NCBI GenBank assembly: GCA_949285665.1
Contig: CASDYC010000002.1
Span: 1 to 56,995, forward strand
DNA: 56,995 bases
Origin: an uncultured bacterium
GTDB taxonomy: Bacteria; Bacillota_I; Bacilli_A; RFN20; CAG-826
Direction: 5' to 3'
The notes under the pieces were generated by a model that did not search any database, was not told the origin of the DNA, and saw nothing but the letters and a program-made list of their open reading frames with translations. Positions 1 to 56,995 of the stretch are shown here, piece by piece. Positions within the stretch are counted from its first letter, which is position 1, and the number at the start of each line of letters is the position of its first letter. The translations under genes and the position numbers were made by a program.

Positions 1-59
1 CTAAATTTTTAGGATACGACATAACGAGCATAAATTGGTAATTTTTGGTAAAAAAATAA

Positions 60-83
60 CCTATAATGCAGAGGCATTATAGG
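60..83. terminator. Hairpin terminator after tRNA-His
   Basis: A perfect 10-bp stem (CCTATAATGC paired with GCATTATAGG) has a 4-nt AGAG loop. On the minus strand it is followed by GTTATTTTTTTA, so it can end the tRNA-His transcript. On the plus strand CGTTTTT follows, so it may also work for a gene entering from the left edge. Confidence 0.75.
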
Positions 84-96
84 CGTTTTTCAAAGA

Positions 97-173
97 TGGG
101 GCGAGTGATGGGATTCGAACCCACGAATGACCGGTTCACAGCCGGTAATGTTAACCACTTCACCACACTCGCC
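97..173 (-). tRNA. tRNA-His (GUG anticodon)
   Basis: Full cloverleaf on the minus strand. The anticodon stem ACCGG/CCGGU holds loop CUGUGAA, giving anticodon GUG (His). The T arm is GUGGG-UUCGAAU-CCCAU. The acceptor has eight pairs because an extra 5' G pairs with C73, the G-1:C73 identity feature of tRNA-His. A 3' CCA is encoded at 99-97. Confidence 0.97.
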
Positions 174-202
174 ATAATTAAGTGGCCTTATTATTATACA
201 AA

Positions 203-228
203 AAGTATTTGAGATATATCAAATACTT
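203..228 (-). terminator. Terminator of the NrdD-like gene
   Basis: A perfect 10-bp stem (AAGTATTTGA/TCAAATACTT) with a 6-nt loop. On the minus strand the stem runs into TTTTTGTATAAT. It lies 41 bp past the stop of the small NrdD-like gene and upstream of tRNA-His. Confidence 0.7.
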
Positions 229-268
229 CTTAACTTATTTTTAAACTATTTACAAAAAATAATAATAA

Positions 269-556
269 TTAGTGATTACAATCACAGAAATTAGACATAC
301 TATGTTTAACTCTAGCTTCTACTTCTGCTCTTTTAGCGTCATTAAATCGATCTAAAGTTCCAACTAAATATCCAGTGATTCTTCTAATTCTTTCAAAAGG
401 TTGAGCCTTAAAATGATATGTTAAATCAACAAAATCACCATCAAGTTTAATATCTAATTCTTCTAATTCTTTTCCGTCACAATTTTTTAAAGCATGATCA
501 ACATATGCTTGTTGTTCTTTATTTGTTAAAGTACCATTTATAACATTTACTTTCAT
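269..556 (-). CDS. Small NrdD C-terminal-like protein
   Basis: This 95-residue protein carries a stretch at about residues 57-85 (RIRRITGYLVGTLDRFNDAK) that resembles the end of anaerobic ribonucleotide reductase NrdD, where an R(I/V)xGYL segment follows the zinc-binding region. It ends in FCDCNH, a possible metal-binding tail. The 10-stranded barrel and glycyl-radical domain of NrdD are absent, so it cannot reduce ribonucleotides itself. Similar stand-alone proteins are often annotated as NrdD-related in Firmicutes; a regulatory or accessory role is only a guess. The start has a GAAAGAGG ribosome binding site. It is monocistronic, with its own terminator. Confidence 0.7.
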   Translation of the reverse strand: MKVNVINGTLTNKEQQAYVDHALKNCDGKELEELDIKLDGDFVDLTYHFKAQPFERIRRITGYLVGTLDRFNDAKRAEVEARVKHSMSNFCDCNH

Positions 557-698
557 AATAATTACCTCTTTCTTTATGTGTTATTATTATAAAAATAATT
601 AAAAATTTTATATAAAAAATAATAAAAAATTATGCAAAACTTAACTATTTTATAAAAAATATGTAATTTTAGTAAATTTTTAGTACTAATTTAGTAGT

Positions 699-2210
699 TT
701 ATAAATTTATTGAAATTTTAGCTTCATCTTTGTTTAATTCTCCAATAATAATTTGAGAATTAAAATATGTACCATCATTTAATTTATTTGACAATGATGG
801 CATTAAATTTTTATACTTTGAATTACTTTTTATGCCAAAAACGTCATCTTTAAAAAATAAGAAATCTGAAATTAAACTATATATATTTTGTGGAACACTA
901 TTCAAGAAATCTTCTTCTAAAATATTAAAATTCTTTGAATAATTTTTTTGCATTAAAGTATACCTTAAAAATGGTAAATTAGTTTCATCATCAAGTAAGA
1001 AATCATATGTTCGATTTACAAAATTAGAAGTTAATAAAATATCCATTTTAGTATAATCATCTTGTTCAATTGCATACATATTACTTCCTTGATAATAAAT
1101 ACTATAACCAGTTGAATCAATATGAGTGATTTTAATACCGGATTTTTGATATCCTATTAAATTTTTTCCTTCATATAAATAATTATAATCTTGATAATTT
1201 AAATTTGTTGGAGTCACATATTCAATCATAAAATACTCATCATATGGAGTATTATTATAATTATTTCCTGGAACAATTATACAATCACCATTTTCTTGAA
1301 ATGGTTTAAGAGTATATTCTCCTGATTTTGTAGCAATTCGAGGGTTAACCCAGCCAAGAGAAAATTTAGAATATGCATTATGGTCTCCAATATTAAAATC
1401 CATCATATCAACCATTCCTGCTGGTGCGCTAGAATTATCGCTATAATAATCAATAAGTCCTAACATATGACCAGTTTCGTGAATATAAGTTCTTGCATCT
1501 GGATAATTTAAATCGCCGTCTCCAAAAATAAAATCAACACTCGCAAATGAATACAATACAGAATTATAATTTGTAGTATTTAAATTATTTAAATTCCAAT
1601 ACGTAAATGCCCAAAAAGTATCATCTAAACTAGGATTATTTTGATAATTTGGAGCATTATATACTAACCAAACAGCATCTATTATGCCATCTTTATCATT
1701 ATCAAAATCAGCGATATCATTGTAATTTTCTTTATACCAATTAACAGCTTTATCAAGTAAATATAAAGTTCCGTTTTCTCCACTTGATGCATCGGTTGTA
1801 TACCCTTTTAATTGATATGTATAAATACCAGAGTCGAACCATTTATCAGCAACTTTTCCTTTAATTTTTAATTTTCCATAACTAGATTTTTCATAAAATG
1901 AAGATACAGATTCATAGCTTGTCTCATCACTTGTTCCAAAAAATGCTTTATTTATAGCATTTAAATACTCACTTGTATTATTTTCTACATAATCTCTAAA
2001 AGAAACCGGAATTACTAAAATATTTTGCTCACCAGTACTATCTAACGTTGATTGTCCAGTAACTTCATTAATATTTTTTACTTTATATGTTTTAGTAATT
2101 TTTAAACCATCTTCAGGATTTGTTAAGTATTGATCATTAAAAAAACCACAACTTGACAAACTTAAACTACATATAAATAAAAAGATAATCTTATTTATTA
2201 TTTTTTTCAT
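699..2210 (-). CDS. M6-family metalloprotease lipoprotein
   Basis: A secreted, membrane-anchored zinc peptidase of 503 residues. The N-terminus is a lipoprotein signal peptide ending in LSSC (Cys at about 21). The zinc site HETGH lies at about residues 244-248 and a Met-turn-like MVDMMDFN follows about 20 residues later, the layout of M6 (immune inhibitor A-like) peptidases. A calcium-type DNDKDG loop occurs at about 170. I place the start at the ATG at 2210 (MKK) rather than the TTG one codon upstream, because the signal peptide fits. It follows the DtxR-type regulator by 19 bp and is likely co-transcribed. It probably degrades extracellular protein; the substrate cannot be told. Confidence 0.85.
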   Translation of the reverse strand: MKKIINKIIFLFICSLSLSSCGFFNDQYLTNPEDGLKITKTYKVKNINEVTGQSTLDSTGEQNILVIPVSFRDYVENNTSEYLNAINKAFFGTSDETSYESVSSFYEKSSYGKLKIKGKVADKWFDSGIYTYQLKGYTTDASSGENGTLYLLDKAVNWYKENYNDIADFDNDKDGIIDAVWLVYNAPNYQNNPSLDDTFWAFTYWNLNNLNTTNYNSVLYSFASVDFIFGDGDLNYPDARTYIHETGHMLGLIDYYSDNSSAPAGMVDMMDFNIGDHNAYSKFSLGWVNPRIATKSGEYTLKPFQENGDCIIVPGNNYNNTPYDEYFMIEYVTPTNLNYQDYNYLYEGKNLIGYQKSGIKITHIDSTGYSIYYQGSNMYAIEQDDYTKMDILLTSNFVNRTYDFLLDDETNLPFLRYTLMQKNYSKNFNILEEDFLNSVPQNIYSLISDFLFFKDDVFGIKSNSKYKNLMPSLSNKLNDGTYFNSQIIIGELNKDEAKISINL

Positions 2211-2229
2211 CAATTTATACCGACTTACT

Positions 2230-2610
2230 TTATTTAATTAATTTTTTTAGAGCTAAATATGTTTCATTTGAAATTATATGTTCAATTTTACAAGCATCAT
2301 CATTTGCAACATTTTCTTTAACACCTAATTGAACAAATAGTTTTGTTAAATTTATATGTCTATCTAAGACAAATTCAGCTATTTTTAAACCACTTGGAGT
2401 TAAAGTTATAAATCCTTTTTCATCAATTAAGACATAACCTTCTTCTTTTAGTTTTTTTAACGCAACTGAAACACTAGCTTTAGAATAATTTAACTTATTT
2501 GCTAAATCGACATTTCTAATATTTTTTTTCTCTTTACTAAGCACTAATAATCTTTCTAGATAATCTTGTAAAGAAGAAATTTTTAATGTTGTTACATTTG
2601 TTTTATCCAT
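2230..2610 (-). CDS. DtxR/MntR-type metal-dependent regulator
   Basis: A 126-residue winged-helix regulator with an N-terminal HTH at about 32-55 and a dimerisation/metal-binding domain after residue 75. Aligned by eye with MntR, D16 and E19 match its D8 and E11, H85 matches H77, and E110 and H111 match E102 and H103. Position 107 is Cys, as in DtxR C102, where MntR has Glu. The site is therefore mixed, and Fe versus Mn preference is open. There is no SH3-like third domain. It is the first gene of a pair with the M6 protease. The start has no ribosome binding site but has a TATAAT exactly 6 nt upstream. Confidence 0.9.
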   Translation of the reverse strand: MDKTNVTTLKISSLQDYLERLLVLSKEKKNIRNVDLANKLNYSKASVSVALKKLKEEGYVLIDEKGFITLTPSGLKIAEFVLDRHINLTKLFVQLGVKENVANDDACKIEHIISNETYLALKKLIK

Positions 2611-2616
2611 ATAAAA

Positions 2617-2625
2617 ATTATAACA
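2617..2625 (-). promoter_or_regulatory. Extended -10 promoter, predicted leaderless
   Basis: On the minus strand TGT-TATAAT is followed by TTTTAT and then the ATG of the DtxR-type gene. With normal -10 geometry transcription would begin at or next to the A of the start codon. No Shine-Dalgarno sequence could exist on such an mRNA. Confidence 0.6.
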
Positions 2626-2665
2626 AAAATAAAATTAATAGTATTAAAAATATATCCTATTTTTG

Positions 2666-4318
2666 TTAATTTTTTAAAACATTTTTATTTTTAATAATTC
2701 TTAATTCTTCTCTTCTGAGTTTTCTTTGTTTTCGATCGTATCTTTTTTTCAAATATGTAAATAATATAAAACCAATCACTAAAAGAAGTCCAACTCCAAT
2801 TAATATATAAGCATATAAAGGCATTGGTGTACCCTTTAATTCTTCCCACATATTTAAAATTTTGCCTCTTGTATCAATTGGAAAATCATCCATTACTGCA
2901 AGATATGAAAGTTGTTCTTTATCTGGAAATAGTGTATCGATTTGTCGATATGTTTCTTCTTCTGGAACAAAGAATTTAGGTTCAATTGGATTTCCATTAC
3001 TATCTGTAATAACTTCACCATTTTCATCAATAAATCCATATTTACCGGGATATCCATAAGAAGTTAAATCTGTTCCAAAAACATAACTTACATCTTTTAA
3101 TCTACCACCACTTATATCATAGTTTGGATCAAGTTCTTCATTTTCAAAATATCTTGGATCATACCAGGTTGAAATTAAATCAAAGACTTCATAACTTGTA
3201 ATAAATGATGTATAACCAGTATAGTCAACATTTTCAACTGCAATATCGGACATTGAAATAAAGTCGACAAATTTTTGAGCTAAATCTTTATTAGCGCCTT
3301 TTGGCATAACCCAACCATCAAACCAAATATTTGCTCCAAGATTTGGAATTGAATATTCTAAGTAAACTGGATTTTCATTTGATTCAGCTTGATCCATTGC
3401 ATAAGTTGCATCACCTGACCAAGCTAAGTTTATCCAAATTTTTCCAGTTTGAATATCTTCTTTACCACTATCAACTTCAAAGCCAAAAATATTTTCTTTT
3501 AATCTAAGAAGAGCATCTAAAACATTTGAAATAGCCTCATCATCACTTCTATTAAATAATTTTGTAACTTCTTTGTTATATTCTTCTTCACTTAATTTAT
3601 TAGCTAGATAATCATTTCTTAAACTAGTAAATTCACTTTTAAAAGCTTCCATTATTCCAGCTGCATAAGTATCTCTCATTGAATCTTTAATACTTACTTT
3701 ATTATGATATTTTTCATCCCATAAACAAGACCAATTTTGTAAATCTGCTCTCATTTCATCTGGATCAATTTCGCCATTATTTGGATTATAAATTAATCCT
3801 AATGTACCCCAGAAATAACCTCTAGCATATTTATTTACTAAACCTTGTTCTTTAATGACATTATTATTTTCATCATATTTAGTAATTGTAATTGCATCTA
3901 ATTTATTTAGTAAAAAATCACTGACATTTTTATCATAATTTGGAGTTGAGCCTTCATCAAATGGTTCTAATAAATCATCTTGAATCATTCTTTGAATTGT
4001 ATAATCACTTGGACAAATTAAATCATATGAAACTTTACCAGTCTTAATTTGAGAAAGCATTGACTCATTTGTATCAAAAGTATCATAAATTACATTAATT
4101 TTTCTACCTTCTGTTTCATAAATATAATCTTCAAATTGTTCAACTAAATCTTTTTCAGTATAACCTTCATCTGGATCATTTAAATAAATATAATCTTCCC
4201 AGTTATAAATTCTTAAAATGTCATCATAATTTTTGCTATTTCCACAAGAAGAGACACTTGGAGCAATAAATAAGAATAAAGATAAAAAACTAAATAATTT
4301 TAAATAATTTTTTTTCAT
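2666..4318 (-). CDS. potD: Spermidine/putrescine-binding lipoprotein PotD
   Basis: Extracellular polyamine receptor of the PotABCD importer. After a lipoprotein signal (VSSC, Cys25) comes the typical PotD opening LRIYNWEDYI, and later YDLICPSDYTIQRMI and the NIWFDGWVMPKGA region. At 550 residues it is much longer than the usual roughly 350. Extra acidic segments interrupt the fold, and a C-terminal transmembrane helix (about 501-523) with a Lys/Arg-rich tail follows, giving two predicted membrane anchors. The start codon lies 3 bp past the stop of potC, so translation is probably coupled. Last gene of the pot operon. Confidence 0.9.
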   Translation of the reverse strand: MKKNYLKLFSFLSLFLFIAPSVSSCGNSKNYDDILRIYNWEDYIYLNDPDEGYTEKDLVEQFEDYIYETEGRKINVIYDTFDTNESMLSQIKTGKVSYDLICPSDYTIQRMIQDDLLEPFDEGSTPNYDKNVSDFLLNKLDAITITKYDENNNVIKEQGLVNKYARGYFWGTLGLIYNPNNGEIDPDEMRADLQNWSCLWDEKYHNKVSIKDSMRDTYAAGIMEAFKSEFTSLRNDYLANKLSEEEYNKEVTKLFNRSDDEAISNVLDALLRLKENIFGFEVDSGKEDIQTGKIWINLAWSGDATYAMDQAESNENPVYLEYSIPNLGANIWFDGWVMPKGANKDLAQKFVDFISMSDIAVENVDYTGYTSFITSYEVFDLISTWYDPRYFENEELDPNYDISGGRLKDVSYVFGTDLTSYGYPGKYGFIDENGEVITDSNGNPIEPKFFVPEEETYRQIDTLFPDKEQLSYLAVMDDFPIDTRGKILNMWEELKGTPMPLYAYILIGVGLLLVIGFILFTYLKKRYDRKQRKLRREELRIIKNKNVLKN

Positions 4319-4321
4319 TTA

Positions 4322-5221
4322 TTATTTACCTCCTTTAACATCAAAAGAATTTGATTTATTAATAGCCATTTGTAATTTATTTCTTCTATTTGTGTGTTTT
4401 GAAATATTTCTATTTTTTAAATTAACTTTAATGCTATATAAAATAACAATCAATAAAACAACTAAGAAAATAATTGTTGTAAGTGCTCTTAATTCTGGTG
4501 GAATTGGTCCTTTTTTAATTTTTGCTTGAACTAATGTTGACAAAGTTTCAATTTGTCCTTCACCATTTAATAATCCTGGACCTCTTGTAAATGCAGTAAC
4601 AATAAAATCATCTAAAGATAATGTAATTGAAAGTAAAAATCCACTTGCAATACCAGGAAGAATTTGAGGAATCACAACTTTATTTAAAGCTCTTGTTGGA
4701 GTTGCACCTAAATCAAGGGCAGCTTCATATAAACTTGGATCCATTTGTTGAAGTTTTGGTTTAACATTTAAATAAACAAATGGAACTGATAAACAACAAT
4801 GACCAATTAATAAAGTCCAAAATGAGAATAATGAACTATGGAAAATGCTACTTCCAATAAAGACAAACATTACAGTTAAACTTAATGCCATAACAATTTC
4901 CGCATTAACAACCGGAATTTGTGTTAAGCTTTCTATTACTTGTCTAGTTCTTCTTTTTGAATAATATGTTCCAATTGCTCCAAGAGTTCCTAAAATTGTT
5001 GAAATAATTGCGGAAATTATTGCAATAATTAAGGTATTTCCTAAAGCAGCCATTATTTCACTATCTTTAAAAAGAGCTGTATATAAATCAAAAGAAAATC
5101 CGTTCCATACACCTAAATTTGTTGAATTTGTAAATGAAAATGCGATTAAAACAAAAATAGGTAAATACAAGAATAATAAAATTAAATACAAGAAAGAATG
5201 TGCAAATATTTTTTTAATCAT
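4322..5221 (-). CDS. potC: Spermidine/putrescine ABC permease PotC
   Basis: Inner-membrane permease of the polyamine importer, 299 residues, with six predicted membrane helices. It carries the ATPase-docking EAA loop (EAALDLGATPTRALNKVVIP) in the second half and the LLSITLSLDDFIVTAF segment typical of PotC. The C-terminal tail is basic and longer than usual. Its start overlaps the end of potB in ATGA, so the two are translationally coupled. Confidence 0.93.
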   Translation of the reverse strand: MIKKIFAHSFLYLILLFLYLPIFVLIAFSFTNSTNLGVWNGFSFDLYTALFKDSEIMAALGNTLIIAIISAIISTILGTLGAIGTYYSKRRTRQVIESLTQIPVVNAEIVMALSLTVMFVFIGSSIFHSSLFSFWTLLIGHCCLSVPFVYLNVKPKLQQMDPSLYEAALDLGATPTRALNKVVIPQILPGIASGFLLSITLSLDDFIVTAFTRGPGLLNGEGQIETLSTLVQAKIKKGPIPPELRALTTIIFLVVLLIVILYSIKVNLKNRNISKHTNRRNKLQMAINKSNSFDVKGGK

Positions 5222-6015
5222 AAGTCACTAGATCTCCCTTCTTGATTATTTCTATCAAATTTATGTGAGAATATCATTGAAATAAAGACAATAATTAACA
5301 TAACTAAAGCCATGAAACTACCGCCATTCCAATCAGAATTTGTAAATGATAAATAAATTGAATTACCAAATAACGTAATTTTTCCCTCAGATAATGTATC
5401 TGAAATAACATAGCTTGACATAGTTGGCATAAATACCATCATTGCAGCAGAGACAATTCCTGGAATTGTTTGAGGAATAATTGATTTTGTAAATACTTGA
5501 AATGGATTACATCCTAAATCACTAGCCGCTTCAATTTGAGATTGATCTAATTTAAGCATTGTTGAATATAAAGGAAGTATTGTAAATGGTAAATAATTAG
5601 ATACCATACCAATCATTGTGGCAATTATTGGATAAGATCCAGTATTTAAACCAATCCAATTTAATAAATCTCTTGTAGCACCAGTTCTTAATACAAAGTT
5701 AATCCACATTGGCATTACAAATAACATTACAAGTACATAATTTTTATTAAATTTTTTATTAGATAATATATAAGCAATTGGATATCCAATTAAAAGACAT
5801 AAAATCGTATTAAATAAACCAATTAATAAAGACACTAATAAAACATTTAATTTTGTATAATTTGAAAAAAATGTAACTAAAGCATCAAAAGAAAAATATC
5901 CTTCAGCATCAGTAAATGCATAAAATACAATAATTAAAATTGGAATTAAAATAAATAAAATTAAGAATATAAAATATGGTATAGCCAAATTTTTACGAGA
6001 GATTCTAATTTTCAT
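5218..6015 (-). CDS. potB: Spermidine/putrescine ABC permease PotB
   Basis: Second permease subunit, 265 residues, about six membrane helices. It shows the EAA loop EAASDLGCNPFQVFTKSIIP and the PotB-like MPMWINFVLRTGATRDLL segment. It overlaps potA by 11 bp at its start and potC by 4 bp at its end, so potABCD is one tightly packed operon. Confidence 0.93.
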   Translation of the reverse strand: MKIRISRKNLAIPYFIFLILFILIPILIIVFYAFTDAEGYFSFDALVTFFSNYTKLNVLLVSLLIGLFNTILCLLIGYPIAYILSNKKFNKNYVLVMLFVMPMWINFVLRTGATRDLLNWIGLNTGSYPIIATMIGMVSNYLPFTILPLYSTMLKLDQSQIEAASDLGCNPFQVFTKSIIPQTIPGIVSAAMMVFMPTMSSYVISDTLSEGKITLFGNSIYLSFTNSDWNGGSFMALVMLIIVFISMIFSHKFDRNNQEGRSSDL

Positions 6016-7669
6016 ATTGATCTAAATCTCCTTTTAATCTTAATTGGATATTTTCTTTATTAATTTTTAAACCAACAATATCATTAACATTAAATGTATA
6101 TGGAGTTTCAATAATAAAATCCTCTTCCCCTTCCGTTCTTACAATTAATAAATAGTGATCGCCTTTATAGACTTGTGAAATAATTTCACCTTTAATATTA
6201 CAATCTTCAATATTGTCACTAATTTCGATATCTTGAGGTAAAACTGTTGCAACAACATCAGCATCTTTAAAATCATATGTTTTATCTTTTAAGACAACTA
6301 AATCATCTTCGTTAATTGTACTTCCAAGTAATAATTTTGTTAAGTCAACATCAAATTCTGCATCATCAATGACAAGTTTATGATTTTTGTTAATATATGC
6401 ATCAGTATAAATATTTTTACTAAGTTCTTTTTCCATGATGTGAATACCATCTTTTGCAATGGTTAAATAAACTTTTGCATTTTCTTTGTAATCAATTTTA
6501 CTTTGAATTATAACTTCGTTTCTTCCAACCATTACAACATATTGATAATTTATACCTTTAAAAACTTTACTTGTAATCACACCTTCAACAGAATTTTTAG
6601 TTTTTCTTAAATGAATTTCAACATCTTCAGGTCTAACTACAACATCAACTTTTTTATTAACTTCAAAATCGTCAACACAATCAAAAATATGACCTAAAAA
6701 TTTAACCTTTAATTTATCAACCATTGTTGCGTTGTAGATATTACTTTCTCCAATAAAATCTGCAACAAAAGCATTTTTAGGTTCATTATAAATGTCTTGA
6801 GGTGTTCCAATTTGTTGGATTATACCATCGTTCATGACAATAATTGTGTCCGACATTGTTAATGCTTCTTCTTGATCATGAGTAACATAAATAAAAGTAA
6901 TGCCTAATTTTTTATGCATTTCTTTTAATTCAAGTTGCATATCTTTTCTCATTTTTAAATCAAGTGCACCTAATGGTTCATCAAGAAGTAAAATTTCTGG
7001 TTCATTACAAATTGCTCTTGCAATCGCAACTCTTTGTTGTTGACCACCGGATAAAGTAGATATATCTCTATCTTCTAATTCATCTAAATCAACAATTGTT
7101 AAAGCTTTTAAAACTTTTTCATCGATTTCTTTTTCAGAAAATTTTTTATATTTATAAGATTGTTCTGGATTACTATATAAATCTTCGATACGAGTATTTA
7201 AGGCAGTAATTCTAGAATTTTTTTCATCTTCAGATATTAATTTATCTTTTTCTAATCTTTTAACTTGAGCTTTTAAGTCTTTAATTTTTGCTTTATTTAT
7301 TTTTAAGATTGGTTTTCCACTTTTATCTTTATTTAAAACTGGTATTTTTTTAAGCTTTAAACCAAATGCTACATTTTCATATATATCTAAATGTGGAAAT
7401 AAAGCGTATCTTTGAAAAACCGTATTAACCGGTCTTTTATATGGCGGAATTGATGTAATATCAATATCATTTAATAAGATGTCTCCACTAGTTGGTGTTT
7501 CAAAACCAGCTATCATTCTTAATGTGGTTGTCTTACCACATCCAGATGGACCTAAAATTGTAACAAATTCACCTTTTCTGATATAAAAATTTATTTTGTC
7601 AACGACAACAGTATCATCAAATACTTTTGTTACATTTTTTAAAGTAATAATTTTTGGCATTTTTTCCAT
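6005..7669 (-). CDS. potA: Spermidine/putrescine ABC ATPase PotA, with insertion
   Basis: ATPase of the polyamine importer, 554 residues against about 370 in the family. Walker A GPSGCGKT is at 40-47, Q-loop Gln at 86, signature LSGGQ at 206-210 and Walker B ILLLDE at 226-231. A Lys/Glu-rich, probably coiled-coil insertion fills about 108-185, between Q-loop and signature, as in Mycoplasma PotA. After the ATPase domain are two TOBE-like segments, both containing VRPEDVEI- or PQDIEI-like motifs, which explains the long C-terminus. I chose the ATG at 7669 because GGGGGT lies 8 nt upstream; the in-frame TTG at 7684 would sit before that ribosome binding site. First gene of the operon. Confidence 0.93.
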   Translation of the reverse strand: MEKMPKIITLKNVTKVFDDTVVVDKINFYIRKGEFVTILGPSGCGKTTTLRMIAGFETPTSGDILLNDIDITSIPPYKRPVNTVFQRYALFPHLDIYENVAFGLKLKKIPVLNKDKSGKPILKINKAKIKDLKAQVKRLEKDKLISEDEKNSRITALNTRIEDLYSNPEQSYKYKKFSEKEIDEKVLKALTIVDLDELEDRDISTLSGGQQQRVAIARAICNEPEILLLDEPLGALDLKMRKDMQLELKEMHKKLGITFIYVTHDQEEALTMSDTIIVMNDGIIQQIGTPQDIYNEPKNAFVADFIGESNIYNATMVDKLKVKFLGHIFDCVDDFEVNKKVDVVVRPEDVEIHLRKTKNSVEGVITSKVFKGINYQYVVMVGRNEVIIQSKIDYKENAKVYLTIAKDGIHIMEKELSKNIYTDAYINKNHKLVIDDAEFDVDLTKLLLGSTINEDDLVVLKDKTYDFKDADVVATVLPQDIEISDNIEDCNIKGEIISQVYKGDHYLLIVRTEGEEDFIIETPYTFNVNDIVGLKINKENIQLRLKGDLDQYEN

Positions 7670-7711
7670 AAAATTTACCCCCAAAATAAACCATTAATTT
7701 ACAGTTTAAAA

Positions 7712-7739
7712 ATTATATAGAATTTTTACTTAAAAACAA
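7712..7739 (-). promoter_or_regulatory. Promoter of potABCD
   Basis: On the minus strand, -35 TTGTTT (7739-7734), 16-bp spacer, -10 TATAAT (7717-7712). The predicted start is near 7705, leaving a leader of about 36 nt with a strong GGGGGT ribosome binding site before the ATG at 7669. Confidence 0.65.
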
Positions 7740-8008
7740 GAAATTTTTTTAATAATTTTTTTGAAGAAATTTTAAAATTGAAAAATATGCTTAAAATATC
7801 GATAAAATCGTGTTTGTATTAACTTTTTTTAAGTGAAATTTTTTCATATTTTTTTATTGAAAATTTAAATCATTTTTTTATTAAAAAATAGCTCAAATTT
7901 TTTTACATTTTTTTAATGAAATTTTTATAAAAAAATTACTAGATTTTTTTCTCAAAAATGATAATAAAAATATATAAATATTTAAAATAAATTAATATAA
8001 TAATAAGT
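7740..8008. other. AT-only divergent intergenic spacer
   Basis: This spacer between potA and the thioredoxin-like lipoprotein gene is nearly pure A/T with repeated runs of six or more T. Such runs are expected to curve DNA and to act as UP elements. At the right end TATAAT (7996-8001) sits 7 nt before the ATG at 8009, with no clear ribosome binding site. I see no further gene or RNA in it. Confidence 0.5.
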
Positions 8009-9007
8009 ATGAAATATAAGTTAATAAAATACTTTTCTCTACTATCTATATGTATATCATTAGTTAGTTGTAATAATGAAGAAGCAAATGATAAATTAAA
8101 TGAGCCAATTAAACTTTCAATTGGTCAAAAATATGAAAAAGATGATGTTAAATTAGAAGAAATTGATGGATTAACTAGTTTTGAAAATAAATTAAATTCA
8201 AAAGAATCTTTTGCGCTTGTTATTTATGATGATTTAGGATGTACTTGTTATACAGCTTTTGATTCAATATTAAAAAAACATATGCGTGAAAATAATACCT
8301 TATTTTATCGAATTGAAAACACTCTATTAAATAAAGAAAATAATTATGGAATAAATTTAGATGTTAGTTTTCCAAGTTTATGTTTATTTAATGAAGGAGA
8401 ATTAGTTTTACAAAATTCTTATAAAACTTCATCAACAAAAAATGAATTTAATGATTACAATTACTTAAAAGAATATTTAAAAGATAAAATAATAAATCCA
8501 AATATATATAAAATAAATACAACAATTTTAGATAATAAAATTGAAAATAATGAAGAAATGCTTGTATATTTTGGAAGAGAAAGTTGTCCAGATTGTCGAA
8601 GTTATATGAGTAATGTTTTATATCCATATGTTAATAATTCTTTAATTAATAATGATGATTTAATTAATTTTTATTATATAGACTCAAAATTATTAAACGA
8701 AAACATTGAACAACAAAAAGAAAAATATGGATTATCATATAGTGAAAATAATCCACTTGGTTATGGTCAAGGCTATGTTCCAAGCATTCAATATCGACAA
8801 GGATCTCAAATTAAAGACATGGATGTATATTTAAATGATTTAGCCGAAAATGAAGTATATTATAATAAAAATACCTTAGATCTGCATAGTTTTTTGAATA
8901 ATAATACTAAATATATCATTGATGAGAGCAAAAAAAATGATACTTTATATTTAGAAAATTTCCATATAGAAGTATCAAATTTATTTTTAAAAACTTATTT
9001 TAATTAA
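8009..9007 (+). CDS. Lipoprotein with two thioredoxin-like domains
   Basis: A 332-residue lipoprotein (LVSC, Cys21) that appears to contain two thioredoxin folds in tandem. The first half has LGCTCYT with Cys78 and Cys80 (CxC) and a possible cis-Pro segment FPSL at about 121. The second half has ESCPDCRSY with Cys193 and Cys196 (a canonical CxxC after a beta strand) and VPSI at about 253 as its cis-Pro loop. A role in extracellular thiol-disulfide exchange is likely; no partner is evident nearby. Its stop codon overlaps that of the convergent mtaD gene inside TTAA, so the two share their end and there is no terminator between them. Confidence 0.75.
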   Translation: MKYKLIKYFSLLSICISLVSCNNEEANDKLNEPIKLSIGQKYEKDDVKLEEIDGLTSFENKLNSKESFALVIYDDLGCTCYTAFDSILKKHMRENNTLFYRIENTLLNKENNYGINLDVSFPSLCLFNEGELVLQNSYKTSSTKNEFNDYNYLKEYLKDKIINPNIYKINTTILDNKIENNEEMLVYFGRESCPDCRSYMSNVLYPYVNNSLINNDDLINFYYIDSKLLNENIEQQKEKYGLSYSENNPLGYGQGYVPSIQYRQGSQIKDMDVYLNDLAENEVYYNKNTLDLHSFLNNNTKYIIDESKKNDTLYLENFHIEVSNLFLKTYFN

Positions 9008-10305
9008 TTAGTTTTATATATATTATCTTTATTTAAAATATCTGAGATTTGCTGAGCTTTTTGATAGATATCGCTTATATTTTCATTAATTAAAAATTTA
9101 TTTTCATAATATAAAATCTTTCCATTAATCATTGTTAATTTTATATTATCTTTTGAACCACTATAAACTAAATTAGAAATTAAATTATTAATTGGTTGCA
9201 TATTTGGTTTTAATAAATCAATTAAAATAATGTCAGCATAATTTCCAACTTTTATTCCATCTAAATTTTTAAGACCTAATGCTTTAGCTCCATTTATAGT
9301 AGCCATTTTTAAAATATCATATGCTTTTAAACTGCATGGATCTTCTTCTTTAATTTTTGAAAAGCTATACAATAAATGAATTTCTTTAAACATATCAAGA
9401 CAATTATTGCTACCAGCCCCATCTGTTCCAATTGCTACATTTATTCCTTCAGCAACTAATCTTTTAATTGGAGCAATACCACTTGCAAGTTTTCCATTAC
9501 TTCCAGGACATGTAACAACTGATATATTTTTTTCTTTTAATATTTTAAAATCATTATCATTTAAATATACGCAGTGAAATAAAGTCCCACCATATTTAAA
9601 CATATCAAAAGAATTAAAATATTCAATTGGAGATAAATTATTGTGTCTTTTTTTACAGCCTTCAGTTTCATTTTTTGTTTCACAAACATGACTTGAAAAT
9701 GGTAAATGATATTTATGAATTAATTTTTTAACAAAATTAATATCGTCAACATTTGTTGTATATTCAGCATGAAGTCCAAATCTAAAACTATTTAAATCAT
9801 CGCTTTTATTGAATAATTCATCAGCATCTTTGAAAAATTCATCATCATTAACACTAGCCGCACTTGGACATAGTAAAATATTGCTTCTAAATCCCCACTT
9901 TCTACATAATTGATATGTTGAATCAGAAAAATAATACATATCAAAGAAAGTTGTAATTCCGCTTGTTAAATATTCAAGTAATGCAACTTTATCTAAATTA
10001 TAAACATAATCTGGGGTTAAATTAGCTTCCATTTTAAATATGCAATTATTTAACCAATCACTTAAAGATAAATTATCACTACTTGATCTAGAAAATACCA
10101 TTGCACTATGAGTATGAGCGTTAACAAATCCAGGCATCAATAATGTATTTGAAGCATCAATTATTTTTGTATCTTTGTCAACGTCTTTAATATTCTCTTC
10201 AATTTTTGCAATTTTATTATCAATAACTAATAAATCTTTTTTAAACACTTTTTCGCCATCACACATTGTTAAAATGTATGGATTTTTAAATAAAACTTTA
10301 CTCAT
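9004..10305 (-). CDS. mtaD: MTA/SAH deaminase-family amidohydrolase
   Basis: A 433-residue amidohydrolase resembling 5'-methylthioadenosine/S-adenosylhomocysteine deaminase, which would convert these adenosine by-products to the inosine form in the cytoplasm. Metal ligands and motifs are intact: NAHTHSAM (His64, His66), GLHAEYT (His179), SSHVCET (His206) and IGTDGAGSNN (Asp295). Length and layout fit the ATZ/TRZ branch; another aminohydrolase substrate such as guanine remains possible. The start lies one base after the pepP stop (TAATATG), so it is translationally coupled to pepP. Confidence 0.85.
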   Translation of the reverse strand: MSKVLFKNPYILTMCDGEKVFKKDLLVIDNKIAKIEENIKDVDKDTKIIDASNTLLMPGFVNAHTHSAMVFSRSSSDNLSLSDWLNNCIFKMEANLTPDYVYNLDKVALLEYLTSGITTFFDMYYFSDSTYQLCRKWGFRSNILLCPSAASVNDDEFFKDADELFNKSDDLNSFRFGLHAEYTTNVDDINFVKKLIHKYHLPFSSHVCETKNETEGCKKRHNNLSPIEYFNSFDMFKYGGTLFHCVYLNDNDFKILKEKNISVVTCPGSNGKLASGIAPIKRLVAEGINVAIGTDGAGSNNCLDMFKEIHLLYSFSKIKEEDPCSLKAYDILKMATINGAKALGLKNLDGIKVGNYADIILIDLLKPNMQPINNLISNLVYSGSKDNIKLTMINGKILYYENKFLINENISDIYQKAQQISDILNKDNIYKTN

Positions 10306-10306
10306 A

Positions 10307-11581
10307 TTATTTTCTAGTAGACATTAATTTTTCAATGTCTTTTAGTTCTTTAATAATTGAATCAGATAAATTAATATTTCCAGAAACCGTAACTAAAATA
10401 TCATCTTCAACTCTAAATCCCATTTTAAGTTGTCTAATATATAATCCTGGTTCAACTGTAATTATATTACCTGGTTCAAGTGGTTTTTCTCGATAACTTG
10501 GATCGTGTGTGTCTAATCCTAAATGGTGAGAAACATTATGGAAATAATACTCATTAATTTCTGAATCATCTTTAATTAATTCGATTTCTTTTAATTTTTC
10601 ACAGAAAAATTTAATTGTTAATTCTTGTAATTCTTTAATTGTAATTCCAGGTTGAATCTTTGAAATAATATATTTATTGCAATCTAAAACAATTTGATAG
10701 ATTTGTTTTTGTTTTTCATCAAATTTACCATTAATTGGATAATCTCTTGAAATATCACTACAATAATGTCGATATTGACATCCTAAATCAAATAAAATAC
10801 ATTCTCCATCATTTAATAAACCATTTGGAATTGGATGGTGTAAGATAGTCGCATTTTCTCCACCTGCTGCAATTGTATTAAAACTTGGATAATAATTTCC
10901 TTGTTTTCTTAATGAGTATTCAAATACACTAGCTAAATGATATTCATATAATCCAGGTCTTAAATTTAACATGACTTCATCTAAAGCGTTTCTTGTGATT
11001 CTAATTGCTTCTTTAATATGTTGAATTTCAGCATGAGATTTAACCATTCTTTGACCAATGATTAATCCATAAACATCTTTGACTTCGATAAAATCATATT
11101 TATCAAGTAGAAATTGTTTAGCACTATTTGTTGAAAATTCAGTATCAATTTTAATTTCTGGTTCAAGATCTAAATAAATATTAACTTTAGAAGTATTAGC
11201 ATGTAATTCTTCTAAAATCATTTTAAATTTAGCTTTAAAAGTATCTCTAAATAATACATTATCTAAACCAGATAATTGACAGGCTTCTTCTTTTTTAAGA
11301 GTTTTTCCAGTCCATCTTTCTTTTTTCTCATCAAATTGTTTGATAAATAAGTATTTTTCGCTATTAACTGGAGTTTTAACCATTAATAAAATACTGTCAG
11401 CTTGATCAATTTGAGATAAATAATAAAAATTTCTATTAACAGAAAAATAATATTCTTCATCAGCAGTTTCCATTTTTGGGACGCCAGAAAATAATAAAAC
11501 AATTGAAAAATCATCAATGTTTTCTAATAATTTATTTCTTCTTTCTTCTAATTCTTCTTTTGTAAAATAATCTACTATCAT
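10307..11581 (-). CDS. pepP: Xaa-Pro aminopeptidase (M24B)
   Basis: A cytoplasmic metallopeptidase that removes an N-terminal residue before proline. The N-terminal AMP_N domain (about 1-130) includes the FYYLSQID-like core. The pita-bread catalytic domain holds all five metal ligands: Asp265, Asp276, His353, Glu377 (TVEPGL) and Glu392 (FRVEDD). Length 424 is normal. A GAGG ribosome binding site precedes the ATG. It is followed directly by mtaD and preceded by mrp and yigZ on the same strand, so the four are probably one operon. Confidence 0.93.
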   Translation of the reverse strand: MIVDYFTKEELEERRNKLLENIDDFSIVLLFSGVPKMETADEEYYFSVNRNFYYLSQIDQADSILLMVKTPVNSEKYLFIKQFDEKKERWTGKTLKKEEACQLSGLDNVLFRDTFKAKFKMILEELHANTSKVNIYLDLEPEIKIDTEFSTNSAKQFLLDKYDFIEVKDVYGLIIGQRMVKSHAEIQHIKEAIRITRNALDEVMLNLRPGLYEYHLASVFEYSLRKQGNYYPSFNTIAAGGENATILHHPIPNGLLNDGECILFDLGCQYRHYCSDISRDYPINGKFDEKQKQIYQIVLDCNKYIISKIQPGITIKELQELTIKFFCEKLKEIELIKDDSEINEYYFHNVSHHLGLDTHDPSYREKPLEPGNIITVEPGLYIRQLKMGFRVEDDILVTVSGNINLSDSIIKELKDIEKLMSTRK

Positions 11582-11602
11582 ATTTTTAACCTCGTTTAAT
11601 TT

Positions 11603-12427
11603 TTATTTTTCTAATTTATTAATAATTTTTTTACTAGCTTCATCAATTTCTTCAATTTTTAAATCTTCGGTTAATCCTTGATCAACTTTTTCGCAAATTT
11701 CTTCTTTTAATGGTAAACTTGCAAGAAGATCTAAATTAAATTCTTTTAAAATATCTTTAGTATGAGATTTTCCAAAAATATAATTTTTTTCATGACATTT
11801 TTTACATTCAACATAAGCCATATTTTCAATAACACCTAAAATTGGAATATTCATCTCATTTGCCATTTTTATTGCTTTATTAACAATACTTTTAACTAAA
11901 CTTTGAGGAGTTGTGACAACAATAATTCCATCAATTTTTATTGATTGAAAAGTTGTTAAAGCAATATCACCAGTTCCAGGTGGCATATCAATTAATAAAT
12001 AATCTAATACTCCCCATCTTACTTCACTATAAAATTGTTTAACTAAATTACCTAATAAAACACCTCGCCAAATAATTGGATCTTCTTCATTTTCTAATAA
12101 CATATTAGCTGACATTACACCAATATGATTTTTAGAATATGATGGATATAAAACATGTCCATCTGAAAATGCTTTATCTTTGATGCCTAGTGTTTTTGTA
12201 ATACTTGGTCCTGTGATATCAGCATCTAAAATTCCAACATTCTTTTTTAAATTATTTAAACTGTTGGCTAATATTGATGTAACAAGAGATTTTCCAACAC
12301 CGCCTTTTCCAGAAATAATTCCAATACAATGTTTAATAGTTGTATTTACTTCTGTTGTAATTTTTTCAATTCTAGATGAACAATTTTCTACACTACAGCC
12401 ATCACAATTATGATTACAATCAGCCAT
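11603..12427 (-). CDS. mrp: Mrp/NBP35-type Fe-S carrier ATPase
   Basis: A P-loop ATPase of 274 residues that likely carries or inserts iron-sulfur clusters. Walker A SGKGGVGKS is at 39-47, the MinD/Mrp-type Walker B region is LLIDMPPGTGD, and the conserved CxxC is at 208-211. An N-terminal Cys cluster (C4, C8, C11, C16) resembles the NBP35 type. No DUF59 domain is present. A GGAGG ribosome binding site precedes the start, which overlaps the yigZ end by 8 bp. Confidence 0.93.
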   Translation of the reverse strand: MADCNHNCDGCSVENCSSRIEKITTEVNTTIKHCIGIISGKGGVGKSLVTSILANSLNNLKKNVGILDADITGPSITKTLGIKDKAFSDGHVLYPSYSKNHIGVMSANMLLENEEDPIIWRGVLLGNLVKQFYSEVRWGVLDYLLIDMPPGTGDIALTTFQSIKIDGIIVVTTPQSLVKSIVNKAIKMANEMNIPILGVIENMAYVECKKCHEKNYIFGKSHTKDILKEFNLDLLASLPLKEEICEKVDQGLTEDLKIEEIDEASKKIINKLEK

Positions 12428-13031
12428 TATTTTTTACCTCCACATAATTTTTAACAATTTCTTGTTTTATAATTTTTAAACTTGATAAGTACATTAGTTC
12501 ATCTAAAGATTTATAAATCTTTAGATTTAAATTTACTACATTTCCATTATATATTATTTTTTCAATAATTCCTTTATTATTGATTATAAACTTTTGTAAA
12601 ATTTTAAAATCTTGATTATTTATTTCTAATTCAAAATAATTTAAATAATCAATTTTATAAAATATTGCACTTTCGCAGACTTTTTTTGCAGATTGCATAT
12701 AAGTTCTAAGTAAATTACTAGCACCTAATTTAATTCCACCAAAATATCTGACTGTAATTAATAAGACATGATTTAAGTTTAAGTTTTTTAAAATATCAAA
12801 AGTTGGTTTTCCAGCGGTATTACTAGGTTCTCCATTATCAGTAAAATAATAATTTTGATCAAATATATAAGAATAGACAAAATGTCTTGCTTTTTTGTGT
12901 TGTGATTTAATATTTAAAAGAATTTCACTAACTTCATTAATATCATTAATTGGAAATAAATATGATATAAATTTAGATTTTGTAACTTCAATCTCACTTT
13001 GATATTTATCTTTAATATAATACAAATCCAT
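12420..13031 (-). CDS. yigZ: YigZ/IMPACT-family protein
   Basis: A 203-residue protein of the UPF0029/IMPACT family, of poorly known function, linked to translation or ribosome stress in relatives. The family core is present: SKFISYLFP, KARHFVYSY, DNGEPSNTAGKP and ITVRYFGGIKLGASNL. The C-terminal ferredoxin-like part is shorter and diverged. I place the start at the ATG at 13031 (MDLYYIK) because this is where the family usually begins. No ribosome binding site exists; a TATAAT sits exactly 6 nt upstream within a palindrome shared with the divergent gene. Confidence 0.9.
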   Translation of the reverse strand: MDLYYIKDKYQSEIEVTKSKFISYLFPINDINEVSEILLNIKSQHKKARHFVYSYIFDQNYYFTDNGEPSNTAGKPTFDILKNLNLNHVLLITVRYFGGIKLGASNLLRTYMQSAKKVCESAIFYKIDYLNYFELEINNQDFKILQKFIINNKGIIEKIIYNGNVVNLNLKIYKSLDELMYLSSLKIIKQEIVKNYVEVKNNG

Positions 13032-13055
13032 GCAAATATTATATAATATTCGCAT
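13030..13055. promoter_or_regulatory. Palindromic divergent promoter with leaderless starts
   Basis: A 26-bp near-perfect palindrome (one mismatched pair) whose two ends are the start codons of yigZ (minus) and the CPBP gene (plus). Each strand reads TATAAT, six nucleotides, ATG: 13043-13038 on minus and 13042-13047 on plus. The two -10 boxes overlap at the centre. Neither gene has a ribosome binding site, so both mRNAs are predicted to begin at the start codon. The -35 regions are poor on both sides. Confidence 0.6.
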
Positions 13056-13899
13056 GGAAAAAAATTATCTTAAAGAAATAATTTGTGAAAATTGTAAAAC
13101 AACTTATGACCAAGATTTTTTTGAATGTCCACGATGTAAAAAAGAAAATTCAAATGGAAATATAAAAAGTAAAAATAATCCAACTTTATATATTAATTTT
13201 TCTAAACTAGCTTTATCTTTAGCGCTTGGTTTTATAATAATTGTATTTTTCCCAAGTATAATTCAAGCAATTATTTCTTTAGTTTTAAGTAATTCATATG
13301 GTTATACTCAAGAAAATATAACTAATTTCTTATTAAATGGTAATGTTAATTTTTCAATAAGTTTAATAACTTATATTATAGTTATTGTAATTTTTTTAAT
13401 AATTTATAAAGATTATTTAAAATATATAATTTCATTTTATAAACGATATAAAAATATAATTTATGGGGTATTATTTTCTATTTTAATGATTGGAATATCT
13501 CTTTTATATAATTATCTAACTTCATTTATTCCAGGAATTAATACAAATGATAATCAAGAATTAGTAATTAATGCAATTAAAGATAATTATGCACTAGGAT
13601 TTTTTACTGTAGTAATTTTTGCTCCACTTGCTGAAGAATTAGTTTATAGAGTTGCTTTATTTGGAACTCTTAATAAAATAAATAAGATATTAGCTTATGT
13701 TGTTAGTATTTTATTATTCACAGTTATTCATATTAATTTTGCATCAAGTGATATTACCAGTGAAATTATTGCATTATTTTCATATTTAATTAGTTCTTCT
13801 TTTTTGTGTTTTATATATGATAAATATTCACTTGAAGGAAGTTATATTGCTCATATGTTAAATAATTTAATTTCTTATATAATGTTATTTATTTTATAA
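13054..13899 (+). CDS. CPBP-family intramembrane metalloprotease with zinc ribbon
   Basis: A 281-residue polytopic membrane protein. The N-terminus holds a zinc ribbon (C11, C14, C25, C28). The CPBP/Abi motifs are intact: EELVYR (Glu194, Glu195, Arg199), TVIH (His226) and HMLNN (His267, Asn271). The family comprises prenyl-protein or peptide proteases embedded in the membrane, with roles in bacteriocin immunity and maturation; the substrate here is unknown. It diverges from yigZ and is followed by the TraX-like gene 9 bp later. Confidence 0.85.
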   Translation: MEKNYLKEIICENCKTTYDQDFFECPRCKKENSNGNIKSKNNPTLYINFSKLALSLALGFIIIVFFPSIIQAIISLVLSNSYGYTQENITNFLLNGNVNFSISLITYIIVIVIFLIIYKDYLKYIISFYKRYKNIIYGVLFSILMIGISLLYNYLTSFIPGINTNDNQELVINAIKDNYALGFFTVVIFAPLAEELVYRVALFGTLNKINKILAYVVSILLFTVIHINFASSDITSEIIALFSYLISSSFLCFIYDKYSLEGSYIAHMLNNLISYIMLFIL

Positions 13900-13908
13900 T
13901 ATTCCAGT

Positions 13909-14781
13909 ATGAATAAAATTCTTTGTCTAAATTCACTAGTATTAAAAATTATTGCAATTATTACAATGACACTAGATCATATCGGAATGGCTTTAATGAC
14001 ATTTTATGGAGTTGATCCAATATTAAACAATATTGGTTTAGTATTTAGATATATTGGAAGACTGTGTCTTCCAATAATTATATTTTTAATTATTGAAGGT
14101 ATGAAATATACTAAAAATAGACCACTTTATTTACTTAGAATTTCTATAATTGCTTTTATTATTTTAATTGCAGAAATTATTATGCAATATGGTTTAAATT
14201 TAGATGATATTGCAAAATTTGGAAATGTATTTTTAGATTTATTATTAATCGCAGTGAGTATATATTTTATTGAAAATAAAAATAAAATAATTAAATCTTT
14301 AATTCTTATTCCAATTGCTTATGTAATATTATCAACAATTTTAGAATCATATGAATATAATGGAATAACAATTTATTGGCTACCTTATGGCTTTTTCATG
14401 CAATATCATATTTATTCATATGTTCTTGGAATGTTAATGTATATATTTACCAAATATTCAGATATTAAATGCGAAAAAAATGCTAAATTAAATAATATTA
14501 CAACTGAACAATACAAAGTAGCTGTTAATTATAAATTTAGATACAATATGTTTGTTTGTATTGCTTTAATTATTACTGGAGTTATATTTACAGCTTTAAA
14601 TTATGTTGGATTCCCAGATATAACTAATAATTCAATACAAAGTTATGCAATGCTAACGTGTTTTATACTCCTTTTTTATAATCATAAAAAAGGATATTCA
14701 AATAAAATTATTCAATATGGATTTTATTTATATTATCCGGTGCATATTGCTTTAATTTTTTTAATTTTTTCGTTAATCTAA
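13909..14781 (+). CDS. TraX-family membrane protein
   Basis: A 290-residue integral membrane protein with about eight predicted helices. The opening LKIIAIITMTLDHIGMAL, the RYIGRLCLPIIIFLIIEGMKYTKNRPLYLLR stretch and the C-terminal YPVHIALIF are hallmarks of the TraX/acyltransferase-like family. TraX acetylates F-pilin, but chromosomal relatives in Firmicutes have no pilus nearby and probably acylate another surface molecule (inference). There is no ribosome binding site; TATAAT at the end of the preceding gene lies 8 nt upstream of the ATG. Confidence 0.8.
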   Translation: MNKILCLNSLVLKIIAIITMTLDHIGMALMTFYGVDPILNNIGLVFRYIGRLCLPIIIFLIIEGMKYTKNRPLYLLRISIIAFIILIAEIIMQYGLNLDDIAKFGNVFLDLLLIAVSIYFIENKNKIIKSLILIPIAYVILSTILESYEYNGITIYWLPYGFFMQYHIYSYVLGMLMYIFTKYSDIKCEKNAKLNNITTEQYKVAVNYKFRYNMFVCIALIITGVIFTALNYVGFPDITNNSIQSYAMLTCFILLFYNHKKGYSNKIIQYGFYLYYPVHIALIFLIFSLI

Positions 14782-14811
14782 TACTACATATATATTTAGG
14801 AGGAAAAAATT

Positions 14812-15129
14812 ATGTTAATTCATTATAGTTCAAATGATGACTTAGAAAATTTATTAAAAGAAAATAAAAATGTTGTAATTGATTTTTATGCTGATTGGTG
14901 TGGACCATGTAAAATGTTATCACCATTAATTGAAGATGCTAGTAAAGATTTTGCTGATGTAACTTTTATTAAAATTAATGTAGATCATTTTAGAAATGAG
15001 GCAATGCAATATAGAGTTAATTCAATTCCAAGTTTATTTTATATTAAAAATGGAATTGTTGTGGATTCTAGTCTTGGTTTTATGCCATATAATATGTTAA
15101 AAGAAAAAATTTCAAAATTAGTTAAATAA
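14812..15129 (+). CDS. trxA: Thioredoxin
   Basis: Cytoplasmic thiol-disulfide reductant of 105 residues, the standard size. The active site WCGPC is at 29-33, the buried Asp in VIDFYADW precedes it, and the cis-Pro loop is SIPSLF. A perfect AGGAGG lies 7 nt upstream of the ATG. It follows the TraX gene by 30 bp on the same strand. Confidence 0.96.
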   Translation: MLIHYSSNDDLENLLKENKNVVIDFYADWCGPCKMLSPLIEDASKDFADVTFIKINVDHFRNEAMQYRVNSIPSLFYIKNGIVVDSSLGFMPYNMLKEKISKLVK

Positions 15130-15143
15130 ACTTTAACATAAAC

Positions 15144-15169
15144 GCTTTAATATGTTATTATATTAAAGC
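15144..15169. other. Hairpin between trxA and tRNA-Gly
   Basis: A perfect 10-bp inverted repeat (GCTTTAATAT/ATATTAAAGC) around a 6-nt loop, ending 4 nt before tRNA-Gly. No T run follows, so it is not a standard terminator. It may be an mRNA 3' end or processing structure, or simply overlap the tRNA promoter. Confidence 0.4.
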
Positions 15170-15173
15170 ACAT

Positions 15174-15247
15174 GCAGGCGTAGTTCAATGGTAGAACATT
15201 AGCCTTCCAAGCTAATTACGCGGGTTCGATTCCCGTCGCCTGCTCCA
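15174..15247 (+). tRNA. tRNA-Gly (UCC anticodon)
   Basis: Complete cloverleaf: acceptor GCAGGCG/CGCCTGC, anticodon stem UUAGC/GCUAA with loop CUUCCAA (anticodon UCC, Gly), T arm CGGG-UUCGAUU-CCCG, discriminator U and encoded CCA. A terminator follows. Confidence 0.97.
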
Positions 15248-15265
15248 GTAAAATTAGGTTCACAT

Positions 15266-15300
15266 CTTTTTTGAATATCGGTATTCAAAAAAGTTTTTTT
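15266..15300 (+). terminator. Terminator of tRNA-Gly
   Basis: A perfect 12-bp stem with a 4-nt TCGG loop (15278-15281), followed by seven T. It is a textbook intrinsic terminator 18 bp past the tRNA. Confidence 0.9.
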
Positions 15301-15400
15301 ATTTATATTACATTATTCATATCGTTTTTAAACACTCTATTAATGTAATAATAATTTTAGATAAAAAATCGAAATAATTAATATTAATTTAGTAAAAATA

Positions 15401-15467
15401 AAAAATCACGGAATGAAAATTGAAAAAATCACGGAATGAAAATTGAAAAAATCACGGAATGAAATTG
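15401..15467. repeat. Three 23-bp tandem repeats
   Basis: Three head-to-tail copies with core TCACGGAATGAAA, at about 15401-15422, 15423-15445 and 15446-15467. The spacing of 22-23 bp is about two DNA turns, so the copies would face the same side of the helix. They lie 56 bp upstream of the DUF4143 ATPase start. The period is not a multiple of three, so they are not coding. The rest of 15301-15522 is plain AT-rich sequence. Confidence 0.85.
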
Positions 15468-15522
15468 CAATTTATTATTTTTTTTAATAAAATATAAACA
15501 GGAAATTAAAAAGAGCAAAATT

Positions 15523-16797
15523 ATGAAAAATTTTAATTATAAACCAAGAATAATTGATGAAAAAATTAAAAAATATTTAAATACATTTGGAGCTATACTT
15601 ATTGAAGGTCCAAAATGGTGTGGAAAAACTTGGAGTGCTAAAAATATTTGTTCAAGTGAATTTTTACTAGCAAATCCAAATGGAAATTTTAATAATAAAC
15701 GAATTGCTATTTTAAATCCAGAATTAGCTTTACAAGGATCAATACCTAGATTAATTGATGAATGGCAAGAGGTTCCATCTTTATGGGATGCAATTAGAGG
15801 AAAAATTGATGAAAATTCTCAAAAAGGACAATTTATTCTAACTGGATCTGCTTCAATTAATAAAAATAAATACATACATTCTGGAACAGGTAGAATAGCT
15901 CGATTAAAAATGAGACCAATGTCATTGTTTGAAAACGGCTATTCGGATGGAAAAATATCTTTAAAAGATATTAGTCGAGGAATAATTAATGATTTCTACA
16001 CAGGCAATATTAATTTAGAATCATTAGTAGACTTTGTCTTATGTGGTGGTTGGCCTGGAAATCTAAATTTAAATACTAATCAATCAATTTTAGTTGCTAA
16101 AGAATATGTAAAAAGTCTAGTTAATGAAGATATATATAAAGTTGATGATACCAAAAGAGACAGACGTAAAATTTCACTTTTATTAAAATCTCTAGCAAGA
16201 AATGAATCTACTACTGCTTCAAATCAAACTTTAAAAAATGATATTAAAGATATAGATTTTGATGATATAAATATCGACACTATTTCTGATTATTTGAACT
16301 TATTAAATGATTTATATATAATCGAAGACATCAAACCATTTGCAATTAAAATTAGATCATCTTTAAGAACAAAACAAAGAGAAAAAAGACATTTTGTTGA
16401 TCCATCACTTCCTTGTGCAATATTGAATCTTAACAAAGAAAAATTATTAAATGATTTAGAATATTTTGGATTTTTATTTGAATCTATGGTTTTAAGAGAT
16501 TTATTAATTTATGCAGATTCATTCAACGCAAAAATTTATCACTATCAAGATTATAAAAATAACGAAATTGATGCAATTCTAGAATTAGAAGATGGTAATT
16601 GGTGTGGAATTGAAGTTAAATTAGGCGCTCATCAAATTGATAATGCTGCAAAAAATCTTATTAAAATAAATAATCAAATCATTAAAGATGGAGGAAAAGC
16701 TTCACAATCTTTAATTGTAATTTGTGGGTTAACAAATGCAGCATATAAAAGAGAAGACGGAGTTATTGTTGTTCCAATAACTTCTTTAAAAAATTAA
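15523..16797 (+). CDS. AAA ATPase with DUF4143 domain
   Basis: A 424-residue ATPase of the common, poorly understood AAA_14/DUF4143 family of accessory genes. The P-loop is GPKWCGKT at 29-36 and Walker B is RLIDEWQ at about 76-82. The TGSAS sensor and GRIARLKMRPMSLFE segment follow. The C-terminal DUF4143 domain (about 195-400) ends in a PD-(D/E)XK-like core, NEIDAILE followed by GIEVKLG. A DNA-related or defence role is suspected in the family but not shown. The gene stands alone behind three tandem repeats, and a weak AAAGAG lies upstream of the ATG. Confidence 0.88.
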   Translation: MKNFNYKPRIIDEKIKKYLNTFGAILIEGPKWCGKTWSAKNICSSEFLLANPNGNFNNKRIAILNPELALQGSIPRLIDEWQEVPSLWDAIRGKIDENSQKGQFILTGSASINKNKYIHSGTGRIARLKMRPMSLFENGYSDGKISLKDISRGIINDFYTGNINLESLVDFVLCGGWPGNLNLNTNQSILVAKEYVKSLVNEDIYKVDDTKRDRRKISLLLKSLARNESTTASNQTLKNDIKDIDFDDINIDTISDYLNLLNDLYIIEDIKPFAIKIRSSLRTKQREKRHFVDPSLPCAILNLNKEKLLNDLEYFGFLFESMVLRDLLIYADSFNAKIYHYQDYKNNEIDAILELEDGNWCGIEVKLGAHQIDNAAKNLIKINNQIIKDGGKASQSLIVICGLTNAAYKREDGVIVVPITSLKN

Positions 16798-16848
16798 TAT
16801 TTTATTAAAAAAGTAAAAAAATTTTTGAAATTTTTTAAATAATATTTT

Positions 16849-17043
16849 TTGTGGTTAGGAATTATTGCATTAATACTTGGAATACTTAGTATTGTATTTG
16901 CAGTAAAATCTAAAAATCATTATGGTTTTACAGCAATGAATATAGCTGGTCTTGTTCTTGGAATTATTGGAACAGTTTTAGGAACAATTGTACTTTTAAT
17001 TATAATAATTGCAGTAGGTCTTGCTCCAGCAGCAATGGCATAA
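16849..17043 (+). CDS. Small two-helix membrane protein, start unclear
   Basis: A 64-residue hydrophobic protein with two helices joined by a loop containing KSKNHYGFTAMNIAGLVLGIIG, which resembles DUF4190-type membrane proteins. No ATG or ribosome binding site exists: the open frame follows a stop at 16840 and the only candidate is TTG at 16849. It may be the surviving 3' part of a longer gene. A strong terminator follows 21 bp later, which supports past or present transcription. Confidence 0.4.
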   Translation: MWLGIIALILGILSIVFAVKSKNHYGFTAMNIAGLVLGIIGTVLGTIVLLIIIIAVGLAPAAMA

Positions 17044-17064
17044 TTATAGAAATTATTTCAATAC

Positions 17065-17095
17065 AAAAGACCATTACAGTCCGTAATGGTCTTTT
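17065..17095. terminator. Bidirectional terminator
   Basis: A 13-bp perfect stem (AAAAGACCATTAC/GTAATGGTCTTTT) with a 5-nt loop lies between two convergent genes. The stem ends supply the A and T runs in both directions. Confidence 0.85.
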
Positions 17096-17115
17096 CCTTT
17101 ATTTATTATCTTTTA

Positions 17116-18039
17116 TTAGATTAATTGATAAGTAACATTACCATTTTGGTCAATTACTTTTTTAAATACTAAATCATATTCATCATCTGTATTATCATCT
17201 TCAACTTCTACTAAGAAATATGTTTCATTATTATGTTCAACAATCTCAATTTCATATTCCTTGTTATTTAATTCAAGTTCAATTTGATCACGATTTGTTT
17301 TTAAATCTTTTGAAATACCTAAACTATATTCATAAACTTTTCTTCTATTTTGATAAAGTTTATATGTATATTCATCTTCAACTTCATCATCTTCTTGTTC
17401 ATTTTCTTTTTCAATTTGAATAAATGTAGAATCTGATGAATATAAATTAAATGTAGATTCAGTTTCTATTTCTCTACCTTCAGTTTCAGTTTCACTTCTT
17501 GCATCAAAATTATATGTAGTTTCAACATTATTTTCGAAAAAGACTGCAATTCCTGAATATTTTATAACTGTAACTTGTTCATCTCTATCTTCTTGATAAG
17601 TATTTTCAAACACATCGTTATAATATAAACTATAAGAAACTTCGCTTCCATCTAATCCTTTAAAACTAATTACTTCTTTTGTTTTATATTCAGCTTTATC
17701 AGATTCAATAATAGTTGATGTAAAATAATTATTGTTTTCTAAGATTAAATCAAATTGATTTAATAATTTTGTAATAGTTTCTTGATCTTGACTTGAAATT
17801 TGATTTGTACTATTTTCTCTTGCTTTCATAACTGAATTAAAAGTTTGTGGAGAATTTGTCAACAATTTCATAGCTTCTAATCCAGTTGTTGCTTGTTTTG
17901 CAATAATTGATTGGCTTTGAGAAATTATATCTTTATTTGATGTATTGGAATTAATTTCTTGTGATGTTAATGAATTACAAGATGCAAGTGATCCTAAACT
18001 AGCAAGTAATGCGATTGATTTGATTAATGTTTTTTTCAT
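17116..18039 (-). CDS. Lipoprotein of the ECF sigma locus
   Basis: A 307-residue lipoprotein (LASC, Cys21) of unknown function, rich in Asp, Glu, Asn and Thr. Its second half (about 130-300), predicted beta-rich, resembles the extracellular half of the neighbouring anti-sigma-like protein: both have a YSLYxN segment, a YSG segment, an acidic ETExE stretch and an acidic pair of final strands. It has its own promoter with the same bipartite sequence as the sigma operon, so it is a probable target of that sigma factor. A GAAAGAGG ribosome binding site precedes the ATG. Confidence 0.7.
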   Translation of the reverse strand: MKKTLIKSIALLASLGSLASCNSLTSQEINSNTSNKDIISQSQSIIAKQATTGLEAMKLLTNSPQTFNSVMKARENSTNQISSQDQETITKLLNQFDLILENNNYFTSTIIESDKAEYKTKEVISFKGLDGSEVSYSLYYNDVFENTYQEDRDEQVTVIKYSGIAVFFENNVETTYNFDARSETETEGREIETESTFNLYSSDSTFIQIEKENEQEDDEVEDEYTYKLYQNRRKVYEYSLGISKDLKTNRDQIELELNNKEYEIEIVEHNNETYFLVEVEDDNTDDEYDLVFKKVIDQNGNVTYQLI

Positions 18040-18089
18040 ATTTTTTACCTCTTTCTTTCTTTTTTTACATTCATCTTTTGTTTTATATT

Positions 18090-18124
18090 AGTAAATACGA
18101 TTGACTTTAATTTTTTATTGGAAT
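18090..18124 (-). promoter_or_regulatory. Putative ECF promoter of the lipoprotein gene
   Basis: On the minus strand ATTCCAATAA (18124-18115), 14 bp, then TCGTATTTAC starting at 18100. The same two blocks at the same distance precede the sigma gene. CGT in the -10 region and a separate upstream block are typical of ECF promoters. Confidence 0.6.
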
Positions 18125-18175
18125 TTTTTTAAAATTTTTAAAATAATTAAATTTTTATAAACATTTAGTAATAAA

Positions 18176-18205
18176 AAGGAGATTTTAGTTTTCTAAAATC
18201 CCCTT
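18176..18205 (-). terminator. Terminator of the sigma/anti-sigma operon
   Basis: On the minus strand a 13-bp stem (AAGGGGATTTTAG/CTAAAATCTCCTT, one G-T pair) with an AAAA loop is followed by TTTTTATT. It separates the anti-sigma gene from the lipoprotein gene, which therefore needs its own promoter. Confidence 0.8.
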
Positions 18206-18247
18206 ATATAAATTGTTTTATTAAATATTAAGTTTAATTTATAAATT

Positions 18248-19369
18248 TTAATTTTTAATAATATCTTTATAAGATTCTTTAAAATATCTTCTTGAAGTAT
18301 TATTAAATTCTAAATTAAAATCAAATTTTCCGTTATAATCTTCTTCGCTATCAGTTACAAATATATAATATAGATTATCTGATTTAATTTCAGTAAAGAA
18401 TTCATATTCTGCATCATCATATCTATCATTTAAATATTCAACACTTACTTCAATTTGATTATCAGTATTATTTTTTATTAAATTAGATTCTATTTCAAAG
18501 GTGTATAATTCTTCTTTTCTAATTTTATCAATATATGAAAATTGATATTCACTTTCATCAATTTCAACTTCTTTTGAAACACTTCCAATATAATCTTCAA
18601 ATTCAATAATACATTCAATTTCATATTCACCAGTTTCAGCTTCTTTTTCACAAGTTATTGGATAATATTTATTATCTACTTTAATATATCCACTATAAAG
18701 CCATGTTTCTTCATCATCATCTTCTGCAAAATATGCATCTTCATTAATATATAATGAATAAATAACTACATCATTATTTAAAACATCACTTCTGACATTA
18801 AATGTTTTATTATTATATGTAAAATTATCTTCATAAGCTTTTAAATCGAAATTATTACTACTTGAAAATAAAGAATGTACACTTTCAGCAGCCAAATCAT
18901 ATGCATTAACGACTTTTGAAAAATAATTTTGATCTATATTATTATTGATGTTTTCTTTATTAAAACTAGATTTTTTTGAAAGAATAATTGGATTTAAAGC
19001 TTGGGTTGTAGAAGATTCATTTCCACTCATTAAAGAAACAATTTCAAAACTTAATAAATTAGCATCATTTTGATTTAAAATTGGAATTAAATTTCCAGTA
19101 TTTACACTAATTGTAGTATTCTCATTACCATCGTTATTTCCGTTTCTATTTAGTATAAAAGGAAGAGTACAAGCACAAACTAAAGCACCACCACCTAATA
19201 AAGAAGATAAAGAAATTAATAATGATTTATTTTTATTATTACTCTTTTTAATCTTTTTAGGTTTTTTGATTTCTTGAGCTTTAAATTTTGCTAAAACATC
19301 ATCACTATTTAATTTAATTTCATAATTAGATAATTCATCATGTATTTTTTGTTCGTATTTATCTAACAT
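18248..19369 (-). CDS. Membrane-anchored anti-sigma-like protein
   Basis: A 373-residue single-pass protein: a cytoplasmic N-terminus of about 50 residues ending in a Lys-rich stretch, one transmembrane helix (about 50-72), then a large acidic outer domain. This layout, with a 7-bp overlap of its start with the ECF sigma gene, is that of an anti-sigma factor. The outer domain is related to the neighbouring lipoprotein. No zinc-binding (ZAS) HxxxCxxC motif is seen in the N-terminus, so it is either a diverged anti-sigma or a sigma-controlled membrane protein. Confidence 0.65.
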   Translation of the reverse strand: MLDKYEQKIHDELSNYEIKLNSDDVLAKFKAQEIKKPKKIKKSNNKNKSLLISLSSLLGGGALVCACTLPFILNRNGNNDGNENTTISVNTGNLIPILNQNDANLLSFEIVSLMSGNESSTTQALNPIILSKKSSFNKENINNNIDQNYFSKVVNAYDLAAESVHSLFSSSNNFDLKAYEDNFTYNNKTFNVRSDVLNNDVVIYSLYINEDAYFAEDDDEETWLYSGYIKVDNKYYPITCEKEAETGEYEIECIIEFEDYIGSVSKEVEIDESEYQFSYIDKIRKEELYTFEIESNLIKNNTDNQIEVSVEYLNDRYDDAEYEFFTEIKSDNLYYIFVTDSEEDYNGKFDFNLEFNNTSRRYFKESYKDIIKN

Positions 19370-19902
19370 AATTCTTCCTCCTTTATTTCAGCTTTTATTT
19401 TTTTAAGTGAATTTGAATAAATATAAGTAACACTACCAAGTGGAATTTTTAAGTATTTTGATATTTCTTCAAAACCCCATTGTTCCATTACATGTAGGAT
19501 AAATATATTAAATTCTTTTTCATTTAAAATTTTTTCAATTCTTGAGGCAAGATCACTTTGGTTAACATGAGATACAATATTATCACTACTTTTTGAAATA
19601 TGTATTGTATCATCAATTTGAACATCTTTCTTTTTATTTGATTTTAAATAATCAAGAGATATATTTTTTGAAATGACCATCAAAAATCCTAATATATTTT
19701 CATTAGCTTTAATCTTATGAATATTATTTAAAAATCTAATAAATGTATCTTGTAGTAAATCTTCGGCTATTTCTTTATTTTTAACAAATGAATATATGTT
19801 AAAAAACAATGGTTTTTTAACATTTTCAAACAAAATATGAAAGGCAGACTCATTACCATTTCGATAAGATATTACTAAATCTTGAAGCTGTTTGTTTTCC
19901 AT
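19363..19902 (-). CDS. ECF-type RNA polymerase sigma factor
   Basis: A 179-residue sigma-70 family factor with only regions 2 and 4. Region 2 (about 10-80) includes KEIAEDLLQDTFIRFLNNI, the core-binding and -10 melting part. Region 4 (about 120-170) is an HTH with GFEEISKYLKIPLGSVTYIYSNSLKKIK. It is the first gene of an operon with the membrane protein behind it. Its promoter matches that of the downstream lipoprotein gene, which suggests autoregulation. Confidence 0.92.
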   Translation of the reverse strand: MENKQLQDLVISYRNGNESAFHILFENVKKPLFFNIYSFVKNKEIAEDLLQDTFIRFLNNIHKIKANENILGFLMVISKNISLDYLKSNKKKDVQIDDTIHISKSSDNIVSHVNQSDLASRIEKILNEKEFNIFILHVMEQWGFEEISKYLKIPLGSVTYIYSNSLKKIKAEIKEEELC

Positions 19903-19909
19903 AAAGATC

Positions 19910-19952
19910 TTTACATTAATAAATACGAAACAATTTTAAAAATTATTTGAAT
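19910..19952 (-). promoter_or_regulatory. Putative autoregulated ECF promoter
   Basis: On the minus strand ATTCAAATAA (19952-19943), 14 bp, then TCGTATTTAT (from 19928) and TAATGTAAA. The lipoprotein promoter has the same blocks with one mismatch in the first and near identity over about 19 bp in the second. A TTTTAAAAA tract also precedes both. Confidence 0.6.
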
Positions 19953-20036
19953 ATTTTTAAAATAATTCAAAAATTTTATAAAAATTAATAAATTTTTATA
20001 TATTTAATTTTAAATATTTAAAAATTTTAATTAATT

Positions 20037-21506
20037 TTAGTTATTACGACCAGATTGATTAATTAAATCTCTTAAATAATCTAGTCTATTTTCAAAGTCA
20101 TTAAAATCAACTAATTTAAATTCCCAGTTTGGAGATCCAATTGTACTTGGCGTATTCATTCTAGCAGAATTGTCTAATGACATAATATCTTGCATTGGTA
20201 AAATACAATAATTAGCTTTGTTATCTAAAGCAAGTCTACAAAATGAATAGGCAAAATCTGGATATGAATGATTAAGTCTTTCAAGTTTTGCTCTTACAGC
20301 ATTTCTTTCATCATCGCTAATTCGAGCAATCCAACCATTTATAGTTTCATTATCATGAGTTCCTGTATAAATGATTTGATTTTCTTTATCTTTTAAACCA
20401 TAATCATATTTATATGGCTCAAATGTAAATTGTAATATATTCATACCTGGGAAATTATAGTGATCTCTAAGTACTAATACTGAATCAACTAAATCACCTA
20501 AATCTTCGGCTACAATTTTAACATCTTTATATTTTGCAAATAATGTATCAAAAAATTCATAACCAGGACATTTTTCCCATGTTCCAACTTCGGCAGTTGG
20601 ACAACTTGCTGGAACTTTCCAATATGTATCAAATGCTCTAAAATGATCAATTCTAATAATATCAAATAAATTTGCATTAAACATTAATCGATCAATCCAA
20701 AATTTAAATCCGGTCTTTTTAATATAATCCCAGTCATATATTGGATTACCCCATCTTTGACCAGTTTTAGAAAAGATATCTGGTGGAACACCGGCAATAA
20801 AAGCAGGATTGTGTTTTTCATCTAATAAGAAACATTTTTGATTTTCCCATACATCAATTGAGTCAACACCAACATAAAATGGAATATCACCCATTATTTC
20901 AATACCTTTTGAATTAGCATATTTTTTAATATTTTCAAATTGTTTAAAGGCAACAAATTGATACCAAATTTCTCGATTAATTTTATCTTTATATCGGCCT
21001 AATTTAAATTTTTTATCATTAATCCATTCTTGTTGTTCTTTTGGCCATTCTGTCCACATTCTTAAATCGTTTAATTTTTTAAGTGTGACAAAGACAGCAT
21101 AATTATCAACCCATGGATTTTGTTTATGCCATTTTTCTAATTCTTTAAAATTTTCTTTCTTTTTAAAGTTTGAATAAGCAAGTTCGAGCTTCTTTTCTTT
21201 GTACGCTCTAACTTCTTCATAAAATACTTTATTAGCTGATTCGTTTAATTTTTCGGTTTTTGTTAATAGTTTTTCTTCTTTTAATATATCAAGAGAAATA
21301 TAAATTGGATCGATTGCCTTACTTGATAATGGTTGATATGGAGAATTACCAAATCCTAATGGATTAAGTGGTAAAATTTGCCATATTTTAAAATTAGCTT
21401 TATTTAAATCATCTATAAATCTATAAGCGTAACCTCCAAAATCTCCAATTCCATAATCACTTGGAAGGGAAGAAATTGCTAACAAAACACCAGCACATCT
21501 TTTCAT
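20037..21506 (-). CDS. malQ: 4-alpha-glucanotransferase (amylomaltase)
   Basis: A GH77 enzyme of 489 residues that disproportionates imported maltodextrins in the cytoplasm, releasing glucose. Catalytic residues are in place: nucleophile Asp287 (RIDHFRAF), acid/base Glu334 (VAEDLG) and Asp385 (GTHDNET). The N-terminal GVLLAISSLPSDYGIGDFG motif is typical. GGAGG precedes the ATG. It is the last gene of the glucan locus; only a weak all-AT hairpin (19977-20000) lies downstream. Confidence 0.97.
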   Translation of the reverse strand: MKRCAGVLLAISSLPSDYGIGDFGGYAYRFIDDLNKANFKIWQILPLNPLGFGNSPYQPLSSKAIDPIYISLDILKEEKLLTKTEKLNESANKVFYEEVRAYKEKKLELAYSNFKKKENFKELEKWHKQNPWVDNYAVFVTLKKLNDLRMWTEWPKEQQEWINDKKFKLGRYKDKINREIWYQFVAFKQFENIKKYANSKGIEIMGDIPFYVGVDSIDVWENQKCFLLDEKHNPAFIAGVPPDIFSKTGQRWGNPIYDWDYIKKTGFKFWIDRLMFNANLFDIIRIDHFRAFDTYWKVPASCPTAEVGTWEKCPGYEFFDTLFAKYKDVKIVAEDLGDLVDSVLVLRDHYNFPGMNILQFTFEPYKYDYGLKDKENQIIYTGTHDNETINGWIARISDDERNAVRAKLERLNHSYPDFAYSFCRLALDNKANYCILPMQDIMSLDNSARMNTPSTIGSPNWEFKLVDFNDFENRLDYLRDLINQSGRNN

Positions 21507-21523
21507 TAAAAATACCTCCTAAT

Positions 21524-23161
21524 TTATTTACTTAAAACAATACTAGAAAATGGTGGTAAATATAATTCACCATCTTGGCTTAATTTAGCTTTTTCATTAA
21601 TAATTTGAATTTCATCAACAATTTTATAATCAGAAATATTTTCAATATAATTTGTTAAATTTAATTCAATTAAATTATCAAAAATATTTGTTAATACGAT
21701 AATTTCTTTTGATTCATAACTAAATTTTAAGCCATAAATCGCACTAGATATTTTAACATAAGATACATCACCTTTTAAAAATAAATCAGCATATTTATTT
21801 CTTAAATTTAAAATCTTTTTATAATGATAAATTAAACTACTTGGATCATCTTTTAAGTCATTTGCCCCAAATTTAACTTGTAAATTTGTATCAAAATTTG
21901 CTCCAGGTGGATCAATTGTTTCATTTTCTTTATCACTTCCGCCCCAAATCATATGTAATCTTCGATTTGCATCTGTGTTTGATGTACCTCTTGTTCCAGC
22001 AATTCCAATTTCTTCACCATAATAAATAAATGGATTACCTGGAGATAAAAGATATAAACTTGCAACTAATTTTAAATATTGACTTTCGTATTCTCTTCCA
22101 GAGAAATATCTTCCCATCCGATCCATATCATGATTTGATACAAAGAATGAAGCATTAGTTTCACTATTTGATTTTCTTATAGTATTTGTAAATTCAACAA
22201 GTTGTTCATTTAAGACTGAAATATTTTTTGTATTAATACTACTTGCAAATCCTGGATTATTTCCTTGAGAATACTGGAAAGCAAAAAATGAATTACCAGT
22301 GGCAGAGTAATTTTCAATAGTACTTTGATCACTCCATGCTTCTCCAATAATATAAACATCATCTTTTACTTCTTTTGCACAATTTCTAATATATTCAAGC
22401 ATTTCAATATTTTTTGCAGAACTTTGATAATAATAAGTTGTGGCATCAAGTCTAAATCCTTTTATTCCTTTATTTAACCAAAAAGTAATTATATTTTTAA
22501 TTTCACTTCTTACGTTTTCATTATCTAAATTTAAATCTGGCATTGAAGAATCAAATCTAGATTCATAATATAAACCTTGAACACTTGATTGTGTATAACC
22601 AGTATTTGGTATAGTTGTCCAATTATAATAATCATAATATTGATTATAAACATCGTTATTTCTATGAGCATTTAAAGATTCAATAAACCATTTATTACTA
22701 GTTGAAGTATGATTTAAAACTAAATCAATAATTATATCAATATTATAATCTTTGGCACTACTAACTAATGATTCAAAATCTGCCATCGTACCATAATCTT
22801 CATCAATATTATAATAATCTATAACATCATATTTATGATATGAATTACTAGTCATTATTGGACATAACCAAATTCCTGAAATTCCTAATTCTTTTAAATA
22901 AGGTAATTTTTCTTTAACCCCATTTAAATCACCAATTCCATCATTATTTGAATCATAAAAACTATAAACAAATATCTCATAATAAGCACCAGAATTATTA
23001 TCATAGACTTGAGATATTTCTTGATTAGATGGAGAATAATCAATAACTCCATCATCTGTTGTATCATCGCTATTTAACGATAAAGAGGTTGTGTCCTCAC
23101 CACAACCTCCTAATAATCCAATAATAGCGAGAAATGTAATAAATAAACTTACTTTTCTCAT
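21524..23161 (-). CDS. Surface alpha-amylase lipoprotein (GH13)
   Basis: A 545-residue secreted alpha-amylase anchored by a lipoprotein signal (LGGC, Cys20). The GH13 motifs are complete: DLVLNH (about 145-150), GFRLDA with nucleophile Asp239, IIGEAW with acid/base Glu274, and SNHD with Asp345. The N-terminal calcium-like loop SNNDGIGDLNG is at about 71-81. I chose the ATG at 23161, because it begins the signal peptide and has AAAGG upstream; the longer frame overlapping malG is unlikely. It should cut starch-derived oligosaccharides at the cell surface for MalE. Confidence 0.93.
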   Translation of the reverse strand: MRKVSLFITFLAIIGLLGGCGEDTTSLSLNSDDTTDDGVIDYSPSNQEISQVYDNNSGAYYEIFVYSFYDSNNDGIGDLNGVKEKLPYLKELGISGIWLCPIMTSNSYHKYDVIDYYNIDEDYGTMADFESLVSSAKDYNIDIIIDLVLNHTSTSNKWFIESLNAHRNNDVYNQYYDYYNWTTIPNTGYTQSSVQGLYYESRFDSSMPDLNLDNENVRSEIKNIITFWLNKGIKGFRLDATTYYYQSSAKNIEMLEYIRNCAKEVKDDVYIIGEAWSDQSTIENYSATGNSFFAFQYSQGNNPGFASSINTKNISVLNEQLVEFTNTIRKSNSETNASFFVSNHDMDRMGRYFSGREYESQYLKLVASLYLLSPGNPFIYYGEEIGIAGTRGTSNTDANRRLHMIWGGSDKENETIDPPGANFDTNLQVKFGANDLKDDPSSLIYHYKKILNLRNKYADLFLKGDVSYVKISSAIYGLKFSYESKEIIVLTNIFDNLIELNLTNYIENISDYKIVDEIQIINEKAKLSQDGELYLPPFSSIVLSK

Positions 23162-23168
23162 ACTTTTA

Positions 23169-24077
23169 TTAACCTTTAACAGCTCCTCCGGTAACACCAC
23201 TTACATAGTATTTTTGTAAGAACATAAATAATAATGTAATTGGAATAGCAATAACAACTGCGGCAGCACAGAATTGTTGCCAATATGTATTTTTATTTTG
23301 ATAACTACCAATCATTTGATTTAAAACCGTTGCAACAGTACCATTATATGGATGTAATACATATAAATAACTTGCTGTCATAAAGTCACCCCAAGGAGCC
23401 ATAAATGCAAGTAAAGCTGTATAAACAATAATTGGTTTTGAAAGTGGAACAATAATTCTAAAGAATATTTGAACTTGATTTGCTCCATCAATCATGGCTG
23501 CTTCATCAATTGATTTGGAAATTGTATCAAAGAAACCTTTTGATACGTAATATCCCATTCCAGCACCGCCGGAATAAATAATAATAAGAGCGATTAAATT
23601 TTCTTGTAAACCAACTAATTTTGCTAATTGATAAAATACAATTAAGGAAATAAATCCTGGGAACATACCAAGAATTAAGATAATTCTCATCATTAATGTT
23701 CTTGATTTAAATCTACATCTTGAAAAAGCATAAGATGTAAATAATGTTAATAATGTTGAAATAATACAAGAGAATATTGCAACAATTAATGTATTTAAGA
23801 AAGTCATTCCAAAGTTAACTGGATTTGGATATTTAAGATCTCCATAAACTCTCCATTCACCAACTGTAGCATCTAAAACTCTATTATTAAATAAATTAAT
23901 ATAATTATCAAATGTCCATCTATCAGGCCAAAACTTATGTAAACCAGTTAAACCAGCACCATCATAAGCACCTAATGATTGAAGGAATAACCAAACAATT
24001 GGAAGAAGCCAAATTACACATAAAACTACTAATATAATATAAATAAATATATCAGCGATAATTCTTCTAGTTCTCAT
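23169..24077 (-). CDS. malG: Maltodextrin ABC permease MalG
   Basis: Six-helix permease of 302 residues, the second membrane subunit of the maltodextrin importer. The EAA loop reads DEAAMIDGANQVQIFFRIIV, as in MalG. The C-terminus ends in VSGVTGGAVKG, the usual MalG tail. Its start overlaps the malF stop in ATGA. Confidence 0.95.
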   Translation of the reverse strand: MRTRRIIADIFIYIILVVLCVIWLLPIVWLFLQSLGAYDGAGLTGLHKFWPDRWTFDNYINLFNNRVLDATVGEWRVYGDLKYPNPVNFGMTFLNTLIVAIFSCIISTLLTLFTSYAFSRCRFKSRTLMMRIILILGMFPGFISLIVFYQLAKLVGLQENLIALIIIYSGGAGMGYYVSKGFFDTISKSIDEAAMIDGANQVQIFFRIIVPLSKPIIVYTALLAFMAPWGDFMTASYLYVLHPYNGTVATVLNQMIGSYQNKNTYWQQFCAAAVVIAIPITLLFMFLQKYYVSGVTGGAVKG

Positions 24078-27000
24078 TGAAATTCATCCTCCCTTTGAAC
24101 AGCTCCTAATCTTGAATACATAATAAGTGAGAAGAATGCACAGATTAAGAATATAAATAAACCTAATGCGGAAGATATGTTATATCTACTTCTATCACCA
24201 GTAGTTAATGAATATAACCAGTTAATTAACAAGTCAGTTTCTTTAGCATCAAATAAGAAGACACTATTTGTAACTTCACCTGTTAAGAAGAATATAACGT
24301 TGAAGTTATTAATATTTCCAACAAATGTTGTAATTAAGCTTGGTCCGGTAATAAAGAACATGTAAGGAAGTGTGATCTTGAAGAATTGAGTAACTGGACC
24401 TGCTCCATCAATTCTACTTGATTCATATAAATCACTTGGAATGTTCATTAAAATACCACTACACATTAACATTGTATATGGAACACCAACCCAACAGTTA
24501 ATAAGAATAACCATAACTTTTGTAAGATTTGGATCTTTTAAGAATGGTATTTCATTTCCGGTTCCAAGAAGCGAGTTAATTGGCCCTTGCGTCGCGAATA
24601 TATTTGCAACAACCATCAATGAAATAAATTGAGGAATAGCAATTGTTATAACAAATATTGTTCTCCAAACCTTTTTAAGTTTAATAGATTTTTTGTTTAT
24701 TAATAAGGATAAGACAATTCCTAAGAAATAGTTTGTAAATGTTGCAAAGAAAGCCCAAATAAGAGTCCATAACAACAATATACCAATTGTGTAAGGAATT
24801 TTTTCAGCACCATAACTTGTTTGCCAAATGTTCTTACCTGTAAACATTGCAATGAAGTTTTCAAGACCAATCCAATTAAATAATTGAGGATAAATTGTTG
24901 TACTATCATAATTTGTAAAACCAATTAATAGAGAACAAATTAATGGGAATATAGTAACAATTACAGCCCCAACAATTGGTAAGAATAAGATTACTCCAGA
25001 GAATTTATCAGTCAATAATGAGTTAACAGTCTTTTTAAATGGTTTACATTGACCACAATATTCTTCTTCTTGATATCTTGATTTAAAATCATTAACTCTC
25101 TTATTTAATCTTGCAAAGACATAAATATCTGCTAATTCTTCAAGTAATGCATATGGAATAGTTTCACGATCTTCTATTTGACTAAGATCAAATTTTTTAA
25201 CACCCATTTTTTTAGCGACTATTTTTTTGATCTCTTCTAAACTCATTCCTTCATTTTTCTTAGAAATAGTATAATTTACGATATTTCTTGCTCTATCAAT
25301 TACATTTTTATAAGAAATAGCAACTGCTTTTGCAACTTCTCTTGAACATGTAAAGTTAGCGACAATATTACTTGTTGCATAAGCAACATTAAGAGGTCTA
25401 GTAAAATCATATGTTTCAACCTTTTTATTTACTACAAGCGATCTCTTATAAGCGCTTTTTGCTTGTTGTAATTCCTCACTTTGCATACTAGCGATCAATT
25501 TATCACTTTGTAGTGAATTATATTGACCATCAAGTTTATTAATTTTAAGTTGATAACTTTCTTTTAAAGATGCAATATCTTTATTAAGTTTAAGTTTTAA
25601 ATTGTATTTGTCAGCATCAATAGCATTTGGATCATTTTCCAAATCTACTTTATCTTTTCCATAATTTTCTTTAAGCTTTTCAATTTCTGATTTTAGTTCG
25701 ATTTTTAAGTTTTTAATTTCACTTAAAATATCATTCTTTTTATTAAATATTTTTGAATATTTTTCTTTAATTTCATTAATTTTTAAATTGTAAGCTTCTA
25801 ATTTTTCAGCTTCAGATTTAAATTCATTAACTTCATTAAATGTAGTATTCTTTTTATCTAAATTAAAGAAACAATTTATAACATCAACTTTTTGTTTTGC
25901 AACATTACCGTATGCGTTATTAAAATCTAAATAAGTTCTATAAATGTTATATTTATCATATTCGAAGTGATAATTCTTTTCTTCTAATGAAAAATCTTTC
26001 TTGAAGCCATCTCTAACTTTAGAATTGCTTGTTAAGGATTTATTTAATTCTTCAAGATAGCAAACATAATATTGCTCATTTACATTTAAGCCTTCATGAT
26101 TGTTATTAATGAGTTTTACTAAATTAATATTTGCTTGATAAATATTCTTTTTAATAAATAAACTAACATCTTTAGAATATTTTTGAAGAATACTGGCGTT
26201 CCAAACTTCATAATTAAATGAATTAGAAACAATTAATTTTGGTTCTGATATATTAAACAATTTGAAACATTCATCAATATTTTTAATATTAAGTAGCTTT
26301 ATTAATTCAGCATTATCTTCATTTTTAGAAAATTCTTCAAATAATTTAACTAATTCAGCATCATATGATTCTTTAACGCTATCTTTAGTTAATTGATGTT
26401 TTACTCCTGTAAAATGCTTAATAGAGATAACTAATTTATTAAATAATTTTAATTCAGCAAATTTATTTTCTTCGTTAACGCCGTAGTAATTATTAATATT
26501 AGAAACAATATTAGCTTTATTTAATTTCTTAAAATCAAATAATTTTAAAATTTGTAAACCGTCTTTTTCTTTATTGAATTTTTTAATTTTAGAAATATTT
26601 TTACTTGATTTATCTTTTAAGAATGATTCAAAATCTTTATCAAAATTATCAACAATTAATTTACTTTCATAATTTTGGCTAACAAATAATTTATTGAAAT
26701 TATTAATATAAGATAAATATAAGTTTAAAATATTGTTAGCTTCATTTAAATTAATTCTATAAAGACTGCTAATTTCAAATAATACTTCTCTTTTTGAAAT
26801 TTGTTTCAAAGTATTTCTATTAAAATCAAAGAACTCTAATACTTTATTTTTTGTTTCTAAATTGAAAGATTTTGGAACATTATTATATGAATCAACAAAC
26901 TTTTTAAAATTATCTTCAAATGTAGCTAAAAATAGGTCTGTTTTTTCTCTTTCAAGACAATTTTTCTTATAGAAATTGTAGTAATTTAAATATAAATCAT

Positions 27001-28618
27001 ATAATGATTCTCCAACATTAGAATCAAAACTAAGTAAACCTTTTAATTTTAAGAATGTTGATTGTTTATCAAAATATAATTTAACTTTATATTTTAAATT
27101 ATTAAAATCTAAACCATTAAGAATATCTTTATTTGATAATTTTTGTAAAATACCTTCTTTATATTCAGCAATTTGATCCAATAAAGAATTTTTTAATAAA
27201 ATTACATTATTTTCTTTAATATCATTAATATTGAAAAATTTATCTTTTAATAAATCTCTTACATTAAAGTCTGCTTCAATATTGTTAGACTTTAGTAACT
27301 TATTAAATTTTTCAATTAAAGGTTCGACTTCTAATTTAATTACATTAAATTTATCATATAAATCTTTATAGGATGATTTATCTAACTTATAAATATATTT
27401 AAAGTTAAAGTTATAGGCCATTAAAATATCATTATTGATATTAACTTTTTTTAACTCATCACTTAAATATTTATAAACTACTTCTTTATATAAATCATTA
27501 ATTGTTAATTTTTCACCAAGTTCAAATTCTTTATCTTTTAAAGAATTAATCAACATTAAAAATGCATTATGTTGTTCTGGAGTAAAAGTTGATTTAATTG
27601 AATTTAATTTACTACTATCTTGAACAGCTAATTTAAATTTAATTTTAATATGAGATACTAAAGATTCAAAAACATTTTCGTTTAATAAATTAACTTTTTG
27701 TTGTTCATGTTTTTTGAAAAATTCACGATAAATTAAAGGAACTTCATAATACAAATTATTAAAATTCTTATATGATATTAATGAAGAAGCTTGTTTTGTT
27801 AAATTTAGATTATTTCTAAAATATTTATCATTATTAATGCAAAATAATCTTTTAACTTTTCCATTTTTATTAACTCTTACTTGATTTGCTAAATAATCAA
27901 GATTGTCACGCTCGAATAATTTAGAAACTTCTTTATAACCTTTTGAGTATAAATTTCCATATCTTACAATTGTATTACTGTGAGCAGCATTAATATTTCT
28001 ATACCATACATAAATAAATACTAATGTAAATAAAATTGCAATAATACCTAAAATAAGACAAAGAATACTATTATCACCAGGTACAATTTGTTGAATACCG
28101 GTTATTGGATTTTTATCAACATGAGGTCCAACAATACCTGGACCAGACATTCTATAAATATCATATCCGCCTGTTAATATCATATAAATGATATATAAAA
28201 CTTCAAAGGCAATATATAAAATACCATTTAAATATTGACGATGAGCTAATGAAGATGTTCCCATAATAACATAGGAAATTTTTCCATATATATCATCTTC
28301 TTTAAAATATCTATAAATTTTGACTGTTAAAAATTTATAGATACCAACAAAAATTCCAACAAAAATTTTAACAATACCTATTAAAATATTTAATAAAGCT
28401 CTACCAACGTCAATTAAAATAGACAATAAAAATTTACTAACTTTTATTGTTCCATTTAATATTCCATTAAAAATAACTTGATACCATTTAAGAGGTTCAA
28501 AATCCTCAGAAATAGACATCTTTTTTAAAGCTTCTTGGTCAATGTGTGAATTATTAATTGAAGAATTTTTAGTTTCAGTATCTTGTGTCAAAACAGAATT
28601 TGTTTTTTTGTTTTCCAT
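24074..28618 (-). CDS. malF: Giant maltodextrin ABC permease MalF
   Basis: A 1514-residue fusion-like permease, three times the usual MalF length. The N-terminus (about 45-215) holds several hydrophobic segments. A Lys/Asn/Glu-rich region of about 950 residues follows (about 220-1185) with no signal for export, helical throughout, with loosely repeated units of about 85-95 residues and a strong coiled-coil stretch at about 925-1070. A CxxC (about 1183-1186) precedes the true permease domain (about 1195-1510), which has six helices and the EAA loop ESSRIDGAGPVTQFFKITLP. The large region most likely lies in the cytoplasm near the ATPase. No frameshift is seen. A ribosome binding site GGTAGG precedes the ATG, after a terminator hairpin. 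Confidence 0.9.
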   Translation of the reverse strand: MENKKTNSVLTQDTETKNSSINNSHIDQEALKKMSISEDFEPLKWYQVIFNGILNGTIKVSKFLLSILIDVGRALLNILIGIVKIFVGIFVGIYKFLTVKIYRYFKEDDIYGKISYVIMGTSSLAHRQYLNGILYIAFEVLYIIYMILTGGYDIYRMSGPGIVGPHVDKNPITGIQQIVPGDNSILCLILGIIAILFTLVFIYVWYRNINAAHSNTIVRYGNLYSKGYKEVSKLFERDNLDYLANQVRVNKNGKVKRLFCINNDKYFRNNLNLTKQASSLISYKNFNNLYYEVPLIYREFFKKHEQQKVNLLNENVFESLVSHIKIKFKLAVQDSSKLNSIKSTFTPEQHNAFLMLINSLKDKEFELGEKLTINDLYKEVVYKYLSDELKKVNINNDILMAYNFNFKYIYKLDKSSYKDLYDKFNVIKLEVEPLIEKFNKLLKSNNIEADFNVRDLLKDKFFNINDIKENNVILLKNSLLDQIAEYKEGILQKLSNKDILNGLDFNNLKYKVKLYFDKQSTFLKLKGLLSFDSNVGESLYDLYLNYYNFYKKNCLEREKTDLFLATFEDNFKKFVDSYNNVPKSFNLETKNKVLEFFDFNRNTLKQISKREVLFEISSLYRINLNEANNILNLYLSYINNFNKLFVSQNYESKLIVDNFDKDFESFLKDKSSKNISKIKKFNKEKDGLQILKLFDFKKLNKANIVSNINNYYGVNEENKFAELKLFNKLVISIKHFTGVKHQLTKDSVKESYDAELVKLFEEFSKNEDNAELIKLLNIKNIDECFKLFNISEPKLIVSNSFNYEVWNASILQKYSKDVSLFIKKNIYQANINLVKLINNNHEGLNVNEQYYVCYLEELNKSLTSNSKVRDGFKKDFSLEEKNYHFEYDKYNIYRTYLDFNNAYGNVAKQKVDVINCFFNLDKKNTTFNEVNEFKSEAEKLEAYNLKINEIKEKYSKIFNKKNDILSEIKNLKIELKSEIEKLKENYGKDKVDLENDPNAIDADKYNLKLKLNKDIASLKESYQLKINKLDGQYNSLQSDKLIASMQSEELQQAKSAYKRSLVVNKKVETYDFTRPLNVAYATSNIVANFTCSREVAKAVAISYKNVIDRARNIVNYTISKKNEGMSLEEIKKIVAKKMGVKKFDLSQIEDRETIPYALLEELADIYVFARLNKRVNDFKSRYQEEEYCGQCKPFKKTVNSLLTDKFSGVILFLPIVGAVIVTIFPLICSLLIGFTNYDSTTIYPQLFNWIGLENFIAMFTGKNIWQTSYGAEKIPYTIGILLLWTLIWAFFATFTNYFLGIVLSLLINKKSIKLKKVWRTIFVITIAIPQFISLMVVANIFATQGPINSLLGTGNEIPFLKDPNLTKVMVILINCWVGVPYTMLMCSGILMNIPSDLYESSRIDGAGPVTQFFKITLPYMFFITGPSLITTFVGNINNFNVIFFLTGEVTNSVFLFDAKETDLLINWLYSLTTGDRSRYNISSALGLFIFLICAFFSLIMYSRLGAVQREDEFQ

Positions 28619-28643
28619 AAATAATACCTACCTTAAAAAAAAT

Positions 28644-28670
28644 AGAAGGGCACAATATTTGTGCCCTTCT
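28644..28670 (-). terminator. Terminator between malE and malF
   Basis: A perfect 12-bp stem (AGAAGGGCACAA/TTGTGCCCTTCT) with a 3-nt loop; on the minus strand ATTTTTTTT follows. Placed between the binding protein and permease genes, it should stop most transcripts after malE and let a fraction continue, giving more MalE than MalFG. Confidence 0.85.
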
Positions 28671-28687
28671 AACAATATATTATCTAA

Positions 28688-30097
28688 TTATTTAACAACG
28701 CCGCCGAGAGCTCCAACTAAGTTGTTAACTGCTGTACTAGCTGTTTCTTCATCAACTGCACCGCTTACAGCAAATGCTGGTCCATAAGTTGAAAGTGCAT
28801 CCCATACTGCTTGAGCTGTAATAGCTTTTGCTTGTGAATGAGCAAATTTTGATTGAGCTGCTAATGCTTTAGAAACTTCAGAGGATTTAACTTCATCCAT
28901 ATTAGATACTACAAGATTTGTAGGAATATAATTTCTTGTTTGATAGTGTAATAATTGGCAATCTTCAGCAGATAAATAATAACCAAGAAGATGAGCTGTG
29001 ACTGGTCTATTTGTAATTGATTTAACAATATAAACTTTATAACCATCAAAACCTTCTAATTGAGCGCCTTCTTTTCCATCATAAGTAACTGTTGGAAGTG
29101 GTGCGATACCTACTGTTTCATTAATTTCTTGATCACTGAATCCTGCAGTTTTCATAGCTGCTTTAATACCATCATAGTTATTCCATGAAATACCACCAAT
29201 TGTAGTTTCAGCAGAAAAACCATCTTGTAAATTTGCTTGAATATCACTACCTGTAGTTGATAATAATGTACCACTATAATCTGTGTAATATTTATTGATT
29301 GTATCACCAACTTTTCTAACACCTTCAACAGTCATATCAGTAGTTTGTGTGAAAGTTGTTGTTGTCATACCAGTAGCTGGATCTGTTGTAGTTTCAGCTT
29401 CAATCCAGAAATCTCCACCGTTGAGCCATAACCAGTTACAAACATACCAACCTTCAGCCATTGGGTAATAGAAATTCATATTGTTTTCTTCAGCAATCTC
29501 TAAAATCTTATCTAAAGATCTTGCGTCAGTTTCGCTTATTAATTTTTTATTATAAAGTAAAACTTGAGCATTACCACTAACTGCAGAATAACCATATAAA
29601 TTTTCACCAATTGTAACAGCTTCTACTGCAGTTTCAAGAATTTCATCTTCAATAAGATATCTTAATCCACCTGGTACAGGTGATAAGAAGTTAGAACCAA
29701 TAGCATTCATAACTTGGTCATCAGCAGAAAGCATTAAATCTGGTGCTTCATCTAAATCTGCTTGTAATGCTTTATAAGCATCAGCTTCACCGACTTGGTT
29801 GTTGACTACAATTTCAACGTTTGCTAATTCTGGGAAAGCTTCTTTAAATTTTGTAATTGCTTCATTTAAGAATGTTTCATCTTCAGTTGAACAACCAACA
29901 GTTAAAGTTCCAGTTTCTTTTGCTGCTTCTGTGACGTATAAGTCAAGAATTTCATCTCTTTCCATATCTGACCAATTGACTCCACCACCATCAGTAGTTG
30001 TAGCAGATGTGCCATCTGTTGGTCCACATGATGCGAGTCCTACACCGACGATTAGGACTAATGCACTTAAAACACTAAGTTTTCTTTTGTTTAACAT
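28688..30097 (-). CDS. malE: Maltodextrin-binding lipoprotein MalE
   Basis: A 469-residue solute-binding lipoprotein (LASC, Cys24) that captures maltodextrin for MalFG. Family 1 features include LTVGCSTEDE at the mature start, a conserved AYKALQADLDEAPDLMLSADDQV stretch, YGYSAVSGNAQVLLYNKKLI and a C-terminal region with paired helices. The start is taken at the ATG at 30097, which has a GGAGGAG ribosome binding site and gives a proper signal peptide; the longer frame lacks both. It has its own promoter with a cre-like site. Confidence 0.93.
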   Translation of the reverse strand: MLNKRKLSVLSALVLIVGVGLASCGPTDGTSATTTDGGGVNWSDMERDEILDLYVTEAAKETGTLTVGCSTEDETFLNEAITKFKEAFPELANVEIVVNNQVGEADAYKALQADLDEAPDLMLSADDQVMNAIGSNFLSPVPGGLRYLIEDEILETAVEAVTIGENLYGYSAVSGNAQVLLYNKKLISETDARSLDKILEIAEENNMNFYYPMAEGWYVCNWLWLNGGDFWIEAETTTDPATGMTTTTFTQTTDMTVEGVRKVGDTINKYYTDYSGTLLSTTGSDIQANLQDGFSAETTIGGISWNNYDGIKAAMKTAGFSDQEINETVGIAPLPTVTYDGKEGAQLEGFDGYKVYIVKSITNRPVTAHLLGYYLSAEDCQLLHYQTRNYIPTNLVVSNMDEVKSSEVSKALAAQSKFAHSQAKAITAQAVWDALSTYGPAFAVSGAVDEETASTAVNNLVGALGGVVK

Positions 30098-30158
30098 TAT
30101 TATAATTCTCCTCCCTAAAATCAATCTATATAAGATTGACTTACATAATGTTATTAAT

Positions 30159-30187
30159 ATTTTAGTGCATGATAATTAACTTGTAAA
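30159..30187 (-). promoter_or_regulatory. Promoter of malE
   Basis: On the minus strand, -35 TTTACA (30187-30182), 17-bp spacer, -10 TAAAAT (30164-30159). The predicted start near 30152 leaves a leader of about 55 nt, which can form a small TCAATCT/AGATTGA hairpin before the GGAGGAG. Confidence 0.65.
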
Positions 30188-30194
30188 CAAAAAA

Positions 30195-30210
30195 ATGAAA
30201 GCGTTTTCAA
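30195..30210. promoter_or_regulatory. cre-like operator upstream of malE
   Basis: The 16-bp sequence ATGAAAGCGTTTTCAA matches the catabolite-responsive element WTGNAANCGNWNNCAW at every fixed position. It ends 8 bp before the -35 box, centred near -50. A LacI/GalR-family regulator (CcpA or a MalR) is expected to bind. Neither regulator is encoded in the window. Confidence 0.8.
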
Positions 30211-30287
30211 TTTTTTTTAAAAAATTACACAATACAAATTTAATATGTCAAAAAATTTTAGATAAAATGTCAGTTTATAATAATTTA

Positions 30288-31991
30288 TTACTCTTTAATT
30301 ATTATAAAACCTTCTTTAATAAATTTATTTTCTTGGAAATTAAATGATATTATTGGTTTTTTATTTAATTTATCTAATGATACTTTTTCATTATTTGGAT
30401 TAACTATTAATTTATATACTTCGTCTTTATTATATCTAGTTAAAATAAATAAATTATCGTTGTATTCGTATTTAATTTCTCCGGATTTAATAACTTCATT
30501 ACTTTTTCTAAAATTAATTAATTTCTTAGTTAATTTTAATCTTTTAATATCCCAAGATTTTTCATCCCAGTTAAACATTTTTCGACATAATGGATCATAA
30601 CCTCCATTTAATCCAACTTCACTTCCATAATATAAAAATGGCATTCCAATATTCATTATTAATATAGATAAAGCAATTAAAAACATATTAGAATTATTTG
30701 CAAGAGTTTCAAATCTATGAGTATCATGATTTTCAATTTGATTCATCATCATCTTATTAGTATTTAAAGTATAAAATAAAAATCCATTTGTTAATCTGCT
30801 AGCAAATTCTTTTGCATCAATATCTTTATAAGCTAAAAAATGAACTAAAGGTTCATAAAACTTATAATTCATAACACTATCTAGCATATCTCCTTGGGTA
30901 TATCTATTGGCAATTCTCCAGTTTTCTCCAATTATAATACAATTAGGATTTAATTTTTTAACTTCACTTCTTATTGCTCGATGTAATTTAAAACTTAATT
31001 CTTCACTAACATCTAATCTCCAGCCATCGATATTAAATTTTTTAATATAATGAGTGACAACACTTGTTATATATTTAATTACTTCATCATTTGAAGTATT
31101 TAATCTAGGCATATTTTTTACATTTGCAAAGCACAAATAATTAATATTAACTGAATCAACATTATCTCCATTAATCATGAACCAATTAAAATATTTTGAT
31201 TTTTTACCATTTTTAATAACATCTTTAAATATTTTTGATTCACTAGATATATGATTAAATACCCCATCTAAAATTATTTTTATATTATTTTTGTGTAATT
31301 CATCAACTAATAATTTAAAAGTCTTTTCATCACCAAAATGAGGATCAATTTTAAAATAATCTAAAGTATCATATTTATGATTTGAATTTGATAAAAAGAT
31401 CGGAGTTAAATATAAACAATTAATTCCTAAATCTTTAAAATAGTCAATTTTATTTAATATACCAAGTAAATCTCCGCCTCCAAAACTGTTAGATTTTGGA
31501 TCTTGATTTGGTTTTAAATTGATATAACTTAAATCTTTTTTATAATTTCCAATATTAAATCTATCAGGGAATATTTGATAGCCTATTGTGTCTTTACACC
31601 ATTTAATTTCTTTTAAATAATCACCTTCAAAATTTGCTTGATACTCAAATCTTGATAAATGAGATTTTGAATAATCATATTCTTTTTCAAAACCATTTTC
31701 TGAAAAATAATATGAAGTAAATCCATCACTTAAATAAAAAATATAACCAACTCGATTATCATTAACATCTTTATTAAATACATAATAATCAAATAAATTA
31801 TCACTATATTTTTTAATCATTACTTCTTCATTTCTTTTTTCTTTTAAATAATGATCGTATTTAAAAGAATAAATAATTTTAACTTCTTTTAAATCATCTT
31901 TTTTAGCTCTTAAAATAACTGTTAAATTATATAAACTTGAAAAATATGCCATATTTGACATTGGAATATGCAAAATTGAATTTAAATCCAT
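30288..31991 (-). CDS. Neopullulanase/cyclomaltodextrinase-type GH13 enzyme
   Basis: A 567-residue cytoplasmic glycosidase (no signal peptide) that should hydrolyse imported branched or cyclic maltodextrins. An N-terminal domain (about 1-125) precedes the GH13 barrel, as in the GH13_20 group. Motifs: WCKDTIGYQIFPDRFNIG, DGVFNH (about 242-247), GWRLDVSEE with Asp327, IIGENW with Glu356 and NHDTHR with Asp423. An AAGGAG ribosome binding site precedes the ATG. It lies between pulA and malE on the same strand. Confidence 0.9.
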   Translation of the reverse strand: MDLNSILHIPMSNMAYFSSLYNLTVILRAKKDDLKEVKIIYSFKYDHYLKEKRNEEVMIKKYSDNLFDYYVFNKDVNDNRVGYIFYLSDGFTSYYFSENGFEKEYDYSKSHLSRFEYQANFEGDYLKEIKWCKDTIGYQIFPDRFNIGNYKKDLSYINLKPNQDPKSNSFGGGDLLGILNKIDYFKDLGINCLYLTPIFLSNSNHKYDTLDYFKIDPHFGDEKTFKLLVDELHKNNIKIILDGVFNHISSESKIFKDVIKNGKKSKYFNWFMINGDNVDSVNINYLCFANVKNMPRLNTSNDEVIKYITSVVTHYIKKFNIDGWRLDVSEELSFKLHRAIRSEVKKLNPNCIIIGENWRIANRYTQGDMLDSVMNYKFYEPLVHFLAYKDIDAKEFASRLTNGFLFYTLNTNKMMMNQIENHDTHRFETLANNSNMFLIALSILIMNIGMPFLYYGSEVGLNGGYDPLCRKMFNWDEKSWDIKRLKLTKKLINFRKSNEVIKSGEIKYEYNDNLFILTRYNKDEVYKLIVNPNNEKVSLDKLNKKPIISFNFQENKFIKEGFIIIKE

Positions 31992-32012
31992 AAATAAAAC
32001 TCCTTAATAATA

Positions 32013-32043
32013 AATAAGTGAAGCACCATGTGCTTCACTTATT
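32013..32043. terminator. Strong hairpin between pulA and the neopullulanase gene
   Basis: A perfect 14-bp stem (AATAAGTGAAGCAC/GTGCTTCACTTATT) with loop CAT. On the minus strand only ATTATTAAGGAG follows, so it lacks a solid T run. It may be a partial terminator or an mRNA-stabilising 3' structure for pulA. Confidence 0.6.
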
Positions 32044-32084
32044 CTACTATATTTAATTAATAATTAAATTATTTATTTTTATTA

Positions 32085-34757
32085 TTATTTTGAAACAACA
32101 ACAATTTGACAAGATGATAATTTACTATTAGCCGATAATGTTAGTGTATCTAAATTGTCAGCTAATACACTTGAATAACCTGATAAATCAAGTGTTTTTT
32201 CACTAGCACTTCTTGACATAATAATGACTCTATATTCTTTATTATTATATTTTAAATTATAATCAATATAAGAATTATCACTATCATTAAAGCTAAGAGA
32301 AGCTTTGATATCATCAGCATTATCTAATTGGAACATTTCATTATTAACTTTTAAAGAAATAAATTCTTTATATTGTTCCATAACGCTTGGATAATCAATT
32401 AATCTTGAATAATCAAGTTCATTAGTTTTATATGAAGATTCATATGAATTACTATCTAAACTTCCATCTTCTTTAACTTTAGTTCTTAAGAATTCTTCAC
32501 CAGCTAACATAAAACTAACACCTTGAGAAGTAAAGATAATACCATTACTTAATGTTGATAAATTTGATAATAACTCAATATTATCATCATTTGCCATTGC
32601 AACACTTAATTGTAATTTATCAAATAATGTATTGTTATCATGAGCCGAGACATAGTTTACAGTCTTATTTGGATCACTTGTAAAGGATGCGGTTTTTCCT
32701 TGAATTGCATCTTTAATACTACTTGGTAAACTACTTGTTAAACTTGTTGCCCAACCAGTTGTTAAAGAATCAAATACACTACCTTTAATTCCATCTCTAA
32801 CTTTATCATTAAATGCACCATAGCCATTAAATTTACCTAAATTAGCTTGAAGTGCAGCATCAGTTGATGTTAAGCCACTTGTTCCTGCATTCCATGGTTC
32901 TCCATAAACAACAATTTCAGGATTAATTGTTTTTAAATTAGCAACTAATTCATCCATTGTTTCAATATCATGAAGTCCCATTAAGTCAAATCTAAATCCA
33001 CCTAATTTATATTCACTAGCCCAAAATTCTGTGGAATCTATCATAAATTTTCTAAACATTGGCATATCACTTGCTGTTTCATTACCACAACCAGAGCCAT
33101 CTAAGACTTGACCACTTGTACTATATCTAAAATAATATCCTGGAACTAAATAATTAAAGCTTGATGTTTCTAATGAATTAACATGGTTATAAACAACGTC
33201 CATAATAATATTAATTCCAGCTTCATTATATTTCATAACTAAGTTTTTAAATTCTTTAATTCTAATGTATCCATCAAATGGATCAGAAGAATATGAACCT
33301 TCAATAACATTATAATTTAAAGGATTATAACCCCAGTTAAATGATTTATTAACTTCGTCATTTGCTTGGTCAAATAAAGGAATAATTTGAACAGCATTTA
33401 CACCTAATTCTTTAATATGGTCAAATCCTGTTTTAACAGTTACTTGATTTTCAGTGTATGTTGTTCTTTCTTCGGCCATACCATTAAATAATAAACGATT
33501 AGCTTCACTTCCAGTCCAAGATTCACTTGCAGTAACATCTGCAACATGAGTTTCATAAACTACTAATTCTGTATGTTTATATGGTTTAACTCTTACTTCA
33601 TCCCAACCTTCTGGATTAGTTTTACTAAAGTCAACAATCATTCCTCTTAAGCCATTAACACCAGCTGATTTTGCATATGGATCAACTAATTCTTGGTTTG
33701 TATATTTAGAATTTGTAACAACATATGTGTAATATTGTCCTTCTAAATCGCCATCAACTTTAACTTCATAGACACCTTTTTCTGTGAGTGTCATATCATA
33801 TTCTTTATAAGTATCACTACCTTTTGTAGCATCAACAGAGGTTGGAGTTCCATTTTCATATAATCTAAGTTTCATAGATTTACTGCCAGGTGCCCAAACT
33901 TTAAATGTTGTTGATTCTTTTGAATAAATTGCACCTAATTCTCCATCATATGTGTAATTTTGATCAAATGAATCAGTTTTAAATAATGCATTTTTATCAA
34001 CATCTGCAGTTAAAATAGTTCCACTTTCAAATGTAACTTCTACTTTGTAATCTTTTTTGAAATCTGGTTTTGCATCAAGAGTAATTCTAACAGCATTCCT
34101 TGGTTCAGTTGTTGATTCAGCTATTTTTACATCATTTTCATATAATTTTACATTTGTAAAATTAGTATTTGTATTAAGAACAACTAAATCTTCTCTCGTG
34201 AATCTAGCGCCTAAGATTGTATCATTATATAAAGCATTAGTTGAATCATAAACGCCTTCCCAAGTAGAAATAATATAGACATGTTTTACTTCTTTTTCAT
34301 CAGCAGTAAAATCAGAAAATGCAAAGAATTGATCAGAGGCAACATCTTTATCTTCCCAAGTGTCTCCACCTTTTCTAACAATAAAACCAACTCTATCTTC
34401 AAGCCCAGTAATTTGACTTAATGGATAAGAAGCAATTGCACCAAATTCATCTTGGCCATTAAATGCAAAGGCACCCTCATATCCTAATCCTTGATTTGAA
34501 TCATCAACAGTCCATAACCAAATATCCCAATCACTATAATCATTATCATCTCTATGATAATGGATTTGGAATGATGGTTCATCATAAACTGGTGGTTCTA
34601 TAATTTCAATTGGTTTTGTATCAGTTGTGGTTGTTGTAGTTGTGGTAGTTGTAGTTGTAGTTGTATTACTACTTGTTTCATCCCCAGTAGGGCCACAACC
34701 TGTTAATAAGCCAACACCAAGAAACATACTACAAAATACTAAAATAGATTTTTTCAT
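32085..34757 (-). CDS. pulA: Type I pullulanase lipoprotein
   Basis: An 890-residue surface debranching enzyme cutting alpha-1,6 links in pullulan and starch. The lipoprotein signal ends LTGC (Cys21). A linker with 14 consecutive Thr (32-45) leads to a CBM41-like starch-binding domain (about 60-165), then an N-terminal immunoglobulin-like region and CBM48 (about 270-385), and the GH13_14 barrel. The type I signature NWGYNP is at 474-479. Catalytic residues are Asp591 (GFRFDLMG), Glu620 (VYGEPW) and Asp707 (SAHDNN). AAGGAG precedes the ATG. It is 47 bp downstream of msmX. Confidence 0.95.
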   Translation of the reverse strand: MKKSILVFCSMFLGVGLLTGCGPTGDETSSNTTTTTTTTTTTTTTDTKPIEIIEPPVYDEPSFQIHYHRDDNDYSDWDIWLWTVDDSNQGLGYEGAFAFNGQDEFGAIASYPLSQITGLEDRVGFIVRKGGDTWEDKDVASDQFFAFSDFTADEKEVKHVYIISTWEGVYDSTNALYNDTILGARFTREDLVVLNTNTNFTNVKLYENDVKIAESTTEPRNAVRITLDAKPDFKKDYKVEVTFESGTILTADVDKNALFKTDSFDQNYTYDGELGAIYSKESTTFKVWAPGSKSMKLRLYENGTPTSVDATKGSDTYKEYDMTLTEKGVYEVKVDGDLEGQYYTYVVTNSKYTNQELVDPYAKSAGVNGLRGMIVDFSKTNPEGWDEVRVKPYKHTELVVYETHVADVTASESWTGSEANRLLFNGMAEERTTYTENQVTVKTGFDHIKELGVNAVQIIPLFDQANDEVNKSFNWGYNPLNYNVIEGSYSSDPFDGYIRIKEFKNLVMKYNEAGINIIMDVVYNHVNSLETSSFNYLVPGYYFRYSTSGQVLDGSGCGNETASDMPMFRKFMIDSTEFWASEYKLGGFRFDLMGLHDIETMDELVANLKTINPEIVVYGEPWNAGTSGLTSTDAALQANLGKFNGYGAFNDKVRDGIKGSVFDSLTTGWATSLTSSLPSSIKDAIQGKTASFTSDPNKTVNYVSAHDNNTLFDKLQLSVAMANDDNIELLSNLSTLSNGIIFTSQGVSFMLAGEEFLRTKVKEDGSLDSNSYESSYKTNELDYSRLIDYPSVMEQYKEFISLKVNNEMFQLDNADDIKASLSFNDSDNSYIDYNLKYNNKEYRVIIMSRSASEKTLDLSGYSSVLADNLDTLTLSANSKLSSCQIVVVSK

Positions 34758-34804
34758 ATTTTCTCCTTTTTATTGTGTAATTATTTTTGTATTTATTATT
34801 ATTT

Positions 34805-35917
34805 TTATTTAATTCTTTCTTCCGTTTCAGGATCAAAGAATAAAATTTTCTTAGTATCAAATCTCATTACAACATGTTGATGTAATGCAATTTGTTTTTC
34901 AGCAGAGAATTTAGCAACTAAATCATCTCCACCAAAATCAGCATGAATATAGTATTCATGACCTAATAATTCTGCAACTTTAACTTCAACATCAAAGCTT
35001 CCGTTTTCAACTTTATCACTTTGATGGACATCTTCTGGTCTAATTCCAATAATTACATCACTTGGAATGTCTCTGCCTTTAATTAATTCTTCTGGTAAAA
35101 CCAATTTATGACCATCAGAGAATGTAATTGTTCCCTTATCATATTTAACTTTAAAGAAATTCATACTTGGAGAGCCAATAAATCCAGCGACAAATAAATT
35201 ATTTGGTCTATTATAAATTTCAATTGGAGTTCCAATTTGTTGAACTTTACCTTTTGACATAACAACAATTCTTGATGCCATTGTCATAGCTTCGGTTTGG
35301 TCGTGAGTAACATAAATTGTTGTTGCACCCAAAGAATCATGAAGTTTAATAATTTCAGATCTCATTTGAACTCTTAATTTAGCATCTAAGTTACTTAAAG
35401 GTTCATCCATTAAGAAGACTTTAGCATTTCTTACAATTGCTCTTCCTAAAGCAACTCTTTGTCTTTGTCCACCAGATAAGGCTCTTGGTTTTCGATCTAA
35501 ATATTCTTCAATTTGTAAAATTCTTGCAGCTTCATTAACTCTACGGTCAATTTCAGTTTTTGGCATATGTCTAATTTTTAAACCAAATGCCATGTTATCA
35601 TATACAGACATATGTGGATATAATGCATAGCTTTGGAAAACCATTGCAATATCACGGTCTTTTGGAGATTTATCATTACATAATTCTCCATCAATATATA
35701 ATTCACCATTTGTAATTTCTTCAAGACCAGCAATCATTCTTAATGTTGTTGATTTACCACAGCCAGATGGTCCAACTAAAACAATGAATTCATGTTTTTT
35801 AATATCTAAATTAAAATCAAAGACTGCTTGGACGTTATTATCATAAACTTTATCAATATGTTTAAGACTAACATAAGGTCTTTCTATTGCTTCTTGTGTA
35901 ACTTTTTCTTTAGCCAT
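34805..35917 (-). CDS. msmX: Sugar ABC transporter ATPase MsmX/UgpC type
   Basis: A 370-residue ATPase that powers carbohydrate importers, here presumably MalFG. Walker A GPSGCGKST is at 49-57, Q-loop Gln95, signature LSGGQ at 147-151 and Walker B VFLMDE at 167-172. The regulatory TOBE/OB domain follows residue 240 and includes GIRPEDVH. Because malEFG has no ATPase of its own and this gene heads the cluster, it is the likely partner. AAGGAG precedes the ATG. Confidence 0.93.
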   Translation of the reverse strand: MAKEKVTQEAIERPYVSLKHIDKVYDNNVQAVFDFNLDIKKHEFIVLVGPSGCGKSTTLRMIAGLEEITNGELYIDGELCNDKSPKDRDIAMVFQSYALYPHMSVYDNMAFGLKIRHMPKTEIDRRVNEAARILQIEEYLDRKPRALSGGQRQRVALGRAIVRNAKVFLMDEPLSNLDAKLRVQMRSEIIKLHDSLGATTIYVTHDQTEAMTMASRIVVMSKGKVQQIGTPIEIYNRPNNLFVAGFIGSPSMNFFKVKYDKGTITFSDGHKLVLPEELIKGRDIPSDVIIGIRPEDVHQSDKVENGSFDVEVKVAELLGHEYYIHADFGGDDLVAKFSAEKQIALHQHVVMRFDTKKILFFDPETEERIK

Positions 35918-35962
35918 AAAAAATAACTCCTTTAAATAGTTAATAATATTAAATCATATTTA

Positions 35963-35991
35963 ATTGTATATTATTTGTGCATCATGCACAA
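35963..35991 (-). promoter_or_regulatory. msmX promoter with overlapping palindromic operator
   Basis: On the minus strand, -35 TTGTGC (35991-35986), 17-bp spacer, -10 TACAAT (35968-35963). A perfect 17-bp palindrome, TTGTGCAT-C-ATGCACAA (35975-35991), covers the -35 box and half of the spacer, the place of a repressor site. No T run follows, so it is not a terminator. The regulator is unknown. Confidence 0.6.
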
Positions 35992-35997
35992 TTATAT

Positions 35998-36567
35998 TTA
36001 ATTATTTGAGTTAATTTTTAAATATAAATCAAATATTAAAGCATTTTTATAATTTTTAATATCTAATTTAGTTATATCTTTAAACTTATTTAATCGATAA
36101 TCAAACGTATTTCTATGTACATATAAATATTTAGAAGCTAAAACACTATTCATATTTGCCTTTAAATAATATTTAGCAGTATTTAATAAATCTTTATCAC
36201 ATTGATTAAATAATTTAATTAATTCATCAGATAATATGTATATCTTATTTATATATGAATCAAAAATAACTTCATCTAAAGAATATAGACCACTTTTTCT
36301 TTTATCTATTAAATAATTTAATGCTAAATAAGAAATATTATTTAAATCAAAAGTTTCTAAAAAAATTAGATTAATATTTAAATCATTTAATAAAACATTT
36401 TGAATAATATCCAATCTAAAATAAAAATTTTCATCAGCCATTATAATTCCTAAATTGTTATTTTCGTATTCAATATCTAAATAATAAGAATATAAATTTC
36501 TAATTATTTCATCAAATTCTGTCTTATTTAATTTTTGATAAGAATAAAATAAGTAATACTTAATCAT
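35998..36567 (-). CDS. PucR/CdaR-type HTH regulator
   Basis: A 189-residue protein ending in an HTH_30 domain (about 125-187): LLNTAKYYLKANMNSVLASKYLYVHRNTFDYRL is the PucR-type helix-turn-helix in which long helices read paired sites. The first 120 residues show no known sensor domain. It lies directly upstream of msmX on the same strand and may control the glucan locus (inference). There is no ribosome binding site; a TAAAAT lies exactly 6 nt upstream of the ATG. Confidence 0.8.
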   Translation of the reverse strand: MIKYYLFYSYQKLNKTEFDEIIRNLYSYYLDIEYENNNLGIIMADENFYFRLDIIQNVLLNDLNINLIFLETFDLNNISYLALNYLIDKRKSGLYSLDEVIFDSYINKIYILSDELIKLFNQCDKDLLNTAKYYLKANMNSVLASKYLYVHRNTFDYRLNKFKDITKLDIKNYKNALIFDLYLKINSNN

Positions 36568-36573
36568 AAAAAT

Positions 36574-36579
36574 ATTTTA
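36574..36579 (-). promoter_or_regulatory. -10 box of the PucR-type gene, predicted leaderless
   Basis: On the minus strand TAAAAT, then ATTTTT, then the ATG at 36567. A TG dinucleotide lies a few bases upstream. The geometry places the transcription start on the start codon. Confidence 0.5.
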
Positions 36580-36688
36580 AACAATAAATTAAAATTTTAA
36601 AAATTATTTAGTTAAATTTTTCTTAAAAAATTCAATAAATTAGTTAAAATATTCTAATTTCGCAAACTTTTTAAAAAAGGCCTAAGTT

Positions 36689-36729
36689 AAAAAAATATTT
36701 GTTTTATTTAAATTTTAAATAAAACAAAT
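36689..36729 (-). terminator. Terminator of the small lipoprotein gene
   Basis: A perfect 15-bp A/T-rich stem (36697-36711 with 36715-36729) and a 3-nt loop. On the minus strand ATTTTTTT follows. It lies 46 bp past the stop at 36775. Confidence 0.65.
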
Positions 36730-36774
36730 AATTTAACCTATTAAAATTTTAAAGCATTTATTTTCGTTATCATT

Positions 36775-37230
36775 TTATCCAAAAATACCAAAATGAACAG
36801 TCAAATCATTAACTAGTTTACAAGGTTTTAAGTAATTATTTGAAAAACCAGTTTCTTCATCAAAAGATGTCGTAAAAAATGTAAAAAACCAATATCCATC
36901 TCCTACTAAGTCAGGCACATCATAATTTAGAGTAAAAGCACCAAAATTATCAATATCTTCAGACGTGAGATAGTAACCTTTTTCAAATTTAAAAACAGTT
37001 CTAGCCAACTCATCATTTACAAAATAATAACCATTACACTCATTAGTTTCTTCATCATATGAACGCCTTAAATAAGTATGCTGAATAAATGTTAAAGTAA
37101 CTTCTTCAATTGAACTTGAATTATTAATTAGTTCTGAGCTTGTATCTGTTGAAGAACAAGCCAATAACAAAAACAATAATGGAATTAGCACAAATAAAGA
37201 TAATGTTTTTTTCATTTTTATTCCCATCAT
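36775..37230 (-). CDS. Small lipoprotein of unknown function
   Basis: A 151-residue predicted lipoprotein: hydrophobic signal, LLAC lipobox (Cys25 from the first ATG), Ser/Thr spacer, then a compact domain of about 110 residues with many aromatic residues. I do not recognise the family. The first ATG (37230) lies exactly 6 nt after TAAAAT and fits a leaderless mRNA. The alternative start at 37215 (MKKTLS) has GGGA 6 nt upstream and gives a neater signal peptide. Both leave the mature protein unchanged. It is monocistronic with its own terminator. Confidence 0.65.
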   Translation of the reverse strand: MMGIKMKKTLSLFVLIPLLFLLLACSSTDTSSELINNSSSIEEVTLTFIQHTYLRRSYDEETNECNGYYFVNDELARTVFKFEKGYYLTSEDIDNFGAFTLNYDVPDLVGDGYWFFTFFTTSFDEETGFSNNYLKPCKLVNDLTVHFGIFG

Positions 37231-37236
37231 TTTTTT

Positions 37237-37245
37237 ATTTTATCA
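37237..37245 (-). promoter_or_regulatory. Extended -10 promoter, predicted leaderless
   Basis: On the minus strand TGA-TAAAAT (37245-37237), then AAAAAA, then ATG ATG at 37230. It has the same layout as the promoter of the DtxR-type gene. Confidence 0.5.
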
Positions 37246-37389
37246 TATATTTAGAAAAAAACTTAACAGTAATTTTCAAATCAAACCATTACTTTTACTT
37301 TTTTCATTTATCTAAATTAAGCAACATTTAATAACATATTTTCTTTATAAAATGCCTAAATACATTTAAAACAAATATTCAAGAATATA

Positions 37390-37418
37390 AAAAATCTCTA
37401 CGATTCGTAGAGATTTTT
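37390..37418 (-). terminator. Terminator of the ribosomal protein cluster
   Basis: A perfect 13-bp stem (AAAAATCTCTACG/CGTAGAGATTTTT) with a 3-nt loop, 28 bp past the rplQ stop. The T run is formed by the descending arm on the minus strand. Confidence 0.85.
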
Positions 37419-37445
37419 ATTAATAATCGTTAAAATTTAGCTAAC

Positions 37446-37844
37446 TTATTTACTCCATGTAACAAGTCTAACTTCAGCACCATCGCCTTTTCTTGGAGCT
37501 AATTTTAAGACTCTTACATAACCACCATTGACACCATCAAATCTTTTTACAAGATCATTAAATAATTTATCAACAGCGCTTGTTTTTTCATCAACCATTT
37601 TGTTTCTTAATAAACTAATAGCTTGTCTTTTTGAATGTAAATCACCTTTTTTAGCAAGGCTAATAAGATGACTTGCTTTTTTAACTAAATCTTTTGTAAC
37701 TGATGTTGTAACTTTAACATGTTCATATACAACTAAATCAGTTAATACGTTTCTTAATAAGTTTTTGTGTTTACTTGAAGTAAAACCAGTTTTAAATCTA
37801 ACACCAGCTTTACCATGTACATTTTTTCTACCTATAGCAGCCAT
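37446..37844 (-). CDS. rplQ: 50S ribosomal protein L17
   Basis: A 132-residue L17, slightly longer than the usual 120. The N-terminus and the FTSSKHKNLLRNVLTDLVVYEHVKVTT region, the GGYVRVLKLAPRKGDGAEV C-terminus and its place after rpoA identify it. It lies near the peptide exit tunnel of the large subunit. GGAGG precedes the ATG. It is the last gene before the cluster terminator. Confidence 0.97.
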   Translation of the reverse strand: MAAIGRKNVHGKAGVRFKTGFTSSKHKNLLRNVLTDLVVYEHVKVTTSVTKDLVKKASHLISLAKKGDLHSKRQAISLLRNKMVDEKTSAVDKLFNDLVKRFDGVNGGYVRVLKLAPRKGDGAEVRLVTWSK

Positions 37845-37863
37845 TATATTATCCTCCTAATAA

Positions 37864-38844
37864 TTAGTTGTCTTTTTTCAAAGATAAACCTAATTCTGCT
37901 AATTTATCTTGAATTTCTTTAAATGATTTTTTACCAAGATTTCTAAATTTCATGTATTCATCTTCACTTAATTGCGTTAATTCTTGAACAGTTTGGAAAC
38001 CTTGTCTTTTTAAACAATTGAATGCTCTAACACTTAAATCTAGTTCTTCAATTGACATATTATTGAATTTATCCGCTGGTTTTGCTTCTTCTTCTTTAAA
38101 TGCATCGAGTTGTTGATCAACGACATTTTGTAAATCTAAGAATCTTTCAAAGTGAGCAATAAGAATTTCACTTGCAAGTTCTAAAGCTTCAACAGCAGTT
38201 ATTGAACCATCAGTTGTGACTTCTAATTTTAAGGAATCATATCTTGAATCTTGGTCAACTCTAGTTGGTTCAACTTCATAATTTACTTTTACAATTGGAC
38301 TGTAATTGCTATCTGTAGCAATAATTCCAATTTGTTTAGAATTTGTTGCTTCTAATTTCTTTTTATTTTCTTCATTTGTTAAATAGCCTCGACCGTTTCT
38401 TGCATAGATGACCATTTTTAAATGTCCACCTTCTGCTAAATGAGCTATTTCTAAATCTGGATTAATAATAGTTACATCATGTGGAACTTGTAAATCTTTT
38501 GCATATACGGTGCATGGACCAAAAACTTCAAGTTCTAATCTTTTTGTATCTTCATTATTTCCATCAATTTTTAAAATCAATCTTTTTAAATTTAATATAA
38601 TTCTTGTAACATCTTCTTCAACGCCATCAAGAGCACTAAATTCATGTAATGCACCTTCAATATTAATTGCATATACACTAGCACCTGGAATTGAGCCTAA
38701 TAATACTCTTCTTAAAGCATTTCCAAGAGTGATTCCAAAACCTCTTTCTAAAGGTTGTAATACAAATTCACCATAAACTTTATTATCAGATTGATTTAAA
38801 ACTGTGAAGTTTGGTTTTTCAAATGGTTGTACAATTTTATTCAT
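37864..38844 (-). CDS. rpoA: RNA polymerase alpha subunit
   Basis: A 326-residue alpha subunit that nucleates RNA polymerase assembly and reads UP elements. The N-terminal domain carries FVLQPLERGFGITLGNALRRVLL and the C-terminal domain (about 255-320) has FNCLKRQGFQTVQELTQLSEDEYMKFRNLGKKSFKEI. Both domains are intact. It lies between rpsK and rplQ, the alpha-operon order. Confidence 0.98.
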   Translation of the reverse strand: MNKIVQPFEKPNFTVLNQSDNKVYGEFVLQPLERGFGITLGNALRRVLLGSIPGASVYAINIEGALHEFSALDGVEEDVTRIILNLKRLILKIDGNNEDTKRLELEVFGPCTVYAKDLQVPHDVTIINPDLEIAHLAEGGHLKMVIYARNGRGYLTNEENKKKLEATNSKQIGIIATDSNYSPIVKVNYEVEPTRVDQDSRYDSLKLEVTTDGSITAVEALELASEILIAHFERFLDLQNVVDQQLDAFKEEEAKPADKFNNMSIEELDLSVRAFNCLKRQGFQTVQELTQLSEDEYMKFRNLGKKSFKEIQDKLAELGLSLKKDN

Positions 38845-38882
38845 TCATTAATCCTCCATAAATAACATTAAATAATTTTATA

Positions 38883-39272
38883 TTATCCACGTGGTCTTTT
38901 TGGTGGTCTACAACCATTATGTGGAATTGGTGTAGTATCAGTAATTGATAAAACTTTTAAACCAGCAACTTCAAGAGATCTAATTGCTGTATCTCTACCA
39001 CTACCAGTACCTTTTACAAAAACATCAACTGTTTTTAAACCTTGATCAACAGCAGCTTTTGCAGCTTGTTCAGCAGCATTTTGAGCAGCAAATGGTGTAC
39101 CTTTTCTAGCACCTTTATATCCGATTGCACCAGCACTTGACCAAGCAATAGCATTACCTTTTTCATCAGTAATTGTAACTATTGTATTATTAAAGGTAGC
39201 ATGAATATGAGCTAAACCTTTAGTATAGGTTCTTTTAATTTTTTTCTTTTTGCTTACAGTTTTATTAGCCAT
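38883..39272 (-). CDS. rpsK: 30S ribosomal protein S11
   Basis: A 129-residue S11 of the platform of the small subunit, binding near the Shine-Dalgarno duplex. [33 protein letters not shown] and the C-terminal [13 protein letters not shown] are all conserved. It stands between rpsM and rpoA as usual. Confidence 0.98.
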
Positions 39273-39290
39273 AATTATTCTCCTTTAAGA

Positions 39291-39671
39291 TTACTTAGCG
39301 TCTGTTGCTTTCTTCTTATTAGCAATAGTTTTTCTTGGTCCTTTTCTTGTACGAGCATTAGTTTTTGTTCTTTGACCTCTTACAGGAAGACCTCTTCTAT
39401 GTCTAATACCTCTATAACAGCCAATTTCTGTTAATCTTTTAATATTAAGAGCAACTTCTCTTCTTAAGTCACCTTCTAATTTATATTTAGAAAGTTCAGC
39501 TCTAATTTTAGCGAGTTGTTCTTCTGTTAAATTTTTTACTCTGATTGTTGGATCAATTCCAATATCATTTAAGATTTTTTTACTTGTTGAAATTCCAATA
39601 CCATAAATATAAGTTAATGAATAAGCTACTTGTTTATCATTTGGAATATCAACACCAACGATTCTTGCCAT
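39291..39671 (-). CDS. rpsM: 30S ribosomal protein S13
   Basis: A 126-residue S13 of the small-subunit head, contacting the P-site tRNA with its C-terminal tail. [14 protein letters not shown], the YIYGIG helix-hairpin-helix and [29 protein letters not shown] are diagnostic. The tail has a few extra Lys. Confidence 0.98.
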
Positions 39672-39690
39672 ACTTTAATATCTCCTTTAA

Positions 39691-39804
39691 TTAACCTTGT
39701 CTTTGTTTATGTTTTGGATTAGAACAAATTACCATGACTTTTCCATGTCTTTTAATAACCCTACATTTATCGCAGATAGGTTTTACAGATGGTCTTACTT
39801 TCAT
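39691..39804 (-). CDS. rpmJ: 50S ribosomal protein L36
   Basis: A 37-residue gene, read directly from the minus strand between infA and rpsM. The protein starts [14 protein letters not shown] and ends [10 protein letters not shown]. The zinc ribbon is present (C11, C14, C27 and H32), so this is the zinc-binding (C+) form. A ribosome binding site AAGGAG lies upstream. Confidence 0.97.
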
Positions 39805-39830
39805 AATTAATTCTCCTTAACATTTAATAA

Positions 39831-40049
39831 TTATTTATATCTATATGTTATTCGGCCCTGTTTTAAATCGTATGGACTGATTTCAACACTAACTCTATCC
39901 CCTGGGAAAATGCGAATATTATTTAGACGGATTTTTCCAGAAACAGTGGCCATAATTGTTAGTCCGTTTTCAAGTTCAACTTTGAACTTAACATTTGGTA
40001 AACTTTCTTTTACCACAGCCATACATGTAATACAATCATCCTTCGCCAT
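39831..40049 (-). CDS. infA: Translation initiation factor IF-1
   Basis: A 72-residue OB-fold factor that occupies the A site during initiation. [47 protein letters not shown] is a near-consensus C-terminal two thirds. The first strand is unusual: [10 protein letters not shown] replaces the common DVIEVEGTVV and brings two Cys. GGAGG precedes the ATG, which overlaps the end of map by 14 bp. Confidence 0.96.
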
Positions 40050-40809
40050 TTAATTCCTCCTTAGAGATTGTTAATAATTCATAACCATTTTTTGTAACTA
40101 CAAGTGAATTTTCATAATGAGCGGCAAGACTATGATCAACAGTCTTAACACCCCAGTCATCACTTATTACATATACATCTTTTTTTCCTTGAATAACCAT
40201 TGGCTCAATTGCCAAAGTCATTCCTTCTTTTAAAATAATTCCAGTTCCTTTTTTCCCATAATTTGGAATATAAGGATCTTCATGAAGCACTTGACCAACA
40301 CCATGTCCAGTATAATCTCTTACAACTGAATAGCCATTTGATTCAATTACTTCTTGAATACGAGCTTGAATATCTCCAAGATGTACGCCAGGTTTTATTA
40401 ACTTAACGCCTTCAAAGAATGATTTTTTTGTAACTTCTATAAGCCTTTTTGCTTCAGGAGTTACTTCCCCAACTTCAAATGTTCGACAAGCATCTCCAAC
40501 ATAGCCATTTTTAGTAACTCCAACATCAATTTTAACAATATCTCCATCTTTAAGTATTGTTTTTTCATTTGGAATACCATGAATTACCATGTCATTAACA
40601 CTAATACAACACGCTTCAGGGAATCCACCATACCCTTTAAAGGTAGGATAACCACCTCTTGATCTAATATATTTTTCAATAATTTTAGATAACTTTAAGG
40701 TAGATATCCCACTTTTAATATATGGTTTTATAATTAAGAAGACTTCACCAACGACTTCGCCAGCTTGTCTCATTAATTCAATTTCACGAGGAGTTTTAAT
40801 AATAATCAT
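40036..40809 (-). CDS. map: Methionine aminopeptidase type I
   Basis: A 257-residue M24A peptidase that removes the initiator Met from new proteins. Metal ligands appear in [19 protein letters not shown] (two Asp), [16 protein letters not shown] (His), LAIEPM (Glu) and the final Glu near [15 protein letters not shown]. It ends in TGA inside infA. Its place between adk and infA is the usual one in Firmicutes. Confidence 0.97.
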
Positions 40810-40815
40810 TTATTT

Positions 40816-41466
40816 TTATTCCTCGATTGCTTTTTTAATACTAGAAAATACTTCGTTTAATTCTTTACTTCCATCAACTTTCACTAATAAATTTTTATTT
40901 TTATAGTATTCGATTAATGGAGCAGTTTGTTTATAATAATTTTCTAGTCTTGTTTTAAATGCAGTTAAATTATCATCGTTTCTAATGTATAATTCTCCAC
41001 CACAGTTATCACATACGCCTTCAACTTTACTAGGCATGTTTTTAATATGATATGTGGAACCACATTTTTTACAAACTCTACGACCTGTAATTCTATCAAT
41101 TAAGATTAGATCATCTACATCAACATCAATTACAAGTTGTAAATCTTGATTAATATCTTTACTTAATTTATCAAGTGCTTCGGCTTGAACTAGAGTTCTA
41201 GGAAATCCATCTAATAAATAACCGTTTTTACAATCGTTTTTTGATAATCTTTCTTTAACTAAACCAATTGTAACTTCATCTGGTACTAAATTACCCTTTG
41301 ATATGTAAGTGTTAGCTAATTTTCCAAGTTCACTGCCTTCTTTAATTGCTTCTCTAAACATATCACCGGTTGAAATATGTGGAATATGATAATGATCTTT
41401 AATTAATTTAGCTTGGCTACCTTTTCCAGCGCCAGGTGCCCCTAATAATAAAATTCTTGTCTTCAT
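40816..41466 (-). CDS. adk: Adenylate kinase
   Basis: A 216-residue enzyme for AMP + ATP to 2 ADP. P-loop GAPGAGKGSQ is at 8-17, the AMP site includes HISTGDMFREA, and the long lid carries a four-Cys zinc site (CKKCGSTYH and CDNCGG), typical of Gram-positive Adk. GFPRT is intact. It follows secY on the spc operon. Confidence 0.98.
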   Translation of the reverse strand: MKTRILLLGAPGAGKGSQAKLIKDHYHIPHISTGDMFREAIKEGSELGKLANTYISKGNLVPDEVTIGLVKERLSKNDCKNGYLLDGFPRTLVQAEALDKLSKDINQDLQLVIDVDVDDLILIDRITGRRVCKKCGSTYHIKNMPSKVEGVCDNCGGELYIRNDDNLTAFKTRLENYYKQTAPLIEYYKNKNLLVKVDGSKELNEVFSSIKKAIEE

Positions 41467-41483
41467 ATAACTCCTAGAAAATA

Positions 41484-42818
41484 TTAATCATATAATTTAC
41501 CAGCTAATAAACCATTAACTTGGTTATTAAGTTCGGTTGCAACACCAACTGCAATAATTAATCCAGTTCCACCAAATGCTAAACTTGTGTCATTTCCAAA
41601 TATGCCACTTAAAGTTAGAGCAACTGGAAGAGCTGCAATAAATGCAAGAGCAAATGCACCAATACATGTTATTCTATTTAATACTTTTCTTATATATCTT
41701 TCAGTTTCATTTCCTGGTTTAATTCCTGGGATATAACTACCATTTTTTTGGAAGTTTTCCGCAAGTTGAGCAGGATTTATTTGAAGTTGAGCATAAAAGA
41801 ATGCAAATACAATAATTAAGATTACATAGAATATTAATCCCCATGGCATTCCCCATCTACTTCCATCTATACCAGGCATTTGATACATATGAGAAATTGA
41901 GAATATATTTAACCAATATGCATTTGCAGCATCACTTGAAATGAAGCTTGCAATAACACTTGGTGCCATAAGAATACTTGAAGCAAAGATTACTGGAATA
42001 ACACCACCAGAATTTAATTTAATTGGTAAATAACTAGCATTTGACATTTTAGCAACATTACCACTTCTTCCAGCACTTTGAACTGGAATTTTTCTTCTAG
42101 CAGATTCTATAAATACAATAAATCCAATAATTAATAATAAACAAATAATATAAATCGCAAATTGGAAGACACCTTGAATCATTGCGCTTGCACCACTTCC
42201 TTGATTTAATGTAATCCATTTTGTGAATGCACTTCCAATTTGATTTGGAAGTTGAGTTACAACACCGGCAAAGATAATCATAGAAATACCATTTCCGATA
42301 CCTTTACTTGTTATTTGGTCGCCTAACCACATAACAAGCATTGAACCAGCAACCATCAATATAACAAGATAGACATAACCCCAAGCAGATGTATCACTTA
42401 ATGTTATGTAGCCATTTTCCATCATTTTGATAATACCATATGCTTGGACACTACCTAACATAAGAGTTAAGTATCTTGTAGTCATTTCAATTTTTCTTCT
42501 TCCAATATCTCCTTGTTTTCTAAGTTCACTTAGAGCTGGAAGAACATCCATTGACAATAGTTGAACAATAATTTGCGATGTAATATATGGGGAAACCCCT
42601 AAAGCAAATATTGAGAATTGTTGCAATCCACCGCCACCTAATAAGTTAAGAAGAGATAATGCACTCGTAGTGGTCATTGCATTAGTAATATCTTCACTTA
42701 ATGTGACACCTGGTAAAGTGACATTTGCACCGATTTCAAAGACTAATAGAATCATAATTGTAAATACGATTCTATTAATTACATCTTTGTTTTTAAAGAT
42801 TGCCGCAATCTTTTTCAT
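41484..42818 (-). CDS. secY: Protein translocase subunit SecY
   Basis: The 444-residue channel subunit of the Sec translocase with ten membrane helices. VFEIGANVTLPGV, FALGVSPYITSQIIVQLL and ESARRKIPVQ-SAGRSG are conserved, as is FFYAQLQINPAQLAENFQKNGSYIPGIKPG near the end. It starts 3 bp after the rplO stop. Confidence 0.98.
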   Translation of the reverse strand: MKKIAAIFKNKDVINRIVFTIMILLVFEIGANVTLPGVTLSEDITNAMTTTSALSLLNLLGGGGLQQFSIFALGVSPYITSQIIVQLLSMDVLPALSELRKQGDIGRRKIEMTTRYLTLMLGSVQAYGIIKMMENGYITLSDTSAWGYVYLVILMVAGSMLVMWLGDQITSKGIGNGISMIIFAGVVTQLPNQIGSAFTKWITLNQGSGASAMIQGVFQFAIYIICLLLIIGFIVFIESARRKIPVQSAGRSGNVAKMSNASYLPIKLNSGGVIPVIFASSILMAPSVIASFISSDAANAYWLNIFSISHMYQMPGIDGSRWGMPWGLIFYVILIIVFAFFYAQLQINPAQLAENFQKNGSYIPGIKPGNETERYIRKVLNRITCIGAFALAFIAALPVALTLSGIFGNDTSLAFGGTGLIIAVGVATELNNQVNGLLAGKLYD

Positions 42819-42821
42819 GGT

Positions 42822-43265
42822 TTAAATTACCTCAGCATTTCCACCAGCTTTTTGAATCTTTTCTAAAGCTGCTTTGGAAAATTTATTTGCTTTTATTGTT
42901 AATTTTTTATTTAATTCACCTTTAGCTAAAATTTTTAAACCATTAAATTCTTTTTTAACTAATCCTTTTTCAATTAAAAGAGTTAAATCAACGGTTGTTC
43001 CATCTTTGAATTCATTAAGTTTTTCAAGATTAACACATGCGTATGTATTATCTTTTAAAGCTTTGAATCCTCTTTTTGGAAGTCTTCTCCATAATGGGTT
43101 TTGACCACCTTCAAATCCAAGAGCAACACCGCCTCCAGCTCTAGAGTTTTGACCTTTATTACCGCTTCCGCCGTTTTTGCCTAAACCTGAGCCGATACCT
43201 CTACATCTTCTAATATTTTTCTTTCTTGAGCCTTGGCTATATTTTAATTCACTTAAATTTGTCAT
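42822..43265 (-). CDS. rplO: 50S ribosomal protein L15
   Basis: A 147-residue L15, a late-assembly protein of the large subunit. The Gly-rich N-terminus (GIGSGLGKNGGSGNKGQNSRAG) and FEGGQNPLWRRLPKRGF are typical. It follows rpsE by 18 bp, a gap too small for the rpmD gene that usually stands here. Confidence 0.98.
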   Translation of the reverse strand: MTNLSELKYSQGSRKKNIRRCRGIGSGLGKNGGSGNKGQNSRAGGGVALGFEGGQNPLWRRLPKRGFKALKDNTYACVNLEKLNEFKDGTTVDLTLLIEKGLVKKEFNGLKILAKGELNKKLTIKANKFSKAALEKIQKAGGNAEVI

Positions 43266-43283
43266 AACTAATCTCCTTTAAGT

Positions 43284-43910
43284 TTATTTTCTAAGCTCAT
43301 TTACTTTAGTATAACTTTTTAATGATCTTAAAGCACTATCAGTTGCTCTAACAACATTAATTGGAGTTCTACTTCCATAAACTTTAGAATAGACGTTTTT
43401 AACACCAGCTAATTCTAATACTCTTCTAACAGCACCACCGGCAATAATTCCAGTACCTTCTAAAGCAGGTTTTAAATATACTTTAGTTGCACCAAATTTA
43501 CCAATAATTTCATGTGGAAGAGTTTGAGAACCAACAAGTGAAACTGTGAATAAATTCTTTTTAGCTTTTTCGACAGCTTTTTTGATTGCATCTGGGACTT
43601 CAGCAGCTTTTCCAATTGCAAATCCGAATTTACCTTTTCTATCGCCAACTACAACAAGAGCTGAGAATTTAAAGGTTTTACCACCTTTAACAACTTTTGC
43701 AACTCTGTTAATATGAACGACTATTTCATCATAATCTTTAGCTTTACTTTCTCTTTTAACTCTACGATCACGTTCAGGATTTCTTCTTGGACGTCTTGAA
43801 GAATTTTCAGCTTTTTGTTCAGGTGCTTTTTCACCTTGTTCATTTTTTGGAGCTTCAGGTTTTACTTCTTGAACTTTTTCTTCAACTACTTTTTCTTTAT
43901 TTTCTTCCAT
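43284..43910 (-). CDS. rpsE: 30S ribosomal protein S5 with N-terminal extension
   Basis: A 208-residue S5 whose conserved part starts near residue 60 ([20 protein letters not shown]) and includes [15 protein letters not shown] and [20 protein letters not shown]. The first 58 residues are a Glu/Lys/Pro/Arg-rich low-complexity extension, acidic first and basic later, absent from the standard protein of about 166. S5 helps decoding fidelity and the mRNA entry helicase. Confidence 0.97.
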
Positions 43911-43920
43911 AATTTACTCC

Positions 43921-44277
43921 TTAAAATTTTAAGCCATTTTCACGAGCTGCTTCAGCTAAAGCTTTGACTCTACCATGATATATATAACCACCTCTATCAA
44001 AAACTACATTTTCAATACCTTTTGATAAAGCTAATTTTGCAACTTCAGCACCAACTTTTTTACTAGCTTCGATATTGCTACCGTTTTCTAATTTAAGTGA
44101 TACTGAAGAAACACTAACTAATGTAACTTGTTTAACATCATCGATAATTTGAGCTTCAATGTTTTTATTACTTCTAAAGACACATAATCTTGGGCAAGAA
44201 GTAGTTCCAGAAACTTTAGCTCTTACTCTTAAATGTTTTCTTTCTCTGACTTGTTGTCTTGATACTTTTTTAATCAT
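43921..44277 (-). CDS. rplR: 50S ribosomal protein L18
   Basis: A 118-residue L18 that binds 5S rRNA in the central protuberance. [18 protein letters not shown] and [28 protein letters not shown] match the family end to end. Standard place between rplF and rpsE. Confidence 0.98.
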
Positions 44278-44299
44278 AATAACTAATCCTTTCTTTTAA

Positions 44300-44848
44300 C
44301 TATTTCTTAGCACCGGCACGTTTTCCTTCTTTTCGGATAATGTGTTCGCCTTTATACATAACACCTTTACCACCATATGGTTCAGGTTTTCTTGTTGCTC
44401 TAATTAATGCAGCCATTTGTCCAACATCTTCTTTTGAAATACCACTTACAGTAATTTCAGTAGCGCTTGGACAAGTTACTGTAACACCTTTAATAACTGG
44501 TAAGACAATTTCATGAGAATAACCAACATTTAATACAATATCGCTACCTCTCATTGCTGCTCTATAACCAATACCAACAATTACAAGATTTTTTGTATAA
44601 CCTTGGCTAACTCCAACAATTGCATTATGAAGTAAAGCTCTAGTTGTACCGTGGTTTTCTTTTAATTGCATTGTATCGTTTTCTCTTTTTACAGCTAATG
44701 TTTTTTCATCAACATTTTCAACTGTAATACCGCTTGGAATGTTAACTTTTAATTCACCTTTTGGGCCTTTAACATCTATAACACTACCATTTAATGTTAC
44801 ACTTACTCCACTAGGAAGTTCAATATGTTTTCTACCAATTCTTGACAT
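44300..44848 (-). CDS. rplF: 50S ribosomal protein L6
   Basis: A 182-residue L6 near the sarcin-ricin loop. The start MSRIGRKHIELPSGV and the second repeat ending in RKPEPYGGKGVMYKGEHIIRKEGKRAGAKK are diagnostic. Confidence 0.98.
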   Translation of the reverse strand: MSRIGRKHIELPSGVSVTLNGSVIDVKGPKGELKVNIPSGITVENVDEKTLAVKRENDTMQLKENHGTTRALLHNAIVGVSQGYTKNLVIVGIGYRAAMRGSDIVLNVGYSHEIVLPVIKGVTVTCPSATEITVSGISKEDVGQMAALIRATRKPEPYGGKGVMYKGEHIIRKEGKRAGAKK

Positions 44849-44859
44849 ACTTTACCTCC

Positions 44860-45252
44860 TTACCATATATAAGCCATGACTTCACCACCAAGATTTAAAC
44901 TTCTTGCTTTTTTATCAGTCATGATTCCTTTACTTGTAGAAATAATTGCGATACCTAAACCATTTAAGACTTTTGGAAGTTTATCACATGGAAGATTAAC
45001 TCTTAATCCTGGTTTAGAAATTCTTTTTAAGCCTTGGATGACTCTTTGTTTGTTTTCGCCATATTTTAAGGAAATTGTCATTTCTTTTTTGACATCGCCT
45101 TCAACATTGTAGCCTTTAATAAAGCCTTCTTCGACAAGAATTTTTGCAATTTCAACTTTGGTTTTACTTGAAGGCATTTTAACTACTTCATGATGGAGTT
45201 GATTTGCATTTCTAATTCTTGTGAGCATATCAGCTATTGGATCATAAATCAT
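44860..45252 (-). CDS. rpsH: 30S ribosomal protein S8
   Basis: A 130-residue S8, a central-domain binder of 16S rRNA. It starts [15 protein letters not shown] and ends [26 protein letters not shown], both conserved. It lies between rpsN and rplF. Confidence 0.98.
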
Positions 45253-45269
45253 TCTTAACTACCTCCTTT

Positions 45270-45455
45270 TTACCAACTTGATTTTTTCATTCCAGGAATT
45301 TCGCCTTTATAAGCTAATTCTCTAAGACAAATACGACATAATTTAAATTTTGAATAAACAGAGTGTGGTCTTCCACATCTTTGGCATCTTGTATATTCTC
45401 TAACTTTAAATTTTTGAGGTCTATTACATCTATTAATTTTACTTAATTTTGCCAT
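45270..45455 (-). CDS. rpsN: 30S ribosomal protein S14, zinc type
   Basis: A 61-residue S14 of the short zinc-binding form. The four Cys occur as CQRCGRPH and CRICLREL. The short form in the spc operon is typical of Gram-positive bacteria. The C-terminus reads [11 protein letters not shown]. Confidence 0.98.
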
Positions 45456-45467
45456 ATCTTTCTCTCC

Positions 45468-46088
45468 TTATCTTTGGAAAGGCATACCAAGTAAACTAAG
45501 TAACTCATGTGCCTCTTCATCGCTATTAGCAGTAGTGACAATTACAATGTCCATACCTCTAATTTTTGATACTTTATCATAATCGATTTCAGGGAAAATT
45601 AATTGTTCTTTAACACCAAGTGTATAATTTCCTCTTCCATCAAATGAATTTTTACTAACACCTCTGAAATCTCTAACACGAGGAAGTGCAATTGAAACTA
45701 ATTTTTCAAAGAAGGAATACATATAATCACCTCTTAATGTAACTTTAGCACCAATTGGGACTCCTTGTCTTAATTTGAAGTTAGCAATTGATTTTTTAGC
45801 TTTTGTAACAACTGGTCTTTGACCTGTAATTGTCATAAGTTCACTGACAGCTTCATCCAATGCTTTAGCATTTGCTGGAACTGCTGCTTCTCCAACACCA
45901 ACATTAATAACAATTTTTTCTAATTTTGGTGCTTGCATAACACTCTTATAATTAAATTTTTTAATTAATTGAGGTTTTACTTCTTTTTCATATTTACTTC
46001 TTAATTCAGAAGTAAATGCAACTTTTTCAGCTTTACTAGATTTTGAAGAAGATTCTTTTTTGACTTCTTTTTTAACTTCTTTAGCCAT
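45468..46088 (-). CDS. rplE: 50S ribosomal protein L5 with N-terminal extension
   Basis: A 206-residue L5 that binds 5S rRNA and touches the P-site tRNA. The family core ([40 protein letters not shown]) begins near residue 29. The residues before it are a Lys/Glu/Ser-rich extension not found in the usual protein of about 180. The C-terminal part [25 protein letters not shown] is complete. Confidence 0.97.
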
Positions 46089-46105
46089 ATCTACTTTTCT
46101 CCTCC

Positions 46106-46429
46106 TTAATCTAATTTATTACCAGAAGCTTTTGAAACTCTAACTTTAACTTTGCTTCCGTCTTTCTTTGTTTCTGTTTTATAGCCAACTTTAGTTGGTT
46201 TTTTTGTTTTTGGATCTATTACCATGACATTTGATGCATCAATTGGTACATAGATTTCAAGAATATCACCTTGTGGGACGTTTTGTGTTGGTTTTTTGTG
46301 TTTTTTGTGAACATTAACGCCTTCAACAACGACTTTATTCAATTTTGGGAAAACTTTTTGAACAATTCCTTCTTTTCCCTTATCGCTACCTGAGATAACT
46401 CTTACTTTATCGCCTCTTTTAACTTTCAT
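46106..46429 (-). CDS. rplX: 50S ribosomal protein L24
   Basis: A 107-residue L24, an assembly initiator. The KOW motif ([37 protein letters not shown]) and [11 protein letters not shown] are conserved. Normal length and position. Confidence 0.98.
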
Positions 46430-46442
46430 AGCTTATTACCTC

Positions 46443-46817
46443 TTATAATACTTCTGGAGCAAGACTTAATATTTTCATATAGCCTTCTCCTTTTTCTCTT
46501 AATTCACGGGCAACAGGTCCAAAGACTCTAGTGCCAAGTGGAGCGCCATCATCATTAACTAAGACACAAGCATTGTCATCAAATCTAATTGTAGAGCCAT
46601 CACTTCTTAAAATTGGATATGAAGTTCTAACAATTACGCATTTAACGATTTGACCTTTTTTAACTTTGCCATTTGGAATTGCATCTTTAACAGCACATAA
46701 AACAACATCACCAATACTACTTGTTTTACGATAACTTCCACCATATAATCGGAAAACTCTAACGCTTCTTGCACCAGAATTATCGGCGACAACTAAATTT
46801 GTTTCAGTTTGAATCAT
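46443..46817 (-). CDS. rplN: 50S ribosomal protein L14
   Basis: A 124-residue L14 at the subunit interface. It begins [23 protein letters not shown] and ends [25 protein letters not shown], with a two-residue insertion relative to the common 122. Confidence 0.98.
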
Positions 46818-46818
46818 T

Positions 46819-47196
46819 TTAGTTTTCCTCCTTTTTTTCTTCTTTTACTTCTTCTTGTTTAGTAGCAGAAATTTCTTCTTCTACTTCTTTTTCAAGTTCT
46901 TGTTCAATTCTTTCTTCTTCTTGTTTAATATCTGATTGATGAAGTTTATCAATTGATACTAAGACAAATCTTTTTAAAGCACTAAGTTTTCTTGTCTCCA
47001 TAATTGTGACAACATCACCAACATTTGCTTTATTTAATTCATCATGAGCATAATATTTTTTAGAATATTTAACTCTTTTTCCATATTTAGCGTGTTTTTT
47101 ATAAGTTTCGACTAATACGGTGATAGTTTTGTCATTTTTATTTGAAATGACAGTACCTTGAATAGTTCTTCTAATATTTCTTTCCATCTTAGTCAT
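46819..47196 (-). CDS. rpsQ: 30S ribosomal protein S17 with C-terminal extension
   Basis: A 125-residue S17. The normal OB-fold part ([40 protein letters not shown]) ends near residue 86. About 38 Glu/Lys-rich residues follow, predicted to be a charged helix or disordered tail. It starts 5 bp after the rpmC stop. Confidence 0.97.
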
Positions 47197-47201
47197 CCTC
47201 C

Positions 47202-47399
47202 TTACTTAACACCATTTTCTCGTTCTTTTTTAACAGTTAATACACGAGCAATATCTTTTCTAACTTGTCTTACTTGTTCGCCGTGTTCTAATTGACCAAC
47301 AGCTTTCTTTCTTCTCAAGTGGAATAATTCTTCTTTAAGTAAGTAAACTTTTTGATTTAATTCTTCATCGCTTAATTGTCTAATTTCATCTATTTTCAT
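47202..47399 (-). CDS. rpmC: 50S ribosomal protein L29
   Basis: A 65-residue two-helix protein near the exit tunnel. [30 protein letters not shown] and the following [22 protein letters not shown] are standard. Confidence 0.97.
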
Positions 47400-47402
47400 A
47401 AA

Positions 47403-47831
47403 TTACTTACTCTCCTTTAATGTGTCGGCTTTTGATACGACACGACATTTAATTGGAAGTTTATAAGCAGCTAATCTAAGTGCTTCTCTTGCATCAGCTT
47501 CACTTACGCCACCCATTTCAAACATAATTCTTCCTTTTTTAACAACTGCAACGTAGTATTCTGGACTACCTTTACCAGAACCCATACGAACTTCAGCTGG
47601 TTTTTTAGTTTTTGCAAGATGAGGGAATATTCTAATGTAAACTTTACCAGATCTTTTTGTATATCTTGTTAAGACGATACGAGCAGATTCGATTTGTTTA
47701 GCACTAATCCATGCACCTTCTAAAGCTTCTAAACCAAATTCACCAAAAGCAACAGTATTACCTTTAGTAGCTACACCTTCATATCTAATAATGTGAGGTC
47801 TTCTATATTTAAGTCTTTTTGGTTGTAACAT
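47403..47831 (-). CDS. rplP: 50S ribosomal protein L16
   Basis: A 142-residue L16 at the A-site side of the large subunit. [61 protein letters not shown] and the KLPIKCRVV end match the family. Confidence 0.98.
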
Positions 47832-47836
47832 AGATA

Positions 47837-48559
47837 TTATTCTCCTTCCTCACTAGTTTCTCTTTTAGGTTTAATATCTTTTTCTCCTCTACAAATCCAA
47901 ACTTTAATACCTAATCTTCCATAAGTAGTTCTTGCTTCGGCATTTGCATAATCGATATCACTTCTTAAAGTGTGTAAAGATAAGATACCTTCTTTATAGC
48001 CTTCGCTTCTTGCAATATCAGCTCCAGCTAATCTTCCAGAAACTTCTGTTTTAATACCAAGAGCACCAGCTCTTTTAACTTGTTGAATTGCTTTCTTTTG
48101 AGCGATTCTAAAGCTAACTCTATTTTCTAATTGGTTAGCAATTCTTTGAGCAACAATGTGAGCGTCTAAATCTGGGTTTTTAACTTCAACAATTTCAACT
48201 CTTGGAGTACCAGATTTAACAACTTTACTTAAACCTTTTTTAAGAGCATTTAAGTTAACATTGTCTTTTCCAATGACAATACCAACTACGGCAACAAAGA
48301 TTTTAATTGTAACTAATTGGCCTTTATCATTTTTGACTCTATCAATTTCGATATGTGATAAATAAGGATCAGTATCTTTTGATTTAACTTCTTTATTTTT
48401 AGTATCACGATATCCATTTAATACTTTTGTAATATATTTTCTAATTGCAATATCTTCTAAAAGATAAGTTGAGAAATCTTTATTGTTTGCGTACCAATGT
48501 GTATTCCAGTCTCTATTGATACCAATTCTCATACCAACTGGATTAACTTTTTGTCCCAT
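47837..48559 (-). CDS. rpsC: 30S ribosomal protein S3
   Basis: A 240-residue S3 at the mRNA entry. It starts [25 protein letters not shown], has a KH domain, and includes the C-terminal [18 protein letters not shown] short insertion with [10 protein letters not shown] is present in the first domain. Confidence 0.98.
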
Positions 48560-48576
48560 TAAATCTCATCTCCTCC

Positions 48577-49221
48577 TTATCTTTCTTTAACAACACAAGT
48601 GATATGACACATTCTTTTAATTAAACCACTAGCGCTACCTTTTGCTCTTGGTAAATATCTTTTCATTCTCATACCATCTGTGGCATAAATTTCTTTAATG
48701 TATAACTTCTCATCATCTAAGTTGAAGTTATTTACTGCATTTGCTGTAGCACTATTTATAACTTTTAATGCAGGCATAGCAGCAGCTTTATTTAAATTCT
48801 TTAAGATTGCAACTGCATCTTTAACATCTTTTCCTCTAACTAAATCAAGAACTAATCTTGCTTTTCTTGGAGTACATCTGATATTTTTTGCAACTGCTCT
48901 AGCTTCACTTACAGGATTTGGAAGTTCTTGAGGTTGTTTAGCTTTTTCTTTTTCGGCTTTCTTTTGAGCTTTTTGATTAGCTTTTTCAACTTTCTTAGCT
49001 TCTTTTTCTGCTTTTTTGCTAGCTTTCTTATCAACAACTTTTTCTACTTTTTCTTCTACTGGTTTTTCTTCGACAGCTTTTTCTACTTTTTCTTCTGCTT
49101 TTTTAGTAACTTTTTTTGCTGTTGTAGTTTTTTTAGTAGTAGAAGTTGTTTTTCTAGTTCTAGTTGTTTTCTTTTCTTCACTTTTTACTTCTTGAGTAGG
49201 TGTTTTAACTTCTTCAGCCAT
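48577..49221 (-). CDS. rplV: 50S ribosomal protein L22 with long N-terminal extension
   Basis: A 214-residue L22, almost twice the normal length. The conserved part starts at about residue 107 (ARAVAKNIRCTPRKARLVLDLVRGKDV) and ends with the tunnel-lining loop region (MRMKRYLPRAKGSASGLIKR). Residues 1-105 are Lys/Glu/Thr/Ala-rich low complexity, like an extended charged helix. The extension has the same reading frame, strand and base use as the rest, and its ATG has a GGAGG upstream, so it appears real. It overlaps rpsS by 1 bp. Confidence 0.96.
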   Translation of the reverse strand: MAEEVKTPTQEVKSEEKKTTRTRKTTSTTKKTTTAKKVTKKAEEKVEKAVEEKPVEEKVEKVVDKKASKKAEKEAKKVEKANQKAQKKAEKEKAKQPQELPNPVSEARAVAKNIRCTPRKARLVLDLVRGKDVKDAVAILKNLNKAAAMPALKVINSATANAVNNFNLDDEKLYIKEIYATDGMRMKRYLPRAKGSASGLIKRMCHITCVVKER

Positions 49222-49514
49222 TATTTCTTACCTCCTGCAGCTTTATCTTCCGCATTATTTCCAGAGTGACCTTTGAAGGTTCTTGTTGGAGAAAATTCTC
49301 CAAGTTTATGACCTACCATGTCTTCTGTAATATAAACTGTAATAAATTCTCGACCATTATAAACAGCAAAGGTGTGTTCAACAAATGATGGGAATATTGT
49401 GGATCTTCTTGACCAAGTTTTAATAACTTCTTTTTTATTTGCTTTATTTAAAGCATCAACTTTTTTAAGCAAATATGCGTCGCAGAATGGACCTTTTTTT
49501 AAACTTCTTGCCAT
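49221..49514 (-). CDS. rpsS: 30S ribosomal protein S19
   Basis: A 97-residue S19 of the small-subunit head. [19 protein letters not shown] and [49 protein letters not shown] are near consensus. A ribosome binding site GGAGG precedes the ATG. Confidence 0.98.
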
Positions 49515-49532
49515 TATTAACTTCCTCCTTTA

Positions 49533-50369
49533 CTATTTACCATTAACTCTACTAATAATTAATTTAGTTGAAGATTTTTTAACTCTTCTTGTCTTGACAC
49601 CAAGTGCTCTCTTACCCCATGGAGTTCTTGGAGCATCTCTTCCGACAGGACATTTACCTTCACCACCACCGTGAGGGTGATCAGTTGGGTTCATAGCACT
49701 ACCTCTAACAGTAGGTCTAATACCTAACCATCTAGTTTTACCAGCTTTACCTAAATTAATTAATGAATAATCAATATTTCCAACGATACCGATTGTTGCA
49801 CGACATTTTCCAAGAATTTTTCTTGTTTCACCACTTTGTAATCTTACAATAACATATTTTCCTTCTTTACCAAGGATTTGAGCACTGCTTCCAGCAGCTC
49901 TACAAAGTTGGCCACCTTTATTTGGTGTAAGTTCAACGTTATGAACTCTAGTACCTTCTGGAATATTTTCTAATAACATTGAGTTACCAGTTAAAATATC
50001 AGCTGCATCTGAAGAGATAACTTTATCACCAACTTTAATTCCAAGTGGAGAAAGAATATATCTTTTTTCTCCATCAATGTAATTAATTAATGAAATGTAA
50101 GCATTTCTGTTTGGATCGTATTCGATGGATGCAACTTTACCAACGATATCAAATTTATTTCTTTTAAAATCAATAATACGATACTTTCTTTTATGCCCTC
50201 CACCGATGTGTCTTGTTGTAATAACACCTTGTTGATTACGACCACCAGTTTTTGTTAACTTTCTTAAAAGTGATTTTTCAGGAGCATTATTTTTTGTTAA
50301 TTCTTCAAAAGTCGTATTAGTCATAGCTCTACGAGATGGACTTGTAGGCTTATATGTTCTAATTCCCAT
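49533..50369 (-). CDS. rplB: 50S ribosomal protein L2
   Basis: A 278-residue L2 that supports the peptidyl transferase centre. [34 protein letters not shown] and the essential [14 protein letters not shown] loop are present. Confidence 0.98.
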
Positions 50370-50409
50370 TTTCTATTTCTCCTATATTTATCCTATATAT
50401 ATGTGGCGA

Positions 50410-50760
50410 TTATTCTTTAAATAAATCAATAGCTTCGCCAGTTGCAATTGTAACAATTGCTTTTTTATAACCAGAGATAACACCTTTATATCTGCTACCT
50501 CTTGTTGTTTGCTTTTCAATAACATTTGAAATAGCAACTTTTTCTACTTTTACTTTGAAGATTTTTTCAACAGCATTTTTAACTTGAATCTTGTTAGCAT
50601 TCTTTGAAACTTCAAATGTAGCTTTATTTTGAGATTGCATTAAATTCATGCTTTTTTCTGTAATAACAGGTCGAATAATTACTTCTAAGTCATTAATTGT
50701 TGGAGCTTTGAAGTTTAATTCATTTTTAACTTCTTCGACTTTCTTTTTACCTCTAGCCAT
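50410..50760 (-). CDS. rplW: 50S ribosomal protein L23
   Basis: A 116-residue L23, docking site for trigger factor and SRP at the tunnel exit. The core (IRPVITEKSMNLMQSQNKATFEVSKNANKIQVKNAVEKIFKVKV) starts near residue 29. A Lys/Glu-rich start of about 20 residues makes it longer than the usual 95. Its start overlaps the rplD stop by 1 bp. Confidence 0.97.
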   Translation of the reverse strand: MARGKKKVEEVKNELNFKAPTINDLEVIIRPVITEKSMNLMQSQNKATFEVSKNANKIQVKNAVEKIFKVKVEKVAISNVIEKQTTRGSRYKGVISGYKKAIVTIATGEAIDLFKE

Positions 50761-51380
50761 TATTTAAGTGCCTCCTCAACTTTTTTAATATCTTCTTTAC
50801 TAATAACTAATTGATTAGCATTTAGTAAATCATAGACTGAAATGTTATTTACACCTCTTAAATTAACATTAGCTAAATTTGAAGCTGCTTTACTAACATT
50901 TTCATCATCACTGACAAGTAAAACTTTCTTTTCAGCTTTTAAGTTTTTAAGAATTTGATTTAATTCTTTTGTTTTACCTTCAACTTTTAATTCATCAACA
51001 ACAATTAATCCATCTTTTACTTTAAGAGTTAAAGCGGATTTAAGTGCTAATGCATGAGCTTTTTTATTTTGTGATAATTTGTAAGATTGATTTCCATCTG
51101 GTCCAAGGGCATTTCCTCCACCAACCCAGATTGGAGATCTTGTGGAACCAGCTCTTGCTCTTCCAGTACCTTTTTGTCTCCATGGTTTTTTACCGCCACC
51201 TGAGACTTCAGCTCTTGTTTTTGTTTTAGCCGTAGCTTGTCTCATATTTGCTTGATAAACTTGAACGGCATCAAACATAACTTGATTATTTACTTCTACT
51301 TGGAATACACTTGCATCTAAAGCTAATTTATCAAGTGATTCACCACTTGTAGAATAAACATTAACATTAACTTTTTTCAT
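50760..51380 (-). CDS. rplD: 50S ribosomal protein L4
   Basis: A 206-residue L4, part of the tunnel constriction. The loop KPWRQKGTGRARAGSTRSPIWVGGG is conserved. In E. coli L4 represses its own S10 operon through the leader; whether this holds here is unknown. Confidence 0.98.
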   Translation of the reverse strand: MKKVNVNVYSTSGESLDKLALDASVFQVEVNNQVMFDAVQVYQANMRQATAKTKTRAEVSGGGKKPWRQKGTGRARAGSTRSPIWVGGGNALGPDGNQSYKLSQNKKAHALALKSALTLKVKDGLIVVDELKVEGKTKELNQILKNLKAEKKVLLVSDDENVSKAASNLANVNLRGVNNISVYDLLNANQLVISKEDIKKVEEALK

Positions 51381-51403
51381 GTTTTATTCTCCTTTCAAAT
51401 TTA

Positions 51404-52102
51404 TTAAGCCTCTTGCTTAACTTCTTCAGCTTTATTGTTAACTAATTCTTTAACAACTTCTTTTGTACCTTTTTGAGTTTTGACAGCTGATCTAATTTTT
51501 ACAAATGATTTTTTAGCACCTGGAAGTCCACCTCTAATTAAGATGTAATTCTTTTCTGTATTAACATCTACTACTAATAAGTTTTGAAGTGTTGCAGATT
51601 TATTTCCATGGTGACCAGACATTCTTTTTCCTGGTAAGACTCTGTTGTTACATCTACCATTATTAGCAAATGAACCAACTTGTCTATGATAACCTGATCC
51701 GTGTCCTTTTGGACCAATTGCAAATCCATATCTTTGAATTGCACCGAGGTATCCTCTTCCTTTACTTGTTCCAATTACATCAACAACATCGCCAGCTTTG
51801 AATAAGTCAACTTTAACTTCACTACCAACTGTGAATGAACTTAATTCATCACCTTTAATTTCAAATAAGTGTTGTTTTGGTGAAACATTAGCTTTTTTGA
51901 AAATACCTTTTTCACATTTATTAAGTCTTGATTCTTTTGCATCTTCTAAACCAACTTGAAGAGCAGAATAACCATCAACATCATTTGTTTTTACTTGAGT
52001 AACGACGTTAGGTAAAACTTCAACTACTGTAACTGCGTATGATGTTCCATCTTTTGCAAAGACTTGAGTCATACCCATTTTACGACCAATAATTTCCTTC
52101 AT
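51404..52102 (-). CDS. rplC: 50S ribosomal protein L3
   Basis: A 232-residue L3, an assembly initiator reaching towards the peptidyl transferase centre. MKEIIGRKMGMTQVF, GTSKGRGYLGAIQRYGF and the PGKRMSGHHGNKSATLQNL stretch are conserved. A C-terminal tail of about 20 charged residues exceeds the usual 209. Confidence 0.98.
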   Translation of the reverse strand: MKEIIGRKMGMTQVFAKDGTSYAVTVVEVLPNVVTQVKTNDVDGYSALQVGLEDAKESRLNKCEKGIFKKANVSPKQHLFEIKGDELSSFTVGSEVKVDLFKAGDVVDVIGTSKGRGYLGAIQRYGFAIGPKGHGSGYHRQVGSFANNGRCNNRVLPGKRMSGHHGNKSATLQNLLVVDVNTEKNYILIRGGLPGAKKSFVKIRSAVKTQKGTKEVVKELVNNKAEEVKQEA

Positions 52103-52116
52103 GCTTTACCTCCTTC

Positions 52117-52431
52117 TTATAATTTAATATCGATATCAACACCACTTGGTAAATCTAATCTTCTTAATAAGTCGATAGTTTGTTTTGTTGGATGAATAAT
52201 ATCGATTAGTCTCTTATGAGTTCTAATTTCAAATTGTTCACGTGAATCTTTGTATTTGTGAACGGCTCTTAAGATAGTATAGACTTGTCTTTCAGTTGGT
52301 AATGGGACAGGTCCAATAATATCAGCGCCTGATTTCTTCGCAACATCTATAATTTTTTGAACGCTTGCTTCAAGAATTCTAAAATCATAAGCTTGTAATC
52401 TAATGCGAATTTTGTTTTCTTGTTTAGCCAT
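52117..52431 (-). CDS. rpsJ: 30S ribosomal protein S10
   Basis: A 104-residue S10, first gene of the S10 operon. [21 protein letters not shown] and [39 protein letters not shown] are standard. AGGAGG precedes the ATG. It follows a 130-nt structured leader. Confidence 0.98.
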
Positions 52432-52561
52432 GAATTTTCCTCCTGTTTTTCTTTAATAGGCTCTTAGTAAATAGCGCTCAACACGAGTTCCCTGACCACT
52501 TATCATGACAACGCCTATCGGTGTATCAGCAATCTCGCATATCAATACCCTATTCACATGC
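52432..52561 (-). ncRNA. Candidate structured leader of the S10 operon
   Basis: The 5' region of about 130 nt is clearly richer in G and C than the surrounding AT-rich spacers. On the minus strand ATAGGC (52518-52513) can pair with GCCTAT (52461-52456) and close a domain of about 63 nt, with an inner CTC-GTGTT-GAG hairpin (near 52480-52470). An upstream GGTAT/ATACACC pairing (about 52550-52522) can form a second stem. This is the expected place for an autoregulatory ribosomal leader. I do not recognise a known family. Confidence 0.5.
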
Positions 52562-52567
52562 TTTAAT

Positions 52568-52596
52568 ATAATAGTATATATATTAATATATAGCAA
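52568..52596 (-). promoter_or_regulatory. Promoter of the S10-spc-alpha cluster
   Basis: On the minus strand, -35 TTGCTA (52596-52591), 17-bp spacer, -10 TATTAT (52573-52568), with T-rich UP-like sequence upstream. The predicted start is near 52561. I see no other strong promoter in the following 15 kb, so most of the 30 genes probably depend on it. Confidence 0.7.
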
Positions 52597-52834
52597 GAAA
52601 AAAATGAGCTTTTTTTAAGTTTTTTTTACATTATTACTAAACTTTATAAAAATTAGGCAATTTTTAAAAAAGATATCTCATAAAATAAAGATTTGACGTG
52701 TTTTTTGATTTTTAAAAACTCTGCAAAACCTCAATATTTTATAATTAAATTTTAAAAAATCCTGTAAAACCTCAATATTTTTATAATTGTATAATAATAT
52801 GTTAAAATTATATAAACTGCATTAGCATATCATT
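52597..52834. other. Spacer between the S10 promoter and the kinase module
   Basis: AT-rich spacer without a gene. It holds the T-rich region upstream of the S10 promoter, a pair of direct repeats (52711-52788), and the beginning of a 29-bp repeat that overlaps the end of the next gene. Confidence 0.5.
52711..52788. repeat. Two direct repeats of about 37 bp
   Basis: Copies at 52711-52746 and 52751-52788 share TTTAAAAA, then a short variable part, then AAAACCTCAATATTTT and TATAATT. The offset is 40-41 bp. They lie between the S10 promoter and the end of the kinase module. Function unknown. Confidence 0.75.
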
Positions 52835-52846
52835 TTATTTTTGCAA
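52818..52846 (+). repeat. 29-bp direct repeat, left copy
   Basis: Shares 26 of 29 bases with 54501-54529 in the same orientation; core TAGCATATCATTTTA. It includes the stop codon and last codons of the HipS-like gene. Confidence 0.8.
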
Positions 52847-53608
52847 TTTTTTCTTTTCTCGATAAAATTTATCTATTGAAATATTTAATAAATTAGCAGC
52901 TTCTTTTGATGTTATTTCTTTATTTTTAACTCTACTTAATATTTCTAAAAATTTTAATTTATCAATTTTTAGTGGCTTTCTTCCTTTATATTTATTATTG
53001 TTTTTTGCAATCGTAATACCATCAAGTTGTTTTATTTTATTCGCTTCTAGAGATCTAGAATATATATTAATTAAAATATTATAGATAAGTTTTCGATTCT
53101 CATCATTTATTTCTTCATTATTAATTAAGATATTGTTTCCTTTTGTAATATTATTTAGTATTTTTTTAATATAGCTTGTTGTATTATCTTTAGTTACTAA
53201 ATTATTAATAAGAACTTCTTCTTTTTCTTCATAAGGTATTAAATATAAATAATCTCCAGAATAATATTTATTTGTTTTTATTAAATATAATAAAGGATCC
53301 ATAAATGACATATTAACTTCAGCTAATAATTCATGATAATCTTCTCTATTTTTATTTGGAACCCTTTCTGAAATAAATGTTGGAAGAACATTATCTCTTA
53401 TGTATTCTTTTTTATGTAAATCTAAATTTAAACCTGGGATTCCTTGAAAAAAAATTGCAGAAGTTAAACTAATTACCGAATAATTTGGTTCAAAAACATA
53501 TTTAAAAGATTCATCATCATTTAAAAAATATGAAATCGTACAAAGTCGATATTCAAAATTGTATTGATCTTTAACGCATATTATTGCTTTTGAATTATAA
53601 GTTTTCAT
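52835..53608 (-). CDS. HipS-like domain fused to a resolvase HTH (probable antitoxin)
   Basis: A 257-residue chimera. Residues about 1-125 resemble the N-terminal subdomain of HipA (HipS in split systems): YVFEPNYSVISL, GIPGL, then VLPTFISERVPNKNREDYHELL and MDPLLYLI, SGDYLYLIP. The C-terminus (about 190-257) reads like the DNA-binding end of a serine resolvase: QLDGITIAKNNNKYKGRKP, then ITSKEAANLLNISIDKFYR (HTH_7). No recombinase catalytic domain is present. Its start lies 14 bp inside the end of the kinase gene, so the pair is translationally coupled. I infer a combined antitoxin and operon repressor. Weak or absent ribosome binding site supports coupling. Confidence 0.65.
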   Translation of the reverse strand: MKTYNSKAIICVKDQYNFEYRLCTISYFLNDDESFKYVFEPNYSVISLTSAIFFQGIPGLNLDLHKKEYIRDNVLPTFISERVPNKNREDYHELLAEVNMSFMDPLLYLIKTNKYYSGDYLYLIPYEEKEEVLINNLVTKDNTTSYIKKILNNITKGNNILINNEEINDENRKLIYNILINIYSRSLEANKIKQLDGITIAKNNNKYKGRKPLKIDKLKFLEILSRVKNKEITSKEAANLLNISIDKFYREKKKLQK

Positions 53609-54470
53609 CTTCTTTTGCCCGTAATTTAATATATGAATATTTTAATATTTTTTCATATCTTTCTTTTAGTATTAATTTATAAAAAGATTTATGAATTTCG
53701 CTAATTAATGGAATTTCATCAATTAATTTATTTATTTTATCTAAATTAATTCTAGGATATATTCTTAACAAAGCTTCATTAACTTCTTTAAATTTTAATG
53801 AAGAAATAACATCAAAATATGAACTTTTTTTTCCATTTAGTTTAATTTGTGAGGTTGGAAAATTATAAACTCTTTTGTTTATCTCTTCTTGATTATTCAT
53901 TATAAATAACATTTCATTTTCATCAATTAAATTTGGAAATAGACAAGAGCCATTATCAAATATTGGAGATATTTTATATTTATTATTCTTTTTTAAAAAG
54001 CCCCAGTTTCCACCATGTCTATCAAAATTACCTAAAAATGCATCAATAATATATACATCAAAAAAAGTAGATATTGTTTCACTTACATTTGTTATTTTCT
54101 TATTTATTGTTAATAATTTGATAATATCTTTATATGAATATTGATATTTTTCTTTATCTTCTTCAATTGTTGATTCTCCAACATCATTAAAAGGAACAAA
54201 ACAATATCCATCACTTATAAAATCTTTACAAGCAACTACTTCTTTATTATCGTATAAGCCTAAGTATGTTTCTTGGCAATTAATTTTTAATAATTGATAA
54301 ATATGAGAACCTAAATATTCTGATATATGATTATAACGATAACCAAATGGAGTATTTTTTTGAAATTTAAGCATATAAAAATTACCATCTATGATTATTC
54401 CTAATTTTCTTTCAGAACCTCCATAGGATTTATTACTTAATTTATAATTATTAAAATTAATTAAAATCAT
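53595..54470 (-). CDS. HipT/CtkA-like Ser/Thr kinase (probable toxin)
   Basis: A 291-residue kinase of the HipA/CtkA fold. A Gly-rich loop YGGSERKLG is at 16-24, the ATP-binding Lys is K35 (YMLKF) and a helix Glu follows at about 51. The catalytic segment GNFDRHGGNWG (147-157) holds Asp150 and Asn155 with the same spacing as HipA D309 and N314, and the metal Asp172 is in IFDNGSC. The HipA N-terminal domain is missing; it appears in the next gene. In relatives the kinase stops growth by phosphorylating a tRNA synthetase. It is the first gene of the pair, without a ribosome binding site, 6 nt after TATAAT. Confidence 0.8.
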   Translation of the reverse strand: MILINFNNYKLSNKSYGGSERKLGIIIDGNFYMLKFQKNTPFGYRYNHISEYLGSHIYQLLKINCQETYLGLYDNKEVVACKDFISDGYCFVPFNDVGESTIEEDKEKYQYSYKDIIKLLTINKKITNVSETISTFFDVYIIDAFLGNFDRHGGNWGFLKKNNKYKISPIFDNGSCLFPNLIDENEMLFIMNNQEEINKRVYNFPTSQIKLNGKKSSYFDVISSLKFKEVNEALLRIYPRINLDKINKLIDEIPLISEIHKSFYKLILKERYEKILKYSYIKLRAKEDENL

Positions 54471-54476
54471 GAACTT

Positions 54477-54482
54477 ATTATA
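54477..54482 (-). promoter_or_regulatory. -10 box of the kinase module, predicted leaderless
   Basis: On the minus strand TATAAT, then AAGTTC, then the ATG at 54470. No ribosome binding site is possible in 6 nt. The right 29-bp repeat begins 19 bp farther upstream and could be the operator of the module. Confidence 0.55.
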
Positions 54483-54500
54483 ATAAATAAAACTAATTAT

Positions 54501-54529
54501 TGCAATAGCATATCATTTTAATTTTACAA
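54501..54529 (+). repeat. 29-bp direct repeat, right copy
   Basis: Partner of 52818-52846, 1683 bp away in the same orientation, with three mismatches. The two copies bracket the two-gene kinase module exactly: one overlaps the end of the last gene and the other lies just upstream of its promoter. The remaining sequence to 54641 is AT-rich without visible features. Confidence 0.8.
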
Positions 54530-54641
54530 ATATAAAGTTAATTAATAAACATACATTTTATTAATTTATTATTTAATATTTAAAATCTAATAATAATTTA
54601 ATCATTATAAATAAAACGATATCAATATAAAAAAAATTAAT

Positions 54642-55364
54642 TTAATTATTTAGATATTCATCATCAGATACTTTTTCTAACCATTCATTAAATGTATCTT
54701 CACCAGGTATTTCAATTGATAAATGTGAAAACCAGCTATCTTTACTAGCTCCATGCCAGTGTTTTACATTGGCTGGAATATAAATAACATCACCTGGCAT
54801 TAATTTTCTTATTTCTTTTCCCTCTTCTTGATATCTTCCTTCTCCATCGGTACAAAGAAGAATTTGTCCACCACCTTTACTTGCCTTATGTATGTGCCAG
54901 TTATTTCTACAGCCCGGTTCAAATGTAACATTTGCAATAAATATACCTTCTTTATTTAAAACATTTAAATAAGATTTACCAACAAAATATTTAGAATATT
55001 CATTATTTGGATTTCCAAGCCCAAATAATGGATTGTTAGAAGTTTTTTCATCTTGATAAACTTCCCTAACAAGTGGAAATACTGCCCAAGCATTTGGCCA
55101 ACCAATATAAAAGGCAATATGAGTTATGATTTCTACCATTTCTATTTTACTAACACCATTATTTTTAGCGTTATTCAAATGATATTTTAAAGAATTGTCA
55201 GTAATTCCTTTACTAATTAAAGCAACTACTGTTATTATGCATCGATCTTTTAAACTTAATTTATCAACTCTTGACCAAACTTCTCCAAATAAAACATCAT
55301 CATTTAATTCTGCAAATTTTGGAGCAAGATCGCCAAGTTGTTTTCTTCCAGCTGTTTGCTTCAT
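54642..55364 (-). CDS. Carboxymuconolactone decarboxylase-like plus cupin protein
   Basis: A 240-residue fusion. The N-terminal half (about 15-110) is an AhpD/CMD-type helical domain (LSLKDRCIITVVALISKG, HLNNAKNNGVSKIEMVEIITHIAFYIGWPNAW), without the CxxC pair needed for AhpD peroxidase chemistry. The C-terminal half (about 135-225) is a cupin with the metal motif NNWHIHKASKGGGQILLCTDGEG and the second motif PGDVIYIPANVKHWHG. Such fusions are common in Firmicutes beside flavodoxins and oxidoreductases; the substrate is unknown. GAGG precedes the ATG, 10 bp after the flavodoxin gene. Confidence 0.88.
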   Translation of the reverse strand: MKQTAGRKQLGDLAPKFAELNDDVLFGEVWSRVDKLSLKDRCIITVVALISKGITDNSLKYHLNNAKNNGVSKIEMVEIITHIAFYIGWPNAWAVFPLVREVYQDEKTSNNPLFGLGNPNNEYSKYFVGKSYLNVLNKEGIFIANVTFEPGCRNNWHIHKASKGGGQILLCTDGEGRYQEEGKEIRKLMPGDVIYIPANVKHWHGASKDSWFSHLSIEIPGEDTFNEWLEKVSDDEYLNN

Positions 55365-55374
55365 AAATTATTCC

Positions 55375-55845
55375 TCACTTATTATTGATTATATTTTTAA
55401 TTAATTCTTCATTTATTCCATTATTTAATAATAAACCATCTTTAATATTTAAATTCTTATATAAGTTTCTAAGATGATTAACACTACCTTTAATATTACT
55501 TCCTCCGCTTGTTGCAAATGGAATAATAGTTGTTTTACATGATTTAAAATTATCTAAATACGTATCAACAACTCTAGGTTCTACATACCACCAAATTGGA
55601 TATCCAATAAAAACAAAATCATAATCATCTAAATTATGTAATGGTTTTATAATTTCTGGTCTAGCATTTTCATTTTCCATTTCTAAAGATGATCTTGAAT
55701 TCTTATTATTCCAATTTAAATCGTCTTTTGTATATTCACTAACAGGTTTTATTTCTTCAAAATCACCTTTTAATATTTTAGCTAATTTAGTTGCAGCATT
55801 TTTTGTTACACCACTTGCAGAAAAATAACTTACTAATATTTTCAT
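55375..55845 (-). CDS. Flavodoxin
   Basis: A 156-residue FMN-binding electron carrier. The phosphate loop is SYFSASGVTKNAA (about 6-18), the second FMN loop is FIGYPIWWYVEPRVVDTYL and the third PFATSGGSNIKGSV. It belongs to the long-chain group often found with CMD/cupin proteins and oxidoreductases in stress-response operons. I chose the ATG at 55845 (MKILVSY) because GGAGG lies 8 nt upstream; the longer frame to 55884 adds nothing conserved. Confidence 0.92.
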   Translation of the reverse strand: MKILVSYFSASGVTKNAATKLAKILKGDFEEIKPVSEYTKDDLNWNNKNSRSSLEMENENARPEIIKPLHNLDDYDFVFIGYPIWWYVEPRVVDTYLDNFKSCKTTIIPFATSGGSNIKGSVNHLRNLYKNLNIKDGLLLNNGINEELIKNIINNK

Positions 55846-55913
55846 AATTAAACCTCCGTTAAATTTGTAAAAATTAATCAACATTTTTAATTTTAGTTAA
55901 TTTTCACAATTTT

Positions 55914-55942
55914 ATTTTATTCATTAAATGACACTGTGTCAA
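55914..55942 (-). promoter_or_regulatory. Flavodoxin operon promoter with operator palindrome
   Basis: On the minus strand, -35 TTGACA (55942-55937), 17-bp spacer, -10 TAAAAT (55919-55914). The perfect palindrome TGACAC-T-GTGTCA (55929-55941) overlaps the -35 box, as expected for a repressor or a MerR-like regulator. No regulator gene is adjacent in the window. The rest of 55846-56029 is AT-rich without other features. Confidence 0.65.
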
Positions 55943-56029
55943 TAATTATATTTAATTTACTTTTAATCATAATTAAAAATTATTCCTTAATAATAAAATA
56001 TTATTGGTTGAATTTTAGATATTAATAAA

Positions 56030-56185
56030 TTACTTTTTAAATACTAATATTGCTTTAGCGGTATTAGTAATTGAAAAAGATACAAATTCATATCCTTCAG
56101 TTAACATTTCATTAGACTTTTCTTCGATTCTTTTTGCCATTAATTCAGTTTTTGGTGAGTAATCAATTGTTACACATTTATACAT
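56030..56185 (-). CDS. Small DUF4177-like protein
   Basis: A 51-residue gene read from the minus strand. The protein starts MYKCVTIDYS, has a helix MAKRIEEKSNEMLTEGYEF and ends in two short strands (VSFSITNTAKAILVFKK). This strand-helix-strand-strand plan, with a GYEFVS turn where DUF4177 has GWELVS, suggests a DUF4177-like protein. GAAAGGAAC lies upstream at a suitable distance. Function unknown. Confidence 0.7.
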   Translation of the reverse strand: MYKCVTIDYSPKTELMAKRIEEKSNEMLTEGYEFVSFSITNTAKAILVFKK

Positions 56186-56617
56186 AAATATAAATTGTTC
56201 CTTTCTTTTTTTAATATTATCATTATTTCATTAATCTTAGTTAGAATTTATTAGAAAATATTGACATTATTTTAAAAAAACATTTTTTTAATCACTTTTT
56301 TTATAATATTTTATTCATATACATATTAATATCCAAGAAAAATTAAGTTATACTTTATTTTTCTCGCTTAAGAGATGATTTTTAAATATATAAATTTATT
56401 TAAAATTTAAATTGATAATAAAATTTGTATCTGTCATACTTGGAATTATAAATAATTATTTTAAAGTTGTCAGAGCGTTTTGCTTTTGCTATTTTGTTTA
56501 AGTTTTTGTCTGCACTCCCTTTTGTACAAAATTAATCCATGATTGACAGTGTTTGCTACTTAAATGAGACAAATCCATAAAAAAATCGGGGGTGCTTACA
56601 ACTAAAGTGTTACTCCG
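56186..56617. other. Intergenic region with a GC-richer block
   Basis: No gene of useful length is seen. The left 270 bp are plain AT-rich spacer containing the promoter of the small gene at 56185. From about 56460 to 56617 the base composition rises and the sequence looks unlike the spacers around it. Only short frames occur, for example 26 codons on the minus strand starting near 56579. Confidence 0.5.
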
Positions 56618-56995
56618 CTATTCAACTTCTTCATAATAGTAAGAAGTATCAATTCCTTTTAGGAATAATTCCCTATTATCGATTTCATCAGTTAAAGCGT
56701 CTTTTAATAACTCTTTAATCTTTACATCAGAATTAGGGCTCGACATCATTGCGTCGAAATAATCTTTTTTGTCAATCTTAGACCAATCGATGCATTCTTT
56801 AAGTTCTTTAATAAAGATTAAATCAAGCCAAATCCTGGTTGCACGTCCATTTCCTTCCATGAATGGATGAGCAATATTCATCTCTACATACTTATCCACT
56901 ATTTCATCAAATGTGGATTGAGGCATTTTATCAATTTGTAATAAGGTTTGAGGTAAGAAATCACCATTAGCAAATATAAATCCACCTTTAGAGAT
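56618..56995 (-). CDS. Fic-family protein, partial (5' end outside window)
   Basis: The frame stays open to the window edge, so the gene begins beyond 56995; 125 codons are visible. The Fic motif HPFMEGNGRATR is intact, with catalytic His and the phosphate-binding GNGR, preceded by GGFIFANGDFLPQTLLQIDKMPQ, where the flap region lies. Fic enzymes transfer AMP or other nucleotides to target proteins. Ahead of the motif no inhibitory (S/T)xxxE(G/N) helix is seen in this part, and the C-terminal tail is short; whether an antitoxin is encoded upstream cannot be told. Confidence 0.88.
   Translation of the reverse strand: MSKGGFIFANGDFLPQTLLQIDKMPQSTFDEIVDKYVEMNIAHPFMEGNGRATRIWLDLIFIKELKECIDWSKIDKKDYFDAMMSSPNSDVKIKELLKDALTDEIDNRELFLKGIDTSYYYEEVE

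Follow-up and report, generated by a model that had tools for sequence, protein, structure and literature searches.

A locus of an uncultured bacterium probably encodes a self-contained, autoregulated and envelope-sensing ECF switch with a second output, a free copy of the switch's sensor that is anchored in the membrane. At the level of sequence, this reading is supported by two promoters of one design, a terminator, co-variation of the promoters across relatives, and homology between the two extracytoplasmic proteins. The window, i.e. the whole stretch of DNA that we analysed, comprises 56,995 nt (contig CASDYC010000002.1, assembly GCA_949285665.1; CAG-826, in Bacillota_I; Bacilli_A; RFN20).

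The sigma locus and its promoter sites

The sigma factor (179 aa; 19363..19902, minus strand) scores 61 bits against the ECF superfamily model TIGR02937 (cut-off 42.9) and 37 bits against Pfam Sigma70_r2 (cut-off 24), while Sigma70_r4_2, at 25.1 bits, falls just under its cut-off of 25.7. Among the NCBIfam models listed for this protein, all named subfamilies lie below cut-off and the superfamily model is the only one above. The protein has sigma2 and sigma4 domains only, which is the domain content of ECF group IV. The following gene, which overlaps the sigma gene by 7 nt, encodes the presumed anti-sigma factor (373 aa; 18248..19369, minus strand), with a short cytoplasmic part, a single hydrophobic segment near residue 58 and then an acidic ectodomain. 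No Pfam or NCBIfam family matches it above cut-off; its position and architecture are conserved, in that a gene for a single-pass membrane protein overlaps or adjoins the sigma gene in the 24 three-gene loci compared. The sigma/anti-sigma unit closes with an intrinsic terminator on the minus strand (18176..18205, the stem running from 18205 to 18176; -15 kcal/mol, z = -3.8), as the first-pass annotation had stated. Since this terminator stands between the anti-sigma gene and the lipoprotein gene (307 aa, lipobox Cys-21; 17116..18039, minus strand), the lipoprotein seems to need a promoter of its own. A hairpin 3′ of the lipoprotein gene (17065..17095; symmetrical, and reported on the plus strand) is a probable terminator. 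Elsewhere in the window, alpha-amylase-like genes adjoin an ORF of 1514 aa (24074-28618) whose C-terminus resembles an ABC permease and whose N-terminal extension is very long.

The first-pass annotation had placed matched ECF promoters upstream of the sigma and lipoprotein genes, and both were found where it put them: the 33-nt cores occur with 0 mismatches on the minus strand at 19920-19952 (sigma) and 18092-18124 (lipoprotein). The presumed autoregulatory promoter of the sigma operon (19910..19952, minus strand), which has a counterpart 5′ of the sigma homologs of relatives, consists of the -35 box CAAATAA (19949-19943), a 15-nt spacer and the -10 box CGTATTTA (19927-19920), with the ATG 17 nt further on. 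The second ECF-type promoter (18082..18124, minus strand), 5′ of the lipoprotein gene, consists of CCAATAA (18121-18115), a 15-nt spacer and again CGTATTTA (18099-18092), with the ATG 52 nt further on. Shuffles of the window gave a mean of 0.53 motif matches at up to three mismatches, and two perfect sites are thus unexpected.

We scanned the organism's own genome (1.03 Mb, 6 contigs) with the bipartite motif, allowing up to 3 mismatches and using the reversed pattern as a control. This gave 16 matches versus 7 for the control: three with 0-1 mismatches and 13 with 3, but none with 2. The three best-matching sites are the two in the window and C1:450451-450483 (1 mismatch), which precedes a CvpA gene (Colicin_V, E 2e-19), and they alone lie between genes and are followed, 17-52 nt further on, by an ORF start. 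Of the other 13, 11 fall within ORFs; L011 is located in the tmRNA gene, antisense to it, and L005 is outside any ORF of at least 80 aa, with no start downstream. The scan hence turned out as the first-pass annotation had anticipated: its best matches stand 5′ of the sigma operon, the lipoprotein gene and CvpA, an envelope gene, and nearly all weak ones are intragenic. The regulon in this genome is tiny, with three sites.

A promoter profile built from sigma-upstream sites, with the sigma site of the window in the training set and the lipoprotein site outside it, gave the following ranking in the same genome: the lipoprotein site came first (E 8e-5), followed by a site inside an ORF (0.003), the sigma site (0.015), whose -35 box CAAATAA departs from the consensus, and the CvpA site (0.023). 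The second-ranked site (C1:272286/272289) was rejected as being antisense inside an ORF, and C1:748079, which has 0 mismatches to a shorter pattern, was discounted as being antisense inside the tmRNA gene. CvpA was also rejected as a core target: its site is genuine in the own genome, but a comparable site stands next to the gene in 0 of the 16 CvpA loci of relatives examined (17 scanned, including the own locus), the best other score being 13.3, about 800 bp away, in L239. As an aside, positions 1357-1731 of another locus (L128) hold a tmRNA gene with the tag GNRNYAYAAA.

Promoter pairs across the order

Sigma homologs were found in 37 of the 56 genomes searched, the own genome included. The motif upstream of these genes in relatives reads CCAAYAA, almost always 15 nt, and YGTWWWWA. 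CCAAYAA occurs within 250 nt upstream of 32 of the 35 top-scoring sigma homologs (shuffles: mean 1.4, maximum 4) and of 1 of 26 more distant ECF genes, where the cut between near and distant was drawn at the point at which ranking and motif both change, so that this contrast, unlike the shuffle control, is partly circular. The boxes are 15 nt apart in 22 cases and 16 in 3, with other values occurring singly, and the Y of CCAAYAA is T in 21 and C in 8 of the 29 aligned sigma-upstream sites, in which YGT is also present. Judged by sequence alone, the motif has the AAC-like -35 and the CGT -10 of ECF group IV. What relatives conserve is the two boxes, CCAAYAA and YGTWWWWA, with the 15-nt spacer. 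By column counts, neither of the flanking elements of the first-pass annotation, TTTTAAAAA and TAATrTAAA, is conserved as such in relatives, where the position of TTTTAAAAA is only AT-rich, and both were dropped as specific elements.

A strict form of the pattern has 29 sites in the 56 genomes, versus 7 for the reversed control. By our own reading, sigma genes and lipoprotein genes account for 9 sites each, 4 precede other genes, and 7 are intragenic or unresolved. Many are paired, 1.55-1.83 kb apart, and the order promoter, sigma gene, single-pass membrane protein gene, promoter, lipoprotein gene recurs across genomes, the motif of the lipoprotein gene coming about 1.6 kb after that of the sigma gene. 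In several loci (e.g. L019, L021 and L022) the sigma start codon lies only ~11-13 nt from the first -10 base, and the sigma mRNA may be nearly leaderless there. Two genomes, G006 and G133, have sites ending in TGTATATA upstream of other membrane-protein genes (L164, L177, L191), and a multi-TM protein, instead of the lipoprotein, is encoded after the anti-sigma gene of G006, which looks like turnover of the regulon in these genomes.

A profile search across 279 genomes of the order found the lipoprotein family in 107, from which 60 regions were fetched. A sigma gene lies 1.05-2.0 kb upstream in 45 of these regions, and the other 15 have no sigma gene nearby. The sigma-linked regions, minus three repeats and plus the earlier loci, make up 66 systems. 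The promoters of 58 systems are of one class at both sites (CCAAYAA-like, with a few CAAATAA), those of 8 are of a second class at both sites (GTAATAA-N15-CGTTT), and none is mixed. With strict boxes the same 66 systems comprise 42 pairs of the first class, 7 of the second, 0 mixed, and 17 that fail at one or both sites, the system in the window being among these 17; 100 rounds of shuffling produced no pair under the strict definition.

The -10 octamers also vary together within pairs. In 21 systems, 151 of 168 positions agree within the pair, versus 103.6 after permutation (p <= 5e-5), and across 42 unique pairs the agreement within a genome is 6.86 of 8 positions, versus 4.62 permuted, in tests that ignore the relatedness of the systems. 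By position, 56 of 58 agree at position 4 and 55 of 58 at position 1, but only 41 of 58 at position 7. Comparisons of -10 boxes that are independent of the tree yield 2-3 independent pairs on supported branches, mostly in the expected direction and none or hardly any in the opposite one, a number too small for significance. The spacers, used as a control, are slightly elevated as well (94 versus 79.4 permuted, p 0.019, 20 systems), as would fit a recent duplication or gene conversion that made the two promoters alike without selection. However, agreement is much stronger in the -35 and -10 boxes than in the spacer and extends across 66 systems, and two lipoprotein genes that lie on other contigs (L161, L152) retain their site; we give this explanation next to no credence.

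The change of promoter class has a counterpart in the sigma factor. As the GTAATAA class forms one well-supported branch of the sigma tree, the switch counts as a single event. Three region 4 residues of the sigma factor change along with it: 156 from G to S, 160 from W/Y to V, and 164 from mostly N or E to R; they are 3 of the 20 columns that separate the classes. By their position, these residues, spaced by four, sit in the presumed -35-reading helix. Two genomes, G023 (L035, L213) and G052 (L192, L209, L210), contain more than one sigma system, with boxes that differ between systems; those of their systems that have a linked lipoprotein gene have boxes matched to that gene's.

The regions without a nearby sigma gene provide a further comparison: the motif is kept in 6 of these 15 and missing in 9, versus kept in 35 of the 45 sigma-linked regions (strict definition; p 0.01). 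One alternative is that the two boxes are an operator or a housekeeping promoter rather than ECF sites, as the AT-rich DNA, with its plentiful sigma-70-like matches, might suggest. Such matches are not above shuffles, however (28 versus a mean of 30.8), the spacer is fixed at 15 nt, the boxes co-vary with the sigma class, and several of the 9 lipoprotein genes that lack both motif and sigma gene bear, by our own reading, sigma-A-like boxes instead. We consider either of these roles very unlikely. The two sites behave as expected of promoters of the local ECF sigma factor, as first proposed for the window, in that they recur at the same two places order-wide and the -10 variants of a genome match each other.

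The lipoprotein and the anti-sigma ectodomain

Profile comparison shows that lipoprotein and anti-sigma ectodomain are homologous, a relation absent from the first-pass annotation. Profiles of 21 anti-sigma proteins and 22 lipoproteins match with a probability of 99.8 (E 1e-29, 245 columns), and an earlier comparison of the ectodomains alone, 24 versus 24, gave E 4e-22. The lipoprotein profile also matches the neighbouring anti-sigma gene (e.g. E 5e-36 in G017), and the two proteins of G040 align at 31% over 390 residues. Direct BLAST comparison of partners does not reveal the homology in every pair: it is weak for the pair in the window (P0002/P0003, E 0.010), not significant in L202 (E 0.12) and L208 (E 6.3), and, with composition correction off, does not rank the own pair first in most genomes. 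Both domains are strongly acidic, with median net charges of -12.7 (anti-sigma) and -13.6 (lipoprotein) per 100 residues (24 each), versus -4.9, -4.8 and -16.1 in just three comparison lipoproteins, and such shared acidity can inflate homology scores. The predicted structures of both proteins have the same order, a helix followed by about 14-15 antiparallel strands, the anti-sigma model being only moderately confident (pLDDT 64.5). Foldseek found 0 matches to the PDB at E <= 0.001 for either model, and the best VIA-align Z score, 8.7 (outer-membrane barrels, an usher protein and similar), is near the range of models without a clear match.

What the lipoprotein does with this domain could be read in several ways. 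In the sigma-E response, RseB is an extracytoplasmic partner that modulates the anti-sigma factor RseA and shields it from proteolysis; RseB is not known to be a copy of the RseA ectodomain. By analogy, the lipoprotein might pair with the anti-sigma ectodomain and shield it from proteolysis, and its induction would then re-lock the switch. The shared domain, the long antiparallel strand meander of the model and the sigma gene that lies a short way upstream in 45 of the 60 regions would all fit such a partner, but the 15 regions without a nearby sigma gene speak against it, and we think this role rather unlikely. Alternatively, the lipoprotein could be a plain effector that shares the ligand-binding domain of the sensor and has no feedback on the switch, much as RsgI sensor domains recur in sigma-I target proteins. 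Sensor and output do have the same domain under one promoter class. Among more distant loci, moreover, the anti-sigma ectodomain looks RsgI-like in L052 and L202, and the lipoprotein of L052, a Clostridia locus, has the same motif, which we take to be RsgI-like. Against a plain effector stands the finding that no enzyme domain of Pfam or NCBIfam scores above cut-off in the lipoprotein, and on balance we regard this alternative, too, as fairly improbable.

A proposed circuit and its relation to known systems

In ECF systems, a membrane protein holds the sigma factor until a signal arrives, often with RseP-type cleavage. In the switch that we favour, the co-encoded single-pass membrane anti-sigma factor would likewise bind and inhibit the ECF sigma factor, and a signal reaching its ectodomain would free the sigma factor, perhaps through proteolysis by the RseP-like protease of the genome. 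An M50 protease is encoded in the own genome and likewise in all 14 control genomes, and hence says little about this step. Free sigma factor would direct RNA polymerase to CCAAYAA-N15-YGTWWWWA at its own operon, a positive autoregulation presumed from the conserved upstream promoter, and to the second matched promoter, from which the lipoprotein gene beyond the terminator would be transcribed. At the cell surface, the lipoprotein may then bind the ligand of the anti-sigma factor, which would both protect the cell and shut the signal off. This last, limiting step, taken alone, is plausible but falls somewhat short of probable. More tentatively still, these loci could form an order-wide class of switches in which the main output of the sigma factor is a free, lipid-anchored sensor copy that acts as a decoy or governor, titrating the signal and making the response self-limiting, and in which the sigma helix residues and both promoters switch together (CCAAYAA to GTAATAA), keeping parallel copies orthogonal. 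Given the acidic domain, the titrated signal is perhaps a cationic peptide or a metal.

The nearest lipoprotein in a sigma operon that we know of is CseA. This extracytoplasmic protein is encoded in the Streptomyces sigE operon, and its loss up-regulates the sigE promoter (PMC6767563). Both lipoproteins are encoded with an ECF sigma gene, a functional analogy only. In Streptomyces, a two-component system is required for sigE, the promoter of which is no sigma-E target (PMC6767563).

ECF group IV offers another parallel: it, too, has a two-domain sigma factor with a promoter at its own operon and a co-encoded membrane anti-sigma factor, which is a presumed one here. As outlined in PMC8103513, the hallmark of its promoters is AAC at -35 and CGT at -10; here, an AAC-like core is contained in CCAAC/T and the -10 core in YGT. 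The present -35 box differs in being extended to CCAAYAA, mostly with AAT rather than AAC, and the second matched promoter here would serve a gene for a homolog of the sensor domain. Cellulolytic clostridia have sigma-I/RsgI systems in which specialised promoter boxes are likewise common to the sigma gene and its targets, and several parallel sigma factors differ in specificity (PMC6056542). The outputs of those systems are carbohydrate enzymes, in contrast to the lipoprotein homologous to the anti-sigma ectodomain found here, and sigma-I factors are listed apart from ECF factors (PMC6056542). The sigma factor in the window passes the ECF superfamily cut-off (TIGR02937). The literature that we searched, chiefly at the level of abstracts, contains no description of the lipoprotein/anti-sigma pairing.

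As far as this literature shows, then, the parts are of known kinds, and what is new is their combination: a conserved matched promoter pair, a lipoprotein with homology to the ectodomain, and a switch of specificity common to the sigma factor and both promoters. Little is known of how small-genome, uncultured Bacilli respond to stress, and for these bacteria the locus offers a regulatory circuit whose promoter code can be read. In 66 systems the specificity of each sigma factor can be read twice, once per promoter, and the natural specificity switch singles out a few residues of the sigma factor. Should the lipoprotein prove to be a sensor decoy, the circuit would be a simple feedback design that is directly testable and could be reused in synthetic circuits.

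Follow-up and report, generated by a model that had tools for sequence, protein, structure and literature searches.

Why should a maltose permease subunit carry almost a thousand additional residues on the cytoplasmic side of the membrane? MalFGK2 is a textbook importer, and its well-known extra domain, the P2 domain of MalF, is periplasmic. The window, i.e. the whole stretch of 56,995 nucleotides analysed, is an entire contig of a bacterial genome (G000; 1.03 Mb, 98% complete), and hosts an intact maltodextrin operon in which the malF frame (24074..28618, minus strand) encodes 1514 amino acids, starts with ATG and has zero internal stops. The frame is preceded by AAGGTAGG, and starts 69 bases downstream of malE. 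Domain searches identified, on the same strand, a 4-alpha-glucanotransferase (MalQ) and a GH13 amylase lipoprotein (20037..23200), a MalG of ordinary length (302 aa; 23169..24077), a MalE-type solute-binding lipoprotein (28688..30124), a neopullulanase-like GH13 and a pullulanase-like enzyme (30288..34757), and a MalK ATPase of ordinary length (370 aa; 34805..35917) with OB and TOBE domains. A strong terminator-like stem-loop (13 pairs and a T-run; 28643..28671, minus strand) separates malE from malF, and malF output may therefore be below that of malE.

The preliminary description, made from the letters alone, had taken the protein for a genuine MalF with a normal permease part, and this was borne out. 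The BPD_transp_1 domain was detected at residues 1300-1500 (56.7 bits versus a curated cut-off of 26.4), and E. coli MalF aligns with residues 1215-1499. The EAA-type coupling motif (E..x DGA ... I..LP) is present and aligned to that of E. coli MalF; residues E1399, D1404, G1405, A1406, I1415 and P1418 are invariant across 17 long MalFs. Neighbouring genes for MalE, MalG, MalK and glucan enzymes are present. The NCBIfam equivalog PRK10999 scored 143.6 bits, below its cut-off of 392; the model, 520 positions long, fits MalF of the E. coli type, P2 domain included, and the protein is accordingly filed as a MalF-type permease, not as a PRK10999 equivalog. Judging from the operon, the substrate would be maltose or maltodextrin.

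Comparison with 56 relatives revealed two matching blocks, at residues ~30-210 and ~1190-1514, which are joined directly in relatives of 500-550 aa. Residues 1-208 and 1191-1514 have their counterparts in the ordinary MalFs (500-550 residues) of the same order, and the 982 residues in between (209-1190; 25049..27994, minus strand) are an insert. The charged, helical, cytoplasmic region reported at first was thus confirmed in nature and corrected in size, from about 950 residues to 982. On the same strand, residues 1-111 (28286..28618) form an N-terminal tail and a long hydrophobic or amphipathic helix, found in ordinary relatives too; residues 112-208 (27995..28285) form the TM1-TM2 hairpin, placed by superposition of a relative's structure model (L096) on E. 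coli MalF, and its segments keep their lengths of 42 and 26 columns in almost every relative; residues 1191-1514 (24077..25048) are the permease core, corresponding to E. coli TM3 onward and including BPD_transp_1. The hydrophobic segments once described as extra, ahead of the insert, belong to this N-terminal block, which 500-550-aa relatives share and which is normal for the order. In almost all of a set of 64 proteins the hairpin pieces measure 42 and 26 residues; the core measures approximately 320-360, while the TM2-TM3 loop measures either 15-16 residues (33 and 39 in two cases) or 188-982.

The TM2-TM3 loop of E. coli MalF faces the cytoplasm. As residues 1215-1241 of the window protein align to residues 72-98 of E. 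coli MalF, where TM3 starts, the variable loop is the TM2-TM3 loop, and is cytoplasmic. No hydrophobic segment occurs in the insert, where the highest 19-residue Kyte-Doolittle mean is 0.88, versus 1.4-3.1 in TM segments. The insert is low in GC and rich in Lys and Asn. Its reading frame contains no stop, against 45-222 in the other five frames and an average of 105 in shuffles, so the openness initially noted over 4.5 kb is not due to chance. The window protein and E. coli MalF (2r6g chain F and related entries) are alike in TM1-TM2, from TM3 onward, in the EAA loop, and in having MalE, MalG and MalK as gene partners. Yet, in E. coli the extra domain is P2, periplasmic and located between TM3 and TM4, and the TM2-TM3 loop is short, whereas the window protein lacks P2 and carries its 982-residue domain in the cytoplasmic loop instead. 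Ordinary MalFs of Bacilli and Clostridia (~450-550 aa, with a BPD_transp_1 core) share with it the N-terminal block, the TM hairpin, the operon and ~50% identity in the core, but have a TM2-TM3 loop of 15-16 residues.

A core search extended to 279 genomes of the order sorted MalFs into two main length classes, ~500-550 and ~740-1089 residues. In a tree built on the N-terminal block and the core, the insert being left out, 35 long MalFs, that of the window included, fall into one clade (support 99/98), which comprises every long MalF except L089. The clade spans 11 genera in three families, the window's own counted; named records among the carriers are draft genomes of uncultured Bacilli and of Erysipelotrichaceae. 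The window MalF, the insert of which exceeds the 80 residues set as threshold at the TM2-TM3 site, has L059, L040 and L047 as nearest neighbours on the insert-free tree. The other 34 members carry inserts of 202-547 residues at the same site, that of the window being the longest; their total lengths are exemplified by L059 (742 aa), L096 (962 aa), L115 (1042 aa) and L044 (1068 aa). Around long MalFs, genes follow a conserved order, MalE-MalF-MalG-GH13. Many uncultured gut bacteria thus carry a smaller form of the arm. The fusion sought in related genomes was therefore found, at the same site, and under selection there (see below). Genes misassembled or split in relatives were also looked for and not found, save for one frameshifted copy. 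This is L095 (1-2581), from an Erysipelotrichaceae draft genome, apparently a short member of the clade and in fact a long MalF whose insert is interrupted by a frameshift; the halves of the protein are read in two different frames and contain HHTYDKYNDFHS. The frameshift is probably an error of the draft assembly. Because the long MalFs form a single clade, and L095 is only a frameshifted long copy, a single origin of the insert within the clade is the simplest account. The 188-aa insert of L089 (genome G233) sits at the same TM2-TM3 site, but lacks the motif of the clade and belongs to another MalF lineage; it is independent of, and unrelated to, the inserts of the clade. Four further MalFs (L043, L087, L088 and L090) are long in a different way, with 215-313 residues preceding TM1 instead of the usual ~70-120; in L043 this region contains extra hydrophobic segments.

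By pairwise search the window insert is an orphan, since in the 279 genomes of the order it matches only itself; its homology was recovered by profile and motif. The inserts comprise two sequence classes and singletons. A motif of the form [YF]x[KR][YF]Nx[YF] occurs in 33 of the 36 inserts, versus a mean of 0.27 in shuffles, and in none of the 64 sequences outside the inserts; the count is not fully independent, since seven of these 36 inserts had served to recognise the motif in the first place. Inserts begin with IxSGYxNYRIxxF or LxSAyDnYqIxH and, in nearly all cases, end with xG[KRQ] immediately before the core. The window insert conforms at all three points (coordinates on the minus strand): the conserved start at residues 209-245 (27884..27994), which reads INAAHSNTIVRYGNLYSKGYKE... 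and includes INAAHSN, against the clade consensus IxSGYxNYRIxxFxxF; the signature motif YDKYNIY at 887-893 (25940..25960), in which N891 is invariant; and the conserved end YCGQ at 1187-1190 (25049..25060), in which G1189 is nearly invariant. In addition, residues 940-1061 (25436..25801), which include EEL..AKSAYKR, are homologous to the commonest insert class (hhalign probability 94.5, E 8e-8), and the match aligns LPTDK..KEE...AYKRD with LQSDK..SEE...AYKRS. Insertion site, start and end consensus, KYN motif and charged helical make-up are common to the window insert and those of the other long MalFs. What sets the former apart is ~500 additional residues without relatives: none was detectable for residues ~300-880 in the order-wide search.

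The database search of the insert advised at the outset yielded no Pfam, NCBIfam or PDB sequence family. Pfam and NCBIfam gave no match over cut-off inside residues 209-1190; a PDB sequence search gave none for the window insert, and for the profile of its relatives only matches of coiled-coil composition. These are NDC80/HEC1 (2ve7) and SMC3 (6zz6), weak at E values of 0.012 and 0.4, which are alike in charged coiled-coil composition and were taken as compositional, no shared domain being shown. Across 296 genomes of the bacterial class, the profile of the commonest insert class hit MalF and no other protein, and the notion of a mobile or shared module was accordingly rejected. Literature on cytoplasmic insertions in MalF offered no description of a large conserved TM2-TM3 domain, and the family is apparently undescribed.

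The fold was predicted for a relative. The AlphaFold2 model of L096 (mean pLDDT 77) was obtained from an alignment of 40 sequences. TM2 is predicted to continue as one helix to residue 247, to be followed by helices of 63-79 residues (273-335, 341-419 and 421-495) and by shorter ones returning to TM3; the insert is all helical, and how it packs is predicted less securely than that it is helical, because only a handful of the aligned sequences cover it. The model superimposes on the E. coli MalF structure over TM1, TM2 and the core, with Z values of 20-26, and the insert lies between them. When structures were searched with the complete model, MalF itself came up; permease matches occupy the lists, which are uninformative on the fold of the insert. 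Residues 105-1240 of the window protein, modelled from a single sequence, gave a poor result (mean pLDDT 36), the only stretch with pLDDT of 60-83 being a helical hairpin at ~928-1037 (25508..25837, minus strand), the counterpart of the L096 helices at 456-522. The coiled coil initially noted was recovered in this predicted hairpin, with arms at ~928-988 and 1002-1037. The degenerate repeats of 85-95 residues fared less well. Three units, unique to the window MalF, can be delineated within residues 498-771 (26306..27127, minus strand), at 498-588, 591-684 and 689-771, with mutual identities of 27-38%. Support is weak against locally shuffled inserts, 5 of 200 of which score as high (6 of 200 when the coiled coil is excluded); leave-one-out tests of the three units were not significant, and a profile built on them found no convincing further copy.

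That the window protein is a MalF of the long clade, with an additional all-helical cytoplasmic domain between TM2 and TM3, is very probable. What the domain does is a more delicate matter. The best overall explanation, which we advance tentatively, is that the clade has equipped MalF with a cytoplasmic arm for docking or clustering; the function itself, taken alone, is a possibility of about the same or slightly lesser standing. According to this view, the TM2 helix would run on into the cytoplasm, the chain would form long helices, arranged as a stalk or a bundle, and would lead back, via the conserved xG[KRQ] end, to TM3 and the usual permease core. The window copy is this domain enlarged to 982 residues by sequence particular to its lineage, perhaps with internal duplication. 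Standing beside the MalK ATPases, the arm could hold a partner near the sugar exit; candidates are a second importer, a glucan enzyme of the cytosol such as MalQ, or a regulatory protein. Partner and action we infer; a single shared partner is not obvious, since sequence classes differ strongly between sub-clades. A putative scaffold role remains plausible. Bacteria that devote up to 3 kb of a genome of ~1-2 Mb to the arm probably benefit in some way. A broader claim, that a new domain family confined to MalF in uncultured, genome-reduced gut Bacilli provides a helical arm of ~25-115 kDa per transporter, gathering sugar-processing enzymes of the cytoplasm or clustering importers at the membrane and so turning the importer into an organising hub, is speculative and on the unlikely side. 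In any case, a single origin combined with lengths from ~200 to ~980 residues offers a natural series for probing the role of the arm.

The arm may alternatively be a built-in regulator, touching MalK or the MalF/MalG gate and altering the transport rate upon a cytoplasmic signal. The maltose transporter of E. coli is regulated in trans by EIIAGlc, and the regulated complex is known (4jbw); the arm emerges from the membrane on the side where MalK sits. No clear HPr kinase was found in genomes of family f1, where alternative control would be useful. However, f3 carriers have HPr kinase and long MalF together, a coexistence which also led to rejecting the arm as a substitute for HPr kinase. The insert as modelled consists of plain helices and shows no apparent ligand-binding fold, and the MalK of the window is normal in length and domains. 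We regard regulation as rather unlikely.

No better placed is the hypothesis of a passive spacer, a tolerated helical region with little function other than keeping itself folded and soluble, grown by duplication and drift in low-GC genomes. Lengths ranging from 202 to 982 residues, the little similarity between sub-clades, and the low-GC, Lys/Asn-rich make-up of the window copy speak in its favour. Selection speaks against it. In four close pairs of relatives, dN/dS is 0.065-0.11 for the insert and 0.014-0.089 for the core, a pattern indicating that inserts are, in these relatives, under purifying selection; together with the motif kept across 11 genera, and with retention in reduced genomes of ~1-2 Mb, this argues against a neutral load. 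The insert is less constrained than the core in each pair, and in three of the four its rate of evolution is several times that of the core, as would be expected of a loose spacer no less than of a docking arm. An arm devoid of function seems, on these grounds, doubtful, though the middle part of the window insert may yet be such a spacer.

A tether to a cell-shape or surface structure, as envisaged in the preliminary description, is highly improbable. Long helical arms can bind cytoskeletal filaments. Yet, being cytoplasmic, the insert cannot reach the surface, and in the window genome the MreB profile matches a single frame of 621 aa, which is most likely DnaK. Carriers, moreover, both have and lack penicillin-binding transpeptidases: PF00905 was not found in the window genome, 98% complete, and is absent from most of family f1, while f3 carriers have it, so that the arm was also discarded as a trait of wall-less cells. 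The bacterium of the window is itself likely wall-less. Thin-walled and wall-less species have been predicted among uncultured orders of Bacilli (PMC10868615), and the order of the window is presumably one of these. Least credible of all is an artefact of assembly or annotation fusing two genes or organisms in frame: the genus is represented by one assembly among those compared and the middle of the insert has no relative, but both insert ends match the conserved ends of relatives in the right order, no stop breaks the frame over 4.5 kb, long DNA repeats that could mislead an assembler are absent, synonymous-site GC in the insert resembles that of neighbouring genes, and many independent assemblies contain long MalFs at full length.

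Some minor features of the locus may be added. At lower coordinates than the operon listed above, a small sigma-70-like protein (19363-19902) overlaps a 373-aa protein without any Pfam match, the two spanning 18248-19902. At the other side, a 189-aa protein with a PucR-type HTH_30 domain (35998-36567) adjoins malK, as its homologues do in L091 and L140, and is a candidate regulator of the operon. Finally, GC at third codon positions is 0.23 in the permease core (24077-25048), versus 0.09-0.12 in the rest of malF and 0.10-0.14 in neighbour genes.
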